Assembly (NCBI GenBank): GCA_017617525.1 | Contig: JAFZWA010000028.1 | Span: forward strand, 62,001-126,000 | Direction of reading: 5' to 3' | Length of the DNA stretch: 64,000 nucleotides | From: Clostridiales bacterium | GTDB taxonomy: Bacteria; Bacillota; Clostridia; Saccharofermentanales; Saccharofermentanaceae | Part shown: piece by piece, positions 1-64,000 of the stretch | Layout of the letters: each line of letters starts with the position of its first letter | Numbering within the stretch: position 1 is the stretch's first letter | Notes under the pieces: model-generated | Seen by the model: the letters and a program-made list of their open reading frames with translations, nothing else | What the model was told of the DNA's origin: nothing | Database searches by the model: none | Translations under genes and position numbers: made by a program

Positions 1-792
1 AAATACGAAAGCGGGACGATGACTTCTGTTGCCGATTATCACGCATCTGTCCTGGGCATTACGAATGCAGGTGTCGAAGCGGCCATAACGCTTCCGGAGG
101 AAGATAACACGACACTGATCGAGACCGCGTACACGAATTACGTAGACGCGATCCCGAGAAACACATCGTATATGCAGGAGTCGACAGGTGAATGGATCAG
201 TGACCTTTCATTCTCGGTCGTACAGAATCGTGTTTCGGAAAACCGTATCTATCAGGACGAGAAGTCGCTTTCTGCCGCGGAGATGATCGATTTCCTTCTG
301 AAAGATCTCGGTGTGCATACCTCTTTTGTGACCGTTGACCTTCCGGTAAGCAGATCCGGATTTGACGCGAATGATGATTATCTGTTCGCGAATGACGAAG
401 GCACCCTCGAAAACAGAAAGGTAAAATCGGCAAATACGGAGACGCTTCTGAGACTTGTCGGCGTACTTACAGAAGTTGCGTCCGGTCAGCGTATTGAGAC
501 TTCCTGGACCGCTCCACTTTCACATAAGAAAGATGAGAACTATTCCGTAGATCTCCATTCTTACGCGTATACTTCGAACGGATACATCTATCTGATCATT
601 ACGAATCCGACACAGGAACAGCAGCAGTTTCTGATCGAATCCAACGCGTCGGACAAAGATATATCTGTTTCCAGATACTCTGCCGAGTGTAAGAAGATCG
701 CTCTTGCGTCCAAGCGAGGGTTCCTGAATCTGGGAGATCGAAAGTATACTCTTCAGGCCGGACAATTCTGTATCGCGGTGATCCCTGTATAA
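1..792 (+). CDS. C-terminal part of an unrecognised protein (5' end outside window)
   Basis: The reading frame is open from base 1, so the gene begins upstream; an internal ATG at 19 has no convincing ribosome binding site. About 263 residues are visible, ending at TAA 790-792. I do not recognise the family. The last 100 residues alternate short hydrophobic and polar stretches, such as GYIYLIITNPTQ, like a beta-sandwich domain at the end of many glycoside hydrolases. There is no membrane segment in the visible part. A secreted or cytoplasmic carbohydrate-active enzyme is possible, but this is only an impression. No terminator hairpin is evident before the next gene. Confidence 0.6.
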   Translation, partial: KYESGTMTSVADYHASVLGITNAGVEAAITLPEEDNTTLIETAYTNYVDAIPRNTSYMQESTGEWISDLSFSVVQNRVSENRIYQDEKSLSAAEMIDFLLKDLGVHTSFVTVDLPVSRSGFDANDDYLFANDEGTLENRKVKSANTETLLRLVGVLTEVASGQRIETSWTAPLSHKKDENYSVDLHSYAYTSNGYIYLIITNPTQEQQQFLIESNASDKDISVSRYSAECKKIALASKRGFLNLGDRKYTLQAGQFCIAVIPV

Positions 793-833
793 CGGAAAGC
801 GTTCTTTTCCTTGTAAACATTCACAAGAAAACA

Positions 834-842
834 TGATATAAT
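834..842 (+). promoter_or_regulatory. Extended -10 promoter element
   Basis: TGATATAAT is an extended -10 (TGn plus a perfect TATAAT at 837-842), about 80 bases before the start of the zinc-ribbon gene. The nearest -35-like hexamer, TTGTAA at 811-816, is 20 bases away, which is too far for a standard promoter. The extended -10 may compensate. The same TGATATAAT string occurs upstream of the CdaA fusion gene and the GH3 gene. Confidence 0.5.
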
Positions 843-921
843 TAATTCGTTCAATTTCCCGCTGAACGTGCAAGTTTCGTACGGTACGGGACATAAAGAT
901 AATGGCCAGGAGGGTTCGTTT

Positions 922-1689
922 ATGATTTGTCCTAATTGTCAAGCTGAAATGCCGGAAGGCATGAAGTTCTGTTCTTCTTGTGGTACTCCTCTTGCTGCTC
1001 CGGTCGCGGAAGCAGTAAACGACGCGGCTGCTCAAGTGCAGCAGGTTGCCGAGGATGTCCCGAGTGCTTCTTTTGATCCGGGCGCCCCGATCGCGGTTCC
1101 GAAACAGAAAGAAGTCGTACCGGAAGTATCTTCCGATATCCCGGAGGTAGTTCCTGAAGTTGCACCTATCGAAGAAGTAGTTCCTGAGTTTTCACAGATC
1201 GATCAGGCTCCGATCGTTGAGCCTGCGGTAGCTGTCGCTCCGATCCCGGTATCTTCACCGGCACCTGCTCCGGCTCCTGTACCTGTCCAGAATCCGACAC
1301 CTGCTCCGCCGCCGGTCGCTTTGAATCCTGAAACGATGGCTGCGCCTGTATACTCCCCGAATCCGTATCAGGCTCCGGTTACAGAAGAACTGAATCCGGA
1401 CGCAGAGCAGAAGCCGCTTAAGACGGGCACGGCTTTCTTCCTTATGCTGTTGTTCGCGATCCCGGTCGTTGGCTTGATCAGCTCGATCATTCTCTCTGCC
1501 GCAGGTAAGAAGTGCAAGAGCAGAAAGAGCTTCGCAAGAGCGGTATTGATCTGGAAGATCCTCCTGATCATCCTTGCGCTTTCACTTTGCATCGTTGTTT
1601 ACTTCATGTTCAATGAGATCTTTGAAGCCGCGATGTCCGGTGATGTGGAAGAACTTGTAGACACCATTAAGGACACTTTTGATCTCTGA
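922..1689 (+). CDS. Zinc-ribbon, proline-rich membrane protein
   Basis: 255 residues from ATG 922, chosen because an AGGAGG lies just upstream at 908-913; the frame is open further 5' but that part has no such site. Residues 3-22 form a zinc ribbon of the CPNC-CSSC type (MICPNCQAEMPEGMKFCSSC). Residues 25-155 are a Pro/Ala/Val-rich, probably disordered linker. Two hydrophobic segments follow, with a short basic stretch (KKCKSRK) between them, then a short acidic tail. This is the common Firmicutes architecture of a zinc ribbon tethered to a small membrane domain. Function is unknown. It is probably monocistronic, driven by the extended -10 at 834-842. Confidence 0.8.
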   Translation: MICPNCQAEMPEGMKFCSSCGTPLAAPVAEAVNDAAAQVQQVAEDVPSASFDPGAPIAVPKQKEVVPEVSSDIPEVVPEVAPIEEVVPEFSQIDQAPIVEPAVAVAPIPVSSPAPAPAPVPVQNPTPAPPPVALNPETMAAPVYSPNPYQAPVTEELNPDAEQKPLKTGTAFFLMLLFAIPVVGLISSIILSAAGKKCKSRKSFARAVLIWKILLIILALSLCIVVYFMFNEIFEAAMSGDVEELVDTIKDTFDL

Positions 1690-1781
1690 TAAGTGCTTTT
1701 CCTTTAGTGCTTTTCGAGACGTAAAAGGAATGTAAATGCTATATGGCTGTTTAGAAGTTGTAACATTGTTTCTCTAAAATG

Positions 1782-1820
1782 ATAGCTGTGGATTAATCTA
1801 AGGGGATTATCCGCAGCTAT
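1782..1820. terminator. 12-bp inverted repeat before a regulator gene (terminator or operator)
   Basis: ATAGCTGTGGAT (1782-1793) pairs with ATCCGCAGCTAT (1809-1820) with a single G-T wobble, followed by TCTTTT. It could terminate the upstream gene. It lies only about ten bases before the ribosome binding site of the next gene, so it could instead be a leader hairpin or an operator. Confidence 0.45.
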
Positions 1821-1841
1821 TCTTTTGTGAGGGGTGAAACC

Positions 1842-2474
1842 ATGTTTGAGAATGAAGAATTGATTTCGAAAAAACAGCTTCTTCGTGTAGCGCGTATTTC
1901 ATACGGTACACTTTATCGTTGGAAAAGAATGAAATTGATTCCGGAGAGTTGGTTTATCCATAAAGCGACAGTAACCGGACAGGAGACGTTTCTCCCCAGA
2001 GACCGTGTCCTCGCACGTATTGAAAGAATCCAGGATCTCAAGGGCGAGCTGACAGTTGAACAGCTTCAGGAGATCTTCTCACCGAATGTAAAGAGCTTCC
2101 TGATCCCGGTAGATGATTTTGTAAAATTGAATCTCGTATCAAAGATCTCGATGACAGTCTTTACTTCCGTATTCCCGGAAAAGAAGAATATGAAGTTCGA
2201 TGATGTTTTCGGTGTATATGTAATTGACCATCTCATGCGCCTTTCCGGCATCTATCTTGAAGATGCCAAGCAGATCCTGCGCATGTTGAGCAAGTACCTC
2301 GCCAATCAGCCGAGTAAGGAATATCAGCTCCTGCTTCTCAGAAAGCTCGGTGTTCCGATGACACTGCTCGTTAAGGAGGATGAGGATATCCTTCTCGAAG
2401 ATAATACGGAAGTAGTCGCATGCGCGAATCTTTCCGATTTTGAAGAGGCTCTCAAAGGACAACTGATCGCATAA
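1842..2474 (+). CDS. MerR-like / DUF4004 (YhbD-type) regulator
   Basis: 210 residues from ATG 1842, preceded by GAGGGGTG; a GTG at 1827 overlaps that site and is rejected. The N-terminus, roughly residues 8-60 (LISKKQLLRVARISYGTLYRW), reads as a MerR-type helix-turn-helix that starts with a serine/lysine segment. A helical region follows with the shape of the DUF4004/YhbD family. There is no membrane segment. Fifteen bases separate it from the ArsR-like gene, so the two are probably cotranscribed. A DNA-binding role is inferred from the HTH; ligand and targets are unknown. Confidence 0.7.
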   Translation: MFENEELISKKQLLRVARISYGTLYRWKRMKLIPESWFIHKATVTGQETFLPRDRVLARIERIQDLKGELTVEQLQEIFSPNVKSFLIPVDDFVKLNLVSKISMTVFTSVFPEKKNMKFDDVFGVYVIDHLMRLSGIYLEDAKQILRMLSKYLANQPSKEYQLLLLRKLGVPMTLLVKEDEDILLEDNTEVVACANLSDFEEALKGQLIA

Positions 2475-2489
2475 CGGGAGGTAGAGACT

Positions 2490-2843
2490 TTGGATAACGT
2501 AAACGCACGCTTCGAAGTTTTGGGTGATCCTACAAGAATGCAGATCCTCGGTATCTTAAGCCGGGGCAATAAACTTCGCGCAAAAGACATCCTTGAACAT
2601 CTGAAGATCTCTCAGCCGACGCTGTCTCACCATATGCAGCTTCTCACTTCATCCAAGATCGTTACCGTAAATAAAGTCGGACGCGAGTGCTTTTACATGA
2701 TCAATGAAGAAAGTATCATCGAGATGAAGAAATGTCTTTCGGATCTTCTTTCGGAAACGGTTACTGAAGAACCGGAAAAAGAGAAGAAGGTAAAGAAGGA
2801 CAAGAAAAAGAAGAAAAAGGACAAGAAGGATAAGAATAAGTAG
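2490..2843 (+). CDS. ArsR-family winged-helix transcriptional regulator with lysine-rich tail
   Basis: 117 residues from TTG 2490, with GGGAGG about nine bases upstream. Residues 5-85 are a winged helix of the ArsR type: ARFEVLGDPTRMQILGIL, then the recognition segment KISQPTLSHHMQLLTSSKIV and the wing ending in CFYM. No metal-binding ELCVCDL motif is visible, so metal sensing is doubtful. The last 25 residues are almost all Lys, Asp and Glu, a disordered, highly basic tail that is unusual for this family. The gene probably forms an operon with the preceding MerR-like gene. Targets are unknown. Confidence 0.82.
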   Translation: MDNVNARFEVLGDPTRMQILGILSRGNKLRAKDILEHLKISQPTLSHHMQLLTSSKIVTVNKVGRECFYMINEESIIEMKKCLSDLLSETVTEEPEKEKKVKKDKKKKKKDKKDKNK

Positions 2844-2907
2844 TTCACAAATAGTTCCGATTGGAATATAGTGAAATAAAGAAAAAACATATACGGAGGG
2901 TTGTTTT

Positions 2908-3330
2908 ATGTGGAAAGATTTTAAAGCTTTTCTTATGAGAGGAAATGTTATCGACCTGGCAACCGCAGTAGTTATCGGTGCCGCTTTCGGTAAGATCGTT
3001 ACAGCGCTTGTTGATAACATCATCATGCCTTGCATCGGTATGCTGACATCCGGTGTGGATTTTGCGAACATGAAGTATGTTCTTAAGGAAGGTACTCTGA
3101 ATGCTGAAGGCGTTCTGGAAGGCGAAGTCGCTATCGGCTACGGCATCCTGATCAACGCGGTCATCCAGTTCATCATCATCGCTTTCGTTATCTTCATCGT
3201 TATCCGTCTTATGAACAAGGCTAAGGAAAAACTTGTTAAGAAGGAAGAGGAAGAGAAGAAGGAAGAAGAGACACCTGCAGATATCGCTCTTCTTACAGAG
3301 ATCCGTGACCTCCTCAAGAAGGACGCTTGA
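2908..3330 (+). CDS. mscL: Large-conductance mechanosensitive channel MscL
   Basis: 140 residues, normal MscL length. The start MWKDFKAFLMRGNVIDLATA carries the family signature: an amphipathic N-terminal helix, then TM1 with the gate region AVVIGAAFGKIV. The second membrane helix (ILINAVIQFIIIAFVIFIVI) sits at residues 78-100. The acidic/basic C-terminal bundle is rich in KEEEEKKEEE. The protein forms a homopentameric pore in the cytoplasmic membrane that opens under membrane tension to release solutes on osmotic downshock. GGAGGG lies seven bases before the ATG. It appears to be a single gene, followed by a clear terminator. Confidence 0.96.
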   Translation: MWKDFKAFLMRGNVIDLATAVVIGAAFGKIVTALVDNIIMPCIGMLTSGVDFANMKYVLKEGTLNAEGVLEGEVAIGYGILINAVIQFIIIAFVIFIVIRLMNKAKEKLVKKEEEEKKEEETPADIALLTEIRDLLKKDA

Positions 3331-3361
3331 TCGCTCTTATCTGAATTAACCGAGCATAATG

Positions 3362-3397
3362 ATCCCTCTCGCGATCTCACAGCGGGAGGGATTTCTT
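3362..3397 (+). terminator. Rho-independent terminator of mscL
   Basis: ATCCCTCTCGC (3362-3372) pairs with GCGGGAGGGAT (3382-3392) with one wobble, followed by TTCTTTT. Confidence 0.85.
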
Positions 3398-3507
3398 TTG
3401 CTTTTTTTCGTTTGAGAAATACGGTGCTTTTCGAAGAGTTCCATACTGTTAGTGAAAATGATTGCTGAATGAGTGAAAAACATTCATTTTTCTAGCCTTT
3501 TGCCATG

Positions 3508-3536
3508 TTGATTTATATAGGGGGCAATACTATAAT
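3508..3536 (+). promoter_or_regulatory. Sigma-A-type promoter of the 2-oxoacid oxidoreductase operon
   Basis: TTGATT (3508-3513) and a perfect TATAAT (3531-3536) are 17 bases apart, about 35 bases before the first gene of the operon. Confidence 0.85.
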
Positions 3537-3569
3537 TCATAATACGCAATAAAATATCAGGAGGGACAT

Positions 3570-3776
3570 ATGGCTAAAGTATCTTTTCAAGACGATTTAT
3601 GTAAGGGCTGCGGCTTATGTGTAAATGCCTGCCCGAAGAAGATTCTGGTCCTTGATAAAGAGAGACTGAATTCTAAGGGTTATCATCCGGCTTCCTGTGT
3701 AGATCTTACTCAGTGCATCGGTTGCACATTCTGTGCGACAACTTGCCCTGATTCGGTTATCACTGTGGAAAGATAA
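3570..3776 (+). CDS. 2-oxoacid:ferredoxin oxidoreductase, ferredoxin-like delta subunit
   Basis: 68 residues with two 4Fe-4S cluster motifs, CKGCGLCVNACP and CIGCTFCATTCP. It is the electron-transfer subunit of the four-gene oxidoreductase that follows, carrying electrons from the thiamine diphosphate site to free ferredoxin. AGGAGGG lies just upstream. It is the first gene after a strong promoter, with six bases to the next ATG. Which 2-oxoacid is used (branched-chain, 2-oxoglutarate or pyruvate) cannot be told from this subunit. Confidence 0.9.
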   Translation: MAKVSFQDDLCKGCGLCVNACPKKILVLDKERLNSKGYHPASCVDLTQCIGCTFCATTCPDSVITVER

Positions 3777-3788
3777 GGAGAGATGGTT

Positions 3789-4859
3789 ATGGCAAAAAGA
3801 GTTTTAATGAAGGGTAATGAGGTTATCGCTGAAGCGGCGATCCGTGCCGGATGCCGTCACTATTTCGGTTACCCGATCACACCTCAGACAGAAGTCATGC
3901 ATTACATGGCCAGAGAGATGGTCAAGCATGGCGGTACATTTGTACAGGCAGAGAGCGAAGTTGCCGCGATCAATATGGTATACGGCGCTGCTGCTACAGG
4001 TGAGAGAGTTCTCACATCTTCTTCCTCTCCGGGAATCTCCCTCAAGCAGGAAGGTATTTCTTATATCGCAGGTGCCGAGCTTCCGGCTGTTGTAGTTAAC
4101 ATCATGCGTGGTGGTCCGGGTCTCGGTGGTATCCTCCCGTCCCAGAGTGACTATTTCCAGGCTACAAAGGGCGGCGGACATGGTGACTACAAGAACCTTG
4201 TTATCGCTCCGGCTTCCGTACAGGAGCTTTACGAGCTGACAGTTAAGGCATTTGATCTCGCAGATCAGTACAGAATCCTCGTTATGATCCTCGGTGACGG
4301 TACTATGGGTCAGATGATGGAGCCTGTTGCTTTCAAAGAGAAGGAAGATACAGTAGAAGTCGCTAAGCCGTGGGCAACCACAGGTATGCACGGTCGTGAG
4401 AAGCACAACACGATCACTTCTATCTACATCGATCCGGATGATCTCGAAGCGAAGAACCGTGAACTTCAGGCGAAGTACAGAGAGATCGAAGAGAAGGAAG
4501 TTATGGTCGAGACCATGAATCTCGAAGACGCTGAAGTCGTTATCACAGCTTACGGTACATGCTCCCGTATCTGCAAGAACGTTATCCGTCAGGCTGCCGA
4601 GCTTGGAATCAAGGTCGGTATGGTCCGTCCGATCACACTGTGGCCTTTCCCGACAAAGGAAATCGCTAAGGTTGCTGATATGCCGAGTGTTAAGGGCTTC
4701 CTCGACGTTGAGCTTTCTTCCGGTCAGATGATCGAAGATGTACGTCTTGCCGTTAACGGTAAGAAGCCGGTCTACTTCCACGGCCGTATGGGTGGTAACC
4801 TGCCGACCCAGAAGGAGATCCTGGATGAGATCGTAAAGATTCATAAGGGGGAGATGTAA
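3789..4859 (+). CDS. 2-oxoacid:ferredoxin oxidoreductase alpha subunit (VorB/KorA type)
   Basis: 356 residues. ATG 3789 is preferred to ATG 3783 because AAGGAG at 3775-3780 is then eight bases away. The start MAKRVLMKGNEVIAEAAI and the signature YPITPQTEVMHYMA are typical of the pyrimidine-binding alpha subunit of VorB/KorA-type enzymes. The C-terminal transketolase-like domain includes VVITAYGTCSRICK and GMVRPITLWPFP. The complex oxidatively decarboxylates a 2-oxoacid to its acyl-CoA with reduction of ferredoxin. The next gene starts one base after the stop. VorB (2-oxoisovalerate) is the closest fit by eye; KorA is the alternative. Confidence 0.92.
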   Translation: MAKRVLMKGNEVIAEAAIRAGCRHYFGYPITPQTEVMHYMAREMVKHGGTFVQAESEVAAINMVYGAAATGERVLTSSSSPGISLKQEGISYIAGAELPAVVVNIMRGGPGLGGILPSQSDYFQATKGGGHGDYKNLVIAPASVQELYELTVKAFDLADQYRILVMILGDGTMGQMMEPVAFKEKEDTVEVAKPWATTGMHGREKHNTITSIYIDPDDLEAKNRELQAKYREIEEKEVMVETMNLEDAEVVITAYGTCSRICKNVIRQAAELGIKVGMVRPITLWPFPTKEIAKVADMPSVKGFLDVELSSGQMIEDVRLAVNGKKPVYFHGRMGGNLPTQKEILDEIVKIHKGEM

Positions 4860-4860
4860 G

Positions 4861-5607
4861 ATGGCAGTTGTATTTCAGAAAACAAAAGGTCTGACAGATA
4901 AGCCGTTCCATTACTGCCCGGGTTGTATGCACGGTATCATTCACCGCCTCATCGCGGAAGTAATGGAGGAGATGGATATCCTCGACAAGACCATCGGTGT
5001 CGCATCTGTAGGATGCACATATAACAACTATGATTATTTTTCCTGCGATATGGTACAGGCAGCTCATGGTCGTGCTCCGGCCGTTGCTACAGGTATCAAG
5101 CGCTGCAAGCCGGAAGAAATGGTCTTCACATATCAGGGTGACGGTGACCTCGCTTCCATCGGTACTGCAGAGATCGTTCACGCCGCAGCTCGTGGTGAGA
5201 AGATCTGCACATTCTTCGTAAACAACGCTGTTTACGGTATGACTTCCGGTCAGATGGCTCCGACAACACTTCTCGGTCAGGTTACAACAACCTCTCCGTT
5301 GGGTCGTGACGCTGAGACACGTGGTTATCCGATCAATGTCAGTGAGATGCTTTCCACACTGACAGGTGCTGTTTATATCGAGCGTGTTGCTCTGTTCGAC
5401 TTCAAGCACATCCAGGAAGCTAAGAAGGCGATCGCCAAGGCTTTCCGTGTTCAGCAGGCAGGCCTCGGTTTCGCGATGGTCGAATTCCTTTCTACATGCC
5501 CGACTAACTGGGGTAAAGAGCCGATCGAAGCGCTTGAGTGGTGCAAAGAGAAGATGGTTCCGCAGTATCCGCTGGGCGTATTCAAGGGACAGGATCTGGA
5601 GGTGTAA
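4861..5607 (+). CDS. 2-oxoacid:ferredoxin oxidoreductase beta subunit (thiamine diphosphate binding)
   Basis: 248 residues. The thiamine diphosphate fold is marked by HYCPGCMHG near the N-terminus, GDGDLASIG (the metal-binding GDG motif) and NNAVYGMTSGQMAPTT, which is typical of Vor/Kor-type beta subunits. Four cysteines near the N-terminus and in GCTYNNYDYFSCD may support redox function; there is no added cluster domain. It pairs with the alpha subunit to form the catalytic core. ATG follows the alpha stop by one base, and GGGGGAG just upstream gives a ribosome binding site. Confidence 0.93.
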   Translation: MAVVFQKTKGLTDKPFHYCPGCMHGIIHRLIAEVMEEMDILDKTIGVASVGCTYNNYDYFSCDMVQAAHGRAPAVATGIKRCKPEEMVFTYQGDGDLASIGTAEIVHAAARGEKICTFFVNNAVYGMTSGQMAPTTLLGQVTTTSPLGRDAETRGYPINVSEMLSTLTGAVYIERVALFDFKHIQEAKKAIAKAFRVQQAGLGFAMVEFLSTCPTNWGKEPIEALEWCKEKMVPQYPLGVFKGQDLEV

Positions 5608-5611
5608 TGAC

Positions 5612-6154
5612 ATGATCGATTTTTCTATTATTCTCGCCGGATTCGGTGGTCAGGGCGTTCTTTCCGCAGGTAAGATGGCTGCGGAGTCTGCTTTGATCGA
5701 AGGTAAAGAAGTTTCCTGGTTCCCGTCCTACGGTCCGGAAATGCGTGGTGGTACAGCTAACTGTTCCGTTGTTATTTCCGATGAGCCGATCGGATCTCCG
5801 GTCATCAATGAGCCGGACGTTCTCATCGCTCTGAACCAGCCGTCTCTTGAGAAGTTCGAAGATACCCTGAAGCCGGGTGGAATCATTATCATCGACAGCT
5901 CGCTGGTTAAGGTTACACCGAAGCGTACAGATATCCGCTTCATCCCGATCAACTCTTCTGAGATCGCTTCCGAGCTCGGATCCATGGCTTACGCTACGAT
6001 CGTTCTTCTCGGATGTGTATCCGCGGCGACAGGTGCTTTTACAAGAGAATCCTTTGAAAAAGCACTGTACGACGTTCTTCCGGAAAGAAGACATCACATG
6101 ATCCCGAACAACCTCAACGCATTCGATAAGGGCGCAGAGTTCGCTAAACAGTGA
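5612..6154 (+). CDS. 2-oxoacid:ferredoxin oxidoreductase gamma subunit
   Basis: 180 residues from ATG 5612, which follows GGAGGTG and the beta stop by four bases; the longer open frame upstream lies inside the beta gene and is not used. The N-terminus IILAGFGGQGVLSAGKM is the family hallmark, followed by SYGPEMRGGTANCSVV. This subunit helps bind coenzyme A and completes the delta-alpha-beta-gamma operon. A strong terminator follows at 6243. Confidence 0.94.
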   Translation: MIDFSIILAGFGGQGVLSAGKMAAESALIEGKEVSWFPSYGPEMRGGTANCSVVISDEPIGSPVINEPDVLIALNQPSLEKFEDTLKPGGIIIIDSSLVKVTPKRTDIRFIPINSSEIASELGSMAYATIVLLGCVSAATGAFTRESFEKALYDVLPERRHHMIPNNLNAFDKGAEFAKQ

Positions 6155-6242
6155 GTTTGCGCTAAACCGGTTGAGGAGTTAACAAAATTTTAACAAAGCC
6201 CTATATATATTGGTATTAAGGCAAAGAATTGTGACATGTAAT

Positions 6243-6275
6243 AAAAGAGAGCCGAGAAATCGGCTCTCTTTTGTT
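6243..6275. terminator. Strong terminator of the oxidoreductase operon
   Basis: A perfect 13-bp stem, AAAAGAGAGCCGA (6243-6255) with TCGGCTCTCTTTT (6260-6272), closes a GAAA tetraloop. A TATTAA/TTAACA promoter-like pair sits just upstream at 6190-6219. Confidence 0.92.
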
Positions 6276-6306
6276 AATTATGCTAGAAACTATCTCAAAC
6301 TTGATT

Positions 6307-6348
6307 TATAATATATGAAATGAAAGAACGTGGGCGCATATGCCCACG
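6307..6348 (+). promoter_or_regulatory. glg operon -10 box and 5' UTR hairpin
   Basis: TATAAT at 6307-6312 has no good -35. CGTGGGC (6329-6335) pairs with GCCCACG (6342-6348) to give a 7-bp hairpin about six bases before the glgB ribosome binding site AGGAGAT. It could modulate translation of the first gene of the glycogen operon; this is inference. Confidence 0.45.
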
Positions 6349-6365
6349 CGAGTAGGAGATATCAC

Positions 6366-8246
6366 ATGGATCAAGCGTATCTTTTCAATACGGGAAAGGA
6401 CTACAAGAGTTATAACTATCTTGGTTCGAGACCCTATGAGAAACCGGACGGAGAAAAGGGCTTTCTTTTCCGTGTCTGGGCTCCGAATGCGAAAGCTGTC
6501 AGTGTAGTGGGTGACTTTAACGACTGGAACCCGGAAGCGTACTATCTCTACAAGATCGGCGACTCCGGAATCTGGGAAGGATACATTTCCGGCGCGAAGC
6601 AGTGGGACCGTTACAAGTACCATGTTTACGGCGCGGACGGATCGGAAGTCAATAAGGTCGATCCGTATGCCCGTCATTGTGAGACGCGTCCGGCAGATGC
6701 TTCGATCCTTTATGATCCGAATGATTACACATGGCATGATGACGCTTTCACAAGCAAGCGCGTACATGCCAACGCGCCTCGTCCGATCTCCATCTATGAA
6801 GTACACCTGGGTTCCTGGCGCCGCCATGAAGACGGAAACTTCATGAACTACCGTGAGATCGCAAAAGAACTCGCCAAATACTGTAAGAAGATGGGTTATA
6901 CCCATGTTGAACTGATGCCGATCCTGGAGCATCCTCTCGATGACTCATGGGGCTATCAGGTCATTTGTTATTACGCGGTAACCAGCCGTTTCGGAACGCC
7001 TGCTGACTTTAAGTTCTTCGTGGATCACCTTCACAAGAACGGTATCTCGATCATCCTGGACTGGGTACCGGCGCATTTTCCGAAGAATCAGGAAGGCCTT
7101 GTACGTTTCGACGGTTCCGCCTGCTATGAGTACAAGGATCCGAGGATCGGCGAACATAAGGAGTGGGGCACATTCGTATTTGATTATGCCAAGGCTGAGG
7201 TCCAGTCGTTCCTGATCAGTAACGCCGTTTTCTGGATCGAGGAATTCCACCTCGACGGTATCCGTATGGACGCTGTTTCCAGTATGCTCTACCGTGACTA
7301 CGGTAGAACGGAATATATCCCGAATATCTATGGTGGCACGGACAATCTCGAAGCGATCGATTTCATCAGAAATCTCAATACCATCATGTCGGAGAACTAT
7401 CCGTACGTCATGATGATCGCCGAGGAATCCACGGCCTGGCCGAAGGTTTCCCATTCCGTATCGGACGGGGGCTTAGGCTTCACACATAAGTGGAACATGG
7501 GCTGGATGCACGATACGCTCGATTATTTCCAGACAGATTCCTACGCGAGAGAATGGCATCACGACCAGTTCTGCTTCTCGATGATGTATGCCTTCTCCGA
7601 GAACTTTATCCTAAGTCTTTCCCATGACGAAGTCGTTCACGGAAAGAAGAGCCTGATCGATAAGATGCCGGGCGACAACTGGAGAAAGTTCGCGAATCTC
7701 CGCCTGATGTTCCTCTACATGATGGCGCATCCGGGCGCGAAACTGAACTTCATGGGCGCTGAATTCGGCCAGTTCATCGAGTGGCGTTTCTATGAGCAGC
7801 TCGAATGGTTCATGCTGCAGTATGAATCACATAAACTCCTTCAGGACTTTGTTGCCGACCTGAACCATTTCTACATCAAGAACGCGCAGTTGTGGCAGGA
7901 CGATCATTCGTGGGGCGGCTTCGAATGGGTCGACGCTTCTGACGTAAAGAACAACGTATTCGTTTTCAAGCGTAAGGGTGTCGCGAACCAGGAAGATATC
8001 TATGTCGCTCTGAACATGGTTCCTGTTCCGCTCGAGAACTATAACATCGGTGTGACAGAGAAGGGTAAGTACAAGATCCTGATGAACACGGATGACATGA
8101 AGTACGGCGGTTCCGGATATCCGGACGGCTCGGATGAGAAGGGCGTCTTCAGGACGAAGGATGAAGGATGGAACGGTAAGCCTTACCATATTTCCGTCAA
8201 TCTCCCACCTCTCGGCGGCGTTTATTTCAAGAGATTAAAAAAGTAA
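6366..8246 (+). CDS. glgB: 1,4-alpha-glucan branching enzyme GlgB
   Basis: 626 residues from ATG 6366 after AGGAGAT; a GTG at 6330 lies inside a hairpin and is rejected. An N-terminal CBM48-like domain (GFLFRVWAPNAKAVSVVGDF) precedes a GH13 barrel. The catalytic motifs are intact: DWVPAHFP, GIRMDAV with the nucleophile Asp302, MIAEEST with the acid/base Glu353, and SHDEVVHGKKS. It cuts alpha-1,4-glucan and rejoins the piece as an alpha-1,6 branch during glycogen synthesis. It is the first gene of glgBCDA-GH13, with 27 bases to glgC. Confidence 0.97.
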   Translation: MDQAYLFNTGKDYKSYNYLGSRPYEKPDGEKGFLFRVWAPNAKAVSVVGDFNDWNPEAYYLYKIGDSGIWEGYISGAKQWDRYKYHVYGADGSEVNKVDPYARHCETRPADASILYDPNDYTWHDDAFTSKRVHANAPRPISIYEVHLGSWRRHEDGNFMNYREIAKELAKYCKKMGYTHVELMPILEHPLDDSWGYQVICYYAVTSRFGTPADFKFFVDHLHKNGISIILDWVPAHFPKNQEGLVRFDGSACYEYKDPRIGEHKEWGTFVFDYAKAEVQSFLISNAVFWIEEFHLDGIRMDAVSSMLYRDYGRTEYIPNIYGGTDNLEAIDFIRNLNTIMSENYPYVMMIAEESTAWPKVSHSVSDGGLGFTHKWNMGWMHDTLDYFQTDSYAREWHHDQFCFSMMYAFSENFILSLSHDEVVHGKKSLIDKMPGDNWRKFANLRLMFLYMMAHPGAKLNFMGAEFGQFIEWRFYEQLEWFMLQYESHKLLQDFVADLNHFYIKNAQLWQDDHSWGGFEWVDASDVKNNVFVFKRKGVANQEDIYVALNMVPVPLENYNIGVTEKGKYKILMNTDDMKYGGSGYPDGSDEKGVFRTKDEGWNGKPYHISVNLPPLGGVYFKRLKK

Positions 8247-8273
8247 GAAAATAAGAAATCGGAGGTTCTAGTT

Positions 8274-9536
8274 ATGGCGAAAGCGCAAGTAGTCGCAATG
8301 ATATTGGCAGGAGGACAGGGCTCCAGACTTGGTGTCCTGACGAAGAGTATTGCGAAGCCGGCCGTTCCGTTCGGAAGCCGTTATCGCATTATCGATTTCC
8401 CGCTTTCCAATTGCGCAAATTCAGGAATTGAAACTGTTGGTGTTCTGACTCAGTACCAGCCTCTGGCACTGAATACTTACATCGGTAACGGTCATCCTTG
8501 GGATCTCGACCGTAATAATGGTGGCGCGTTTATCCTGCCGCCTTTCCAGAAGACGGGAAAGAGCGACTGGTACAAGGGTACCGCGAACGCAATCTACCAG
8601 AACCGTGATTTTATCGACGATTGTGAACCGAAATATGTACTGATCCTTTCCGGTGACCATATCTACAAGATGAATTATGCCGAGATGCTCCGTCAGCATA
8701 TCGAGAATGAAGCAGACGCTACTCTGGCTGTTCTCGAAGTACCGTGGGAAGAAGCTTCCCGTTTCGGTATCCTGAACACCAAGGAAGACAGCGACGTCAT
8801 CACAGAGTTCGTTGAAAAGCCGGCCAAGCCGGAAAGTAACCTCGCTTCCATGGGTGTTTACATCTTTACCTGGGATGTTCTTCGAAAAGCACTTGTCGAG
8901 GACGAGGAAGATCCTAAGTCCAACAACGACTTCGGTAAGAACATCGTTCCGCTTCTCCTGAATCAGGGCAAGAAGCTCTGCGCTTACCGTTTCTCCGGTT
9001 ACTGGAAAGACGTTGGAACGATCTCTTCGCTTTGGGAGTCCAATATGGATATCCTGGATCGTCCGCATGAGATCAATCTCATCGACCGTTCCTGGAGAAT
9101 CTACAGCAGAAACCCGGTAAAACCTTCGCAGTTTCTGGGTGACAGCGCTGAGGTAAGAGGTTCCGCTCTGACAGACGGCTGCCAGATCTTCGGATCTGTT
9201 CTGCACTCCGTTCTTTCCAACTCCGTTACTGTTGAAAAGGGCGCTTACGTAAAAGACTGTGTGCTTTTCCCGGGTGTTACGGTTAAGGCAGGCGCGCATC
9301 TCAATCGCTGTATCGTCGCTTCCGGCACGATCATTGGTGAGAACGTTAAGGCCGGTTCCGACGTCAAGGGTAAGAGCCCGTATCTGAACGAGAAGATCTG
9401 CCAGGAAGGTATCGTAGTTATCGAAGGTGGTCTCCGCATTAAGGACAACGCCGTGATCCCTGCTAATTGTCAGGTTGATAAGGATATACGTGTTCCCGCG
9501 AAAGACAATGTGATCGAAGAGATCTTTCGTGTATGA
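8274..9536 (+). CDS. glgC: Glucose-1-phosphate adenylyltransferase GlgC
   Basis: 420 residues. [15 protein letters not shown] is the nucleotide-binding loop, and [27 protein letters not shown] and [12 protein letters not shown] are further family motifs. The C-terminal half has hexapeptide-type beta-helix repeats. It makes ADP-glucose from glucose-1-phosphate and ATP, the committed step of glycogen synthesis, and is usually allosterically controlled. GGAGG lies ten bases upstream. In Firmicutes it usually partners GlgD, which follows 23 bases downstream. Confidence 0.97.
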
Positions 9537-9559
9537 CAGGAAGTTGGGAGGAATAAAAA

Positions 9560-10672
9560 ATGTTTATTGATGCAATGGGTTTGATCCTTGGTGATAACAA
9601 AAAGATAACGCTTGGAGAGCTTTCCAAGCCGAGAGCTCTGTCCGCTATTCCGTTTGGCGGAAGATACCGTATCATCGACTACATGCTGTCGAATATGGTG
9701 AACTCCGGTATCAAGAATATCGGTATCCACACTTACACAAAGTATAAGTCCCTCATGGACCACCTGGGAACAGGTTCTTCCTGGGACCTCGACAGAAAGA
9801 ATTCCGGCGGACTTCATATCCTGCCGCCGTACGTAAACTCTGAAGCCACATCGGTACAGGGTGATGAGGAGATGGCAGGTCTTCTGGACTTCGTCCGTTC
9901 CAGCAACGCTTCCTATGTCATCATGGCGGCAAGTAATGTCATCCTGAACACGACATTTACGGAATTCGTAGAAGACTTCAAGGCATGCGGCGCTGACATC
10001 TCCGTTATGTACAACAGAGACGGCACGAAGTTCGGCGGCCCGAACTACATCCTTGATGTAGACAGAAGAGGCTGGGTAAAGGATATGCTTTTCAATCCGG
10101 AAAAGAGTTCTTTTACAAAGAGCAGCATGGGTATCATCTGCATGAGAAGAGAGCTTCTCATCGACCTCATCGCCGAGATGATGGCAAGAGGAACCAATCA
10201 TGTAGGTATCCATTCCTTCGTAAAGAAGTACGACACGCTCCGTGTACACGCTTACGAGTACAAGGGCCTGGTACTTCGTATCAACAACGTACAGTCCTAT
10301 TTCAATTCGTCCATGATGCTTCTGAATAACCAGATCCGTGCCGAACTGTTCTGGAACGGTATCCCGATCTTCACAAAGGTTAAGGATGAAGCTCCGACAC
10401 TGTACTCTGATGACTGCAAGGTAACAGACGCGATCGTTTCCGATGGTTGCCGTATTTCCGGTAACGTTACTGAGTCGATCCTGTTCCGTGGTGTCGCGGT
10501 CAGTAAGAACTGTACGATCAAAAATTGTGTTATCATGCAGGATGTGCATATTTCTGATAACTGTTATCTTGAGAACGTTATCCTCGATAAAAATTCTGTG
10601 GTCCGTCCGGGAGTAAAACTTGTTGGACACAAGGATTATCCGGTCGTGATCGGTAAAGGAGCGATCGTATGA
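9560..10672 (+). CDS. glgD: GlgD, regulatory paralogue of ADP-glucose pyrophosphorylase
   Basis: 370 residues. It aligns by eye with GlgC (KPRALSAIPFGGRYRIIDYMLS, and the hexapeptide end), but the start MFIDAMGLILGDNKKITLGE lacks the GGxGxR nucleotide loop. That is the normal state of GlgD, a subunit with little or no activity that modulates GlgC. The stop overlaps the glgA start by four bases (ATGA), which suggests translational coupling. Confidence 0.95.
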   Translation: MFIDAMGLILGDNKKITLGELSKPRALSAIPFGGRYRIIDYMLSNMVNSGIKNIGIHTYTKYKSLMDHLGTGSSWDLDRKNSGGLHILPPYVNSEATSVQGDEEMAGLLDFVRSSNASYVIMAASNVILNTTFTEFVEDFKACGADISVMYNRDGTKFGGPNYILDVDRRGWVKDMLFNPEKSSFTKSSMGIICMRRELLIDLIAEMMARGTNHVGIHSFVKKYDTLRVHAYEYKGLVLRINNVQSYFNSSMMLLNNQIRAELFWNGIPIFTKVKDEAPTLYSDDCKVTDAIVSDGCRISGNVTESILFRGVAVSKNCTIKNCVIMQDVHISDNCYLENVILDKNSVVRPGVKLVGHKDYPVVIGKGAIV

Positions 10673-12414
10673 ACAAAGTGAAGGTCCTGTTTGTCTCTTC
10701 GGAGGTATATCCGTTTGCAAAGGTCGGCGGTCTCGCGGACGTAGTCGGCGCGTTGCCGGTTGAACTGCAGCATCACCACTGTGATGCCAGAGTCATCATG
10801 CCGCTTTACAAGAGCATTAAACAGAAACATCAGCACAATCTCGATTTCATCGGCTGGAAGATGATCAAGATGGGCTGGAGATCCCTCTATGCGGGTCTTT
10901 ACACACTGACATTAAATGGAGTGAAGTTCTACTTCGTAGATAACGAATATTACTTCAATTTCGATCAGGTCTATGTGGAGTATGTATTCGACATCGAGCG
11001 TTTCTGCTTCTTCCAAAGAGCAGTTCTGGACTTCATGGGAGACTTCATGGGCTTTGAGCCGGATGTCCTCCACTGCAACGACTGGCAGTCCGGCATGATG
11101 CCGCTGCTTCTCGACGCTCACTATAAGAAGTACGGCTATCACACCAACGTCAAGACGGTCTACACGATCCACAACCTGAAGTATCAGGGTATCCATGGTA
11201 TTGAAGTCATCCAGGATCTTTTGGATCTGCCGAGCGAGTATCTTACCGATGAACTGTCCATCAAGGACGGCGCCGTCAACTTCATGAAGGCCGGTATTGT
11301 TTACAGTAACTCCGTAACGACCGTTTCTCCGACATACGCTTATGAGATCATGACGGACTACTACGGCGAAGGTCTGAACCACACGTTGCAGCGTTATGCT
11401 TATAAGGTTTCCGGTATCTTAAACGGAATCAATGCCGAAGAGTATAATCCCGCAAAGGATACGATGATCCCGTCGAAGTATTCCATCAAGAATTACGAAG
11501 AGGGAAAAGCGATCAACAAGAAGTCCGTTCAGGAACAGCTGGGTCTGGAAGTCAATCCGGGCGCTCCGCTCTGCACTATGATCTCCCGTCTTGTTGACCA
11601 GAAGGGTCTCGACCTTCTGCTTCGTGTCGTAGAGGAGATGCTCTATGACGGCATGCAGATCGTTATCCTCGGTACAGGTGACGCTTACTACGAAAGATCT
11701 CTCGCGGATATCGCTTCGAGAAACCCGGGCAAGATGTGTGCCTGCATTTCTTTCGACAACGGCCTTGCTCATACTCTCTACGCAGGTTCGGATATCTTCC
11801 TGATGCCGTCCCTGTTTGAGCCTTGCGGACTTTCCCAGCTCGTTGCCATGACTTATGGTACGATCCCGATCGTTCGTGAGACAGGCGGTCTTCGTGATAC
11901 GGTCGTTCCGTATAACGAGTTTACAGGTGAAGGCAACGGTTTCTCCTTTGCCAACATCAACGCGCATGAGTTCCTCTTCGTCACAAAGTATGCCTGCGAT
12001 CTGTATCGCCACAATAAGCCTGTATGGAACAAGCTTATCGAAGAAGGCATGAAGGCTGACTATTCCTGGAAGAAGTCCGCGGAAGAGTACGCGGGTCTTT
12101 ATTCTTTCATCACCGGTATCTCCATCGCTGAGGAAGAAGAACCCGAAAAGAAGCCTCTGACGGAAGAGATCCTCGATATCCCGAAGAAGAAAAAGGCAGA
12201 GCCGAAGAAGACTGAAGCTAAGAAGCCGGCGGCAAAGAAAGCCGCTCCGAAGGCAAAGGCTGAGGCAGAGAAGAAGCCGGAAGCAAAGAAGGCTCCCGCG
12301 AAAACAGCGAAATCTTCTTCTACGGCTAAGAAGGCAGCTCCGGCCGCTGAAAAGAAGCCTGCCGCTAAGTCTTCTAAGAAATCTTCCGGTGAGACGGAGA
12401 ATAAGAAGGCATGA
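10669..12414 (+). CDS. glgA: Glycogen synthase GlgA with a long lysine/alanine-rich tail
   Basis: 581 residues. The GT5 fold shows the ADP-glucose motif KVGGLADVVGALP near residue 18, NDWQSGM, NLKYQG, and the C-terminal signature MPSLFEPCGLSQL followed by TGGLRDTV. It transfers glucose from ADP-glucose to the non-reducing end of glycogen. The catalytic part ends near residue 485. About 95 residues of Lys, Ala, Pro and Glu follow, a basic, disordered, histone-H1-like tail that standard GlgA (about 480 residues) lacks. It overlaps glgD by four bases and the GH13 gene by four bases. Confidence 0.95.
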   Translation: MNKVKVLFVSSEVYPFAKVGGLADVVGALPVELQHHHCDARVIMPLYKSIKQKHQHNLDFIGWKMIKMGWRSLYAGLYTLTLNGVKFYFVDNEYYFNFDQVYVEYVFDIERFCFFQRAVLDFMGDFMGFEPDVLHCNDWQSGMMPLLLDAHYKKYGYHTNVKTVYTIHNLKYQGIHGIEVIQDLLDLPSEYLTDELSIKDGAVNFMKAGIVYSNSVTTVSPTYAYEIMTDYYGEGLNHTLQRYAYKVSGILNGINAEEYNPAKDTMIPSKYSIKNYEEGKAINKKSVQEQLGLEVNPGAPLCTMISRLVDQKGLDLLLRVVEEMLYDGMQIVILGTGDAYYERSLADIASRNPGKMCACISFDNGLAHTLYAGSDIFLMPSLFEPCGLSQLVAMTYGTIPIVRETGGLRDTVVPYNEFTGEGNGFSFANINAHEFLFVTKYACDLYRHNKPVWNKLIEEGMKADYSWKKSAEEYAGLYSFITGISIAEEEEPEKKPLTEEILDIPKKKKAEPKKTEAKKPAAKKAAPKAKAEAEKKPEAKKAPAKTAKSSSTAKKAAPAAEKKPAAKSSKKSSGETENKKA

Positions 12415-14537
12415 CATCTCTCATCGCGAAGAATACGGATTGCGTGGTGCATTGCTCGAGACTTGCGGAGTACCGCTCTCCGTTTGGCGCGCAAAAGACC
12501 GGCGGATATGTTGACCTTTACATTGATGCTTCCGTTTCTGTCGATGAGATCGTTCTTTGCTATGCATATGGTCTTTACGGCCTGTCATACAATGAACTTC
12601 GCTGCAAAAAGATCGAATCAGTCCCGAACCGGTATGCATGCCGTCTGCGCATGCCTGCCGAGCCGGGACTGCTTTTTTACTGGTTCTGTCTGCGCGGAAA
12701 GCACTCGGATATCGAAGCGATCGTAGATCCTCAGTATCACGAGCTACTTTACAGAAAGCATGAAGAAGACAGAGCTTATCTTTACTATGTTGCCTCATGG
12801 GAAGGTGATGACGGGAAGGGAAAGTTTGCTTTTTCTGCGCCGAAAGTCGGTGTCGATGAAGAAAAGTACCCGCACGCTTTCCAGATCACGGTCTATGAAG
12901 AAGGCTTCACCACGCCTGACTGGATGAAGGGCGCCGTGATGTACCAGATCTTTCCGGATCGTTTTGCCCGTGGCGGTGACTACAGTTTCGAAAAGATGGA
13001 AAGCACCGGAAAGGACCGTCCGGAACGTATCTTCCATGAGGACTGGTACGAAGACGTCGACATTGACGGTAAACCGGAGACGGGCTATCTGGCCTGTGAT
13101 TTCTATGGCGGAACCTTAAAGGGAATCGCCGAGAAAGCTGATTACCTCAAATCCCTGAATGTCGATGTTCTCTACATGAATCCGATCTGTGAGGCGAGAT
13201 CTAACCACCGTTATGACACGGCGGACTATCTGAATGTAGATCCGATCCTTGGCGGAAAAGACGGATACAAGTGCTTTTCGAGCATAATGAAAGAAAACGG
13301 TATCCGCTATATTGTGGACGGTGTTTTCAGCCACACAGGTGCCGACAGCCGTTACTTCAATAAGTACGGAAGATACGAAGCGCCCGGCGCGTACAGTGCT
13401 TTTGTGGAAGGAAAGAACAGTGATTATTCTTCCTGGTACGCGTTCAGAAGAGATGAGAACGGAAATGTTGTTTACGATTCCTGGTGGGGATTCCCGGAAC
13501 TTCCGAATACGAAAGAAGATGACTTGAGTTACCGCGATTATATCCTCGGACCCGATGGCGTTGTCGCTTCCTGGATCCGCGGTGGCGCGAGTGGTGTGCG
13601 TCTGGATGTTTCCGACGAGCTTCCCGATTCCTTCCTCCGCGAGATGCGCTCGTGTGTGAAGAAGGCGTCTTCCGGGGACGGACTTGTTCTCGGCGAAGTC
13701 TGGGAAGAAGTTACTACGAAGATCAGTTACGGCAGTTACCGCGATTTCGCGTACGGAAGGACTCACGATACCGTCATGGGATATCCGTTCCGTGAAGCTT
13801 TGCTCTCATTTCTGCGCGGCGATACATCCGCGAGGACGTGGAGCCTGACGATGGAAAAGTACAGGGAGAACCTGCCGGATCAGATGTTCTACTGCATGAT
13901 GAACCTGATCTCGAGCCACGATGTGCCGCGAGCGATCACGATGCTGGTCGGTCCGCCGGATCCGGGTTCTCGCGAAGAACAGAAGAAGATCCATTTGACC
14001 AAGCATATGAAGAGCAGAGGCGCGGCCCTGATGAAGATGGCTTTTGCGCTTCAGATGGTATATCCGGGCTGCCCGTGTACCTATTACGGTGATGAGATCG
14101 GTATGGACGGATTCCGCGATCCGTTTAACAGAAGAACATATCCGTGGGAAAGAGAATGCGAGTGGCAGAAAGATCTTCTTTCTTCGTTCCGAAGCTTAAG
14201 TGAGCTTAGAAGAAAATATGAAGTATTAAGGTGCGGAGAAGTTGAAATGATCCTTGCCGATGGCGATGATCTTATCTTCGGAAGAACTCTGAATGAAGAG
14301 GGAAAAGACCACTTCGGCAAGGCCTGCGCAGGACCGAAAAAAGTTTTGTGCATAATGAACCGTAGTGATAAAATGAAAATGCTGGTTCGACTGGATGAGT
14401 CTTCGAACGTCGTTTCTACAGAGCATATCCCTGATATCTTTACGGGAGACGGGGAAACGAAATGTGTGCTTTCTTCGGAACAGCAGGGAAGAGTTGAGGT
14501 CAGACCTCTTTCCGCGATAGTTTACGTACAAGTCTAG
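12411..14537 (+). CDS. GH13 alpha-glycosidase (neopullulanase/cyclomaltodextrinase-like)
   Basis: 708 residues. An N-terminal beta-domain of about 160 residues, probably CBM34-like, precedes a GH13 barrel with all four conserved regions: DGVFSHTG, GVRLDVSDE (nucleophile Asp399), VLGEVWEE (acid/base Glu429) and SSHDVPR (Asp504). There is no signal peptide, so it acts inside the cell, probably trimming or debranching glycogen or maltodextrin. The ATG overlaps the glgA stop (ATGA), so it is the last tightly coupled gene of the glycogen operon. The exact specificity (pullulan, cyclodextrin or maltose-forming) cannot be read. Confidence 0.88.
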   Translation: MTSLIAKNTDCVVHCSRLAEYRSPFGAQKTGGYVDLYIDASVSVDEIVLCYAYGLYGLSYNELRCKKIESVPNRYACRLRMPAEPGLLFYWFCLRGKHSDIEAIVDPQYHELLYRKHEEDRAYLYYVASWEGDDGKGKFAFSAPKVGVDEEKYPHAFQITVYEEGFTTPDWMKGAVMYQIFPDRFARGGDYSFEKMESTGKDRPERIFHEDWYEDVDIDGKPETGYLACDFYGGTLKGIAEKADYLKSLNVDVLYMNPICEARSNHRYDTADYLNVDPILGGKDGYKCFSSIMKENGIRYIVDGVFSHTGADSRYFNKYGRYEAPGAYSAFVEGKNSDYSSWYAFRRDENGNVVYDSWWGFPELPNTKEDDLSYRDYILGPDGVVASWIRGGASGVRLDVSDELPDSFLREMRSCVKKASSGDGLVLGEVWEEVTTKISYGSYRDFAYGRTHDTVMGYPFREALLSFLRGDTSARTWSLTMEKYRENLPDQMFYCMMNLISSHDVPRAITMLVGPPDPGSREEQKKIHLTKHMKSRGAALMKMAFALQMVYPGCPCTYYGDEIGMDGFRDPFNRRTYPWERECEWQKDLLSSFRSLSELRRKYEVLRCGEVEMILADGDDLIFGRTLNEEGKDHFGKACAGPKKVLCIMNRSDKMKMLVRLDESSNVVSTEHIPDIFTGDGETKCVLSSEQQGRVEVRPLSAIVYVQV

Positions 14538-14575
14538 CATCTATATATATCTTAAAGGGAAATAGGGAGGTTTCT

Positions 14576-15676
14576 ATGGCAGATTTTGATGAGCAGGGTG
14601 TACAGATCCAAAATGAGATAACCGAGGACGTTACCAATAAGAAGTGTCCGAATTGCGGCGCTACGGTCGTTTTCGATCCGGAATCCGGCGGAATGCTTTG
14701 TGAGTTCTGCGGATATAAGGCTGAACTTCCGAAGCCGGAATCTGACAACGCGATCGTTGAACTCGATTTCGAATCGGCTACACAGACAGCAAGTTTCGAA
14801 TGGGGTACACAGAAGAAGTCCGTTGTTTGTAAGCAGTGCGGCGCCGAGACGATCTACGATGCTCTCGAGACCGCTGCCGTATGTCCGTTCTGCGGCTCTA
14901 CAAGCGTTATGCCTGCCGCGTCCAGCGACTCCATGGCTCCGGGTGCTGTTTGTCCGTTCGCTATTACGAAAGAGAAGGCCGGCGAAAGATTTACTTCCTG
15001 GCTCTCCGGCAAGATCTTTACTCCTTCCAAAGCGAAGAAGAGCGCACGTCCGGAATCCTTCCAGGGTGTTTATCTCCCGTATTGGACATATGACGCACAG
15101 ACAACTTCCAACTTCTCGGCAAGAGCCGGTTACGATCGTCGTGTAAAGAGAGGCGACACATATGTTACCGAAACAACATGGCGTCCGGTAAGCGGTGTAT
15201 ACCAGGAATTCATCGATGATGAGACGGTAATGGCTTCTAAGAGAAACGAGAACTCCGTTGTGAAGAAATGTGAACCTTTCGATTTCTCGAAGCTGGTTCC
15301 TTATTCTCCGCAAGTTGTCGCAGGCTTCATCGCCGAGCGCTATTCGATCGGTCTTAAGGAAGGCTGGGGTCTCGCGCAGGAATCCATCAAGAAGCAGCTG
15401 CGTTCTCATATGGATCAGTATATCCGCAGAAACTGGAGATGTGACCGTGTCGATTCCCTTCGTTTCTCGACACTGTACAGCAATATCACATACAAGTACC
15501 TTCTCGTACCGGTATGGATCTCCTCGTTTAAGTTCAACGAAAAGGTCTATCAGTTTGTTGTTAACGGACAGACCGGTAAGGTTGGCGGACACGCTCCGAT
15601 ATCTCCTTGGAGAGTACTTGCGGCGATCGCTCTCGGTATCCTTTTGATCGTACTGCTTTCGTCCATTACCCGCTGA
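14576..15676 (+). CDS. Zinc-ribbon membrane-tethered protein
   Basis: 366 residues. The N-terminal zinc ribbon CPNCGA..CEFCGY (about residues 24-46) is followed by a second, CKQCGA..CPFCGS (about 86-107). A middle domain follows, and a C-terminal membrane segment (WRVLAAIALGILLIVLLSS) comes just after VNGQTGKVGG. This is a recurrent Firmicutes family of unknown function, sometimes labelled TFIIB-type or PriA-like zinc ribbon. GGGAGG precedes the ATG. It may be cotranscribed with the glycogen operon (38-base gap), and a clean terminator follows. Confidence 0.85.
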   Translation: MADFDEQGVQIQNEITEDVTNKKCPNCGATVVFDPESGGMLCEFCGYKAELPKPESDNAIVELDFESATQTASFEWGTQKKSVVCKQCGAETIYDALETAAVCPFCGSTSVMPAASSDSMAPGAVCPFAITKEKAGERFTSWLSGKIFTPSKAKKSARPESFQGVYLPYWTYDAQTTSNFSARAGYDRRVKRGDTYVTETTWRPVSGVYQEFIDDETVMASKRNENSVVKKCEPFDFSKLVPYSPQVVAGFIAERYSIGLKEGWGLAQESIKKQLRSHMDQYIRRNWRCDRVDSLRFSTLYSNITYKYLLVPVWISSFKFNEKVYQFVVNGQTGKVGGHAPISPWRVLAAIALGILLIVLLSSITR

Positions 15677-15708
15677 GTAAAATCAAATATCGTTTGATAT
15701 GTGTGAAG

Positions 15709-15740
15709 AGGATCGTAACAAATGTTACGATCCTTTTTTC
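15709..15740 (+). terminator. Rho-independent terminator
   Basis: AGGATCGTAAC (15709-15719) pairs perfectly with GTTACGATCCT (15724-15734) around AAAT, followed by TTTTTTC. Confidence 0.92.
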
Positions 15741-15743
15741 GAA

Positions 15744-15781
15744 TTGTGTACAAATTGTGAAGATTTGTGCACATTGCACAA
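15744..15781. promoter_or_regulatory. Phased TTGTG repeats and overlapping dyads upstream of the surface-protein gene
   Basis: Three TTGTG units start at 15744, 15755 and 15765, ten to eleven bases apart, on one face of the helix. They form two overlapping dyads: TGTGTACAAAT/ATTTGTGCACA (15745-15773, one mismatch) and a perfect TTGTGCA-CAT-TGCACAA (15765-15781). The last ends ten bases before the -35, the usual place for an activator. Confidence 0.55.
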
Positions 15782-15791
15782 TCGAAATCGG

Positions 15792-15820
15792 TTGAGCAAT
15801 TTTTCTTAATATATTAGGAT
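15792..15820 (+). promoter_or_regulatory. Promoter of the surface-protein gene
   Basis: TTGAGC (15792-15797), a 17-base spacer and TAGGAT (15815-15820) resemble a weak sigma-A promoter, in keeping with dependence on an activator bound at the dyads upstream. Confidence 0.55.
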
Positions 15821-15884
15821 AGAGGAGGTTGAGTTTGTATTTCTATACATAAAATATGGTTTGGGAACCGTATGGAGGGTTAAA

Positions 15885-17963
15885 ATGACAGAAGATAACA
15901 CGCATCAGGCATCGGCCGGCCATCGCTTTGGCCGCTGGATCAGGACGCTGTCGACCACACTCGTAATCGCTTTCTTGGGCGCACAGGGTATCGCAGCACT
16001 TCCGGGCGGCACGGCTACTAATCACCTCTCTAATGGCAACACATCAGTAGTAAATCCGGATAACCCGTTTAACTACGCACTTTACTGTTTCGGCAACTTC
16101 GAGATCGGTAATGGTGAAGGTCACCACTCTACAGGTGCTTTCGCGATCGGTGGAGACGCTAAATTCCAGGGTCAGTATTCTTTCGCGGGCAGCAACGCAG
16201 CTCCGGGCGAAAAAGGACTTCCGCAGCTCGCGGTAGCAGGTCAGCTCAACTTTGACCAGCTCAATACTCTCCGTGGTAACCTCGAAGTTTCTTCAGCTTC
16301 CAATCTTCACGGTAACAATTATTCTTTCAGCTCTGAGTCTTATCACCTCGTAGAAGGCGTTTCCGCTAACTTCGGTGAGAGAAAGGCCGCTATGGTCGCT
16401 CGCGCGAATTCCGGTAACGAACTTGCTCAGAAAGCTTCCAACGCAACTCTGAGAACCCAGGGCGGCGGAGGATGGACAGAAGTAGAGGCTTCTGTTCCGG
16501 CAGGCTTTAACGCAGAGACTGATGTACTTGTTTTCAACCTTCCTGCAGGTACAAACAAACTCTACATCCCTGAGGGTGTTAACACGATCATCAACGTTCG
16601 TGGTGATTCCGTTAACTATTTCCCGCAGCTGATGTACGGTTCTTTCAACAGCGCAAGCACACCGAACGATGGTGGTGACGATCGCGACAGACACGTAGTA
16701 TGGAACTTTGCCGAGGCAAAGAGCATCTATATGCCGGACAACCTGGCTGTTCACGGTGCAGTTCTTGCTCCGAACGCTTACATCCAGAAGCTCGGTGGTA
16801 ACTCCAACGGTGCGATCATCTGCGCATCCATCTTCACAACATCCGAGTTCCACACAGTTTCCAACAGTGTAAAGTATCCGACACCGACTCCGACACCTAC
16901 ACCGGAACCGACGGCTACACCTACACCTGTTCCGACTGAAACACCTACTCCGGTTCCGACAGACACACCGACGCCGACACCGACAAATACGCCGGTTCCT
17001 ACAGATACGCCGACGCCGACAGCAACTCCGGTACCGACAGATACACCTACGCCGACATCTACTCCTACGGCAACTCCGGTTCCGACAAATACGCCGACAC
17101 CGACAAACACACCTACACCTACGCCGACACCTCTGCCGACGGCTACACCTATCCCGACAGCGACACCGATCCCGACTGCAACCCCGATCCCGTCGCCGAC
17201 GGCTACACCTGTTCCGACAGCAACTCCGACGCCGACAAATACACCGACGCCTACGCCGACGAACACACCTACACCTACGAATACACCGACTCCGACGAAT
17301 ACGCCGACGCCGACACCTACAAACACACCGACGCCGACCAATACGCCGACACCTACTAACACGCCGACTCCGACAAATACTCCGACTCCGACGAGTACGC
17401 CGACGGCAACACCGGTACCTACAAATACGCCGACTCCATCGCCGACACCGCTGCCAACGGCAACGCCGATCCCGACAGCAACTCCGATGCCGACGGCAAC
17501 ACCGATACCATCACCGACAGCAACGCCAATACCAACGGCAACGCCTGTTCCGACAACACCTCCGATAGAGGATCCGTTCGAGGAGACCGTAACACCGACT
17601 CCGACTGAGGAACCGACGGAGACACCGACACCGACGACACCGCCGATCGAGGATCCGTTTGAGGAAACAGTAACTCCGACACCTACTACGATCCCGCCGA
17701 TCGAGGATTCGTACGAGGACGAAGGCACACCGACACCTGTTCCGACAGAAACACCTGTAGTACAGGATCCGGTTCCGGAAGAAACAGCTACACCGGTACC
17801 GACCACACCTCCGGACGAGGGCGAAGTTCTCGGTGTAACCCGTGTACCGAAGACAGGTGATACAGGAAACAATCTGAAGATGTTCGCCGGTCTGTTCTTC
17901 ATTATCGCTTCCGCCGCATCCTTTACGATGGTCGTAAAGAAGAAAGAAGAAGACGAAGAGTAA
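15885..17963 (+). CDS. Choice-of-anchor A surface protein with long Thr/Pro-repeat stalk and VPKTG anchor
   Basis: 692 residues from ATG 15885 with GGAGGG just upstream. The N-terminal leader has a basic stretch, then a hydrophobic core ([14 protein letters not shown]), so a signal peptide is likely. Residues about 45-325 hold the choice-of-anchor A domain ([30 protein letters not shown]). Residues 332-560 are almost pure [10 protein letters not shown] repeats, a rigid stalk through the wall. Three repeats of PPIEDPFEE type follow, then VPKTG (654-658), a hydrophobic helix and KKKEED. VPKTG in place of LPXTG suggests sortase anchoring; no sortase gene is in view. The N-terminal domain presumably interacts outside the cell, but its ligand is unknown. 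Confidence 0.88.
16878..17568 (+). repeat. Coding Thr/Pro low-complexity repeat tract
   Basis: About 690 bases encode [14 protein letters not shown] and similar units, with ACx-CCx codon pairs throughout. Synonymous codons vary from unit to unit, which suggests selection on the protein rather than recent DNA duplication. Confidence 0.9.
17556..17722 (+). repeat. Three PPIED repeats
   Basis: Three units encode [32 protein letters not shown] and [15 protein letters not shown]. The first two are identical in protein over this stretch; the third has diverged. Confidence 0.85.
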
Positions 17964-17982
17964 TTGAATAGCATTCAGCATG

Positions 17983-18013
17983 AAGGCTGCCTTTCGAGGC
18001 AGCCTTTTTGTTT
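17983..18013 (+). terminator. Rho-independent terminator
   Basis: AAGGCTGCCT (17983-17992) pairs with AGGCAGCCTT (17997-18006) around a TTCG tetraloop, followed by TTTGTTTTT. Confidence 0.92.
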
Positions 18014-18071
18014 TTCCGTTTTTCATGTAAAATATGTTTTGGGGATTCTATATAGGAGATAATAGTACAGC

Positions 18072-21000
18072 ATGATCGATCATTATAACGCTTTCATTTC
18101 ATACAGACATGCGCCGCTGGATATCAAAGTCGCGGAGCACATTCATTCCAAACTCGAACATTTCCATATTCCCGCGAAGATCAGGAAAAAGACAGGCATC
18201 AAGCGCATCCAGCGTATCTTCCGTGATAAAGACGAACTTCCGATCACGAGCGATCTTACCGATACGATCTCTAATGCTCTTTTGAATTCCGACTATCTGA
18301 TCGTTATCTGCTCGAAAAGCACCTGTGAATCCACATGGGTCAAGCGCGAGATCGAGCTGTTTCTGAAATCTCATTCCAGAGACCACATCCTGGCTGTCCT
18401 TGCCGAGGGCGAGCCTTATGAGGTGCTTCCTGAAGAGCTTCTGAAGGAAGAAGTAAAGATCGTTAATCCGGATGGGACCACGTCGACGTTCCTTCGAGAT
18501 AAGGAGCCTTTGTGCTGTGAGTACCGTCAGTCTTTCCGAAAAGCGGATAAGGACGAACTTCCCAGACTGGCCGCGGCTCTGATCGGGTGCTCTTATGATG
18601 AGCTGATGAACAGAAGACGTGCTTATCAGATGCAGAGGATAACGGCCCTTGGTGCTATTCTGGCGACACTGGCTCTCGGCTTCTCCGCTTTCTTGATCTG
18701 GAGCCGGATGAAGATCCAGAAGAACTATCAGGAGTCGCTTCGAAATCAGTCCAAGTATCTGGCATATGAATCAGAAAAACTTCTGTCGGAAGAAAAGCGT
18801 ATTGAAGCGATCCAGCTGGCTCTTGCCGCGCTTCCGTCAGACGGTGATGACCGTCCGATCACATCGGAAGCGATACGCGCTTTAACGGATTCCACCCTTG
18901 CCTACCAGCCGCTTGCCGGAAACAGTATTCACGCTGTGTGGAACTATCAGACATCGACCAGTATCACGTACATGGCACTTTCTCCGGAAAAAGAAACATT
19001 TACCGTTTCTGAATCGACCCAAAAGGTTACTACCTGGGATACGGAGGATCACGAAGTTATTTTTGAAAAACAATTCCCCGGGCAGACGATATACTCTCTT
19101 GATTATATCGAGGAAAACAAACTCTTGATCACTACAAATGAAGCTCTTTATCTGTGCAATATAGATAAGTCCAAAGTGTTATGGGAGTTCTCTTTGCCGA
19201 CGGGAGGAAGCATAGATCTTCAAGGACCGATGATTTCTGAGGATAAGAAATCCATCTTTGTGCCGTCTTCGTTGAATCAGATCTACCATATTACTGCCTC
19301 GGAAGGTACCCTTCTGGAAGAATATGAACTGCCGTATCTCATAGGTGATCAGATCGCGATGTATTACGGCTTTGTTCTTTCTCCGGACGCGACGAAGGTT
19401 GCTTTTAACATGAATTCTACTTTGCCTTCTGTAGGTGTATTTTCCTTTGCGGATCGATCAGCCAAAAGTGCTGCGATCAGCGATCCGGATATCCGTGATC
19501 TGGTGTGGATCGATAACGATACGATCGTTTTTGCGGAATATGATTATTTTTCTTCGGACAATATGTTCCGAAATATGCCGACCATCGTTCAGCCGCATAT
19601 GGATGTCGTAACCTGTGTGGATACGAATACGATGACTGTGAAGTGGTCGAAGGAGTTTTCGTACAATATCTATCTTTCTTTCAGCGAACTGCTAAACCTT
19701 CCGTCCAGAAATGCGGTAGCCTATGCGACCGGTGACGTGATCGAGGTATATTCCGCAGATACCGGCGAAGTTCTCGGTTCGTATATGGTCAATGAGGTCG
19801 TGGTCGATATTGACGACAGTGACGGGGACGGAAACCTGATATTCATCACGCAGTCCGGAGCACTGGGAAATACCGTGGACAGCATAAGCACCAACACTAC
19901 ATCGTTGACCTATGAGCTCGTAAACAACATCAATCATGTGGTGATCGGCGGTGGTATCTACGTAAAACAGGATCTTTCCAATGAGGTGATCTATTACGCT
20001 GCATATGTTTCGGACACTGATTGGAAAGAGATCGACCAGGATGTGGTTTTGACAAATATCGATGACAGATATCTTGATGACGATTATCTCGTTATATCTA
20101 CATTGGTAAATGAGAGTCAGACGACTCGTTTGGTAGCCTATGATGCAAACGAAACGGAACTGATATTTGATGTCGAACTTCCGTCGATCGGATATGCCGA
20201 TTCTCAGATACTTGGAATCTACCAAGATGAACTCTATGTTTCCAGACAATCATCAGATAGCAAATATGTAGTTGACGTGATCTCCATGGAAGATGGAGAA
20301 CAGGTAGATGAGCTCGAACTTGGAGATTTCTATATCGGCCTTTCTAAGATCGCCAGTATGACGGACGGTTACCTGACCTATATTGCGAAAGATAAGGAGA
20401 CGAGGACGGAAAGGCTTGTGATCCGTGATCTTGACTCCGGAAAAGACGAAGATTTCGATATGCCGGACACAACGGCATTCCCGTTAAGAGCTCCCCGATA
20501 CTATCCGGAGTTTAAAGCGATCTATTATTCCACGCAGGAAGGTGACTATATCTTCGACGTGGCAAATGAGGATTACACCGAAATCGACCTTCCGAAGAAC
20601 TGGACAGGTACCAAAGTGATCGAACACGATACCAAAGGAGAGAGGTGGATCCTGACAGACAAAAGCCGTGTTGTCGTCTTCGATTCAAAAGGAAGACAGG
20701 AGATGAAACTTGAGTGCAACGGTCTTTCCGCGATCGGCGCCACTTTCTACAGAGAAGGCAAAAAAGACGAACAGATCCTTGTTGTCTTTGATGACGGTTC
20801 TCTTTACCGATACGATGCCGAGAAAGGACAGTTCCTCGGGAAAACCGAGGTGGAGGCCTACTATAATTCGATGGTCGCTGCTGAGTTTAAGTACTATGAG
20901 GAACAGGGTCTGATTTATATTCAGACAGGTGAGGTCACGGATATCGTGGATACGAACACATGGGTCGAACTGGCAGTCGTATGGAATTCCCTGGGATATC

Positions 21001-21167
21001 ACGCGCCGACAGACCGTTTCATGGCGTTCTCGTATAAGTTCACCAAGGAGATCCATGTCGGATACTTCAAGCACTATACGCTTTCCGATCTTATGGATAA
21101 GGCGTATAAGATCATCGGTCGACTGGAACTGTCAGAAGAACAGAAATCACAGTACGGAATCAGTTAA
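18072..21167 (+). CDS. TIR-domain, single-pass membrane, beta-propeller-like protein
   Basis: 1031 residues. Residues 1-155 are a TIR domain: NAFISYRHAPLDIKVAEHI, FRDKDELPI, YLIVICSKSTCESTWVKREIE, with Glu93 at the position of the catalytic glutamate of NAD-cleaving TIR domains. A membrane helix lies at about 193-215. After it comes a segment, YLAYESEKLLSEEKRIEAIQ, typical of what follows the membrane helix in propeller-bearing NTPases. The remaining 780 residues are beta-rich blades resembling a WD40-like or quinoprotein-like propeller. The role is probably signalling or defence by NAD depletion, with the propeller sensing outside; this is inference. The ribosome binding site AGGAG is 12 bases from the ATG. 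No partner gene is adjacent. The last eight bases overlap the convergent DHH gene. Confidence 0.82.
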   Translation: MIDHYNAFISYRHAPLDIKVAEHIHSKLEHFHIPAKIRKKTGIKRIQRIFRDKDELPITSDLTDTISNALLNSDYLIVICSKSTCESTWVKREIELFLKSHSRDHILAVLAEGEPYEVLPEELLKEEVKIVNPDGTTSTFLRDKEPLCCEYRQSFRKADKDELPRLAAALIGCSYDELMNRRRAYQMQRITALGAILATLALGFSAFLIWSRMKIQKNYQESLRNQSKYLAYESEKLLSEEKRIEAIQLALAALPSDGDDRPITSEAIRALTDSTLAYQPLAGNSIHAVWNYQTSTSITYMALSPEKETFTVSESTQKVTTWDTEDHEVIFEKQFPGQTIYSLDYIEENKLLITTNEALYLCNIDKSKVLWEFSLPTGGSIDLQGPMISEDKKSIFVPSSLNQIYHITASEGTLLEEYELPYLIGDQIAMYYGFVLSPDATKVAFNMNSTLPSVGVFSFADRSAKSAAISDPDIRDLVWIDNDTIVFAEYDYFSSDNMFRNMPTIVQPHMDVVTCVDTNTMTVKWSKEFSYNIYLSFSELLNLPSRNAVAYATGDVIEVYSADTGEVLGSYMVNEVVVDIDDSDGDGNLIFITQSGALGNTVDSISTNTTSLTYELVNNINHVVIGGGIYVKQDLSNEVIYYAAYVSDTDWKEIDQDVVLTNIDDRYLDDDYLVISTLVNESQTTRLVAYDANETELIFDVELPSIGYADSQILGIYQDELYVSRQSSDSKYVVDVISMEDGEQVDELELGDFYIGLSKIASMTDGYLTYIAKDKETRTERLVIRDLDSGKDEDFDMPDTTAFPLRAPRYYPEFKAIYYSTQEGDYIFDVANEDYTEIDLPKNWTGTKVIEHDTKGERWILTDKSRVVVFDSKGRQEMKLECNGLSAIGATFYREGKKDEQILVVFDDGSLYRYDAEKGQFLGKTEVEAYYNSMVAAEFKYYEEQGLIYIQTGEVTDIVDTNTWVELAVVWNSLGYHAPTDRFMAFSYKFTKEIHVGYFKHYTLSDLMDKAYKIIGRLELSEEQKSQYGIS

Positions 21168-22650
21168 CTGATTTCGCCTCCTGATACAAAAGCGGGAACA
21201 GGTGCTTCTTGATGACGTAGATATCGTGCTCGTCTTCGGAACGTACCGCGATGTAGTCTCCGACATTACCGAGATAATACTTTTCCTCATCCCACAAGGT
21301 GAAGAGCTTGACGCTTCTTTCCAACGGCTTGGCATAGATCAGGCCGCCACCGTGGCTGATCATGGCCTGGGCATGCGACATGACGTCGGTCTTTTGACCG
21401 GTTGCCAGGTTCTTGATGCTCGGGGCGTATTCGAATGTCTTTGAATACGGACGATTGAGGGACATATATCTCGCGAAAAGCTTCTCGCGATTTGTCGGAT
21501 AAACTTCGCCTTCGATACCGATCATGAGGTAACTGTCTTCTTCTACGGAAACGACAACGTCGCCTTCGAGAGTACGGATCTCGACCTGCGTCTTCGGCGG
21601 GAAGATATCCGCCAGATGAACAGCGCCGACTTCCTGAGGCCTCTTTTCATAAAGCAGCATATCGGATGTGTCGAGAACCGTATCCTTGGTGTAAAGGATC
21701 GTGAACATATCAAAGTATTCCTGCATGCGTTCCTTAAGAAGAACGGAAGGATCCTTATCCAGCTTCTCAGGACGGAGAGAACCGCCTGCCTTGTACATGT
21801 GTCCGCCGCCACCGCCGACGCCTTCGGCAAGGAAAGCCGCCAGCTCGTTGGCATGGACTTCTTTGGTGCAGGAACGTACGGAGAACTTGACCTCGTATGG
21901 GCTGATATAGTAAGCCAGACATACATCGACTTTATCCGTCTCCAGGGAAAAATCACTGATGACGCCGAGGATGTTCGGATCGCACGGCTCGGATCTTAAG
22001 ATCAGATAGTTGTGGTCTTCATAGAATTCATATTCAAAGATCGTCTTTCCTGTGATCTTTAGTTCGGAAAGAGAGATATTCGCGTTACTCATTTTTGTGA
22101 TCAGGCTTCTCTGAATGATCAGGGAATCGAGCATATCTCGGTCGAGCGGATGAGATACCTCGGAAAGACGGTTGGTGTCAGAGAAGAGACCATAGTAGAG
22201 AGCGGTGGAGAGGTTTCTTTCCTCGGAAAAGTCCAGTCCTTCATTTCGTACCAGATTCCATACGACTGTGGCACAGCTGCCGATATTGCTCTTAACTTCC
22301 GCGTATTCAGGAAGCGTTACGGTTACCTGATGATGATCGATAATGGCAATATTCTGCGCGCGGGTCGTCGTGACATTTCTCTGGCCGTACTGGCAGTCTA
22401 CTGTGATCAGGAGTTCCGGATTCTCATCAAAGTCCGGTTCATATGTGATCGGGATCATAAGCTCGGCGAGCATGATCTTGAGATTGCTTTTCTGGATCTT
22501 ATTATTTCCCCGGTAGATGAAACGTACTTTTTTATTATTCTGAGTGAAGTACCAATGAAGTGCGGCACCGCTTGCGAGCGCATCCGCGTCCGGGTTGTCA
22601 TGACACTGGATCACAATGTCATCGAATTTAAGAAGTTCCGAAAGTCTCAT
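21160..22650 (-). CDS. DHH/DHHA1 phosphoesterase with extra C-terminal domain
   Basis: 496 residues, against about 320 for NrnA-type enzymes. CHDNPDADALASG binds metal near the N-terminus, IDHHQV is the DHH motif, and GGGGGHMYKAGG is the DHHA1 substrate-binding loop. These are intact, so it is probably an active oligoribonuclease, pAp phosphatase or pApA/c-di-AMP-degrading enzyme. The last 160 residues are an added domain ending in GDYIAVRSEDEHDIYVI, which recalls a PGDYG-like fold. AGGAG lies upstream. The stop overlaps the convergent TIR gene by eight bases. A link to the c-di-AMP cyclase at 44.9 kb is inference. Confidence 0.86.
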   Translation of the reverse strand: MRLSELLKFDDIVIQCHDNPDADALASGAALHWYFTQNNKKVRFIYRGNNKIQKSNLKIMLAELMIPITYEPDFDENPELLITVDCQYGQRNVTTTRAQNIAIIDHHQVTVTLPEYAEVKSNIGSCATVVWNLVRNEGLDFSEERNLSTALYYGLFSDTNRLSEVSHPLDRDMLDSLIIQRSLITKMSNANISLSELKITGKTIFEYEFYEDHNYLILRSEPCDPNILGVISDFSLETDKVDVCLAYYISPYEVKFSVRSCTKEVHANELAAFLAEGVGGGGGHMYKAGGSLRPEKLDKDPSVLLKERMQEYFDMFTILYTKDTVLDTSDMLLYEKRPQEVGAVHLADIFPPKTQVEIRTLEGDVVVSVEEDSYLMIGIEGEVYPTNREKLFARYMSLNRPYSKTFEYAPSIKNLATGQKTDVMSHAQAMISHGGGLIYAKPLERSVKLFTLWDEEKYYLGNVGDYIAVRSEDEHDIYVIKKHLFPLLYQEAKSVN

Positions 22651-22739
22651 AGTGTATGCTCCTGTTTCGTCTTTTCCTAACTATTCTACCATTCTATAAA
22701 CATAAATGAAACGTGATAATTTAAGATTAAAAATCGTGC

Positions 22740-22768
22740 TTGACACCATCAAAGTCTATAAGTATAAT
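22740..22768 (+). promoter_or_regulatory. Consensus promoter of tRNA-Leu
   Basis: TTGACA (22740-22745), a 17-base spacer and TATAAT (22763-22768): a perfect sigma-A consensus about 20 bases before the tRNA. Confidence 0.93.
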
Positions 22769-22787
22769 TATTCATGCTTTAAGCCAT

Positions 22788-22870
22788 GCGGCGGTGGCGG
22801 AATTGGCAGACGCGCACGTTTGAGGGGCGTGTGGGCGACCATACGGGTTCAAGTCCCGTTCGCCGCACCA
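22788..22870 (+). tRNA. tRNA-Leu (anticodon GAG)
   Basis: GCGGCGG at the 5' end pairs with TCGCCGC before ACCA. The anticodon stem CACGT/GCGTG closes loop TTGAGGG, giving anticodon GAG for CUC/CUU leucine. The T arm is ACGGG-TTCAAGT-CCCGT and the variable arm is long, as expected for a class II tRNA. The CCA end is encoded. Confidence 0.96.
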
Positions 22871-22871
22871 G

Positions 22872-22900
22872 GACTCGGAAATCATTTCCGAGTCTTTTTT
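22872..22900 (+). terminator. Terminator of tRNA-Leu
   Basis: GACTCGGAAA (22872-22881) pairs perfectly with TTTCCGAGTC (22885-22894) around TCA, then a run of T. Confidence 0.94.
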
Positions 22901-22945
22901 TGTCTTTTTTGCGGAAATGATGTAAGGATAAATTGACTGAATCAA

Positions 22946-22974
22946 TTGAAGTTCCTTATAAAAAGGGATATAAT
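22946..22974 (+). promoter_or_regulatory. Promoter of the lipoprotein gene
   Basis: TTGAAG (22946-22951), a 17-base spacer and TATAAT (22969-22974), about 50 bases before the start codon. Confidence 0.85.
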
Positions 22975-23023
22975 AACTGTCTGTGGAAAAGAAACTGATT
23001 ATTTTTCATAAGGAGGATAAGAA

Positions 23024-24157
23024 ATGAAACTTAATGTTAAGAAAATGGCGTGTGTTGCTCTTTCCTTTTCTATGATCGCTTCTCTGGCTGCCTGCAGCAA
23101 GAAGGACGATAAGAAGAAAGATAGTGACGATGAGGCTACAGGTTGCATCGCTGCTACTGAGACACTCATGGACGCGGTTGTATCCCTCAATTCCAAGAAG
23201 ATCAAGAAGCTGGAAAAAGAGCTTGGCGTAGATGGTGACGCACTCTCTGATCTTGAAACTATCGCTGATGAGGAATTCATCGCGGCAGTTATGGAGAAGG
23301 CTTCTTACGAGATCGATGAGGACAGCCTCAAGGAAAAGAAGAAGACAGCTTCCGTAAATGTAACAGTTTCCATGCCTGATTATGAAGACGCTTACGATGA
23401 GGCCGGCGATGACATCGACGACTTCAAGGATGCTCTTGATTCTCAGAAGGAAAAGAACTACAAGACAGTTGATCTGACTGTTAAGTTTGACGTTGAAGAT
23501 GACGAGTACACACTCTCTAACTTTGATGAGGTTTGTGAAGATCTTTTCAACGATATGCTTATGACACTGCCTGCAGGTCTGATGGTTCATCCGACACAGA
23601 CAGAACCGACAGACACAGAGCCGCCGATCGACACAACTGATGACACACAGCCGACTGATACAGATCCGATCGATACAACACCTGCGACAACTGATGACAC
23701 GACACCTGCTACAACAGCCGGTACACCTGGTTCCCTCAGAAAGGTAACAGGTAAGAAGGTTGAATTCACACAGGACGCGTTCAAGGCAGCTGTTGCTAAC
23801 GCTGACCCGTCTGCTGCAAGTGGCGTAATGTTCTCTAACCAGGCGACTCAGATCCAGGGTTACACAGTAAACACCACAGGTATGGCTATCTCTGACACAG
23901 GTGTTATCTACACATATTATGAGTTCGACAGTGAAGATTCTGCTAAGGCTTACGCAGAAACTTGCATGACAGGTATTGAGACAATCGCTACTTCTTACGA
24001 GAAGGGTGACGGATATAACTTCTGCATGTATATGTACGGCGATATGTCCATCGTTGTTTACCAGTCCGGCGTATCTATGTCCACTGTTCTTGCTTCTGAA
24101 AACACAGAGGAGATCTGCGATCAGGTAAGTTCTTTCGCAGAGGGCATCTTCAAGTAA
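23024..24157 (+). CDS. Secreted lipoprotein of unknown function
   Basis: 377 residues. The N-terminus has a basic start, a hydrophobic core and the lipobox SLAAC, placing lipid-modified Cys24 outside the membrane. Residues 25-180 are acidic and lysine-rich, and helical. Residues about 187-240 are a Thr/Pro/Asp linker, followed by a folded C-terminal domain of about 130 residues (GYTVNTTGMAISDTGVIYTY). I do not recognise either domain. AAGGAGG precedes the ATG. The gene is monocistronic, with its own promoter and terminator. Confidence 0.85.
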   Translation: MKLNVKKMACVALSFSMIASLAACSKKDDKKKDSDDEATGCIAATETLMDAVVSLNSKKIKKLEKELGVDGDALSDLETIADEEFIAAVMEKASYEIDEDSLKEKKKTASVNVTVSMPDYEDAYDEAGDDIDDFKDALDSQKEKNYKTVDLTVKFDVEDDEYTLSNFDEVCEDLFNDMLMTLPAGLMVHPTQTEPTDTEPPIDTTDDTQPTDTDPIDTTPATTDDTTPATTAGTPGSLRKVTGKKVEFTQDAFKAAVANADPSAASGVMFSNQATQIQGYTVNTTGMAISDTGVIYTYYEFDSEDSAKAYAETCMTGIETIATSYEKGDGYNFCMYMYGDMSIVVYQSGVSMSTVLASENTEEICDQVSSFAEGIFK

Positions 24158-24181
24158 TCAGTACAAAAAAGCGATTTAAAG

Positions 24182-24213
24182 AGAGCTGTCTCGTATGAGG
24201 CAGCTCTTTTTGT
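24182..24213 (+). terminator. Rho-independent terminator
   Basis: AGAGCTGTCTC (24182-24192) pairs with GAGGCAGCTCT (24197-24207) with one wobble around GTAT, followed by a T run. Confidence 0.88.
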
Positions 24214-24236
24214 TTATAAAAGATATAAGGTATACT
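24210..24236 (+). promoter_or_regulatory. Probable promoter of the metallo-beta-lactamase-fold gene
   Basis: TTGTTT (24210-24215), a short 15-base spacer and TATACT (24231-24236). It overlaps the T run of the preceding terminator. Confidence 0.45.
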
Positions 24237-24273
24237 GGATTTAGCAATGATTTATCAGATAGGATGATCGTAT

Positions 24274-25056
24274 ATGAAAGTAACCGTTCTTTCGGAAAAC
24301 ACAAGCACCAAGGGACTCGGAACCGAGCATGGCTTGAGCTTATATATCGAGACGAACCGACACAAGATCCTTTTTGATTTCGGAGCGAGTGATCTGTTCT
24401 ATAAAAACGCCGAGGCGCTGGGTATCGATCTCGGACTGGTCGATATCGCTTTTCTATCGCATGGTCATTACGATCACGGCGGCGGGCTGGAACAGTTTCT
24501 GGAGATCAACAAGATCGCCTTTGTGTACATGAATGAACTGGCATTTGAACCTCATTATAACGGCCGAAATGAATACATCGGACTGGATGCTACACTGGAT
24601 GGTCACCCGAGATACATCAAGGTGAGAGGGGATGTCGTTATTGATGATGAACTTTCTTTCGTCACCATCAAGGATCTTAAGAAACCGATCGACACGCACG
24701 GTCAGAAGGTCAAACGCGGTAGAATCCTGGAAAAAGAGAAGTATGAGCACGAGATGTATCTTATGATCCACGACGGATTCAAAGACTATCTGATCTCCGG
24801 CTGCGCGCATAGAGGAATTATCAATCTCGTCTACGCGCTTCGTTTCAGCGCTTTTGTCGGTGGACTCCATACAAAGGGTTATGACGAGGTCTGTGACGAA
24901 GAGATCCTTTTAGATACGGCAAAAGCACTGAAGAACTCCGGTGCCGATTTTTATACATGCCACTGCACGGGAAAAGAACAGTTCCTTTTCCTGAAAAAAG
25001 AGGTCGGGGAGAAAATACATTCCATCTCCTGCGGAGACACAATAGAGATACGATAG
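24274..25056 (+). CDS. Metallo-beta-lactamase-fold hydrolase
   Basis: 260 residues, cytoplasmic. The metal motif SHGHYDHGGGL carries the HxHxDH of the fold. GCAHRGIINLV supplies a further histidine and FYTCHCTGKEQ the final one. The start MKVTVLSENTSTKGLGTEHG and the overall length match the subgroup labelled 7,8-dihydropterin-6-yl-methyl-4-(beta-D-ribofuranosyl)aminobenzene 5'-phosphate synthase-like, whose true role in bacteria is mostly unknown. AGGATG lies upstream. It stands alone, followed by a large inverted repeat at 25081-25172. Confidence 0.87.
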   Translation: MKVTVLSENTSTKGLGTEHGLSLYIETNRHKILFDFGASDLFYKNAEALGIDLGLVDIAFLSHGHYDHGGGLEQFLEINKIAFVYMNELAFEPHYNGRNEYIGLDATLDGHPRYIKVRGDVVIDDELSFVTIKDLKKPIDTHGQKVKRGRILEKEKYEHEMYLMIHDGFKDYLISGCAHRGIINLVYALRFSAFVGGLHTKGYDEVCDEEILLDTAKALKNSGADFYTCHCTGKEQFLFLKKEVGEKIHSISCGDTIEIR

Positions 25057-25080
25057 TTTCCCGCGTTTCAATGAAATAAG

Positions 25081-25172
25081 ATAAAGAAGAGTGTCAAGGG
25101 ATATCCGAAGCGGCGAGTTTTGCTTTAGCAAACTGTCTGAGCCGAAAAGGATATACCCTTGACACTCTTTAT
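25081..25172. repeat. Long nested inverted repeat (structured RNA, terminator or small element)
   Basis: AGAGTGTCAAGGG (25088-25100) pairs perfectly with CCCTTGACACTCT (25156-25168). ATATCC continues the stem with GGATAT (25149-25154) around one bulged base. Inside, CGGC/GCCG (25111-25114, 25141-25144) and AGTTTTGCT/AGCAAACT make further nested stems. The right arm also contains TTGACA at 25159-25164. Too long for an ordinary terminator and with only a weak T run; its nature is unknown. Confidence 0.65.
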
Positions 25173-25202
25173 ACAAATTCATATGGAAACACGCGAAAAC
25201 CC

Positions 25203-25230
25203 TTGCATCTTTATTTTTCTCTGTTATCAT
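25203..25230 (+). promoter_or_regulatory. Promoter of the symporter gene
   Basis: TTGCAT (25203-25208), a 16-base spacer and TATCAT (25225-25230). The 5' leader of about 70 bases has no recognised riboswitch. Confidence 0.6.
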
Positions 25231-25308
25231 GGGAATGTAGTTTTTGCGCCCTTTGAGGCGAAAGTAAATGTAGGGCTGTCAATGTCGGCAGCAGAAGGAT
25301 GGTAGAAT

Positions 25309-26946
25309 ATGGATTCTCTAGATCTCTTGTACGGGATAGTCATTGTCGTATTCTTCGCAATGATTATCGGGGTAGGCTTGTACTCAAGAAAAAACACAAA
25401 AGATGTTTCTTCTTTTGTACTCGGTGGTAGAAAAGTAGGCCCGTGGCTCACAGCTTTCTCTTTTGGTGCTACTTATTTTTCCGCAGTTATTTTCATCGGT
25501 TATGCAGGTAAGTTCGGTTGGGACTTCGGTGTCTCCGCTCTTTGGATCGGTCTTGGCAACGCCTTTATCGGTTCTCTTGCCGCATGGGTCATTCTGGGCA
25601 AACGCTGCCGTATCATGACCAAAACATTAAATACGAACACAATGCCGGACTTTTTCGGTAAGCGTTATAATTCCAAGGCTCTTCGTATCGCCGCGGCGCT
25701 GATCATCTTCGTATTCATGATCCCGTATTCCGCTTCGGTATTTAACGGTCTTTCTTATCTCTTTACATCGGCGCTTCGTCTCGACCGCATCTCTAACGGT
25801 TATGAGATCTGCATCATCGTAATGAGTGTTCTTGCCGCCACATACGTAATCCTCGGCGGTTACATGTCCACAGCGATCAACGACTTTATTCAGGGTATGA
25901 TCATGATCGTCGGAATCACGATGACCATCATCTGCGTTCTGAATTACCATGGCGGTCTGATGTCCTCCATGACTGAACTCTCCAAGATCCCGGCAGCAAA
26001 CGGTTCTTCCTTCCAGGGCGTTTATTCCTCGCTCTTCGGACCTGAGCCGCTCAATCTCCTCGGTGTTGTTATCCTGACATCTCTTGGTACATGGGGTCTT
26101 CCGCAGATGGTTCAGAAGTTCTATTCTATCAAGGACGACAAGTCCGTTCATACAGCTACGGTCGTTTCCACGATCTTTGCTGTCATCATCGCGGGCGGTT
26201 CCTACTTCATGGGTGGTTTCGCGCGTATCTTCATCACAGAAGAGAACATCGATACGATCAAGACCGCTTCCGGCGGACTTAACATGGACAAGATCATGCC
26301 GGTCATCCTCGACCAGGCGATCCCGACACTTCTTATCGCGATCCTCGTTGTACTTGTCCTTTCGGCTTCCATGTCCACACTGACATCGCTGGTTCTTACA
26401 TCCAGCTCCACGATCACACTGGACGTTCTTGCCGATAATGTGATCAAGGATATGACAGAGAAGAAGAAGGTCAGCATCATCCGTCTGCTCCTTGCTTTCT
26501 TCGTACTTGTTTCCATGGTTCTGGCGATTTACTCTTACCGTTCCAACGACGTATACATCACAAAGCTGATGTCTATCTCCTGGGGCGCTATGGCCGGTTC
26601 CTTCCTGGCTCCGTTCCTTTACGGTCTTTTCTGGAAGGGTGTTACAAAAGCAGCTGTATGGGCATCTTTCATCAGTGGTGTCGGCATTACCGTATCCCAC
26701 TTGATCCTCAGCAACGGCGCGCTTTTCGGTCACAACTTCAAGTTCCCGACAGGTCTTCCGATCAATCTCGCATCCCCGATCAACGCAGGTGCTTTTGCCA
26801 TGTTGTTCGGACTTGTTATCGTACCGGTAGTATCCTGGATCTCTCCGAAGCTGGATAAGAAGGTCATCGACGCGGCATTCAAGGATATGCCGAAAGACAT
26901 CCCGGCGAGAATCGACGATATTAAAGCGGATGATATTAAAGCGTAA
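25309..26946 (+). CDS. Sodium:solute symporter (SSS family)
   Basis: 545 residues with about 13 hydrophobic segments. The start is LLYGIVIVVFFAMIIGVGLY, then FVLGGRKVGPWLTAFSFGAT, typical of the SSS family, and NTMPDFFGKRYNSK. The protein sits in the cytoplasmic membrane and couples solute uptake to sodium. Substrate cannot be told; sugars, amino acids and carboxylates are all possible. The C-terminal tail DDIKADDIKA is a short repeat. The ribosome binding site AGAAGGAT precedes the ATG. The iorAB genes downstream hint at amino- or keto-acid uptake, but that is inference. Confidence 0.93.
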   Translation: MDSLDLLYGIVIVVFFAMIIGVGLYSRKNTKDVSSFVLGGRKVGPWLTAFSFGATYFSAVIFIGYAGKFGWDFGVSALWIGLGNAFIGSLAAWVILGKRCRIMTKTLNTNTMPDFFGKRYNSKALRIAAALIIFVFMIPYSASVFNGLSYLFTSALRLDRISNGYEICIIVMSVLAATYVILGGYMSTAINDFIQGMIMIVGITMTIICVLNYHGGLMSSMTELSKIPAANGSSFQGVYSSLFGPEPLNLLGVVILTSLGTWGLPQMVQKFYSIKDDKSVHTATVVSTIFAVIIAGGSYFMGGFARIFITEENIDTIKTASGGLNMDKIMPVILDQAIPTLLIAILVVLVLSASMSTLTSLVLTSSSTITLDVLADNVIKDMTEKKKVSIIRLLLAFFVLVSMVLAIYSYRSNDVYITKLMSISWGAMAGSFLAPFLYGLFWKGVTKAAVWASFISGVGITVSHLILSNGALFGHNFKFPTGLPINLASPINAGAFAMLFGLVIVPVVSWISPKLDKKVIDAAFKDMPKDIPARIDDIKADDIKA

Positions 26947-27013
26947 ATCGTGATACAATAGACGGGTGCTAATTCTAGTGAACACTAACTGAATATAAGT
27001 GAGGTATGAAGAA

Positions 27014-28783
27014 GTGAAACAGATCATGTTAGGTAATGAAGCTGTTGCACGCGGTGCCTACGAGGCAGGAGTGAAGGTAGTGTCCTCCTATCCGGGTACC
27101 CCGAGCACAGAGATCACTGAGACGATCGCCACCTACGACCGCATTTACTGCGAGTGGGCGACGAACGAGAAGGTAGCATCCGAGGTTGCGATCGGTGCAT
27201 CTATCCGTGGTGCGCGCGCGATGACATGTATGAAGCATGTCGGTATGAACGTTGCCGCAGACCCGATGTTTACTGCCGCTTATGAAGGCGTAAACGGCGG
27301 TCTGGTATTCGTTGTCGCAGATGACCCGGGCATGCACAGTTCTCAGGACGAGCAGGACAGCAGAAACTACGGTCGCGCTGCCAAACTCATGGTTCTGGAA
27401 CCTTCCGACAGCCAGGAGTGCAAGGACTTTGCCAAGATGGCATTTGACCTTTCCGAAAGATTCGATACTCCGGTCATCTTGAGAATGCATACACGTGTTT
27501 CGCACTCGCGTTCTCTGGTAGAGCTTTCCGATCCGTCTGACATCGTTGTTCGTCCTTACGAGAAGAACGTTAATAAGTACGTTATGATGCCGGCGATGGC
27601 GATCAAGCGTCACGTTGTTGTTGAGCAGAGAACTCTGGATATCGCCAAGGCTTCTAACGAAGAGTTCCTCGGCATGGGCATCCACAAGATCGAGATGAAC
27701 GACACCAAGCTCGGTATCATCACGGCAGGTGCTTCTTACCAGTATGTAAAAGAGGGTGTTCCGACAGCTTCCGTTCTGAAGCTCGGCTGCGTATGGCCGC
27801 TTCCGATGGATCTGATCCGTGACTTCGCTTCTAAGGTCGACCGTCTGGTCGTTGTAGAAGAACTTGATCCGTTCATGGAGACAGAGATCAAGGCCGCGGG
27901 TATTGCCTGCGAAGGTAAGGACCTGTTCACACTGCAGGGTGAGTACAATGCCAGAATGATCCGTTCCGTACTTTCTTCCGAAGCTCTTCCGGAAAAAGCA
28001 CTGGACCTCGACAAGCTTCCTAAGGCTCCGGGCCGTCCGCCGCTTCTTTGCGCAGGATGTCCGCATAAGGGCATGTTCCTCGCTCTGAACAGAGCAAAGG
28101 TTCAGGTCATGGGCGATATCGGATGCTATACACTTGGTACACTTCCGCCGACAGCCGCTATGGACGTTTCCGTCTGCATGGGTGCTTCGGTTGGTATGGC
28201 TCATGGTTTTGACAAGGCGAGTGACGGAGAAGACAGCAAGAAGACAGTCGCTGTTATCGGTGACTCCACATTCCTGCACTCCGGTATCACGAACCTGATC
28301 AATGCGGTATATAACCAGAGCGCGATCACGGTTATGATCCTCGATAACTCCATCACGGGTATGACAGGACATCAGCAGAATCCTGCTTCCGGTAAGAACA
28401 TCCGCCTGCAGCCGGCTCCGGCCATCGATCTTGAGACACTCTGCAGAAGCGTCGGTGTTACTTCCGTAAGAACCGTTGATCCGGTAGATACTTATGAAGT
28501 AGAGAAGATCGTTAAGGAAGAGATCGCGAAGGATTGCGTATCCGTTATCATCGTACGCCGTCCGTGCGCGCTGATCCCGACAGGCAAGAAGCCGAAGGGT
28601 GTTTCGATCGTACTTAATGAGGAAGCCTGCAAGAAGTGCGGTGCTTGCTCTCGTATCATGTGCCCGGCTCTCGTAGCGGGTCCGGATAAGAAGCCGGTCA
28701 TCGATCCGGAGGCATGTAACGCCTGCGGTCTTTGCATCAACATGTGTAAGTTCGACGCACTTTCCAAGAAGGAGGAAGCATAA
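27014..28783 (+). CDS. iorA: Indolepyruvate ferredoxin oxidoreductase alpha subunit IorA
   Basis: 589 residues from GTG 27014, since MKQIMLGNEAVARGAYEAGV is the family start and GAGGT lies eight bases before it; the frame continues to 26999. The pyrimidine domain has YPGTPSTEITE. The thiamine diphosphate domain has CAGCPHKGMF, GDIGCYTLG and GDSTFLHSGI. The C-terminal ferredoxin-like domain has two clusters, CKKCGACSRIMC and CNACGLCINMC. It oxidises arylpyruvates, or related 2-oxoacids from amino-acid transamination, to aryl-acetyl-CoA with reduction of ferredoxin. The beta gene follows one base after the stop. Confidence 0.95.
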   Translation: MKQIMLGNEAVARGAYEAGVKVVSSYPGTPSTEITETIATYDRIYCEWATNEKVASEVAIGASIRGARAMTCMKHVGMNVAADPMFTAAYEGVNGGLVFVVADDPGMHSSQDEQDSRNYGRAAKLMVLEPSDSQECKDFAKMAFDLSERFDTPVILRMHTRVSHSRSLVELSDPSDIVVRPYEKNVNKYVMMPAMAIKRHVVVEQRTLDIAKASNEEFLGMGIHKIEMNDTKLGIITAGASYQYVKEGVPTASVLKLGCVWPLPMDLIRDFASKVDRLVVVEELDPFMETEIKAAGIACEGKDLFTLQGEYNARMIRSVLSSEALPEKALDLDKLPKAPGRPPLLCAGCPHKGMFLALNRAKVQVMGDIGCYTLGTLPPTAAMDVSVCMGASVGMAHGFDKASDGEDSKKTVAVIGDSTFLHSGITNLINAVYNQSAITVMILDNSITGMTGHQQNPASGKNIRLQPAPAIDLETLCRSVGVTSVRTVDPVDTYEVEKIVKEEIAKDCVSVIIVRRPCALIPTGKKPKGVSIVLNEEACKKCGACSRIMCPALVAGPDKKPVIDPEACNACGLCINMCKFDALSKKEEA

Positions 28784-28784
28784 T

Positions 28785-29381
28785 ATGGCAAAGGATATTT
28801 CTATCGTACTCGCCGGTGTCGGCGGACAGGGAACCTTGATCGCCGGTAAGCTCCTCGGCATCCTGGCTATGAAGCTCGGTCTTGACATCAAGGTATCCGA
28901 AGTACACGGAATGAGCCAGCGCGGCGGTTCCGTAATCACATATGTAAGAATGGGTGAGAAGGTCTATTCTCCGATCATCGAAGAAGGCATGGCTGACTAT
29001 GTACTCGCTTTTGAAGAAGTAGAGGCTGTTCGTTGGGCAAATCTTCTGAAGAAGGATGGCATTCTCCTTGTAAACTCACAGAAGATCAAGAGCCTTCCGG
29101 TCCTTCTCGGTAACGCTGAGTATCCGGAAAACATCAAGGACGCTCTCGACGCTTCCGCTTCCGGAAACGCGAAGATCGTTGAGTTCGACGCTCTGTCCGC
29201 GGCACTTTCCTGCGGCAGCAGCAAGGCCGTAAACATGGTCATGGTCGGTGCTCTTTCCGCGGGTATGGATTTCCCGAAGGAGCTTTGGGAAGAAGCGATC
29301 AACGAGGCATTCGCGTCTAAGGCGAAGCTGATCCCGATGAATGTCGAAGCTTTTAACAAAGGCAGAGATTTCGTTTCGTAA
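28785..29381 (+). CDS. iorB: Indolepyruvate ferredoxin oxidoreductase beta subunit IorB
   Basis: 198 residues. SIVLAGVGGQGTLIAGKLLG and EVHGMSQRGGSVITYVRMG are the hallmarks of IorB, the gamma-type subunit of the two-subunit enzyme. It completes the complex with IorA. AAGGAGGAAG inside the end of iorA is its ribosome binding site. In many Clostridia a phenylacetate-CoA ligase and an ACT gene follow; here only the ACT gene does. Confidence 0.95.
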   Translation: MAKDISIVLAGVGGQGTLIAGKLLGILAMKLGLDIKVSEVHGMSQRGGSVITYVRMGEKVYSPIIEEGMADYVLAFEEVEAVRWANLLKKDGILLVNSQKIKSLPVLLGNAEYPENIKDALDASASGNAKIVEFDALSAALSCGSSKAVNMVMVGALSAGMDFPKELWEEAINEAFASKAKLIPMNVEAFNKGRDFVS

Positions 29382-29397
29382 AAGCACCTTGTTGCGA

Positions 29398-29403
29398 TAT
29401 AAT
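29398..29403 (+). promoter_or_regulatory. -10 box before the ACT gene
   Basis: TATAAT sits between iorB and the ACT gene with only a poor -35 (TTCGTA, 29375-29380). It may let the ACT-lyase-HlyD-yggS set be made separately from iorAB. Confidence 0.45.
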
Positions 29404-29434
29404 AGAATAAGAACAACTAAGGAGGGTTTCCCGT

Positions 29435-29866
29435 ATGTTAGTTAAGCAGATCAATGTTTTTCTCGAGAACTCCTTCGGCCGTCTCGCTGAGGTCACGAAG
29501 GTGCTGGGTAAGGCCAATATCGATATCCGCGCGCTCTTTGTCGCAGATTCAACGGATTATGGAATCCTCCGTATGATCCTGGACAAACCGGAAGAGGCTG
29601 TTATGGTCCTCACCGAATCCGGATTTACCGTGAGCATGACTCCGGTCCTCGCGATAGCGATCCCTGATAAAGCAGGTACGCTTGACGCGGCACTGACTGA
29701 GTTTTCCAAGACAGGTGAGTCGATGGAATACATCTACGGCTTCGTAGGAAGAAAGTCAGATGACGCGGTCATGGTGATCCGTGTGCAGAACTTCGAGCCG
29801 GTCATCAAGCAGTTTGAAGAAGCCGGAATCAGGATCTTAAAACCTGAGGAGGTTTACGGTATCTGA
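29435..29866 (+). CDS. Tandem ACT-domain protein
   Basis: 143 residues holding two ACT repeats: VKQINVFLENSFGRLAEVTK (residues 1-70) and VLAIAIPDKAGTLDAALTE (about 70-140), each with the beta-alpha-beta-beta-alpha-beta pattern. ACT domains bind amino acids. Genes of this type are commonly found next to iorAB and PaaK and probably sense aromatic or branched-chain amino acids. AAGGAGGG precedes the ATG. The stop and the next ATG share one base (TGATG), which implies coupling. Confidence 0.92.
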   Translation: MLVKQINVFLENSFGRLAEVTKVLGKANIDIRALFVADSTDYGILRMILDKPEEAVMVLTESGFTVSMTPVLAIAIPDKAGTLDAALTEFSKTGESMEYIYGFVGRKSDDAVMVIRVQNFEPVIKQFEEAGIRILKPEEVYGI

Positions 29867-31146
29867 TGAATCAGGATCCATTCAAATCAATGTATGGAAT
29901 CAGTGATACGGTGGTCAGCATGGCAGATGAAGCGATGACCACCGTTTCGTCTGTTTTCTCCAAGATCGAAGAAGTACGTGAATACAACCAGCTTCGTGTG
30001 CTGCAGGCCTTTAGAAACGCCCGTTTTGCAGAGGCTCATCTCGGATCTACGACCGGTTACGGTTACGATGATATCGGCAGAGAGAAGATCGAGCAGATGT
30101 ACGCGGAGATCTTCGGTGCCGAAGCGGCTTATGTCCGTATCCAGGTCACTTGCGGAACGCAGATCCTCGTCGCCTGCCTTTTCGGTATCTTAAAGCCGGG
30201 CGAAGAGATGCTGGCCGTAACGGGCCGCCCGTACGACACGCTGGCTTCCGCGCTTGGCGTAGAGAAGAAGGAAGAGGGCTTTACCGGGTCTCTTCTCGAT
30301 TACGGAATGAAGTATAACGAAGTACAGCTTCTTCCTGACGGATCTCCCGACCTTGAGGCGATCAAGGCGGCCATTAAGCCGGAGACCAAGGTCGTATTCC
30401 TTCAGAAATCGAAAGGATATACTTCCAGAAGATGCCTTCGTGCCGATGATATCAAGGCTGTCGTCGATCTCGTAAAGGGCATTCGTGAAGACATCATTGT
30501 TTTTGTTGATAACTGCTACGGCGAATTCGTCGAGAAGCAGGAACCATGTGCTCTGGGCACGGATCTCTGTGCCGGTTCTCTGATCAAGAACGCGGGCGGC
30601 GGTATCTGTCCTTCCGGTGCTTATGTTGCCGGTCGAAAAGAACTCGTCGAGCGTGTTGCCGAAAGAGTGACTGCTCCGGGATTGGGAAGTCATGTCGGAC
30701 CGAGCCTCGGATTTAACCGCCAGATCGCTCAGGGGCTTTTCATGGCTCCTCATGTTGTTGCCGAAGCCATGAAGGGCGCGGTATTTGCCGCGAAGCTTCT
30801 GGAGATGGCGGGATGCCGCTGCGAGCCTTCATCTTCCGATCTGCGTGGTGACATTGTGCAAAGCGTGGCTTTTCCGGATGAGCAACAAATGGTAAACTTT
30901 TGTAGAAAAGTACAAAGCTGTTCGCCGGTCGATTCCTTTGTCTCGCCGGAGCCGTGGGATATGCCCGGTTACGACGCGCAGGTAGTCATGGCGGCAGGTG
31001 CTTTTGTACAGGGAGCGTCGATCGAGCTTTCGGCCGATGGTCCGATCAAACCGCCGTATCTTGTTTATATGCAGGGCGGCCTGGTATTTGAACAGGTGAA
31101 ACTGGCTGTCATGATGGCCGTTTCCGAAATGATGGAGAAGAACTGA
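29866..31146 (+). CDS. Methionine gamma-lyase-like PLP protein (aluminium-resistance family)
   Basis: 426 residues, fold type I PLP enzyme. FVDNCYGEF and SLIKNAGGGICPSGAYV include the likely PLP lysine in LIKNAGG. GYGYDDIGREKIEQMYAEIF and VRIQVTCGTQILVACLFGIL are typical of the family labelled methionine gamma-lyase or aluminium resistance (YnbB). It probably breaks C-S bonds of sulfur amino acids, but the substrate is unproven. Starts on the last base of the ACT stop; the HlyD-like gene follows three bases after its own stop. Confidence 0.92.
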   Translation: MNQDPFKSMYGISDTVVSMADEAMTTVSSVFSKIEEVREYNQLRVLQAFRNARFAEAHLGSTTGYGYDDIGREKIEQMYAEIFGAEAAYVRIQVTCGTQILVACLFGILKPGEEMLAVTGRPYDTLASALGVEKKEEGFTGSLLDYGMKYNEVQLLPDGSPDLEAIKAAIKPETKVVFLQKSKGYTSRRCLRADDIKAVVDLVKGIREDIIVFVDNCYGEFVEKQEPCALGTDLCAGSLIKNAGGGICPSGAYVAGRKELVERVAERVTAPGLGSHVGPSLGFNRQIAQGLFMAPHVVAEAMKGAVFAAKLLEMAGCRCEPSSSDLRGDIVQSVAFPDEQQMVNFCRKVQSCSPVDSFVSPEPWDMPGYDAQVVMAAGAFVQGASIELSADGPIKPPYLVYMQGGLVFEQVKLAVMMAVSEMMEKN

Positions 31147-31149
31147 TAC

Positions 31150-33015
31150 ATGGCAAAAGGCAGAAGACCCAATAACGGCAATCGCCCTCAGGGAAACAGA
31201 CCTTCCGGCAGACCGCAGAACCCAAACGCGCGTCCGCAGCAAGGCCGTCCTTCCAATGCGTCTTCTTCCGCCAATAAAATGAAGAGACCTGCTTCTTCTA
31301 AGCCTGTTTCCGGACCGGAAAACAGAAAGAAGAATATGCAGAAGTCCAGACCTTCTGGTCAGAGATCCGATGTACAAAAGCCGTCCGATCTTCGTTCCAG
31401 AAAGACATACGATGTCGAGAACGGTACAAGAATCACCGCACGGCCTTCAACTGGGTTCAATGCGCAGGATCCGCAGATCGCAAAGCGTCCGCTTTTCGGT
31501 GACGAGCAGATCGTTCCCGCAGGTCCGGTCGTAGAAAAAGAGAAGCTGAAAACGCCGCCGAAAAAACTTTCCTGGTGGCAGGTCTTTAAGGTCAGCAGAA
31601 AGAACAAGGCTGAGCAGAAGAGTAAGCAGAAGGCAGAAGAAGCTGCTTTAAGAAAAGAAGCCGAAATGTCCGCAAAAGAGGTCCCGGATGTTTTCGATGA
31701 GCAGCGTCCTGAAGTCGGCGAAGAGAGAAGAAAGCACATGGCAAAGATGCGTAAGAGAGAGACTCTGCGCGTGGCTTTGAATGCTTTCCTGAGCCTTCTT
31801 ATCCTTACGGGGCTCATGATCATTGCCGTTCTTTACGTTGTCGATTATGTCGCGGCAAAACCGACCTATGCGTTTGCCACGGAAGGATCGATCGAGCATA
31901 CGATCGGCGCGACCGCGCTTGTCGTTCGAAACGAGACCGTCATGACATCGACGCATACAGGTGAACTGATGACACAGGCGACCGAAGGAAGCCGTGTCGC
32001 CAAGAGCCAGCTTCTGGCCATGGTCATTCCGGAAGGTATGGAATCCACACTCGCGGATCTTCAGAACGTAGAACAGCAGATCGTAGATCGCGAGCGTCAG
32101 TTGATGACACAGGGAAAAGGTATCGCGGCGAAAGCTGTCTTCAGCGAAGCCAATGAGGAGATCAGTCCGATCATCACCATGATCCGTCAGGATGCGATCC
32201 TCAATAAACTCAATAATATGACGAGCTATTCTTCTTCCATCCGTGTACTTATGGAGAAGAGAGACTCGAATCTGAAAGACATCGATTTTGACGATGAGCA
32301 GCTGACGTCTCTTCGCGGTAGTGAAAGCGCGCTGAAATCCCAGCTCGAAAGCAGAGCCAATTCGATCTTTGCCGAGACTCCGGGCATCGTTTCATTTAAA
32401 CTGGACGGTCACGAGAGTGATATTAACTACGATCTTCTGATGACGATGGTCGATTCCAAGTGCGAGGAACTGATCAATCAGAGCAACAGCATCATTACCG
32501 GTGACCTCGATGTTAAGCAGAATGAACCCGTTCTTCGTATCGTTCAGAACGATGTGCAGTATTTCGCCTGTATTTTGAAGAACGCGTCGATGGAAGAGTT
32601 CCAGCAGGGCTCGAATCACGTGATCCGTATCCCGGCTGAGGGCATCTCCATTTCCGATTGTAAGGTTATCCGCTGCGCGGTTACTAACGACGGACTGATG
32701 GTCGTATTTGAAACGACGAATTCCGTAGAGCGCCTTTTGGACAGACGTACCGTAAACATTCAGATCGTGCAGACCAAGACAACAGGTATCCGCGTTCCGG
32801 TTTCTTCGCTGGCTAACGCGGACTATGACAGAATGATCGCGACGATCTTTGTCAACGAGAGCGGATATGCAAGAGGCTATACGGTTCAGATCAAAGACTA
32901 TGACAGAGAATACGCGATCATCGCGCCGCTCGAGAAAGAAAATATCCCGAGCATCAGTACGATCGTTATCACCAATCCGCAGACTGTAAAAGAAGGGGAT
33001 AAGGTGGAGAAGTAA
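31150..33015 (+). CDS. HlyD-like membrane-anchored adaptor with long disordered N-terminus
   Basis: 621 residues. Residues 1-200 are Pro/Asn/Arg/Lys-rich and disordered, inside the cell. A membrane helix follows at about 215-240 (FLSLLILTGLMIIAVLYVVDYV). The outside part begins with a barrel-sandwich hybrid (STHTGELMTQATEGSRVAKSQ), then a helical hairpin (LADLQNVEQQIVDRERQLMT) and beta-rich end domains. Known relatives are adaptor subunits of export pumps. No pump gene is adjacent; instead yggS and sepF follow, as in other Clostridia, which suggests an envelope or division role. Cotranscribed with yggS (three-base gap). Confidence 0.82.
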   Translation: MAKGRRPNNGNRPQGNRPSGRPQNPNARPQQGRPSNASSSANKMKRPASSKPVSGPENRKKNMQKSRPSGQRSDVQKPSDLRSRKTYDVENGTRITARPSTGFNAQDPQIAKRPLFGDEQIVPAGPVVEKEKLKTPPKKLSWWQVFKVSRKNKAEQKSKQKAEEAALRKEAEMSAKEVPDVFDEQRPEVGEERRKHMAKMRKRETLRVALNAFLSLLILTGLMIIAVLYVVDYVAAKPTYAFATEGSIEHTIGATALVVRNETVMTSTHTGELMTQATEGSRVAKSQLLAMVIPEGMESTLADLQNVEQQIVDRERQLMTQGKGIAAKAVFSEANEEISPIITMIRQDAILNKLNNMTSYSSSIRVLMEKRDSNLKDIDFDDEQLTSLRGSESALKSQLESRANSIFAETPGIVSFKLDGHESDINYDLLMTMVDSKCEELINQSNSIITGDLDVKQNEPVLRIVQNDVQYFACILKNASMEEFQQGSNHVIRIPAEGISISDCKVIRCAVTNDGLMVVFETTNSVERLLDRRTVNIQIVQTKTTGIRVPVSSLANADYDRMIATIFVNESGYARGYTVQIKDYDREYAIIAPLEKENIPSISTIVITNPQTVKEGDKVEK

Positions 33016-33017
33016 CC

Positions 33018-33746
33018 ATGAACATGTACAGTAAAGAGCAGATGCTCGAAAATATAAATAAGGTTCGTGAGAGCATCGCGGACGCAGCAAAAGAAGCAGG
33101 AAGAGATCCCGATGAGATCACACTGATCGGCGTGTCGAAGTTCTTTCCCGCGGAATACGCGGCGCAGGCATTTTCTCTTGGTCTTACTGATCTCGGTGAA
33201 AACAGAGCCGAAGAGATGCACGCGAAAAAGGAAACACTCGACGCGCAGGGGCTTTCTCCGAACTGGCACCTGATCGGTACATTACAGAGCCGTAAAGTCA
33301 GAACGATCGTCGGTGATCCGTACCTGATCCATTCGGTAGATACTCTTTCTTTAGCCCAGGAGATCTCTAAGCGTTATACGGCAAAAGAACTTACCGCGCG
33401 CATCCTTCTGGAAGTGAATGTTTCCGGTGAAGAGAGCAAGCACGGTTTTTCTTCCGATGAAGTAAAAGAACAGTTCGAGACGATCCTTTCACTTCCGTCT
33501 CTTGAAGTCTGCGGCCTCATGACCATGGCGCCGATCCAGCAGAAAGAGGGAGAAGCGAGAGAAGTATTTGAAAAGACAAAAGTGCTTTTCGAGCATTTGA
33601 AAAGCTGTGGCGCGGATAAGGAAAACTGGAAGTATCTTTCGATGGGAATGAGTCAGGATTATCGTGACGCGATCGTTTGCGGGGCGACTCATGTGCGTAT
33701 CGGAACGGCGATCTTCGGAAAAAGAGATTATCCGGATCCCGTGTGA
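33018..33746 (+). CDS. yggS: YggS/YlmE-family PLP homeostasis protein
   Basis: 242 residues, usual length. LIGVSKFFPAEYA contains the PLP lysine. GENRAEEM, NWHLIGTLQSRKV, VNVSGEESKHGF and GLMTMAPI are family motifs, and LSMGMSQDYRDAIVCGATHVRIG forms the phosphate-binding end. It binds PLP in the cytoplasm and helps keep amino-acid and vitamin B6 balance. The gene sits between the HlyD-like gene and sepF, the conserved ylmE-ylmF neighbourhood. No clear terminator is visible after it. Confidence 0.95.
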   Translation: MNMYSKEQMLENINKVRESIADAAKEAGRDPDEITLIGVSKFFPAEYAAQAFSLGLTDLGENRAEEMHAKKETLDAQGLSPNWHLIGTLQSRKVRTIVGDPYLIHSVDTLSLAQEISKRYTAKELTARILLEVNVSGEESKHGFSSDEVKEQFETILSLPSLEVCGLMTMAPIQQKEGEAREVFEKTKVLFEHLKSCGADKENWKYLSMGMSQDYRDAIVCGATHVRIGTAIFGKRDYPDPV

Positions 33747-33845
33747 TTTTTGCACAAAAAATTACATAAAAACATCTTAATATTTCAATAAAATTACACG
33801 CCAAAGTATCAAAGTTACATGTTATTTACCTTTGCTCTTATTCTA

Positions 33846-33874
33846 TTGCGTGTCAAAAATGGTAGACATATACT
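33846..33874 (+). promoter_or_regulatory. Promoter of sepF
   Basis: TTGCGT (33846-33851), a 17-base spacer and TATACT (33869-33874). A perfect hairpin, AGTGCTT-AA-AAGCACT (33896-33911), lies in the leader just before the ribosome binding site. Confidence 0.65.
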
Positions 33875-33936
33875 TACCTCATAGTGAAATTCGCTAGTGC
33901 TTAAAAGCACTGTAGCAGTAAATTTTGGAGGTAGTT

Positions 33937-34452
33937 ATGGCAGGTTTTTGGAATAGTCTCGTAAACAAAATTGCAGGCGTTGACAACAGTGAGTATTACG
34001 AAGGTGATGACGGGATCTATGAAGATGAGTACGAGGAAGAAAACCTCTCTGATCTTCATGTAGAAGAAAGCGACTACTCTTATCAGGAGCCGCTCCCGAT
34101 GCCGGAAATGAACAACCGCATCGTTCCGATCAAGAGCGTATCCGCTGCTGATACACAGGTTGTAATCCTTCAGCCGGACAGCATCCGTTCTTCCCAGCAG
34201 GTTTGTGACCACATCCGTGCAGGTCACACAGTAATCTGCAACATCGAGAATGTTGATCGTTCCGTTGCTCAGCGTGTAATCGACTATATCTCCGGTGCAG
34301 CTTATTCTATCGACGGTAATGTTAAGCCGATCGACCAGAACAGAAAGACATTCGTAGTTGCTCCGAGAACAGTTGCCCTGATGGACCGTGAGTCTCTTGC
34401 AAAGCAGGAAGCTGAACAGGCTCAGGCAAACCAGTATCGTCAGGTACTCTGA
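33937..34452 (+). CDS. sepF: Cell division protein SepF
   Basis: 171 residues from ATG 33937 with GGAGG at 33927-33931; an earlier TTG is inside the ribosome binding site. MAGFWNSLVNKIAG is the amphipathic membrane-binding helix. An acidic linker follows (EDEYEEENLSD), then the SepF core at about 70-150 (IVPIKS, VVILQPDSIRSSQQVCDHI, GHTVICNIENVD, DYISGAAYSIDG). It binds FtsZ and anchors the Z ring to the membrane. It has its own promoter and terminator. Confidence 0.95.
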   Translation: MAGFWNSLVNKIAGVDNSEYYEGDDGIYEDEYEEENLSDLHVEESDYSYQEPLPMPEMNNRIVPIKSVSAADTQVVILQPDSIRSSQQVCDHIRAGHTVICNIENVDRSVAQRVIDYISGAAYSIDGNVKPIDQNRKTFVVAPRTVALMDRESLAKQEAEQAQANQYRQVL

Positions 34453-34473
34453 TTTATTCAAATTTCAAATAGA

Positions 34474-34511
34474 AAAGGACTGTTACTGATCATGTGACAG
34501 TCCTTTCTATA
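34474..34511 (+). terminator. Terminator of sepF
   Basis: AAAGGACTGTTAC (34474-34486) pairs with GTGACAGTCCTTT (34494-34506), one wobble, around TGATCAT, followed by CTATATA. Confidence 0.8.
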
Positions 34512-34534
34512 TACCCCGTGCCACAAGAAAAATA

Positions 34535-34562
34535 AAAAGGACGATCTTCGGATCGTCCTTTT
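34535..34562. terminator. Bidirectional terminator between sepF and glnS
   Basis: AAAAGGACGATC (34535-34546) pairs perfectly with GATCGTCCTTTT (34551-34562) around TTCG. A/T runs on both sides let it serve glnS from the minus strand and sepF read-through from the plus strand. Confidence 0.93.
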
Positions 34563-34588
34563 GTGTTTGTAATTCTTTGTGTCTCAGC

Positions 34589-36256
34589 TTAGCCCTGCTG
34601 CGGTTTGTAGCTGTCCTTCAGGGATACGCTTCTGTTGAAGACGAGCTTGCCCGGTTTACTATCCTTTGTATCCATGCAGAAGTATCCGAGTCTTAAGAAC
34701 TGGAATCTGTCTGCCGGCTTCGCGTCAGCGAGGGAAGCTTCTACCTTTGCGCCCTCAACTACCTTGAGGGAATCCGGATTGATGAAGTCCAGGTAATTGC
34801 AGTCAGCAAGATCCGGTGCCTCTACAGTGAAGAGACGGTCGTAAAGACGAACGGTAGCATCGAGAGCCGTCTTGGTATCTACCCAGTGAATGGTGGCTTT
34901 AATACGGCGTCCGTCGGCCGGATTTCCGCCACGGCTGGATTCTTCGTATTCAGCATGTACTGCTGTGACCTTGCCGTTCTCGTCCTTGTCACAGCCTGTG
35001 CACTTGATGACATAAGCGGACTTAAGTCTGACCTCGTTACCCGGGAAGAGACGGAAGTATTTCTTTTCCGGAACCTCCATAAAGTCATCCGCTTCGATCC
35101 AGAGTTCCTTGGAGAAGGAAACTTCACGTGTTCCGTCTTCCGGTTTTTCCGGATTGTTCTCAACGGTGAATGTTTCTGTTCTTCCGTCCGGATAGTTGTC
35201 GATGATGAGCTTGATCGGGTTTACGACGCCCATAACACGCTTTGCCGTCGCGTTTAAGTCTTCACGAAGGCAGTACTCGAGGAACGCGTAATCAACCACG
35301 GCATTGACCTTGGAGATACCGTTTCTGGAGTGGAAGTTATGGATCGATGCCGGTGTATATCCACGACGACGAAGACCACAGAGGGTAGGCATACGCGGAT
35401 CGTCCCAGCCGTCAACAAGACCGGTCTCGACCATGTTACGGAGCTTTCTCTTAGAAAGTACGGTATGTGTGATACCGAGTCTCGCGAACTCGATCTGACG
35501 CGGCTTAGAAGGAACAGATACATTTTCGATGACCCAGTCATAAAGCGGTCTGTGCGCCTCGAACTCAAGGGAGCAGAGGGAGTGTGTGATACCTTCCAGA
35601 GCATCCTCGATCGGGTGCGCGAAGTCGTACATCGGGTAGATGCACCACTTGTCACCGGTGTTGTGGTGACGCATGTGGTTGATACGATAGATCGCGGGAT
35701 CACGCATATTGAAGTTACCGGATGCCAAGTCGATCTTCGCACGAAGTGTCATGGCGCCGTCTTCAAATTCACCGTTCTTCATTCTTTCAAAAAGATCCAG
35801 GCTCTCTTCGATCGGACGGTCACGATACGGGCTCGTTGCCGGGTGTGTCAGGTCGCCTCTGTGCTCCTTCATTTCCTCAGGAGTCAGCTGGCAGACATAA
35901 GCCAGTCCTTTCTTAATGAGCTCGACAGCGTACTCGTACATTTTGTCGAAGTAGGAAGAAGCATAGTAGAAGCGGTCGTCCCAGTCATGTCCGAGCCACT
36001 TGATGTCTTCCTTGATCGCCTCAACGTATTCTTCGTCTTCCTTTGTAGGATTGGTGTCATCCATACGAAGGTTGCAAAGACCGCCGTACTGTTCGGCCAT
36101 ACCGAAGTCGATCTCCAGTGCTTTTGCGTGACCGATATGCAGATATCCGTTCGGCTCCGGTGGGAAACGCGTATGAACGGTCTTACCTTCGTAACGTCCG
36201 CCCGGTCCGATATCAGTCTCGATTGCCTCGTGAATAAAACTCCTATATTCGCTCAT
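34589..36256 (-). CDS. glnS: Glutaminyl-tRNA synthetase GlnS
   Basis: 555 residues from ATG at 36256 (MSEYRSFIHEAIETDIGPGG); a GTG at 36283 would add nine residues. HIGH motif is YLHIGHAKAL and KMSKS motif is VLSKRKL. FPPEPNGYLHIGH is typical of GlnRS, and two beta-barrel domains follow for anticodon reading. It charges tRNA-Gln directly, so this bacterium does not depend only on the Gat amidotransferase route, though that may coexist. GlnRS is patchy in Firmicutes. Cotranscribed with gltX, 81 bases upstream. Confidence 0.95.
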   Translation of the reverse strand: MSEYRSFIHEAIETDIGPGGRYEGKTVHTRFPPEPNGYLHIGHAKALEIDFGMAEQYGGLCNLRMDDTNPTKEDEEYVEAIKEDIKWLGHDWDDRFYYASSYFDKMYEYAVELIKKGLAYVCQLTPEEMKEHRGDLTHPATSPYRDRPIEESLDLFERMKNGEFEDGAMTLRAKIDLASGNFNMRDPAIYRINHMRHHNTGDKWCIYPMYDFAHPIEDALEGITHSLCSLEFEAHRPLYDWVIENVSVPSKPRQIEFARLGITHTVLSKRKLRNMVETGLVDGWDDPRMPTLCGLRRRGYTPASIHNFHSRNGISKVNAVVDYAFLEYCLREDLNATAKRVMGVVNPIKLIIDNYPDGRTETFTVENNPEKPEDGTREVSFSKELWIEADDFMEVPEKKYFRLFPGNEVRLKSAYVIKCTGCDKDENGKVTAVHAEYEESSRGGNPADGRRIKATIHWVDTKTALDATVRLYDRLFTVEAPDLADCNYLDFINPDSLKVVEGAKVEASLADAKPADRFQFLRLGYFCMDTKDSKPGKLVFNRSVSLKDSYKPQQG

Positions 36257-36337
36257 TTTCTTACTCTCACTTTCTTTCCACACGCCATTGTGGGTTGTTT
36301 TGTTTCTTTCGCGAAAAGCACTTTTCGCTTTTTGATC

Positions 36338-37810
36338 TTAGGACAATGCAGCTGAGAGTCGCTGTCGTCCGGATTCAATGCGCTTCAGGGCTTCTTCCTT
36401 ACCGAGGAGAAGCATGACTTCGACAGCACCGCCCGGGGTAACTGCCGTACCGGAAGCAGCAATTCTTACCGGCCACATAACGAGAGCGTTCTTGACGCCC
36501 ATGCCTTCGGCAAGACCTGTCAGGCACTCGGAGAGAGAATCCTTGGTCCATTCGATCTCGTAAAGCATCGGAAGAACGATGTTGAGCATCTCAAGGGAGC
36601 CTTCCTTTGTGGTCTTGCTCTTTTTGTGGACATAAAGCTCCAGATCGTAATCGGCAAGCTCAAGAAGGAATCCGAGCTTTTCGCTGATCTGCGGAAGTCT
36701 TGTGATACGCGGCTGCATGATCTCGACAAAGAGAGGATAAAGATCCGGTGTGATCATCGGGAACTTTTCGAGCTCCGGCTTTGCGAACTCGATGAACTCT
36801 TCCTCGGTCATCTTTTTGATGTACTCGCCGTTGAACCATTCGAGCTTGTCGTAGTCGAATACGGACGGGGACTTGCTGATACCGTTGATATCGAAAGCCT
36901 TGCTGAGTTCATCCAGTGTGAAGACTTCCTGATTGTCTTTCGGGCACCAGCCGAGAAGAGCGATATAGTTGATGATCGCTTCCGGAAGGAATCCCTGAGC
37001 GACGAGATCCTCAAAACCTGTGGAACCGTGACGCTTAGAGAGCTTGCTTACCGTGCCGTCCGGGTTCTTTCCCTGAATGAGGGGAAGATGTACATATGTC
37101 GGAATATCCCATCCGAATGCCTCGTAGCAGAGGTTGTATTTCGGAGTAGAGGAGAGATACTCGGAACCACGTACAACGTGGGAGATCTTCATAAGATGAT
37201 CGTCGATGATGTTCGCGAAGTTGTATGTCGGATAGCCGTCGGCCTTCAGAAGGATCTGATCCTCGAGCTCTTTGTTCTGAACGGTGATGTCGCCGTAAAC
37301 GCAGTCGTGGAATGTTGTCTCGCCATCAAGTGGCATCTTCTGACGGATTACATAAGGAATACCCGCTTCGAGGTTCTTCTTGATCTCTTCTTCGGAAAGA
37401 TCACGGCAGTGACGGTCATATCCGCCCTCGACGCCGCCTTCTTCGTGAAGGGAAGCTAGACGCTCCTTCGAGCAGAAGCAGTAGTATGCGTGACCGCTCT
37501 TTACGAGTTCCTCGGCATATGGCTTATAAAGATCCATACGCTCACTCTGGACATAAGGACCATATTCGCCGCCGATGTCCGGACCTTCATCATGGACAAG
37601 ACCCGCGGTCTTCAGTGTTTTGTATATGATATCTACGGCGCCTTCCACATAGCGTTCCTGATCGGTATCCTCGATACGGAGTACGAATGTACCACCTAAG
37701 GATTTTGCGATAAGATACTCATAAAGCGCCGTTCTCAGGTTTCCTACATGCATGAAACCCGTCGGGCTCGGAGCAAAACGTGTGCGTATAGCCGGATTTG
37801 TAATTGGCAT
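36338..37810 (-). CDS. gltX: Glutamyl-tRNA synthetase GltX
   Basis: 490 residues from ATG 37810 (MPITNPAIRTRFAPSPTG); GAGG lies eight bases before it, inside the longer frame from 37828. The HIGH-type motif is FAPSPTGFMHVGNLRTALY and the KMSKS motif is KLSKRHG. Cysteines in YYCFCSKERLA are at the zinc-site position of some GltX enzymes. It charges tRNA-Glu with glutamate. It is the first gene of gltX-glnS on the minus strand. The spacer of the pair contains CGAAAAGCACTTTTCG, a perfect palindrome at 36312-36327. Confidence 0.95.
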   Translation of the reverse strand: MPITNPAIRTRFAPSPTGFMHVGNLRTALYEYLIAKSLGGTFVLRIEDTDQERYVEGAVDIIYKTLKTAGLVHDEGPDIGGEYGPYVQSERMDLYKPYAEELVKSGHAYYCFCSKERLASLHEEGGVEGGYDRHCRDLSEEEIKKNLEAGIPYVIRQKMPLDGETTFHDCVYGDITVQNKELEDQILLKADGYPTYNFANIIDDHLMKISHVVRGSEYLSSTPKYNLCYEAFGWDIPTYVHLPLIQGKNPDGTVSKLSKRHGSTGFEDLVAQGFLPEAIINYIALLGWCPKDNQEVFTLDELSKAFDINGISKSPSVFDYDKLEWFNGEYIKKMTEEEFIEFAKPELEKFPMITPDLYPLFVEIMQPRITRLPQISEKLGFLLELADYDLELYVHKKSKTTKEGSLEMLNIVLPMLYEIEWTKDSLSECLTGLAEGMGVKNALVMWPVRIAASGTAVTPGGAVEVMLLLGKEEALKRIESGRQRLSAALS

Positions 37811-37962
37811 AGTGATGACCTCTTCCATTATTTATAACAACCTATTTTATCACATAACTTTCCGTATAGGCACTTGTATTCATACTTTTTTGTTCAAAGA
37901 ACGGCGTAAAAGTGTTATCATATCTAGGGTAAATATCCTTATACGGAAGGAGAGGAACGTTC

Positions 37963-38997
37963 ATGACATGCCTTAAGCGCGTGGAAAGCACCAGAAGCTA
38001 TCCGATCGAGTGCGGTCGGGGAATGGCGCATACCTGCCTTTATGAGCTGGTCAAGGAGCGTTCTTCCGATCACGAGATACAGGTCGCGATCGTTACGGAT
38101 AAGGAAGTCGACGGGCTGCATCACGCTGGCTTTATCTCCGAACTCGAAAAAAAGGGATTAAAGCTTACGGTGATCCGCATTGACGGAAGACAGTCCTCGA
38201 AGAATTTCGACGTGGTCATGCAGGTATTTGAGCGCCTGATGGATATCTCCTTTTCCGGCGATGATCTTCTTGTCGGATGGGGAGGAGGAAGTGTACTGGA
38301 TGTGACGGCTTTCTGCGCGTCCACATTCTTAGGCGGACTTCCTTATTGCCTGATCCCGACGACTCTGATGAGTATGCTCGAGTCCGCGGAGGCGGATCTT
38401 TCCTACCTGAATTATATGAGTCATAAGGATTGTGTCAGCGTCAAGTGCCTTCCGCTTGCCGTGTATATGGACGTGGAATTTCTTCCGACCGTTCCGGAGT
38501 CCTTCATGAAAAACGGCTACGCGCAGATCATCCGTTACGCGATGCTCGATCAGATCACGCTTTTGAACCGTCTGGTCAATAAGTCCGATATGTTTATCAC
38601 GATCGATGAGTGTTATCTGGCAAAATCCAGGATCAGAGAACTGGATCCGGACGCTTTCTCTTACGGAAAAGAGATCAAAGAAGCGATCCTTCAGCATTTC
38701 AGATTCCTTCGCTATTCCGAAGGAGAGGCGCTGGCTTTCGCCGTGGCAGCCATGAATCCTTCCGAGCCGCTTTTCCGGCTTTATGATATGCTCGGATTCC
38801 CGAGAAAACTCGAGGGAGTTTCCAAAGAAGCCCTGCTCCGCAGGATCATGAAAGAACTTTCGCCCTGTAAAGATGAGATCCCCGTGATCCGCGCATCCGG
38901 AAACGGTGAGATCAAAAGGACTGTAATGACAAGGGAAGAAGCTGAAAAGTTCTTTTCAAGCAGACTCGACGTGATCTGCGATTCTTCGGCAAGGTGA
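37963..38997 (+). CDS. AroB-fold (3-dehydroquinate synthase-like) protein lacking catalytic residues
   Basis: 344 residues. The NAD-binding region VGWGGGSVLDVTAF and LGGLPYCLIPTTLMSML match 3-dehydroquinate synthase by eye. Key residues differ: SVGGK reads SAEADL (Lys replaced by Leu146), the zinc ligand Glu in AEVIKYG is Gln188 in AQIIRYA, and GHTxGHA reads GKEIKEA, losing both histidines. The fold seems kept through SEGEALAFAVAAM. So it is probably not a dehydroquinate synthase, and may bind a nucleotide or sugar. AAGGAGAG precedes the ATG. First gene of a three-gene run with the M28-like lipoprotein and a small protein. Confidence 0.75.
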   Translation: MTCLKRVESTRSYPIECGRGMAHTCLYELVKERSSDHEIQVAIVTDKEVDGLHHAGFISELEKKGLKLTVIRIDGRQSSKNFDVVMQVFERLMDISFSGDDLLVGWGGGSVLDVTAFCASTFLGGLPYCLIPTTLMSMLESAEADLSYLNYMSHKDCVSVKCLPLAVYMDVEFLPTVPESFMKNGYAQIIRYAMLDQITLLNRLVNKSDMFITIDECYLAKSRIRELDPDAFSYGKEIKEAILQHFRFLRYSEGEALAFAVAAMNPSEPLFRLYDMLGFPRKLEGVSKEALLRRIMKELSPCKDEIPVIRASGNGEIKRTVMTREEAEKFFSSRLDVICDSSAR

Positions 38998-39011
38998 GTT
39001 TAGGAGAGTTA

Positions 39012-40256
39012 ATGAAGTATAGAAAAACACGTAAAAAGACACTGCGTATCCTTTCGGTCGTGCTTTGTTTCATGATGGTCTTTTCGTCCGCTTCCTGCGG
39101 TGAGAAAGACGAAGAACTGAAGCCGGCGCAGTTTGGTACATACGGCGCGGATTTCGCTTTGAATCTGGCACAGTCGTTCCCGTACCGCGAAGCTTTTTCC
39201 GCAGGAGAACAGGGCGCGGGTGTCATGATCAAGAACGAACTGGAAAACCTCGGTTATCAGGTCGAGGTACAGGCGATCGGCGCTTCCGCGACCGAGACAT
39301 CAAGTAACTATATCGTCCGTATTCCGGGTGAAGGCTTTATGCAGAGAGACTCCTTCGGTGAATACAATCCGGTACATAAAACGGTCGTCATCGGCGCGCA
39401 TTACGATTCGCCGATCAAGTATTCCCAGAGACTGGAGTATCCGCTTTATAACGGAATCCAGAATAACGCCTGCGGTATCGGTTCTCTTATGACGATCGCC
39501 AAGGAGATGGCCGGCAAAAAATACGCCTATGACATCATCCTGGTCGCTTTCGGCGCGTCCACCTCGAATTACCTGGGCGCGAGAACATTCGTATACAATC
39601 TTTCCGATGAAGAAAGAAGCAGTATCGACTGCATGTACTGTATCGAAAGCATCTACGCCGGAGATAAGCTTTACGCGCATTCCGGTCTTTCGTCATTAAA
39701 GGCGGGCAATAAGTACAGTTTCAGAAGAAAACTCTACGAGGCATATGATGTCGCCTATGAGAACAGCCTCTGGTCGGAGACGGGTGTTGACCTTTACTAC
39801 AACATGTCGCTTCTGAGTTTTGACGCGAACGGCGACGGTGTGGACGATATGTATCGTGAGGTCACGACGGTTCAGTCCGACTATACAGTATTCGATAATC
39901 TGTCGATCCCGGTCGTATTCTTTGAATCATCCGATTATAATTTCACGAAACTTTCCGATATGAAAGAAACAAAGAACCTGACACTTCAGACTTACGGCGG
40001 AGCTGTCAGAAATACGCCTCTCGACTCTACGATCACGCTCAAGGAAGCGCTTGATGAAACGAGACTCGAGACACGAATCAATGTGGTCTCGTATATCATC
40101 ATCAAGGCTGTCGAAAAGGGCTCGAAGGATTGTGTGCCGGTATCAAAGTATAACGACGGCGAACGTCTGGCGCCGACTGTCTCTCCGAAGAAGAAGGAAG
40201 AGAAGATGGCTTCTTTGAGCGAAGCTGCCGCGACCGCGGAGAGCGCCAAATCTTAA
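39012..40256 (+). CDS. M28 peptidase-like lipoprotein lacking metal ligands
   Basis: 414 residues from ATG 39012 (TAGGAG upstream). The signal peptide ends in the lipobox SSASC with Cys29, so the protein is anchored outside the membrane. The domain resembles M28 aminopeptidases: VVIGAHYDSP with His130. But GANDNASG reads GIQNNACG (Asp to Asn151) and the catalytic EE pair reads ST at Ser183-Thr184 in AFGASTSNYLGAR. Two of the most important residues are gone, so peptidase activity is unlikely. It may bind peptides or a cell-wall part. Cotranscribed with the AroB-like gene, 14 bases before. Confidence 0.78.
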   Translation: MKYRKTRKKTLRILSVVLCFMMVFSSASCGEKDEELKPAQFGTYGADFALNLAQSFPYREAFSAGEQGAGVMIKNELENLGYQVEVQAIGASATETSSNYIVRIPGEGFMQRDSFGEYNPVHKTVVIGAHYDSPIKYSQRLEYPLYNGIQNNACGIGSLMTIAKEMAGKKYAYDIILVAFGASTSNYLGARTFVYNLSDEERSSIDCMYCIESIYAGDKLYAHSGLSSLKAGNKYSFRRKLYEAYDVAYENSLWSETGVDLYYNMSLLSFDANGDGVDDMYREVTTVQSDYTVFDNLSIPVVFFESSDYNFTKLSDMKETKNLTLQTYGGAVRNTPLDSTITLKEALDETRLETRINVVSYIIIKAVEKGSKDCVPVSKYNDGERLAPTVSPKKKEEKMASLSEAAATAESAKS

Positions 40257-40273
40257 ACACAAGGAGAAACGAC

Positions 40274-40696
40274 ATGGACAACGGTGAAAATGAGCAGATC
40301 ATCCGAGGTGATCTGTTTTCGGGACTTGCGGTCAGTGATCTGGAAGATCGTGATTATCACTTTACCATCGACGGAAGTGAAGTCACTTTAAGCCAGAGAG
40401 TACAGAGCCCGAAAGATGACAGAAAGGTTCTGGGGTTCCTGTTCCTTATGGATAAACCGGTGCGTTTCCGCCTGGATATTCTTGTGCCGGAAGACTGTAA
40501 GAACGCCCAGTTCTCATTAAACGATAAAGAACTTCTCGGTTTTTTCAGCAAAGATATTCCGGAAGACCCGGAATTTGTACAGGTCACGCATTGTAATGAC
40601 GAGGCAAAATATACGCCGCTTCGCCCCGGTGAATTCCAGTCACTGAATTTCCGCTGGGAGTCCGGAGATGTTCTGAAATGCTTCTTTTACTATTGA
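40274..40696 (+). CDS. Small protein of unknown function
   Basis: 140 residues, no signal peptide or membrane segment. It is rich in beta strand: DYHFTIDGSEVTLSQRV, GFLFLMDKPVRFRLDILVPEDC and LNFRWESGDVLKCFFYY at the end. The pattern is like the small beta-sandwich that closes some glycoside hydrolases (DUF1680-type), but here it stands alone. I do not recognise it. AAGGAG precedes the ATG, 17 bases after the lipoprotein stop, so it is probably the third gene of that operon. Confidence 0.65.
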   Translation: MDNGENEQIIRGDLFSGLAVSDLEDRDYHFTIDGSEVTLSQRVQSPKDDRKVLGFLFLMDKPVRFRLDILVPEDCKNAQFSLNDKELLGFFSKDIPEDPEFVQVTHCNDEAKYTPLRPGEFQSLNFRWESGDVLKCFFYY

Positions 40697-40706
40697 AGCC
40701 CCCGAA

Positions 40707-40735
40707 TTGACGTGTTTTTTTGCTAGTGTTATATT
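40707..40735 (+). promoter_or_regulatory. Promoter of the RDD gene
   Basis: TTGACG (40707-40712), a 17-base spacer and TATATT (40730-40735). Confidence 0.75.
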
Positions 40736-40760
40736 GAATTTATAATCGGGAGGGTCAAAT

Positions 40761-41330
40761 ATGAATAATAATGCTTCGATGACGGATAGAGCTTGTGCTA
40801 TTTTCCTTGATCTTATTACTTTTATCGGTTACGTGTGCGGTGTCTGCATGCTGATCTTTTCTGTGAATGAGATCAGTACGGAAGTGAACTCGGTAAAGAT
40901 CTCACAGAATCAGTTGATCAAACTGGCCATTGTACTGGTCGTCGTTTATTTCGCGTTGGATGTACTTCTGACTAGACTTTTTGCTACGACACCCGGTAAG
41001 CTCTTCATGAACTGCGACGTTGATTTCCACATGGGTAATTCAATGGTCCACAATATCATCAGAAGCTTCTTCAAAGTGATCTGCCTGTTCACGGTAATTC
41101 CCGGTATCATTTCTTATGTTTATGCTTCCGGCAATCCCGAAAATCAGACGTACCACGATCGACTTGCCAAGTCCAATGTAACAAGTACCACGAGAATGCC
41201 TCGCTTCCTCGGCGTACTGATCGTACTTGGCGGTGTTGCTCTTCTGGTTTTGTTCATTGTGAACTATCGTGAAGCGATCGGACTGAACTTCCAGATCGGT
41301 CTTAAGAGCTTCAAGATCTTTGAGTTTTAA
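40761..41330 (+). CDS. RDD-family membrane protein
   Basis: 189 residues with four hydrophobic helices. TDRACAIFLDLITFIG at the start is the R..D pattern of the RDD family, and ATTPGKLFMNCDV is the loop after the second helix. QTYHDRLAKSNV lies before the last helix. Function is unknown; some relatives act in ion or solute balance. GGGAGG lies upstream. It is a single gene with its own promoter. Confidence 0.82.
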   Translation: MNNNASMTDRACAIFLDLITFIGYVCGVCMLIFSVNEISTEVNSVKISQNQLIKLAIVLVVVYFALDVLLTRLFATTPGKLFMNCDVDFHMGNSMVHNIIRSFFKVICLFTVIPGIISYVYASGNPENQTYHDRLAKSNVTSTTRMPRFLGVLIVLGGVALLVLFIVNYREAIGLNFQIGLKSFKIFEF

Positions 41331-41380
41331 TTCGCTTTATTTAGCGTAGTTTACAATTCGGTGAACTTATTTTTTGATAC

Positions 41381-41409
41381 TTGTTATTTTATCAAATACA
41401 TGGTATTAT
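41381..41409 (+). promoter_or_regulatory. Intergenic promoter for a candidate small RNA
   Basis: TTGTTA (41381-41386), exactly 17 bases, then TATTAT (41404-41409). No open frame follows before the terminator at 41460-41487. Confidence 0.55.
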
Positions 41410-41415
41410 CTTTTT

Positions 41416-41488
41416 CAGAAAGACGGATAATTAACCGGATTTTGTAACTACAAGAATGGCCATCTGATTTATCAGATGGTTATTTTTG
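41416..41488 (+). ncRNA. Candidate small structured RNA (about 70 nt)
   Basis: A transcript from the 41381-41409 promoter would start near 41416 and stop at the hairpin CCATCTGAT-TT-ATCAGATGG (41460-41479), followed by TTATTTTT. Two smaller hairpins precede it: CCGG-type pairing near 41433-41447 and TTGTA-AC-TACAA. There is no ribosome binding site or useful open frame. The alternative is that the hairpin simply terminates the RDD gene, 130 bases upstream. Confidence 0.42.
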
Positions 41489-41545
41489 TATACGGCTTTA
41501 TTTCAGCGGTTTTGAGCTTTTCGCTCTGAACGGTTATATGCATAA

Positions 41546-41605
41546 AAATCCCCCTTTTTCTTTCGCGTTTTTCTGTCTGAAAATACGTGTGAAAAAGGGG
41601 GATTA
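41546..41605 (-). terminator. Long terminator of ilvE
   Basis: AATCCCCCTTTTTC (41547-41560) and GAAAAAGGGGGATT (41591-41604) are a perfect 14-bp inverted repeat with a 30-base loop, 30 bases after the ilvE stop. The stretch 41331-41634 holds this, the candidate small RNA and nothing else I can see. Confidence 0.75.
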
Positions 41606-41634
41606 TAATACCTTGTTTTATCGATGAAAACTTA

Positions 41635-42711
41635 TCAGTCGACCTTAGTTACCCAACCGAATTTGTCTTCAACTTTTCCGCTCTGAATACCTGTGATGGT
41701 ATCGTAGAATTTCTGTGTGATCGGACCGATCTCGCCATTATTGATGTGGATGATCGTGTCTTCATACTTGAGCTCACCGACAGGGGAAACAACAGCAGCT
41801 GTACCGCATCCGAAGCACTCCTGCATGCGACCGGATTTACCTGCTTCGATAACCTCTTCGATGGAGATCTTTCTCTCTTCGACTTCAAGACCCATATCCT
41901 TAGCGATCTCGATGCAGGATCTTCTTGTGATACCCGGCAGGATAGAACCGGCTGCCAGGGAAGGAGTAACGAGTTTGTTGTCGATGATGAACATGATGTT
42001 CATAGCGCCGACTTCCTCGATGTACTTCTGCTCAACACCGTCGAGCCAGAGTACCTGCTCGTAACCGGAGTCGTGTGCGATCGTCTGAGCGATCAGGGAA
42101 CAACCGTAGTTACCTGCGCACTTTGTGAAACCTGTACCGCCACGAACCGCACGAACGTACTTGTCTTCAACGTAGATCTTAACCGGCTGAATTCCGTGAG
42201 CGTAGTAAGCACCGGAAGGTGAGAGCAGGATGAAGAACTTGTATGTGTTGGAAGGACGTACGCCGAGGTACGGGTCTGTAGCGATAACGAACGGACGGAT
42301 GTACATGGACTCACCCTTACCGGACGGGATCCAATCCTTGTCGATCTCAACGAGTTTCTTTGTAGCGTGTACGCAGAAGTCAACGTCAACCTTCGGGATA
42401 ACGAGACGATCGTTACTGTCGTTCATACGCTCGAAGTTGCAAGCCGGACGGAAGAGGTTGATGGAACCATCTTCGCACTTATAAGCCTTGAGGCCTTCGA
42501 ATACTGCCTGACCATAGTGGAATACCATAGCGGACGGCTCGATCTCGAACGGACCGTAAGGAACGATTCTCGGATTGATCCAGCCCTGACCCTCAACATA
42601 GTCCATAACGAACATGTGGTCAGAGAAGATGTGTCCGAACGGCAGCGGCTGACCCGGCTGCGGTTTCTGTCTTGGTGAGGTTGTCTTAGTAACCGAAATT
42701 TCTGGGAACAT
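41635..42711 (-). CDS. ilvE: Branched-chain amino-acid aminotransferase IlvE
   Basis: 358 residues, fold type IV PLP enzyme. HYGQAVFEGLKAY, FRPACNFERMNDS, TGFTKCAGNYGCSL (the PLP lysine in FTKCAGNY) and MQECFGCGTAAVVSPVG are clear BCAT signatures. It moves the amino group between leucine, isoleucine or valine and 2-oxoglutarate in the cytoplasm. The 2-oxoacids formed would suit the VorB-type oxidoreductase at 3.6-6.2 kb. AGGAGG lies before the ATG. A -10 (TATAAT on the minus strand) is at 42751-42756. No T-box leader is seen. Confidence 0.96.
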   Translation of the reverse strand: MFPEISVTKTTSPRQKPQPGQPLPFGHIFSDHMFVMDYVEGQGWINPRIVPYGPFEIEPSAMVFHYGQAVFEGLKAYKCEDGSINLFRPACNFERMNDSNDRLVIPKVDVDFCVHATKKLVEIDKDWIPSGKGESMYIRPFVIATDPYLGVRPSNTYKFFILLSPSGAYYAHGIQPVKIYVEDKYVRAVRGGTGFTKCAGNYGCSLIAQTIAHDSGYEQVLWLDGVEQKYIEEVGAMNIMFIIDNKLVTPSLAAGSILPGITRRSCIEIAKDMGLEVEERKISIEEVIEAGKSGRMQECFGCGTAAVVSPVGELKYEDTIIHINNGEIGPITQKFYDTITGIQSGKVEDKFGWVTKVD

Positions 42712-42888
42712 AATAATCCTCCTACTTACTTTAATTATTTACTGCTTTTGATTATAGTCCCTTTTACACGATATGGAGCAGGGTTTTTCTTAAAAACGGA
42801 AAAATGTCCTATTTCGTAAAGAAAAGCACCATGTTTGCGATAGAAGGACAGTGGGCGCGTCCGGTTGGCGTAAAAGAGTTTTTAGATG

Positions 42889-42919
42889 TAAAATCATATT
42901 GTGATCGCAAGTGGCGATC
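42889..42919 (+). promoter_or_regulatory. nagA promoter -10 and leader dyad
   Basis: TTGGCG (42865-42870) and TAAAAT (42889-42894) are 18 bases apart. GATCGC-AAGTG-GCGATC (42903-42919) is a perfect 6-bp dyad that ends just before the ribosome binding site, so it could be an operator or a hairpin over the site. Confidence 0.45.
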
Positions 42920-42935
42920 GGGAAGGACAACGAAT

Positions 42936-44099
42936 ATGCGGCTGAATCATGTAGATCTTGTAGATGCGGATTTTTCTCTTCAAAAAGATATGACGATGAC
43001 CGTGGATAACGGACGTATTTCTGCTATCGCAAAAGAGATCCTTTCCGTTCCTGCCGATGAGGACGAATATGACCTTTCCGGCATGATCCTGATCCCCGGG
43101 TTTATCGACCTTCATATACACGGCGCGATGGGCGCGGATACCTCAGACGGTACGGTCGAAAGCCTGTCGAAGATCTCCTCGTATCTCGCCTCTAAAGGTG
43201 TTACTTCTTTCTGCCCGACAACGATGATGATCCCGAAGGAAGACGTTCAGAGAGTTCTTCTTTCCGCGGACCATTTCAAGAGGGAAGAGAGCGGAGCAAG
43301 AGTTTTGGGCGTGAGACTGGAAGGTCCTTTTCTCTCGAAAGAAAAGTGTGGCGTCCAAAATACCGACTATGCCATAGATCCTTCGATGGAATATGTTCAG
43401 GAGATCCTTTCAGGTTTTTCCGAAGATCTGATATCTATCATAGATATCGCGCCGGAGCTTCCCGGGAGCTTCGACTTTATCACGAAGATGAAAGAAAAGT
43501 ACGTTCTTTCCTGCGCGCACACGGCGGCTCCGTATCAGACTTGCCGTGACGCGATCAAGACGGGACTTCGTCACGCGACGCATCTTTTTAACGCGATGAA
43601 TCCGCTGGGACACCATGAGCCCGGCGCACCGGGAGCTCTTCTTGAGGTTCCGGAAGTTACTTGTGAACTGATCTGTGACGGTATGCACGTGCATCCGGCG
43701 CTTTTAAAGATCGCTTTTACCGTACTTGGTGAAGATCGGGCGGTGGTCGTTTCAGATGCCATGCGTGCCGCAGGAATGCCGGACGGTCAATACGATCTCG
43801 GCGGTAAAGTGGTCAATGTCATATCCGGTAGAACGGATTTCGGTGATGGAAGACTTGCGGGTTCCACGACGGATATTCACGCGGAGTTCCTTAATCTTCT
43901 GAAGATCGGAATTCCCATGCGCACCGCGCTGAAGGCATGTACGCTGAATCCGGCAAGAGTACTTAATATCGACGGGGATACCGGTACGCTCGAGATCGGA
44001 AAGTTCGCGGATATGGTTGCTCTGGATAAGAACAATAGTGTCCGAAAAGTATGGGTCAAGGGAAAACTTGTTTATTCTTTTGAAGAAGGGAAAGAGTAG
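42936..44099 (+). CDS. nagA: N-acetylglucosamine-6-phosphate deacetylase NagA
   Basis: 387 residues from ATG 42936 after GGGAAGGA. The frame runs back to 42804 but that part does not resemble NagA. FIDLHIHGAMGAD binds metal, RLEGPFLS, SCAHTAAPY and HATHLFNAMNPLGHHEPG are family motifs, and VVSDAMRAAGMPDG carries the catalytic Asp. It removes acetate from GlcNAc-6-phosphate in the cytoplasm, feeding amino-sugar recycling. A Crp-like gene follows seven bases after. No nagB is in the window. Confidence 0.95.
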   Translation: MRLNHVDLVDADFSLQKDMTMTVDNGRISAIAKEILSVPADEDEYDLSGMILIPGFIDLHIHGAMGADTSDGTVESLSKISSYLASKGVTSFCPTTMMIPKEDVQRVLLSADHFKREESGARVLGVRLEGPFLSKEKCGVQNTDYAIDPSMEYVQEILSGFSEDLISIIDIAPELPGSFDFITKMKEKYVLSCAHTAAPYQTCRDAIKTGLRHATHLFNAMNPLGHHEPGAPGALLEVPEVTCELICDGMHVHPALLKIAFTVLGEDRAVVVSDAMRAAGMPDGQYDLGGKVVNVISGRTDFGDGRLAGSTTDIHAEFLNLLKIGIPMRTALKACTLNPARVLNIDGDTGTLEIGKFADMVALDKNNSVRKVWVKGKLVYSFEEGKE

Positions 44100-44106
44100 A
44101 TAAGAA

Positions 44107-44781
44107 ATGAGCAAGGATAAAAGAACAGAAGTATCTATCTTGTTTTTGGGTTTAAGTCCTGCAGAAAAGGAGGAGTGCCAGGCGCTTTTCCGAGCGAAAG
44201 ACCTTGTGAAAGGTGAACTCATCGCGTCTGAAGGAGATCTTTGCAATGGCCTGATCATCATCGAAGAAGGTGAGGCGGCAGCCCAGAAGTACACGCATTC
44301 CGGAGAGTATTCGACACTTCGTATCTTAGAGCACGGAGATGTATTCGGCGAGGACCAGATCCAGGAGGAGGACGGGCGCTATACTTCTACTTTGGAAGCA
44401 ATCACGGATGTGTCACTGTCATTTATATCCCAGAACAATCTGTTCTCCCTCGTTGAGAAGTTCCCGACGATCCGTGAGGGCCTCTGGAAGCTGCTTTTGC
44501 AAAGGATCAAACAGTCTGATGAGAGGGTGATCCTTCTTTCCCAGAAGAGTGTCAGATCGAAGATCTCGTTTTTTCTTCTGCGTCTTTCTGAAAAGCAGCA
44601 GAAGGCCTGTGTTACGCTTCCGGGATCCCGAGAAGTAGTGGCCAAGTTCCTTTCGATCCCTCGTCCGTCGTTTTCCCGAGAGTTATCGGCGATGGAAAAA
44701 GATGGGATACTCTCACTTTCGGGGAAAATGGTCACGATCCTGGATAAAAGTTCCTTACAAAGAGAGATCGGCGAGATATAA
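44107..44781 (+). CDS. Crp/Fnr-family transcriptional regulator
   Basis: 224 residues. Residues 10-130 are a cyclic-nucleotide-binding-type beta roll (GELIASEGDLCNGLIII, LEHGDVFGEDQI), and residues 150-215 a winged helix (SREVVAKFLSIPRPSFSRELSAMEKDGI). No phosphate-binding RxA motif of Crp or FNR-type cysteine cluster is clear, so the ligand is unknown. The start MSKDKRTEVS has little ribosome binding site of its own; the gene follows nagA by seven bases and is probably coupled to it. It may control amino-sugar use, but this is inference. Confidence 0.88.
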   Translation: MSKDKRTEVSILFLGLSPAEKEECQALFRAKDLVKGELIASEGDLCNGLIIIEEGEAAAQKYTHSGEYSTLRILEHGDVFGEDQIQEEDGRYTSTLEAITDVSLSFISQNNLFSLVEKFPTIREGLWKLLLQRIKQSDERVILLSQKSVRSKISFFLLRLSEKQQKACVTLPGSREVVAKFLSIPRPSFSRELSAMEKDGILSLSGKMVTILDKSSLQREIGEI

Positions 44782-44833
44782 GGCGTTTCCGGAGCGATGC
44801 CTTTCGAGCGGTTCGCCAAGAGCGTGCCATCTA

Positions 44834-44842
44834 TGATATAAT
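44834..44842 (+). promoter_or_regulatory. Extended -10 promoter of the cdaA fusion
   Basis: TGATATAAT is an extended -10 (TGn plus TATAAT at 44837-44842), about 30 bases before the start codon, with no strong -35. Confidence 0.6.
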
Positions 44843-44872
44843 TAAGAGACGTATTCGAAAGGGGGATGAACA

Positions 44873-46309
44873 ATGTTCGAGAAATTCACAGATTTTATCC
44901 GTGAAGTTTTTTCCAGTTTGGACAGCGGATATCTGTTCTTTGGCGGCCCGCTGGATCTCGTTCGCTATGTTATTGATATCATCCTTGTTACATTCGTTCT
45001 TTATAACATCCTGAAGATCATCCGCGATACCAGAGCCTGGCAGCTTTTAAAGGGCGTGCTCCTGATCCTGGTATTTATTCTGTTCTGCAGTTTCCTCGGT
45101 CTGGAAATGGTCGGATATATCTTCAACAAACTCCTGTATATCGTGGCGATCCTGTTTGTTGTTATCTTCCAGCCGGAGCTCCGTCATGCGCTTGAGACAG
45201 TAGGACTTAAATCATTCTCGTCATTCCAGAGCGCGATCATAAATGACGATTCCGAGGATCAGCTTCGTTATGTTTCCATGGTCGATGAGATCGTCAGTGC
45301 CTGCACCGAGATGAGCAGGACATATACAGGCGCGATCATGCTCCTGGAAAGATCCACAAAACTCGGTGAACTTCTGAAACAGGAAAATGTCGTCCGTCTG
45401 GATTCTTCAGTAACCAATTCCATGCTCCAGTCGATCTTCTATAAAGGCTCTCCGATGCACGACGGTGCCCTCCTTATCCGTGACGGAAGGATCATCGCGG
45501 CGAGATGTCATGTTCCGCTCTCCGAGACGTTCCACATGATCGAGCGTTATGGTACAAGACACAGAGCTGCAGTCGGCGCGAGTGAGATCGGTGACACGAT
45601 CGCGGTCGTTGTTTCCGAGGAAAGAGGCACGATGTCGATCGCTGTTGACGGTACTCTTTATGAAATGAAAGACGGTCAGGATCTTCGTAAGAACCTTCTT
45701 TATCTCCTGGGTCTAACTTCCGGAACCAGCAAGCTTACGATCAGAAACAAGAAGCACAATAAGAAGAACGGCAAGAAGGCAAAGGTCGCGACATCTTCTG
45801 CCGAGCCGATAACTGCTTTTTCTGTTGCCGCCTCGAATGACGAGTATGACAGCGAGCGCGACGAAGAAGCGATGCCGGTCGTCGCAAGAAAGAAGACAAA
45901 ACAGAAGAAAGGCAAGCGCTCCAGAAACGCGCTTCTGCTTCTGGTATCATTCTTGTTCTCGCTTATGCTCTGGATGTATATCCAGGTAACTACAAACCCG
46001 GTTACCGAGAAGTCTTTCTCGCTTCAGCTTCAGTATGAAAATGACGCCGTTCTGAAGGAAAAGAACCTGGCGGTCAAGTATCCTACGGAAAATGTTAAGG
46101 TCCGTCTGATCGGTAGGAAGAGCGATATGGATGATCTGACTTCATCTGATCTGTCTGCTTATCTGGATCTTTCCGAGATCGAATCTACCGGATCCGTAAG
46201 ACTCAAGGTAAATGTCAAGTGTGATGAACGTATCTACTACCGTGTTGAGATGCAGAATCCGACAGATATCCCGGTATCTGTTTATTCACGTGAATCAGAT
46301 GAGGAATAA
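44873..46309 (+). CDS. cdaA: Diadenylate cyclase CdaA fused to a CdaR-like YbbR domain
   Basis: 478 residues, against about 275 for CdaA. Residues 26-100 hold three membrane helices, and 115-285 the DAC domain with MHDGALLIRDG (Asp197-Gly-Ala) and TRHRAAVGASE (Arg229-His-Arg), the two active-site motifs. A basic linker follows (285-350), then a fourth membrane helix (351-372) and an extracellular YbbR-like domain (375-470). In other Firmicutes cyclase and CdaR regulator are separate neighbouring genes (cdaA-cdaR-glmM). Here they are one protein, so the regulator is covalently tied to the enzyme. It makes c-di-AMP from two ATP at the membrane. GlmM is not adjacent; nagA and a Crp-like gene are upstream. 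Confidence 0.93.
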   Translation: MFEKFTDFIREVFSSLDSGYLFFGGPLDLVRYVIDIILVTFVLYNILKIIRDTRAWQLLKGVLLILVFILFCSFLGLEMVGYIFNKLLYIVAILFVVIFQPELRHALETVGLKSFSSFQSAIINDDSEDQLRYVSMVDEIVSACTEMSRTYTGAIMLLERSTKLGELLKQENVVRLDSSVTNSMLQSIFYKGSPMHDGALLIRDGRIIAARCHVPLSETFHMIERYGTRHRAAVGASEIGDTIAVVVSEERGTMSIAVDGTLYEMKDGQDLRKNLLYLLGLTSGTSKLTIRNKKHNKKNGKKAKVATSSAEPITAFSVAASNDEYDSERDEEAMPVVARKKTKQKKGKRSRNALLLLVSFLFSLMLWMYIQVTTNPVTEKSFSLQLQYENDAVLKEKNLAVKYPTENVKVRLIGRKSDMDDLTSSDLSAYLDLSEIESTGSVRLKVNVKCDERIYYRVEMQNPTDIPVSVYSRESDEE

Positions 46310-46312
46310 GAA

Positions 46313-47464
46313 TTAAAGAGAAGTGACGACTTCGATCGCCTGCTCGATACTTTCCGAGATCGAATAATTCCGATAACATGCCATTCTTCCGAGAAGTCGG
46401 ATAGAAGGACATTTTTTCGCGAGCTCCGCGTACTTTCCGTAAAGCGCCTGACTGTCAGAAGAAAGGGCAGGTTCGAACGGTTCGGACATTCCTCTGGAAA
46501 CTTCGGTGAAAGGTTCTTCCATGCAAAGGCTCGTGCGTCCTTCGATGCTCTGAAGTGTCATATATTTGCATTCGGAAACGCGGATGCAGTCTTTGGCTTT
46601 CGGTGTCAGAATGACCGCGCACTCATTATGGAAATCGATATCCATATCAACGAAAGACGTGCGGCTTCTGCGATACGGCAATGCGCCATAGCAGAAACCG
46701 AACAGTTTATCGAGAGAAGGGGTGTAGATCACGGGACCCTTGAAAGGAATACCGTCCAAAAGTACGGTCGAGCCGTCCTGGTGGATCGAGACACGTGAAA
46801 GCGCGTCGGTATCCAGATAAGCAGTGATGGCGGGATGATCGATCATCTGGTTCATGATCGACATAAAGCCCTGCATCGGCATGGACTGAATGCTTTCCGT
46901 GTAGTAGCAGTCATCAGAACCCACGTCTACAAAAGCATCGTTCATGTAAGAGTCATCCGCAGGAATAAAAGAACTGCCTTCTTTTTTGTTGATATCCAGC
47001 GTCAGGATATTCTCGATGATGAATCTTCCGAGTTCGTTCAGTTTAGAATCAGAAGACGCGATGAGCTGATCGACGGAGATGCGTTTTTCTTCGGGAAAAG
47101 CACCGGTAAGTTTCGAAATAAGAGACTCGGCCTGTTTGTTCCCGAAAAGCATCTCGAGCGAATGCGCGTTAAGGGGGAGAGGTACCATCTGATTTCTGAT
47201 CGAAACGACTTCGCGATGACGATACGGAAAGAACGCTCCGAATCGCTTGATGAAGTTATACGCGTTTTCGTTGTCTGTGTGGAAAATGTGAGGACCGCAT
47301 GCCTGCACGCGGATCCCGTTCGGACGCTCCTCTTCGAAAAGCGCGCCGCCGATGTGGGATTCTCCCTCAAAACATGTGACGGTATAGCCGGATTCTGCCA
47401 AAAGTCTCGCGGCAGAACAACCGGAAATGCCCAGTCCGATCACCAATGCGTTTTTCGTCTTCAC
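46313..47464 (-). CDS. glf: UDP-galactopyranose mutase
   Basis: 383 residues. ALVIGLGISGCSAARLLAE is the FAD-binding motif. FEGESHIGGALFEE and QACGPHIFHTDNENAYNF are the flavin- and substrate-site motifs of UGM, and FPYRHREVVSIRNQMVPLPLN follows. It converts UDP-galactopyranose to UDP-galactofuranose for cell-surface polysaccharides. It is convergent with the cyclase gene, with three bases between the stops. It has no visible partner glycosyltransferase in the window. Confidence 0.93.
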   Translation of the reverse strand: MKTKNALVIGLGISGCSAARLLAESGYTVTCFEGESHIGGALFEEERPNGIRVQACGPHIFHTDNENAYNFIKRFGAFFPYRHREVVSIRNQMVPLPLNAHSLEMLFGNKQAESLISKLTGAFPEEKRISVDQLIASSDSKLNELGRFIIENILTLDINKKEGSSFIPADDSYMNDAFVDVGSDDCYYTESIQSMPMQGFMSIMNQMIDHPAITAYLDTDALSRVSIHQDGSTVLLDGIPFKGPVIYTPSLDKLFGFCYGALPYRRSRTSFVDMDIDFHNECAVILTPKAKDCIRVSECKYMTLQSIEGRTSLCMEEPFTEVSRGMSEPFEPALSSDSQALYGKYAELAKKCPSIRLLGRMACYRNYSISESIEQAIEVVTSL

Positions 47465-47601
47465 AATGCGTCCCCCATTAACGAAGTAATACTCATTTTA
47501 TACGATAATCCTAAAGATTTCAAAACAATTTTACATAGAACGGTGCTTTTTGATAGGAAACGCGGGAAATATGTCATTCTGTAATAAAGGATACGCAAAG
47601 A

Positions 47602-47653
47602 TGTAAATTTGTTTACACATGCCGTATGTTAAAATCACACTGAAATAAGTGTG
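47602..47653 (+). promoter_or_regulatory. Operator-like dyads and probable -10 before the amidase-like gene
   Basis: TGTAAA-TTTG-TTTACA (47602-47617) is a perfect 16-bp dyad that overlaps a likely -35 (TTGTTT, 47609-47614). TAAAAT at 47630-47635 may be the -10. A second dyad, CACACT-GAAATA-AGTGTG (47636-47653), ends by the ribosome binding site. Confidence 0.45.
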
Positions 47654-47665
47654 TGAGGATTGAAT

Positions 47666-49054
47666 ATGAACGGTTCTGAAGAAAATAAGCCGAAGAGACA
47701 GGATGATAAACCAATTCAAAAAGGGGTGCCGGATCTTCGTGATTTTATGAACCAGTCGAATGCCGCGAATGATAAAGACGCGGTGGATATCCAGAGCCTG
47801 ATGAACGAGATTCGCCGGGTTCCATCTTCGCGCATGGCAAAACCACAACCGATAAATCCGGCTCAGCAGCCGCAGCAGGCACGCCCGACGCAGCAACCGC
47901 AACAGCCGCAGCAGGCACGCCCGGCGCAACAGCCACAGCAGACTCAGAAGCCGGCGGCACCAAAGCCTGCCTCTCAGCCTGTTTCTAAACCGGCACCGCA
48001 AGCAGCGCCCCAGCCTGCTCCATCCGTAAAAGCAGCTCCTGCCGCGCCGTTAAGACCCGGTTCTCAGGTAAGATACGAAAGACCGGAAGTCGATGATGAC
48101 GACGATGATGAGGAGACACCGGTACAGGTCCGTCGCTCCCAGATCAGCAGCGCCAGAAGAAAGCAGATCGAGGCAAGACGCCGTCGCGCTGTAATTATCA
48201 TTATTGTGACTTTTGTCCTTATTCTTCTTGCGGTCGGACTCGGTATTTACTATCTGGTCACACACCTGACTTCAAAGTCGGGCGAAACACAGACAACTTC
48301 CGCGACGACAGTTACAACGTCTTCGGAAACGACACCTGTTTCCGAGGAGTCTGAAACGACGACAAGTGAAACGACAGAGCCTGAGGCTACACCTACTCCT
48401 GCCGTAACACCTTTCCCGGCAGGCGGACCGAGCCTTACCGGATACTGTGTTGTTATCGACCCGGGCCATCAGGCTGTCGCGAACACGGATCCTGAATCCA
48501 TGTCCTCGTCTATGGGCGGATCGAAGGATCGTTCTTCTCAGGGTTATACCGGTGTAGTCACAGGAACAGATGAGTCCGAGATCAATCTCGAAAACGCACT
48601 TCTGCTCAAAGAATATCTCGAGTCACTTGGCTGCGAAGTCTATCTGACAAGAGAGACGAATGATGTCGATATCTCCAATAAAGAGCGTGCGGAATTTGCC
48701 GTATCCAAAAATCCGGATCTGTTTATCCGCCTTTACTGCAACGCGGCCAATGACTCGAAGACCAATGGTATTGAAGTCATTGTTCCGAATTCCGGCGAGT
48801 ATGCTTCCCAGGTGCCTACATGGGGCGAGAATCTCGGAAAGCAGCTGTCGACATCAACGGGCAGTGCTTTTAACGGATGCAAGGCAAGCGAGAAGTACAG
48901 CGGACTGAACTGGGCGAACTCCGTTCCGTCGTTCATGATCCGTATGGGCTATCTGACAAACAGTGATGATGAAGCGAATCTTATGAACGAAGAGTATCAG
49001 TTCAAGCTTTGTCAGGGCATCGCTCAGTTCATCGTTACCATGCCTCAGCATTGA
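47666..49054 (+). CDS. Amidase_3-fold membrane protein lacking zinc and catalytic residues
   Basis: 462 residues from ATG 47666 with TGAGGA upstream. Residues 1-165 are Gln/Pro/Ala-rich and disordered inside the cell, with a membrane helix at about 175-197 and a Thr/Ser linker outside. Residues 255-460 resemble Amidase_3 (N-acetylmuramoyl-L-alanine amidase). VVIDPGH (His268) and Glu305 are kept. But the second zinc histidine is Tyr357 in FIRLYCNA, and the catalytic glutamate is Arg426 in FMIRMGYLTN. The two substitutions make hydrolysis unlikely. It may bind peptidoglycan or regulate another enzyme. Confidence 0.83.
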   Translation: MNGSEENKPKRQDDKPIQKGVPDLRDFMNQSNAANDKDAVDIQSLMNEIRRVPSSRMAKPQPINPAQQPQQARPTQQPQQPQQARPAQQPQQTQKPAAPKPASQPVSKPAPQAAPQPAPSVKAAPAAPLRPGSQVRYERPEVDDDDDDEETPVQVRRSQISSARRKQIEARRRRAVIIIIVTFVLILLAVGLGIYYLVTHLTSKSGETQTTSATTVTTSSETTPVSEESETTTSETTEPEATPTPAVTPFPAGGPSLTGYCVVIDPGHQAVANTDPESMSSSMGGSKDRSSQGYTGVVTGTDESEINLENALLLKEYLESLGCEVYLTRETNDVDISNKERAEFAVSKNPDLFIRLYCNAANDSKTNGIEVIVPNSGEYASQVPTWGENLGKQLSTSTGSAFNGCKASEKYSGLNWANSVPSFMIRMGYLTNSDDEANLMNEEYQFKLCQGIAQFIVTMPQH

Positions 49055-49112
49055 TATAATTGTTGCATACCCTTGTTTATGGTAAAATGATTGGGTTAAT
49101 GATAAACAAGGG
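49052..49112 (+). promoter_or_regulatory. Two possible promoters and a hairpin over a ribosome binding site
   Basis: TGATATAAT (49052-49060) is an extended -10; TTGTTG-17-TAAAAT (49060-49065, 49083-49088) is a second promoter. CCCTTGTTTAT (49070-49080) pairs perfectly with ATAAACAAGGG (49102-49112), and the right arm covers the ribosome binding site of the next gene. RNA from the first promoter would hold the whole hairpin; RNA from the second would lack the left arm. Confidence 0.5.
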
Positions 49113-49121
49113 GGATCTCAG

Positions 49122-50246
49122 GTGAAAAGACAACGAATTATTGCGGCTGTTTCTATTATTCTTTGCTTCATGATGCTCCTGCCTTCTTGTAATATGCATA
49201 AAAAGCAGGCAACGAAAGAGACCGAAGAAGAGGAAGAAGACATCGACGATGAAGACGACGATGATGATTCGGATCCTTCAGATACTTCCGGTCCCGAATT
49301 TTCGATGAAGGTCACCAAACTTCATCAATTTATCAGTGACGGCTCTATTTTTGCAGAGAATGTTCCCGTTCCGACTCCGACTCCCATTCCGATGAAACAG
49401 GAAAGTCTCGGACTTACCAATGATGTCGACGGTTACTATAGTGGTGATCTTAACGGAGCGACGATCGTAGACAATGAGTATTTCAAATTCGTTATCACGA
49501 GTGCCGAGGTCACGGACGAAGGATATATTGTCACTTCCGAGTACACGAATAAAACGGATGTTCCGTACAAGCTTTACATGCATGATGTTGTCCTTAATAA
49601 TGTCTGTTTCGACGCAGACAGCTATTATTATACCGAAAAAGCGATCGAGCCGAATAAGCCATATGTAGACGTAACCAATTTTGCCAGTGAGTATGCTGAG
49701 GAGCCGTATGACTTTACTGTTCCGACGCGTATATCGTTCCTGATGATCGCGTCTCCTACCGTTGATGGTACGACAGCTGTTCTTGCCGATCCGGAAAATC
49801 AGTTGAATTACATTCCGGTCAATCTCTTCCCGCAGGGCGAGGATGCCTATGTTTACGAAGAAAAACCATTAGGTTCGTCCTCCGAGATCATTTTGGACAG
49901 TGAAGGCGCGCAGATGATCGTTGACGGTTTCGATCTCGACGATACGGATTTTACTATCAGCTACACATACATTAACAAGACTTCGGATTATATCCAGTTG
50001 AGACTTGATGATCACACGATCACCATCGATAAGATGGTATATGAAGTCGGTAGTCAGGCCGCGTTCATTCCTCCGTACTCTCGAAGGACCGGGTTCTTCA
50101 GAGTGAGTCGTTCTCTTATCGAGGATTCAGGTCTTGATCCGAATTCTCTGCGTCTCGCGTCGATTCCGCTGAGAGCAGATTCTCTGAATAACGGAGTCAT
50201 GGTCTTGTGGCAGACGACGATCAAGACAGAGATCCATTACGGATGA
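49122..50246 (+). CDS. Acidic lipoprotein of unknown function
   Basis: 374 residues from GTG 49122 after AAGGGGG. The signal peptide ends in the lipobox LLPSC with Cys23. Residues 30-60 are almost all Glu and Asp. The rest contains two similar beta-rich parts: NEYFKFVITSAEVTDEGYIV (about 115-215) and GFDLDDTDFTISYTYINKTS (about 265-370), with the look of DUF4352/DUF5067-type lipoprotein domains. It is presumably exported and membrane-tethered. Ligand unknown. Followed by 45 bases, then the EF-Tu-domain gene. Confidence 0.8.
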   Translation: MKRQRIIAAVSIILCFMMLLPSCNMHKKQATKETEEEEEDIDDEDDDDDSDPSDTSGPEFSMKVTKLHQFISDGSIFAENVPVPTPTPIPMKQESLGLTNDVDGYYSGDLNGATIVDNEYFKFVITSAEVTDEGYIVTSEYTNKTDVPYKLYMHDVVLNNVCFDADSYYYTEKAIEPNKPYVDVTNFASEYAEEPYDFTVPTRISFLMIASPTVDGTTAVLADPENQLNYIPVNLFPQGEDAYVYEEKPLGSSSEIILDSEGAQMIVDGFDLDDTDFTISYTYINKTSDYIQLRLDDHTITIDKMVYEVGSQAAFIPPYSRRTGFFRVSRSLIEDSGLDPNSLRLASIPLRADSLNNGVMVLWQTTIKTEIHYG

Positions 50247-50291
50247 TATCCGAATCTTGCATAAACAATACGAAAAAGGAAGAAAAAGGAA

Positions 50292-51458
50292 ATGGGTTTA
50301 TTTGGAAAAAAGAACAATGAAGATCGCGGTGATCTGAACGAGCAGAACAAGGAGAATGAAAGTATTTCGTATCCTTTTCTGACGATCCTGATCGAGGAAG
50401 TGCTTTCCATGACTTCAACCGAGGTTTCCGTGATCGGTAATGTTCGCGGAGCTGATCTGAAAGAAGGTCAGGAGCTCTATCTTCTCGGAAGAAAAGGTAA
50501 ATCCATGAAGACCAGGGCGCTGCGTATCGAAGATGCCCTGATGGCCAAGATGTCCGAAGCAAAAATGGGTGAGAATGTCTCCGTAGTTCTCGAAGGATTG
50601 AGAAGCGGTGATGTTTCCAAGTATGACGTTCTTTCAACAGTCAATTATGTTACCGCGGAAAAAGTACCTGCCAAGGAATTTGTAAATCCTTTCCTTACCG
50701 CTTTTCTTCGTGAGTCACAGAAGTGCGGAACTCCTGATGGTGATGGCGTTACGCTGGATAATCGTGAGTATATGAGCCGCCTTGTCGAATGTATCGCCGA
50801 GGACGCTATGTTCCTTTCTCCGTGCATGAAACCGGAAGAAAACGCAAAGCCGGGCAGTATCAGCGTAGCTCTTTTGAAGGGTAAAGGAGGAAAGACATAT
50901 CTTCCGCTGTTTACAGATTCTTATGAACTTGAGATCACGGAAGGTATTCCGGAGAAGTCGATCCAGCAGCTGGATTTTCCTCGTGTGATGAATATCGTTA
51001 AGCATGCACCGGTCGATGGAATCATCATCAACCCGAAATCCACCGGTTTCGTACTTACCCGTCAGATCCTCGAGAGTCTTGAGCTTCATAAGCGTAAGAT
51101 CGATAACCACATCAGAGAGCAGAAGCTTGATTCGTCTCAGCCGATCATGATCGCGATCCCGACGGACGAGAATACACCGAATGATCTTTTCGACGCGTTA
51201 AAAGAACACATGAAGAAAGAGTCCCGTATCCTTCGCGCGTGGTATGCTCTGATGATCTTTCCGAAGGAAGACAAAAAGGCGCATCTGATCGTTGTCGATA
51301 CATTGGAAGAAACTCCGGAAGTTTTCGGTGCCATCGGAAGAGTCGCGCAGCCGTTCCTTGACGACTTGCAGCTCAATATGCAGGCCGCGGCGAAGGTGAA
51401 GAACATGACAGAGAAGATGATGCTCTTCTACGAAAGAGAGGATACGATCAAGGTCTGA
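50292..51458 (+). CDS. EF-Tu domain-2-like plus SseB-like protein
   Basis: 388 residues, cytoplasmic. Residues 24-100 resemble the beta-barrel domain 2 of translation GTPases (TEVSVIGNVRGADLKEGQEL, GENVSVVLEGLRSGDVSKYDVL), but no GTPase domain is present. Residues 125-260 resemble the SseB N-terminal domain (FPRVMNIVKHAPVDGIIINP), and residues 275-370 the SseB C-terminal part (SQPIMIAIPTDE, AHLIVVDT). SseB is linked to serine sensitivity in enterobacteria, though its real activity is unclear. The joining of an EF-Tu barrel to SseB is unusual. GGAAG precedes the ATG; a terminator follows. Confidence 0.72.
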   Translation: MGLFGKKNNEDRGDLNEQNKENESISYPFLTILIEEVLSMTSTEVSVIGNVRGADLKEGQELYLLGRKGKSMKTRALRIEDALMAKMSEAKMGENVSVVLEGLRSGDVSKYDVLSTVNYVTAEKVPAKEFVNPFLTAFLRESQKCGTPDGDGVTLDNREYMSRLVECIAEDAMFLSPCMKPEENAKPGSISVALLKGKGGKTYLPLFTDSYELEITEGIPEKSIQQLDFPRVMNIVKHAPVDGIIINPKSTGFVLTRQILESLELHKRKIDNHIREQKLDSSQPIMIAIPTDENTPNDLFDALKEHMKKESRILRAWYALMIFPKEDKKAHLIVVDTLEETPEVFGAIGRVAQPFLDDLQLNMQAAAKVKNMTEKMMLFYEREDTIKV

Positions 51459-51499
51459 TCAAGAGTTCTTGGCGACAAGAAAATAAGGCTAAAACAAAG

Positions 51500-51533
51500 C
51501 CCGCAAATTCGATCATTTGCGGGTACTTTTTTC
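51500..51533. terminator. Bidirectional terminator between the SseB-like gene and tmRNA
   Basis: CCCGCAAAT (51500-51508) pairs with ATTTGCGGG (51515-51523) around TCGATC. A T run lies on the plus side, and a T-rich stretch on the minus side serves the tmRNA. Confidence 0.85.
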
Positions 51534-51555
51534 TTTGCGGCTATTGCCGCTTTTG

Positions 51556-51934
51556 TGGTGGAGGCGAGGAGAATCGAACTCCTGTCCGAAACCACGTCAA
51601 CAAGGACATCTCCGGGTGCAGTTCGTGTTTGGAGTATTCCCCTGGATCACGTTCCCACGAACAGGAAGAGATCTCCGGTAGCTTCATAGATACATCTCCG
51701 ACGCAAAGCTTTGCCGAAGGCGTTGTCCCGTTTAACCTGCCGACAGGTAAGGTCTGTCATCTGACATCTCCGGTCCGGCCGACAGATAGACCGGGGAGAT
51801 GGTAGCTAAATTAAGCAGCTACGAGTTGTGTATTGTTTGCAATTACTTGCAGTTCTCGTTTATTTAAGAGGCCAACGAGAATCCTCTACCCGCTTTCCAA
51901 GTCTCCACGACCCCGTCGAAACCAGTGCGCCCCC
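51556..51934 (-). ncRNA. ssrA: Transfer-messenger RNA (tmRNA)
   Basis: 379 bases. GGGGGCG at the 5' end (51934 downwards) pairs with CGCCTCC before ACCA at the 3' end. The 5' part has CACTGGTTTCGACGGGGTCG, and the T arm reads GGACAGGAGTTCGATTCTCCT. The reading frame on the minus strand, 51840 to 51811, begins at resume codon GCA and gives the tag ANNTQLVAA before TAA. It rescues stalled ribosomes with SmpB and marks the protein for proteolysis. The spacer 51459-51555 carries the terminator. Confidence 0.96.
51811..51840 (-). other. tmRNA tag-coding frame (ANNTQLVAA)
   Basis: Ten codons read on the minus strand: GCA AAC AAT ACA CAA CTC GTA GCT GCT TAA. The tag ends in LVAA rather than the more usual ALAA and is short (nine residues plus the first alanine from the charged tmRNA). 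Confidence 0.9.
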
Positions 51935-52023
51935 ACATTTCACAACTCTCTTTTGTGGTTTTGTGTGGTGATTATACTAGAAGTGGAATTGAATGGCAAT
52001 AGTATTTTTTACCTCTATACAGG

Positions 52024-52032
52024 TGATATAAT
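52024..52032 (+). promoter_or_regulatory. Extended -10 promoter of the GH3 gene
   Basis: TGATATAAT (52024-52032) lies directly against an ATG at 52033, so that ATG would not be in the RNA. This decides for the next in-frame ATG at 52072. Confidence 0.6.
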
Positions 52033-52071
52033 ATGCTAAAGGAAACTTGTGATTTTGTTGAGGTAAAAGGT

Positions 52072-54519
52072 ATGGCTTCCGAATTTGTTACGTCGATGAT
52101 GAGTAAACTTTCCGTTAAGCAGAAAGCTTCCCTTTGTTCCGGCTGGGATTTCTGGCGGACGCAAAGACTTCCGATCAATAGTGTACCGCCGATCATGATG
52201 ACAGATGGTCCTCACGGTCTTCGTAAACAGGAATCCGAAGAGGGAAGAGCGGGTGGAGGCGACAGCCGTCCGGCCACGTGTTTCCCGCCGGCGGCAACGA
52301 CCGCCAATTCATTCAACACCGATCTTTTAGAGGAGATCGGAAAAGCGATCGGTGAAGAAGCGGTCGATCAGGATGTTTCCATCGTCCTCGGACCCGCGAT
52401 CAATATCAAACGTTCTCCGCTTTGCGGACGTAATTTCGAATATATCTCGGAAGATCCTTATCTTGCGGGAAAACTCGGTGCCGCCTGGGTACGTGGTGTG
52501 CAGAGCAAAGGTGTCGGTACATCCGTGAAGCATTTTGCCGCGAACAGCCAGGAAAAGTGCCGACTGATCAACGACTCGATCGTGGATGAGAGAGCTCTCC
52601 GTGAGATCTATCTTTCCGCTTTTGAAACGGTCATCAAAGAGTCCAAGCCATGGACAGTCATGTGCGCGTACAATCGTTTGAACGGTACCTACTGCTGTGA
52701 AAACAGAAAGCTTCTGACGGATATCCTTCGCGACGAGTGGGGATTTAACGGTGTGGTCATGAGTGACTGGGGCGCGACGGACAATCGTCTTGATTCGCTT
52801 GCCGCGGGTCTTGAACTGGAAATGCCGACATCGATCGGTGAGCGTGACCGCATGATCGCTGAAGCCGTTGATTCCGGAAAGATGCCAATGGCTCTTTTGG
52901 ATCGCGCTGCCGAGAGAATGCTGACATTGATCGAAAAGGGCATGAACAAGCCTCAGCCGACATCGTCTCCGTATCAGAACCATCAGAAGCTCGCGAGACA
53001 GGCTTTTGAAGAATCTGCCGTACTTCTGAAAAATGACGGACTTCTTCCGATCGCTCCGGGTTCGAGTGTTGCCGTTCTCGGTGCTATGGCGAAAGAAACC
53101 AGATTCCAGGGTGGCGGTAGCTCCCATATCCATCCGACAAATGTCACTCACGCGTTCAGTGGTTTTTCATCCACAAATTCGAATTTCGTCTATGAGCCCG
53201 GTTATTCACTCGCAACAGAAGAGGTTGATGAAAAGCTTCTTGCCGCGGCAGTGGAAGCGGCTAAGGATAAGGATGTTGTCGTTATCTTTGCGGGACTTCC
53301 GGAAAGTTTCGAATCCGAGTCCTTCGACAGAACACATATGAATCTTCCGAAGTCACACACACGCCTGATCGAAGAAGTTGTACGCAGAAACAGCAATGTC
53401 TGCGTCGTCCTTTATGCCGGATCTCCGGTCGAGATGCCGTGGGTTTCTCAGGTCAGATCGATCCTGATGGCATATCTTCCGGGTCAGGAAGGCGCCGGCG
53501 CGATCGCCGACATCCTCTACGGTAAGGTAAATCCTTCCGGAAAACTTGCCGAAACATTCCCGATGAAACTTACAGATACGCCTACGTATCTCTATTTCGG
53601 TGAACCTCGACAGACGCTTTACAGTGAAAGTGTCTTTGTCGGTTACAGATATTACGACTCGGCCAAAATGCCGGTGCTTTTCCCGTTTGGTCATGGTCTT
53701 TCTTATTCGAAGTATTCGTATGGAGATATCTCGCTTTCTTCTACCGATATCGATGAGGACAGCCAGTTGACGGTATCTGTCGATGTTACGAATATCAGTG
53801 ATTTTGACGGTAAGGAGATCGTGCAGCTCTATGTTGCGCCTCCGGAGTCGACGATCTACAAGCCGACTCGTCAGCTTGCCGGTTTCCGTAAGGTATTTAT
53901 CCAGCGCGGAGAGACCAGAACGGTCGAATTCAAACTGGATAAGAGAGCATTTGCGTACTATAACGTCGCGGCAGGCGCATGGCATGTCGAGACCGGCACA
54001 TATAAGATCGAGATCGGCGCCTCTTCCAGAGATATCAGAGGAACTCGTGAGGTCAACGTAAGATCGACTCACCCGGAGATTTTGACGCCTGATTACAGAG
54101 AAAAAGCACCTCAGTACTACCATCTGGACGTGCAGACGAAGATCTTCGATAAGAAGCAGTTTGAGGCTGTTCTGGGCAAGGAGATCAAAGAGGAGAAGGC
54201 TCCGAAAAAGGGTCAGTTCACGATGAATTCCGCTCTTTCGGATCTGCAGAACGGTAACTTAAAGAGTAAGCTCTTCTATAAGTGTACGATGCTTGGTGTC
54301 AAGAAGCGTAACCGTAAAGAGACACAGGAACATCTGCGCAAGATGAACGAAGTCATGACACGTGAGATGCCGCTCCGTACAGTCGCCACATTCTCGCTCG
54401 GAAAGATCACCCTCGAGCAGATGGACGCGCTTATCCTGATCTTTAACGGCCATTTCTTTAAGGGTGTATGGAAACTCAAGAAGGCAAAGAAGAGGAAAAA
54501 AGAACTCAGTTTCCTGTGA
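52072..54519 (+). CDS. GH3 beta-glucosidase (cytoplasmic)
   Basis: 815 residues from ATG 52072, with GAGGT ten bases upstream. Two-domain GH3: PIMMTDGPHGLR at the start of the barrel, GRNFEYISEDP, KHFAANSQE, and the nucleophile Asp232 in VVMSDWGA. The second domain has GLPESFESESFDR with the acid/base Glu. A fibronectin-III-like domain follows, and about 130 extra basic residues (CTMLGVKKRNRKET and KLKKAKKRKKEL at the end) close the protein. No signal peptide, so it hydrolyses imported beta-glucosides or cellobiose inside. No -35 is seen before the extended -10. Confidence 0.95.
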   Translation: MASEFVTSMMSKLSVKQKASLCSGWDFWRTQRLPINSVPPIMMTDGPHGLRKQESEEGRAGGGDSRPATCFPPAATTANSFNTDLLEEIGKAIGEEAVDQDVSIVLGPAINIKRSPLCGRNFEYISEDPYLAGKLGAAWVRGVQSKGVGTSVKHFAANSQEKCRLINDSIVDERALREIYLSAFETVIKESKPWTVMCAYNRLNGTYCCENRKLLTDILRDEWGFNGVVMSDWGATDNRLDSLAAGLELEMPTSIGERDRMIAEAVDSGKMPMALLDRAAERMLTLIEKGMNKPQPTSSPYQNHQKLARQAFEESAVLLKNDGLLPIAPGSSVAVLGAMAKETRFQGGGSSHIHPTNVTHAFSGFSSTNSNFVYEPGYSLATEEVDEKLLAAAVEAAKDKDVVVIFAGLPESFESESFDRTHMNLPKSHTRLIEEVVRRNSNVCVVLYAGSPVEMPWVSQVRSILMAYLPGQEGAGAIADILYGKVNPSGKLAETFPMKLTDTPTYLYFGEPRQTLYSESVFVGYRYYDSAKMPVLFPFGHGLSYSKYSYGDISLSSTDIDEDSQLTVSVDVTNISDFDGKEIVQLYVAPPESTIYKPTRQLAGFRKVFIQRGETRTVEFKLDKRAFAYYNVAAGAWHVETGTYKIEIGASSRDIRGTREVNVRSTHPEILTPDYREKAPQYYHLDVQTKIFDKKQFEAVLGKEIKEEKAPKKGQFTMNSALSDLQNGNLKSKLFYKCTMLGVKKRNRKETQEHLRKMNEVMTREMPLRTVATFSLGKITLEQMDALILIFNGHFFKGVWKLKKAKKRKKELSFL

Positions 54520-54606
54520 CGTTAAATTGTTGCCTTGATTACTTCAAAATGAAATATGTCTGATACATGTGATGGAAGTCACCATGCTACAATATCGTTA
54601 ACAGAC

Positions 54607-54620
54607 TGCATAACTATGCA
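54607..54620 (+). promoter_or_regulatory. Operator-like dyad before the GH2-fold gene
   Basis: TGCATA-AC-TATGCA is a perfect 6-bp dyad about 20 bases before the ATG. TACAAT at about 54590-54595 may be a weak -10. Confidence 0.4.
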
Positions 54621-54640
54621 AAGATGTAACGGAGAGAAGC

Positions 54641-57600
54641 ATGACGCCACTTCCATCACAAGGGTATTTCTACCCATATGATTCGATCGACGAGCTCTAC
54701 ACGGAGAAACAGCCGCCGGAGTTCGGACGCTTGAACTCGCTCTGGAGACTGGATCTTCCGAGCTGGCGTTTTTATCATGCCAAATTGACGGAAGACATCC
54801 CGCAGGGATGGACAGATCCGGAATTCGATGATTCTTCGTGGGAACTCATGGATGTTCCAAGTGTCTGGCAGATGCAGGGCTATGGTTACCCGAGTGAACT
54901 TCGCTACGAGAAGAACGCTCTTCTTTCCCAGAAAACAACAAGACTTCAGCAGCGTCTTGCCGATGAAGCGGGTAAAGATAACACCAATGATTTCGGCCTT
55001 TACCGAGTATGGGTCAATCTTCCGGCGCAGTTTGTTCATCGCTACGTTTATTTCGTAACCGATGGTATCGTCGGTCACTATATCATCAGCGTTAACGGTC
55101 ATCATGCGGCTTCTTCGAGAAGTACTTTCGCGACGACAAAGATCCTTTTGACAGAACATCTTCATGAAGGCCCGAACCTGATCACGATCGCGGTCCGCCG
55201 TTTCGATATCCGTATGCAGAACGGCAAGCCGAGAAAAGATGTACACGCACAGGGCGCTTTCGGTTTCTCCGGGCTTTTCCGTCTTCCGTATCTTGTCGCG
55301 GAATCCAATGTGGAAGTCGCGTCCTTACGTCTTACGTCATCATTCTTGACGGATACACTGGCAAAAGATGTCGTTCCGAAGACGGCGATGATCAATAGTC
55401 TTTATCGCTCCGATAATGACGACCAGTCCACTGAAAGACAACGTGAGATCCTTCCGGATGCCGATATCCGTAAAGACGCGGAACTAAAGGTGGAGGTTGA
55501 GCTTTTCAACCATCTTCCTTACGATATGGAAGTCACGGTTTACTGTCGCCTGATGGAAGCCCGTGATGAATATGATCTTTATAATCTTCCTGAGCATCGT
55601 CTTACTCAGCGAAAAGAACTCACCGACATCATTCCGAAAGAAGGCGTTAAGCTGATCGGAACGGAATTCTACGCCAAGCTCGTTCTTCCGTGGACGGATC
55701 AGACACCGAACCTCTACGATCTGATCGTCGAAGTCCGTGACAACAAGGATCAGGTCATCTGTGTCAAAAAGCAGCGTTTCGGTTTCCGTACATTGTCTTA
55801 TCAGGAAGGCATCTTCCATATCAACGATGTCGCCGTTCCGATCCACGGTGTAAAATACTACGAATTTGACCCTGAGAACGGTATTTCCGTTCCGCTCGAG
55901 CGTTTCCGTCAGGACATCCTGATGATGAAGAGCGCGAATATCAATACCGTTTATATCGTTCATCATCCGACGGATTCCAGATTCTTCGATCTGTGCGACG
56001 AATACGGAATGTATGTCATTCTGCAGTCCGCAGCTTCGATCCTTCCGCAGACAGTGTATTCACTGTTTAATCACCCGTGTATCATCATGTGGTCGATGAC
56101 AGGAAGAAAGTTCGATGAAGGAACATATCTGGATGTTAAGTCAAGGATCAACGGTTTTGACCCGTATCGTCCGCTTTACTGCGAGATCGATAAGACAGGA
56201 CGTGTCGCGGATATTCCTCCGTTCCCGAACAGAGCCGGTATGCTTTTCGGCGAGTGGTGTGATCTTTGCGTCAACCGTCGTTACTTAAAGAGCAAATTAA
56301 AAGAAGATAAGGTGCTTTTCGAGTCGATCCTCGCGAGACCGAGAAGAGAAGAGGACGAGATGGATCTGAAGTATATCCATCAGGGTGACCTCGTCGAATA
56401 CTCCGAGCAGGTCGGTGTCGCGATCGCGCAGGGTATCGTCGATGCCAACAGAAATCCGCACCCGATCTTCTATGAAGTGAAAAAACAGTGCGAGTTTATC
56501 AAGATTTTCTCGTCTGTAGAGAATCCTGCGCATCTGAATGTAAATAACGTAATGCAGTTCGCGGGAACTCCGCCGATCGAACTGAAGTGGCAGCTCCTTT
56601 TGGGCGGTGTAAGACTTACCGGCGGATCCGGTGTCGTACCTTCCATTCCGCCGATGGGAAGTAAAGCCATGCAGTTCCCGTTCAATGTCGGAGATTTCCT
56701 GACACCCGCCTGGAGAAATCAGTACTCAAGGGCGGTAGATGTCTATAATCAGGCTGTTTGTAAAGAACTGCTCTTGGATATCAGTATGACACTTGCCGCG
56801 GATACCAGTTACGCAAGAGCCGGTTATGAGCTTGCGTTCTATCAGCAGGTACTTGTGGATGAAGTATGCGATCCTTCTAAGGACGATAACTGGAATCAAA
56901 CCGGATCGGATGATTCGGAGATTCAGATCATTGACGCGTCAGCGCTTTCTGATGGATTGATCATTGATGAAGAAAAGCCGGTCGTTACGATCAAGACATC
57001 TCCTGCGTTTATTTTCGCACAGACCAAGCATGTACGTTACGGCTTCAGCCGCCAGGAGGGCGGACTTTGCTCCGTCATGATCGATGATCAGGAATACTTC
57101 GACGGTCTTTTAGAGCCGAGCTTCTATCGTGCCGCTGCAAATATCGACCGTGCCGATAAGTCATATGTTCTTTCACAGACCGTGTTCTCGCATGAGACCG
57201 ACTGGCGTACGATCCAGGGAGATATCCGTTTTACGGGAAGCTTCTACGAGATGGATGGAGAAGATTTCCATCTCATCTGTAAATATGAATCGTCCGGTAT
57301 GAAGGGCCCGATCAAGGTCCACTATCGTGTAAAACCTGACGGAACCATCTATTCGACGATCCGATTCCAGCCGCGTTTTGATCTGGTACGTTTCGGTTTC
57401 CGTGTACCGATCGATCCGAGAGCGCATATCGGCTGGTATGGACGTGGTGACGGTGAGTCTTATATCGACAGAAAAGAATCACAGCGCATCGGCTGGTTTA
57501 CTTCTCTTGAAAGTGCGCTCTATCACGAGTACGCACGCCCGTCTGAAAACGGCGGTCATACAGATACAAAATATCTGTTGCTGCAGCATGACGATATCAA

Positions 57601-57838
57601 AGGACTGCGCATCAACAAAGAGAATATGGATCCGTTCTCATTCTCATGTCTTCCCTATATGCCGGAAGACCTGGATGACTATTCGCATCAAGAACTGATC
57701 TCTTCGGATAACAGAACGCATCTGTATCTGGACTTCTATATGAAAGGGGTAGAACGAAGCCCCGATGTACTTGCCCGACGCGGGCTGCCGAAAAACGCAG
57801 TATACGAGGAAACGATAGAGTTTGCTCCAAAATACTAA
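54641..57838 (+). CDS. GH2 (LacZ-like) fold protein with lost catalytic residues
   Basis: 1065 residues, LacZ length and domain order: a jelly-roll start (NDFGLYRVWVNLPAQFVHRYV), two immunoglobulin-like domains, a barrel, and a LacZ-type end domain (IGWYGRGDGESYIDRKES). The barrel has HHPTDSRFFDLCDEYGMYVI, which is LacZ-like, but VDEAN reads ILQSA (Glu to Gln462), and the acid/base motif WSLGNES reads WSMTGRK (Glu to Arg489). A Glu at 538 (GEW) may mark the nucleophile site. Beta-galactosidase activity is therefore unlikely. No signal peptide. It may bind galactosides or act as a partner for the GH3 enzyme. Ribosome binding site GGAGAG; gap to GH3 121 bases. Confidence 0.85.
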   Translation: MTPLPSQGYFYPYDSIDELYTEKQPPEFGRLNSLWRLDLPSWRFYHAKLTEDIPQGWTDPEFDDSSWELMDVPSVWQMQGYGYPSELRYEKNALLSQKTTRLQQRLADEAGKDNTNDFGLYRVWVNLPAQFVHRYVYFVTDGIVGHYIISVNGHHAASSRSTFATTKILLTEHLHEGPNLITIAVRRFDIRMQNGKPRKDVHAQGAFGFSGLFRLPYLVAESNVEVASLRLTSSFLTDTLAKDVVPKTAMINSLYRSDNDDQSTERQREILPDADIRKDAELKVEVELFNHLPYDMEVTVYCRLMEARDEYDLYNLPEHRLTQRKELTDIIPKEGVKLIGTEFYAKLVLPWTDQTPNLYDLIVEVRDNKDQVICVKKQRFGFRTLSYQEGIFHINDVAVPIHGVKYYEFDPENGISVPLERFRQDILMMKSANINTVYIVHHPTDSRFFDLCDEYGMYVILQSAASILPQTVYSLFNHPCIIMWSMTGRKFDEGTYLDVKSRINGFDPYRPLYCEIDKTGRVADIPPFPNRAGMLFGEWCDLCVNRRYLKSKLKEDKVLFESILARPRREEDEMDLKYIHQGDLVEYSEQVGVAIAQGIVDANRNPHPIFYEVKKQCEFIKIFSSVENPAHLNVNNVMQFAGTPPIELKWQLLLGGVRLTGGSGVVPSIPPMGSKAMQFPFNVGDFLTPAWRNQYSRAVDVYNQAVCKELLLDISMTLAADTSYARAGYELAFYQQVLVDEVCDPSKDDNWNQTGSDDSEIQIIDASALSDGLIIDEEKPVVTIKTSPAFIFAQTKHVRYGFSRQEGGLCSVMIDDQEYFDGLLEPSFYRAAANIDRADKSYVLSQTVFSHETDWRTIQGDIRFTGSFYEMDGEDFHLICKYESSGMKGPIKVHYRVKPDGTIYSTIRFQPRFDLVRFGFRVPIDPRAHIGWYGRGDGESYIDRKESQRIGWFTSLESALYHEYARPSENGGHTDTKYLLLQHDDIKGLRINKENMDPFSFSCLPYMPEDLDDYSHQELISSDNRTHLYLDFYMKGVERSPDVLARRGLPKNAVYEETIEFAPKY

Positions 57839-57852
57839 TTTCACTATATGGG

Positions 57853-57882
57853 AAGGACCTTCGGAAACGAAGGTCCTTTTCA
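57853..57882 (+). terminator. Rho-independent terminator of the GH2-fold gene
   Basis: AAGGACCTTCG (57853-57863) pairs perfectly with CGAAGGTCCTT (57868-57878) around GAAA, then a T-rich run. It abuts the convergent pseudouridine synthase gene. Confidence 0.92.
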
Positions 57883-58602
57883 TTTATTCTCCAATATGTT
57901 GAAAAGATCTTGTCTTTCCTTGGGAGTCAGTTCTCTGTACTGTCCGACGGGAAGAGAACCAAGTGAGATATTCAGGATGCGGATGCGCTTTAAACGCGTA
58001 ACACGATATCCTAAGTGTTCGCACATTCTTCGGATCTGTCGATTCAGTCCCTGATTCAATATGATGTGGAACGTGTTTTTTCCTGTGAGACTGACCTTGC
58101 AGGGAAGAGTGACTGTATCAAGGATCGGAAGTCCGTTTTCCATCTTTTCCTTAAATGCCTGATCGACCGGTTTGTCTACGGAAACGACATATTCCTTATC
58201 GTGACGGCCTTCGGCGCGCAGGAGTCTGTTAACTATGTCTCCGTCGTTAGTAAGAAGGATGAGACCAGTCGAGTTCTTATCCAGACGTCCGATCGGAAAG
58301 ATCCTTTCCGGATAGTTGATATAGTCGATGATGTTGTCCTTATCCCTTTTGTCCGTTGTACAGGTGATACCGAGCGGCTTATGGAAGGCAATATAGATGT
58401 GATCATCCTTCGGGAGAACGACCTTATCATTCACGCGCACGACCTGGCCGGGGAAGACCTGAGATCCGGTTTCTGCAGGAGCTCCGTCGATCGTGACTAC
58501 GCCGGCCGCAATATACTCGTCCGCTTTTCTTCGTGAGCAAAAACCTGTGGAACTGATGTATTTGTTGATACGGACTGATTCTCCGGAATTGCTTTCGGGC
58601 AT
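57880..58602 (-). CDS. 23S rRNA pseudouridine synthase, RluF/RluB type
   Basis: 240 residues from ATG 58602, which has GGGAGA seven bases before; the ATG at 58617 overlaps the kinase stop and has no such site. An S4 domain (RINKYISSTGFCSRRKADEYI) precedes the synthase core. GRLDKNSTGLILLTNDG carries the catalytic Asp. KEYVVSVDKP and LNQGLNRQIRRMCEHLGYRV are typical of RluF/RluB. GITCTTDKRDKDNIIDYI points to RluF. It isomerises a uridine in 23S rRNA. It is the third gene of the response-regulator/kinase operon. Confidence 0.92.
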   Translation of the reverse strand: MPESNSGESVRINKYISSTGFCSRRKADEYIAAGVVTIDGAPAETGSQVFPGQVVRVNDKVVLPKDDHIYIAFHKPLGITCTTDKRDKDNIIDYINYPERIFPIGRLDKNSTGLILLTNDGDIVNRLLRAEGRHDKEYVVSVDKPVDQAFKEKMENGLPILDTVTLPCKVSLTGKNTFHIILNQGLNRQIRRMCEHLGYRVTRLKRIRILNISLGSLPVGQYRELTPKERQDLFNILENK

Positions 58603-58616
58603 ATTCGGTTCTCCCA

Positions 58617-60443
58617 TCAGTACCAGACGGAACCGGTAACACGCTTCAGTGTGAAGGTGAAAGTCGTACCTTCGCCGTATTCACTCTGAACGGTGATCGT
58701 CTCACCCATGTAGGAGAGAAGCTCTTTGGCAATAGCAAGACCGAGACCGGTGCCTTTTTTACCACGCGCACGGTCCGCCTTATAGAAACGGTCGAAGATA
58801 TGGTCGATGTCGTATTCGTGAATACCTTGTCCTGTATCGATCACGGAAACAAGTACCTGATCAGTCTCATTGCTGTACTCGGTCGAGATCGTGATGCTTC
58901 CGCCGGCCGGAGTATACTTTTTCGCGTTATCCAGAAGGATAACGATGATCTGCTCGACTCGGTCAGGGTTACCCATAACCGTCGGAAGCGGGCCGGTCTT
59001 ATATTCTACGGAGAAGTTCAGTTCAGCTTCTTCCATGACAGGCTTGAACTTTGTTTCAAACTCGGAAAGGAGCTTGTTGAGATCGAACGGGAATGTCTTA
59101 AACGCGAGCGTTCTCGCCTGCAGACGTGAAAGCTCCAACATGTCGTCGATCAGTCGGGAAAGACGCATCGTCTCGTGGAGGATGATGCCGTAATAACGCT
59201 GGCGGTCTTCCTCTTTCTTTACCATGCCGTCTGCCAGAGGCTCAACGAGTCCGCGCATCGCGGTGAGAGGAGTACGCAGCTCATGGGATACGTTCGCGAC
59301 GTAGTCACGACGTGTCTGCTCAAGGCGCTCCTGCTCGGAGATGTCTCGGAAGAAGCCCGTGGCTCCGATGATGCTCTTTTCGTTATCGAGGATCGGCACG
59401 ATCGTAGAAGAATACGCACAGTCTTTCGCCTCGATCGTACGCTCGTATGTTTCGCCGGTCTTCAGGCAGTTTTCAAAATCTTCCCAGACTTCTTCAAACG
59501 GGATCAGCTGCAGTTTCTCTGTGAAAAGATTCTTTCTCGGAACCTTTTCGAAAAGCGTCGCGATCGCGTTGTTGGAATAGTCCGGCTGAAGATCCTTATT
59601 TACGGAAACGATACCTTCGGAAATGATATCGAAGATCTCTTTGAGTCGGTTACGCTCTGTGGTAACGCTTGTAATGGATTTGCTGAGCTTTTCGGCAAGA
59701 TCGTTTACGGAGGCGGCGAGGTCACCGATCTCGCCTTTGGTCTTGTCATTGGCACGGATGCTGAAGTTACCCTGACCCAACGCGTTAGCTACATCCGTAA
59801 CACGATTGAGAGGACGGATCAGACGCTTACTCGCGAAATATACGGGAACCAGCATGGCAAGTGAAACGACCAGAGTGGAAAGGAAAACAAACTGGCTGAA
59901 ACTTGAAAGCGATGTCGTATCCGCGGTTACCTGATCACCGATGATCAGGTAGGCTACGATATGTCCCTCGTACTGGATCGGGACCTGTACGATCGTGATG
60001 CTGTTTTTGCTGTCATCCTTCTTTACGGAGCCGATGAGGTTTTTGTTGTCACTGTTGGTCAACATGTTGCTTCCGCAGAATCCGTTAATGGAACTGATCA
60101 TGGAAGCGGTATCGGTGTTATCGGCAGCTGTGGAGCTTACGAGTTTTCCGTTTGCGTCATAGAGCAGGTAATAGCAGGAAATAACGTCGTAGGAACGGTA
60201 TCCAATGCCGGCGTTTCTGATCGTCTGAAGACGGGCGGCATCATCGCTTTCTTTTCCTTCGACGATCTGATCTCCGAGATAAGATGCCATCGATCTTGCC
60301 TTGTCGATCATGACCTCCTGTTCGTTGTCTTTTGAGATCTCATTAGCGGCCAGATTAAAAAGCGCGGAAGAAAGAAGTGCTGACGCAAAGAGCGCGACCA
60401 GCACTAAAAAGATCATCTTGCGTAGAAAAAGACTACGGTACAT
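58617..60443 (-). CDS. Sensor histidine kinase (WalK/PhoR-like)
   Basis: 608 residues. A first membrane helix at about 8-30 precedes an extracellular sensor region of about 150 residues. The second helix is at about 180-205, then HAMP, a PAS domain with SEGIVSVNKDLQPDYSN, and the HisKA domain with VSHELRTPLTAMRGL (phospho-histidine). The ATPase domain has DNAKKYTPAG (N box), VIDTGQGI and GKKGTGLGLAI (G boxes). It is a membrane sensor for envelope or phosphate signals. Its ATG shares one base with the regulator stop (TGATG), so the two are coupled. Confidence 0.94.
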   Translation of the reverse strand: MYRSLFLRKMIFLVLVALFASALLSSALFNLAANEISKDNEQEVMIDKARSMASYLGDQIVEGKESDDAARLQTIRNAGIGYRSYDVISCYYLLYDANGKLVSSTAADNTDTASMISSINGFCGSNMLTNSDNKNLIGSVKKDDSKNSITIVQVPIQYEGHIVAYLIIGDQVTADTTSLSSFSQFVFLSTLVVSLAMLVPVYFASKRLIRPLNRVTDVANALGQGNFSIRANDKTKGEIGDLAASVNDLAEKLSKSITSVTTERNRLKEIFDIISEGIVSVNKDLQPDYSNNAIATLFEKVPRKNLFTEKLQLIPFEEVWEDFENCLKTGETYERTIEAKDCAYSSTIVPILDNEKSIIGATGFFRDISEQERLEQTRRDYVANVSHELRTPLTAMRGLVEPLADGMVKKEEDRQRYYGIILHETMRLSRLIDDMLELSRLQARTLAFKTFPFDLNKLLSEFETKFKPVMEEAELNFSVEYKTGPLPTVMGNPDRVEQIIVILLDNAKKYTPAGGSITISTEYSNETDQVLVSVIDTGQGIHEYDIDHIFDRFYKADRARGKKGTGLGLAIAKELLSYMGETITVQSEYGEGTTFTFTLKRVTGSVWY

Positions 60444-61132
60444 CAGGAGTTGACCTCGAATTTATATCCGACACCGTACACAGTGATCAATGACCACGGA
60501 GCACCTTCATAATAGATCTTCTGACGGATGCGTTTGATATGCGTATCAACCGTTCTTGTATCACCGAAGTAGTCATAGCCCCAGATCAGAGAAAGGATCT
60601 GCTCACGGTCCATGACCTGACCGATGTGAGAAGCGAGAAGATGAAGGATCTCAACTTCCTTCGGTGTGCAGGGAACAAGCTCGCCCTTAACTTTGACCTG
60701 ATAGTTATCGAGGTTGATCTCCAGTCCTTCAAAACGAAGGAAGGATGTATTTTCCTGAGGTTCATTGATACGGCGAAGTACTGCTTTAATACGTGCGATT
60801 ACTTCTCTCGGGGAGAAGGGCTTAACGATGTAGTCATCGGCTCCGAGCTCCAGACCGAGAACACGGTCGATCTCTTCACCTTTTGCGGTGAGGATGATGA
60901 TCGGAGTGGAAAGCGTCTTTCTGATCTCACGGCAAACTTCGATACCTGTCTTTTCCGGCATCATGACGTCCAGAATGATCAGGTCCGGTTTGTCGGAAGC
61001 AACGTGCGCGAGAGCGTCGCGTCCGTCATAGGCGCTTGAATATGTGAAGTGTTCGTTTTCAAAATACAGACCCAGGGACTCATGTACGACCGGGTCATCA
61101 TCGCAGATTAAAATATGAGGAGCAGTAGCCAT
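60443..61132 (-). CDS. OmpR/PhoB-family response regulator
   Basis: 229 residues from ATG 61132, preceded by GAGGT. Receiver: ILICDDDPVV (acidic pocket), PDLIILDVMMPEKTG with the phospho-acceptor Asp, IILTAKGEE and YIVKPFSPREV (Lys). The C-terminal winged helix has PCTPKEVEILHLLAS and TRTVDTHIKRIRQKI. It pairs with the kinase that follows. Whether it is WalR-, PhoP- or other-like cannot be decided. Confidence 0.95.
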   Translation of the reverse strand: MATAPHILICDDDPVVHESLGLYFENEHFTYSSAYDGRDALAHVASDKPDLIILDVMMPEKTGIEVCREIRKTLSTPIIILTAKGEEIDRVLGLELGADDYIVKPFSPREVIARIKAVLRRINEPQENTSFLRFEGLEINLDNYQVKVKGELVPCTPKEVEILHLLASHIGQVMDREQILSLIWGYDYFGDTRTVDTHIKRIRQKIYYEGAPWSLITVYGVGYKFEVNS

Positions 61133-61171
61133 TCTCAATACCTCTTACTCATTGATTAGCAATACACATCT

Positions 61172-61201
61172 ATTATAATCGAAAAAATGATTTTTGAGCA
61201 A
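61172..61201 (-). promoter_or_regulatory. Promoter of the two-component operon
   Basis: On the minus strand TTGCTC (61201-61196), 18 bases, then TATAAT (61177-61172). Confidence 0.7.
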
Positions 61202-61230
61202 ACGAATGTGAACAAATCGTAAAAACTATT

Positions 61231-61359
61231 TCACAATAAAGTGACCTTGTATTTCTCGTCGATCGACATGATACGGAACTTCCAGTTTCTTTCTTCAAAA
61301 ACAAGTCTTACCTTTTCAATGATGGTTTTCAGTTTATCCGGATCAAGATTTCCGAAAGG
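61231..61359 (-). pseudogene. Remnant of a protein C-terminus
   Basis: A minus-strand frame between two TGA codons encodes 42 residues that read like real protein (LDPDKLKTIIEKV, then VFEERNWKFRIMS, DEKYKVTLL) and ends in TGA 61231-61233. It has no start codon after the upstream TGA at 61360, except a Met near the end. Upstream of it, the promoter of the plus-strand methyltransferase follows, so the rest of the gene is absent. It seems to be the tail of a lost gene. Confidence 0.55.
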
Positions 61360-61368
61360 TCATTGTGG

Positions 61369-61374
61369 TATAAT
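61369..61374 (+). promoter_or_regulatory. -10 box of the methyltransferase gene
   Basis: TATAAT 32 bases before the ATG at 61406, with a weak -35. The longer open frame from 61241 lies upstream of this box, so it is not used. Confidence 0.55.
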
Positions 61375-61405
61375 TTTACTATCTTGCGGAAAGTCGGTAA
61401 GAATT

Positions 61406-62314
61406 ATGTTTTTGGCAGATAAATGGACAGATTTCGAATTGCTCTACTGTGGTCAGGGAGAAAAATACGAAAGGTGGGGCGATGTGTATCTTCAGCGTCC
61501 CGATCCTCAGGCGATCTGGCCGAAAACAGGCTACGCCGGCATGAAAGAAGAGCGCTGGCCGAAGCCGCACGCGGTCTATCACAGAAGTGAGAGCGGAGGA
61601 GGTTCCTGGAGCAAGGAGAAGCCGTTCCCGCAGAAGTGGAAGATCCACTATGACGCGGTCGGGCGTCCGCTTACGTTTATCATCGAACCGACAAGTTTTA
61701 AACATACCGGTCTTTTCCCGGAGCAGGCAGCAAACTGGGATTTCTGCGGCAACCTTATCCAGAAGGCAGTTGCCGAGGGAAGAAAGCCCAGGATCCTCAA
61801 TCTCTTTGCTTATACGGGCGGCGCGACGATGGCATTTGCCGCGGCAGGAGCGGCGGAAGTCGTCCATGTCGACGCAAGTAAAGGCATGGTCCAAAGAGCA
61901 AAAGAAAACATGGTCGCCAGCGGCCTTGAAGACTGCTATATCCGCTTCATCGTCGAGGACTGCGGAAGGTTCGTCGAAAGAGAGATCAGAAGAGGCAGAA
62001 AATACGATGGTATCATCATGGATCCGCCGGCATATGGAAGAGGGCCTTCCGGAGAGATGTGGAAGCTTGAGGACGCCCTTTTCCCGCTTGTCGAAAAGTG
62101 TGAGCAGCTCATTTCCGATGATCCGCTCTTTTTCCTGATCAATTCCTATACGAGCGGCCTTTCTTCGATGGTCATCGAGGATATCTTACGACTGGCCATT
62201 AAGACGAAGCACGGAGGTAAAGTCGTTTCGGAGGAGCTCGGACTGCCCTGTACAAGGATGGACTGCATCTTGCCTTGCGGAAGTACAGGTAGATGGACAA
62301 AGAAAGAGGTCTGA
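61406..62314 (+). CDS. SAM-dependent rRNA methyltransferase (RlmI-like)
   Basis: 302 residues from ATG 61406, which follows the -10 box. ILNLFAYTGGATMAFAAAGA is the SAM-binding motif I. VVHVDASKGMVQRAKENM and IRFIVEDCGRFVERE are the next motifs. The catalytic IIMDPPAYGRGP is the N/DPPF/Y-type motif of RlmI/RlmKL relatives. It probably makes 5-methylcytosine or similar in 23S rRNA; the exact site is unknown. It lacks a PUA domain at the start. The next gene starts one base after the stop. Confidence 0.9.
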   Translation: MFLADKWTDFELLYCGQGEKYERWGDVYLQRPDPQAIWPKTGYAGMKEERWPKPHAVYHRSESGGGSWSKEKPFPQKWKIHYDAVGRPLTFIIEPTSFKHTGLFPEQAANWDFCGNLIQKAVAEGRKPRILNLFAYTGGATMAFAAAGAAEVVHVDASKGMVQRAKENMVASGLEDCYIRFIVEDCGRFVEREIRRGRKYDGIIMDPPAYGRGPSGEMWKLEDALFPLVEKCEQLISDDPLFFLINSYTSGLSSMVIEDILRLAIKTKHGGKVVSEELGLPCTRMDCILPCGSTGRWTKKEV

Positions 62315-62315
62315 G

Positions 62316-63020
62316 ATGCAAGATATACCGAAGATCCTCTTTGAAGACAACCATCTTCTTGTGGCCGTCAAACCAGCGGGAGTCCTTTCGCAGAGTGATA
62401 TGACCGGAAGTCCGGATATGCTTACGCTTCTGAAGACGTATCTGGTCGAAAAGTACAATAAGCCCGGAGAGGCTTACCTTGGGCTTCTGCACAGGCTCGA
62501 TCGACCTGTCCGCGGCGTAATGGTATTTGCCAAGACAAGTAAATGCGCGTCAAGGATCAGCGAACAGATCCGAAGCAGAACCGTGAAAAAGAAGTACCGC
62601 GCGATCGTGTACGGTGCTTTTGAAGAAGAAAAAGGTGAGATCCGCTCTTATCTTTTGAAGAACAGTAAGACCAATCTGGTGGATGTTTTCGATACGAAGG
62701 AAAAAGCGCCGAAAGACGCCAAAGAGTGCTTCCTCGAGTATGAAGTCATCGGGCAGGGAAGGATCGCCGGAGTTCCGGTATCGCTTCTTTCCGTTGACCT
62801 TCACACGGGACGATCCCATCAGATCAGAGCACAGCTTTCGTCGATCGGACATCCGATCGTCGGAGACCGAAAATACGGGAAAGGACCGAACCGTTTTTCC
62901 GGGGACATCCTTCTGGAATCCTACCATCTGGAGGTGGATCATCCCGTAAGTCACGAGAGGATGGTATTTGAGATCCCTCTCTCCGAAGAAGAACCATGGA
63001 ATCAATTTGCAAGGGAGTGA
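62316..63020 (+). CDS. RluA-family pseudouridine synthase
   Basis: 234 residues. HRLDRPVRGVMVFAKTSKCA holds the catalytic Asp (HRLDR). KKYRAIVYG, LHTGRSHQIRAQLSSIGHPIVGD and YGKG are family motifs. No S4 domain, like the RluA subgroup with only the catalytic domain. It modifies uridine in 23S rRNA or tRNA. AGAGGT lies upstream within the methyltransferase end. It is the second gene of a run with the methyltransferase and the HD gene. Confidence 0.93.
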   Translation: MQDIPKILFEDNHLLVAVKPAGVLSQSDMTGSPDMLTLLKTYLVEKYNKPGEAYLGLLHRLDRPVRGVMVFAKTSKCASRISEQIRSRTVKKKYRAIVYGAFEEEKGEIRSYLLKNSKTNLVDVFDTKEKAPKDAKECFLEYEVIGQGRIAGVPVSLLSVDLHTGRSHQIRAQLSSIGHPIVGDRKYGKGPNRFSGDILLESYHLEVDHPVSHERMVFEIPLSEEEPWNQFARE

Positions 63021-63024
63021 TGTA

Positions 63025-63648
63025 ATGGCAGACGAATTTGTGATCACGAAAGAACAGCGTGATGAGAACCAGAAGAAGATCACCGAACTGCTTCTTTCTA
63101 CGAAGCGTCCGGGTATGGAGCGCCTGGTGGAATGGATCGTGACAAAGACAGACTTTTTCACGGCACCGGCATCCACGAAATATCACTTAAACTGCGAGGG
63201 AGGACTCGCGCTTCATAGCCTTCATGTCTATCAGCGCCTGTCTGAAAAAGTCGCGCAGGGACTTGTGAAGATCGAACCGGACACGGTGATCATCACATCT
63301 CTTTTGCATGATCTTTGCAAGGTCAACTTTTATGTAAAAGAGGTCAAGAACGTAAAAGAAGGCACGAAGATCAACCAGTACGGCAAGGAAGTGGCCAACT
63401 GGGTGGAAAAAGAAGTGTGGGGCATTAAGGATTCTTTCCCGGTCGGCCACGGTGAGAAGTCCTGCTGGTATATCCAGAACTTCATAAGGCTTAAGCCGGA
63501 GGAGTATGCCATGATCAGACTTCACATGGGTCCGGATAAAAATACTTACCCGGATCCGTTCTCCGAGACAGCAAAGATCTATCCATCCGTAGTGGCCATT
63601 TTCACATCAGACATCGAATCAGCATACATTTTGGAGGAAAAACAATGA
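63025..63648 (+). CDS. HD-domain phosphohydrolase
   Basis: 207 residues from ATG 63025, with AGGGAG seven bases before; the frame extends to 62968 inside the previous gene. LALHSLHVYQRL and TSLLHDLCKVNFYV carry the HD residues of the metal site. GHGEKSCWYIQNFIRL and AMIRLHMGP add further histidines. The family hydrolyses phosphate esters, often nucleotides; the substrate is unknown. The stop overlaps the next ATG by two bases (ATGA). Confidence 0.88.
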   Translation: MADEFVITKEQRDENQKKITELLLSTKRPGMERLVEWIVTKTDFFTAPASTKYHLNCEGGLALHSLHVYQRLSEKVAQGLVKIEPDTVIITSLLHDLCKVNFYVKEVKNVKEGTKINQYGKEVANWVEKEVWGIKDSFPVGHGEKSCWYIQNFIRLKPEEYAMIRLHMGPDKNTYPDPFSETAKIYPSVVAIFTSDIESAYILEEKQ

Positions 63649-64000
63649 TCTATTACGTAGACCAGAACACCAAGTCCCAAGGATGCGGTACCAAAGAACA
63701 TCCTTTTCTGACGATCTCCGCTGCGGCAAAAGTTGCAAAGCCGGGTGATGAAGTCCTCGTTATGCCGGGCGTTTATCGCGAATACGTTGACCCGAGCAAC
63801 GCGGGTACGGAAGATGCCCGTATTACTTATCGATCCGTTGAGCCTTTAAAGGCAGTCATCACGGGAGCCGAGATCGTAAAGGGCTGGGAAAAATACAAGG
63901 GTAAGACCTGGAAGGTCGAGATCGACAACGGCATTTTCGGATCCTACAATCCTTACGACACAAGGATCGGCGGCGACTGGTATTTCTGGCACCGTCATCC
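63645..64000 (+). CDS. Start of a right-handed beta-helix protein (3' end outside window)
   Basis: The ATG at 63645 overlaps the HD stop; TTGGAGG lies just upstream. About 118 residues are visible and open to the window edge. TISAAAKVAKPGDEVLVMPG, then VYREYVDPSNAG and ITYRSVEP are the typical start of DUF1565-type or pectate-lyase-like beta-helix proteins, followed by AVITGAEIVKGWEKYKGKTW. There is no signal peptide. It probably binds or cleaves polysaccharide. The active site is not in view. Confidence 0.82.
   Translation, partial: MIYYVDQNTKSQGCGTKEHPFLTISAAAKVAKPGDEVLVMPGVYREYVDPSNAGTEDARITYRSVEPLKAVITGAEIVKGWEKYKGKTWKVEIDNGIFGSYNPYDTRIGGDWYFWHRH

Follow-up and report, generated by a model that had tools for sequence, protein, structure and literature searches.

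A CdaA-type diadenylate cyclase fused to an N-terminal segment of CdaR in the order Saccharofermentanales

The diadenylate cyclase CdaA (DacA) of Firmicutes works only as face-to-face oligomers and GlmM inhibits it by blocking these (PMC8573169, PMC10243994, PMC6368335, PMC8316131, PMC9259658). The YbbR protein CdaR contacts CdaA through the transmembrane domains (PMC10243994; PMC8573169), and its effect differs among species, with both activation and repression reported (PMC8573169, PMC6368335, PMC8316131, PMC9259658): in Porphyromonas gingivalis, levels of c-di-AMP changed 2.4-2.6 fold when cdaR was deleted (PMC9259658), and in S. aureus there was no clear CdaR effect and no regulatory role could be demonstrated for YbbR (PMC6368335). 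The structural literature states that the mechanism of CdaR control over CdaA is unclear (PMC8573169), and the reported effects conflict. Bacillus subtilis has the genes in the operon cdaA-cdaR-glmM-glmS. Fusions of CdaA with CdaR are described for some streptococcal strains, as large fusion proteins (UniProt A5LQF8, E1M7C3 and V8IIN0; PMC10243994, a 2023 review).

Here we analyse a fused gene from a window of 64,000 nucleotides (the whole stretch of DNA that was examined), which belongs to a draft genome of 64 contigs that is 95% complete. The features of the region are listed in Table 1. The reading frames of the window show one uninterrupted frame from an ATG to a stop. Its N-terminal part matches the CdaA_N model of Pfam at residues 31-102 (40.5 bits, cut-off 23.8), with helices at residues 26-52, 54-75 and 78-98 in the predicted structure, and is followed by a DAC domain with a Pfam match (116.9 bits, cut-off 27) and intact catalytic motifs (DGA at 197-199, RHR at 229-231). 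The protein passes the NCBIfam equivalog model for CdaA (TIGR00159; 190.2 bits, cut-off 188.8), and in a fold search the cyclase part of the model matches solved CdaA structures with a TM-score to target of about 0.9. By its domains and motifs, the gene product is thus a CdaA-type diadenylate cyclase, predicted to synthesise c-di-AMP from ATP. With CdaA of Firmicutes it shares CdaA_N, DAC, both motifs and the TIGR00159 match; in contrast to CdaA, it adds a linker, a fourth membrane helix (TM4), a YbbR domain and clade-fixed changes at the dimer surface and in the adenine pocket.

Table 1. Features of the fused gene and of the genes upstream (positions in the window, residues of the fused protein)
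Feature	Position	Strand	Basis
nagA (N-acetylglucosamine-6-phosphate deacetylase)	42804..44099	+	TIGR00221, 288 bits, cut-off 225.65
Crp/Fnr-type regulator gene, directly upstream of the fused gene	44107..44781	+	PF00027, PF13545; orthologues adjoin the fused gene
Promoter-like site (TG, TATAAT) 30 nt upstream of the start codon of the fused gene	44813..44842	+	pattern match only
Fused gene: CdaA-type diadenylate cyclase and TM4-YbbR (CdaR N-terminal part), 478 aa	44873..46309	+	single open frame; Pfam/NCBIfam matches; same frame across the order
CdaA_N domain with membrane helices at the N-terminus, residues about 26-102	44948..45178	+	PF19293 at residues 31-102; hydropathy; model helices
DAC catalytic domain, residues 142-261	45296..45655	+	PF02457; fold match to CdaA structures
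Lysine-rich cytoplasmic linker with predicted disorder, residues 283-345	45719..45907	+	pLDDT below 50 over 283-345
Fourth membrane helix (TM4), residues 352-374, conserved LWxYIQxTxNP end	45926..45994	+	hydropathy; alignment
One YbbR domain, predicted to lie outside the cell, residues 377-472	46001..46288	+	PF07949; model; fold matches

Hydropathy and the structure models agree on a layout of N-terminal membrane helices and one further helix at about residues 352-374. A YbbR domain had been expected C-terminal of residue 350, and the domain search finds it at residues 396-449 (PF07949), with 24.1 bits just above the cut-off of 22.3. The YbbR identity holds despite this weak score, because the fold matches solved YbbR domains: TM4 and tail modelled alone (130 residues) reach a pLDDT of 93.5, and the top fold matches of the tail are 5hqh, 3lyw, 4qdy and 2kq1, with a probability of 1.00. 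The first of these, 5hqh, is a YbbR domain of Listeria lmo2119, which we take to be the CdaR gene of Listeria. In the full-length model (pLDDT 73.5, pTM 0.40) the cyclase and YbbR folds are confident and the linker (283-345) is disordered; at this pTM the relative placement of the domains is unreliable, and a packing of TM4 on TM1-3 is unsupported by the model. The extracellular placement of the YbbR domain is predicted and follows from the helix count only. Promoter-like sites such as the one in Table 1 are no commoner in the region than in shuffled sequence. The preliminary description of the locus had read membrane helices, an intact DAC domain, a fourth helix and a YbbR domain in one frame, and Pfam, hydropathy and models all bear this out. 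It had also called the protein a fusion of CdaA with CdaR; a CdaR-like part is indeed joined, consisting not of full CdaR but of its membrane helix and first YbbR domain only.

The fusion of CdaA with a CdaR-like part in one chain is real, as confirmed by related genomes, which are mostly ruminant-gut assemblies. Matches to the fused gene occur in 159 of 162 genomes from the order. Every locus read whole (45 for the alignment and 14 more, the latter from four families) has both halves in a single frame, and a split cdaA/cdaR form was not found among them. The order's incomplete matches sit at contig ends where checked. The joined frame recurs in independent assemblies at 97% down to 38% identity and is present in two single-contig genomes (G037, G040). 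dN/dS between close relatives is 0.00-0.08 in every part of the gene, linker and YbbR included; it rises to about 0.4 for the linker in more distant pairs and is 0.03-0.16 for the YbbR domain, indicating purifying selection. The values between close relatives, far below 1 across the join, argue against an assembly artefact. The preliminary description had considered that a frameshift or an assembly error might have joined two genes, and the draft state of the window genome, with its 64 contigs, would be compatible with such an error. However, the same joined frame in many independent assemblies from four families, two single-contig genomes among them, and the codon-level conservation across the join leave this explanation with practically no chance of being correct; an assembly join is ruled out by the relatives.

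Outside the order the two proteins are separate. In a survey of 393 genomes of the class, non-order cyclase frames are about 276-395 residues long among the matches listed, three long readings excepted. We opened 58 non-order loci of the class (56 distinct): all have separate cyclases and all but three a match to a separate CdaR-like frame. Long open frames of G168, G238 and G332 in the class, as well as eight suspicious loci from a sample of 149 genomes of the phylum, were considered as further fusions, but when they were read the genes proved to be separate and merely adjacent. Open-frame length from a search listing alone is thus no proof of fusion. One locus with separate cdaA and cdaR (L070, contig G018:C64) was taken as foreign, because the fused gene is also present in that genome, which shows 6% contamination. 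The metagenome-assembled genome UBA1193 has two copies of the locus (L036 and L045), with one cyclase frame broken in two, probably a strain mixture. In one non-order family (L086, L087) a separate CdaA with a C-terminal extension (374-395 aa) is followed by a separate CdaR.

Within the fused proteins, the best-conserved part outside the cyclase is TM4 with the YbbR junction: W367, Q371, N375 and P376 are invariant or nearly so in the alignment, and the LWxYxQxxxNP end is kept while the linker varies. The linker is hypervariable in both length and sequence, with about 48-116 amino acids between the end of DAC and TM4. At about 48-51 residues, the shortest linkers (L065-L067, L069) have roughly the combined length of the end of CdaA and the start of CdaR, and expansion in other families has brought the linker to 116 residues. 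In the cyclase, RHR is present in all 45 fused proteins. DGA is found in 37 of these and in all 58 separate cyclases; DGG replaces it in the remaining eight (L037, L043, L079, L073, L074, L030, L081, L072).

In an alignment based on a profile of the fused proteins, the part from TM4 on corresponds to residues 4-160, approximately, in separate clostridial CdaRs. The separate CdaRs are mostly 308-517 amino acids long and have three to four YbbR matches each (five scanned) versus one in the window protein, in which about 100 residues follow TM4 and a full-length CdaR with all YbbR repeats is absent. Together, this indicates that the fusion retains the membrane helix and the first YbbR domain of CdaR and that the rest was lost. 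What it has in common with CdaR, by alignment and fold, is a YbbR domain preceded by one N-terminal membrane helix; the differences are the absence of a separate protein and the single domain. The YbbR sequence has drifted to the point that, at E 0.01, the Pfam model no longer recognises it in 6 of 24 fused proteins.

When a tree is constructed from the cyclase part alone, a single branch (SH-aLRT 100) splits the 45 fused from 56 separate proteins. The tree is unrooted; it shows one change, for which a gain in the order is the natural reading. Where the genes are separate, most cdaR frames overlap with the 3' end of cdaA, 4 nt being a common overlap, and in one non-order genome (L083) a single TAA separates cdaA from cdaR, which share a reading frame; from such borders, fusion is a short step. 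It is likely that a stop was lost, or a frameshift occurred, at the overlapping cdaA-cdaR border in the ancestor of the order, and that the later YbbR repeats were lost as well.

The absence of glmM had struck the preliminary description as a surprise. The gene is indeed not beside the fused gene in the window; it is located on another contig of the same genome, and in 18 of 28 order loci examined with flanks it lies directly downstream of the fused gene (two of the ten loci without adjacent glmM end before that point). The window's genus has lost the linkage. In both loci checked (L059, L075) glmS follows glmM, as in Bacillus. Compared with the B. subtilis operon, most other loci of the order thus keep glmM next to the fused gene, whereas the window's genus lacks it there and has nagA and crp in front of the fused gene. 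Downstream of the window gene lies an opposite-strand gene for a UDP-galactopyranose mutase-like protein. In a single-contig relative (L054, 8571-10082) a DUF1846 protein follows the fused gene at the place where others have glmM. An N-acetylmuramoyl-L-alanine amidase-type gene is found near the fused gene in several families (L063, 3726-4928; L065, 9768-11069; window, 47660-49054), and its recurrence is another link to wall metabolism.

The nearness of nagA and a Crp-like gene, likewise noted as surprising, is in fact conserved synteny in the order. nagA ends 7 nt before the crp-like gene and adjoins crp in relatives too. The window's genus, and many loci from two further families, carry a Crp/Fnr-type gene directly upstream of the fused gene; several more loci have it about 6 kb upstream, together with nagA. 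Loci with the orthologue directly before the fused gene are L053, L054, L056, L057, L060, L061, L063, L064, L071, L079 and L082. CRP contacts cAMP through Arg82-Ser83. In the crp-like protein of the window these positions are, by eye, Tyr-Thr, and because of this replacement its ligand is probably not cAMP.

Profile searches of the 95%-complete window genome gave one DAC hit and one YbbR hit, both in the fused gene. A separate cdaR elsewhere, which the preliminary description had raised, was not found: there is no other YbbR hit, and thus no separate YbbR gene, in this assembly. PgpH-type 7TM-HD proteins are a usual c-di-AMP phosphodiesterase family, and one is present in the genome. A search of the genome for the c-di-AMP riboswitch RF00379 found none.

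Our main reading, to which we give a probability of roughly 60%, is that the sole detected diadenylate cyclase is a CdaA joined to the N-terminal part of CdaR, with TM4-YbbR controlling assembly through membrane contacts and the linker serving as a tether. In the cytoplasm, face-to-face pairing of two DAC domains would allow the conversion of ATP into c-di-AMP. TM4 would pack on TM1-3, much like the contact proposed between free CdaR and CdaA, and the YbbR domain outside the cell may report the state of the envelope by altering the assembly of the membrane domains and hence of the DAC domains. The long, floppy linker would be a tether that allows this contact and fixes the 1:1 ratio, rather than a signalling rod; the fixed ratio proposed earlier follows from the single chain. 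Disorder of the linker, its more than twofold length range and the near-invariance of TM4 and junction favour packing of TM4 on TM1-3 over a signal along the chain, the direct route from wall to c-di-AMP synthesis suggested in the preliminary description. The sign of control in the fused protein is unpredictable, because CdaR effects are inconsistent across the species studied.

One chain, or one message, could end up as two working proteins by proteolysis in the linker or by an internal start, and the fusion would then be functionally meaningless. The linker is long, lysine-rich and disordered and so cleavable in principle, but it keeps its frame across the order, with no split form at the loci read whole. 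Possible start codons inside the gene that have a ribosome-binding motif occur at scattered, unconserved places, and the window gene has none. An internal start giving free CdaR was dropped, as the fused genes examined have no conserved start with a ribosome-binding site before TM4, and we consider two separate working proteins quite improbable. The YbbR part may also serve localisation or stability only, anchoring the cyclase near the wall or holding the oligomer together and passing no signal. This would fit the retention of just one of three to four repeats, the drift of the domain beyond the Pfam model in a quarter of the 24 proteins and the S. aureus result (PMC6368335). Against it stand the purifying selection on the YbbR domain, the conservation of TM4 and the junction and the changed c-di-AMP levels of the P. 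gingivalis cdaR deletion (PMC9259658); we regard it as unlikely, if still worth bearing in mind.

A further alternative is that the fused clade changed the control of the enzyme more deeply, with substitutions at the inactive-dimer surface and in the adenine pocket that compensate for the permanently attached regulator. In comparison to separate clostridial CdaAs, several residues are fixed in the fused proteins (B. subtilis numbering, with the dimer-interface residues related to the alignment by hand-matched numbering): N161 is replaced by S or Q, P165 by K, N166 by G, T167 by S, A185 by R, Y187 by H, L188 by V and T225 by R. N161 is, with L169, L150 and K153, a named residue of the CdaA dimer interface (PMC8573169), and Y187 stacks on the adenine in Listeria CdaA. 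Yet the fusion sits on one branch, and with one origin, ancestry alone could explain the same pattern; position 187 already varies in separate clostridial CdaAs (F, Y, V, L). Loss of the GlmM-contact residue R126 was discarded as a consequence of the fusion, since the Arg is missing in most separate clostridial CdaAs too. A deeper change of the enzyme is therefore rather doubtful. We are equally hesitant about a wider version, in which the whole order would use a cyclase permanently bound to its regulator, c-di-AMP output would be set by TM4 and the one YbbR domain, the inactive-dimer surface would have been rebuilt (N161, N166, T167), control of the oligomer would differ from that of free CdaA and CdaR, and the Crp-like neighbour may share the circuit.

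The idea of a CdaA-CdaR fusion is already known from streptococci; what appears to be new is the order-wide form with a single YbbR domain. The same two proteins are in one chain in both cases, but the streptococcal fusions, known by description only (PMC10243994), occur in some strains, whereas here the fusion is fixed in the order with one YbbR domain. Such a form was not found in the literature searched, which did not include the survey by Galperin (2023, 'All DACs in a row') that is devoted to DAC architectures. A natural one-chain, single-YbbR version of the system is a compact target for structure work and for mutational tests of the helix contacts. Even a lone YbbR domain suffices for selection to retain it, and the fusion is a clean evolutionary marker for the order.
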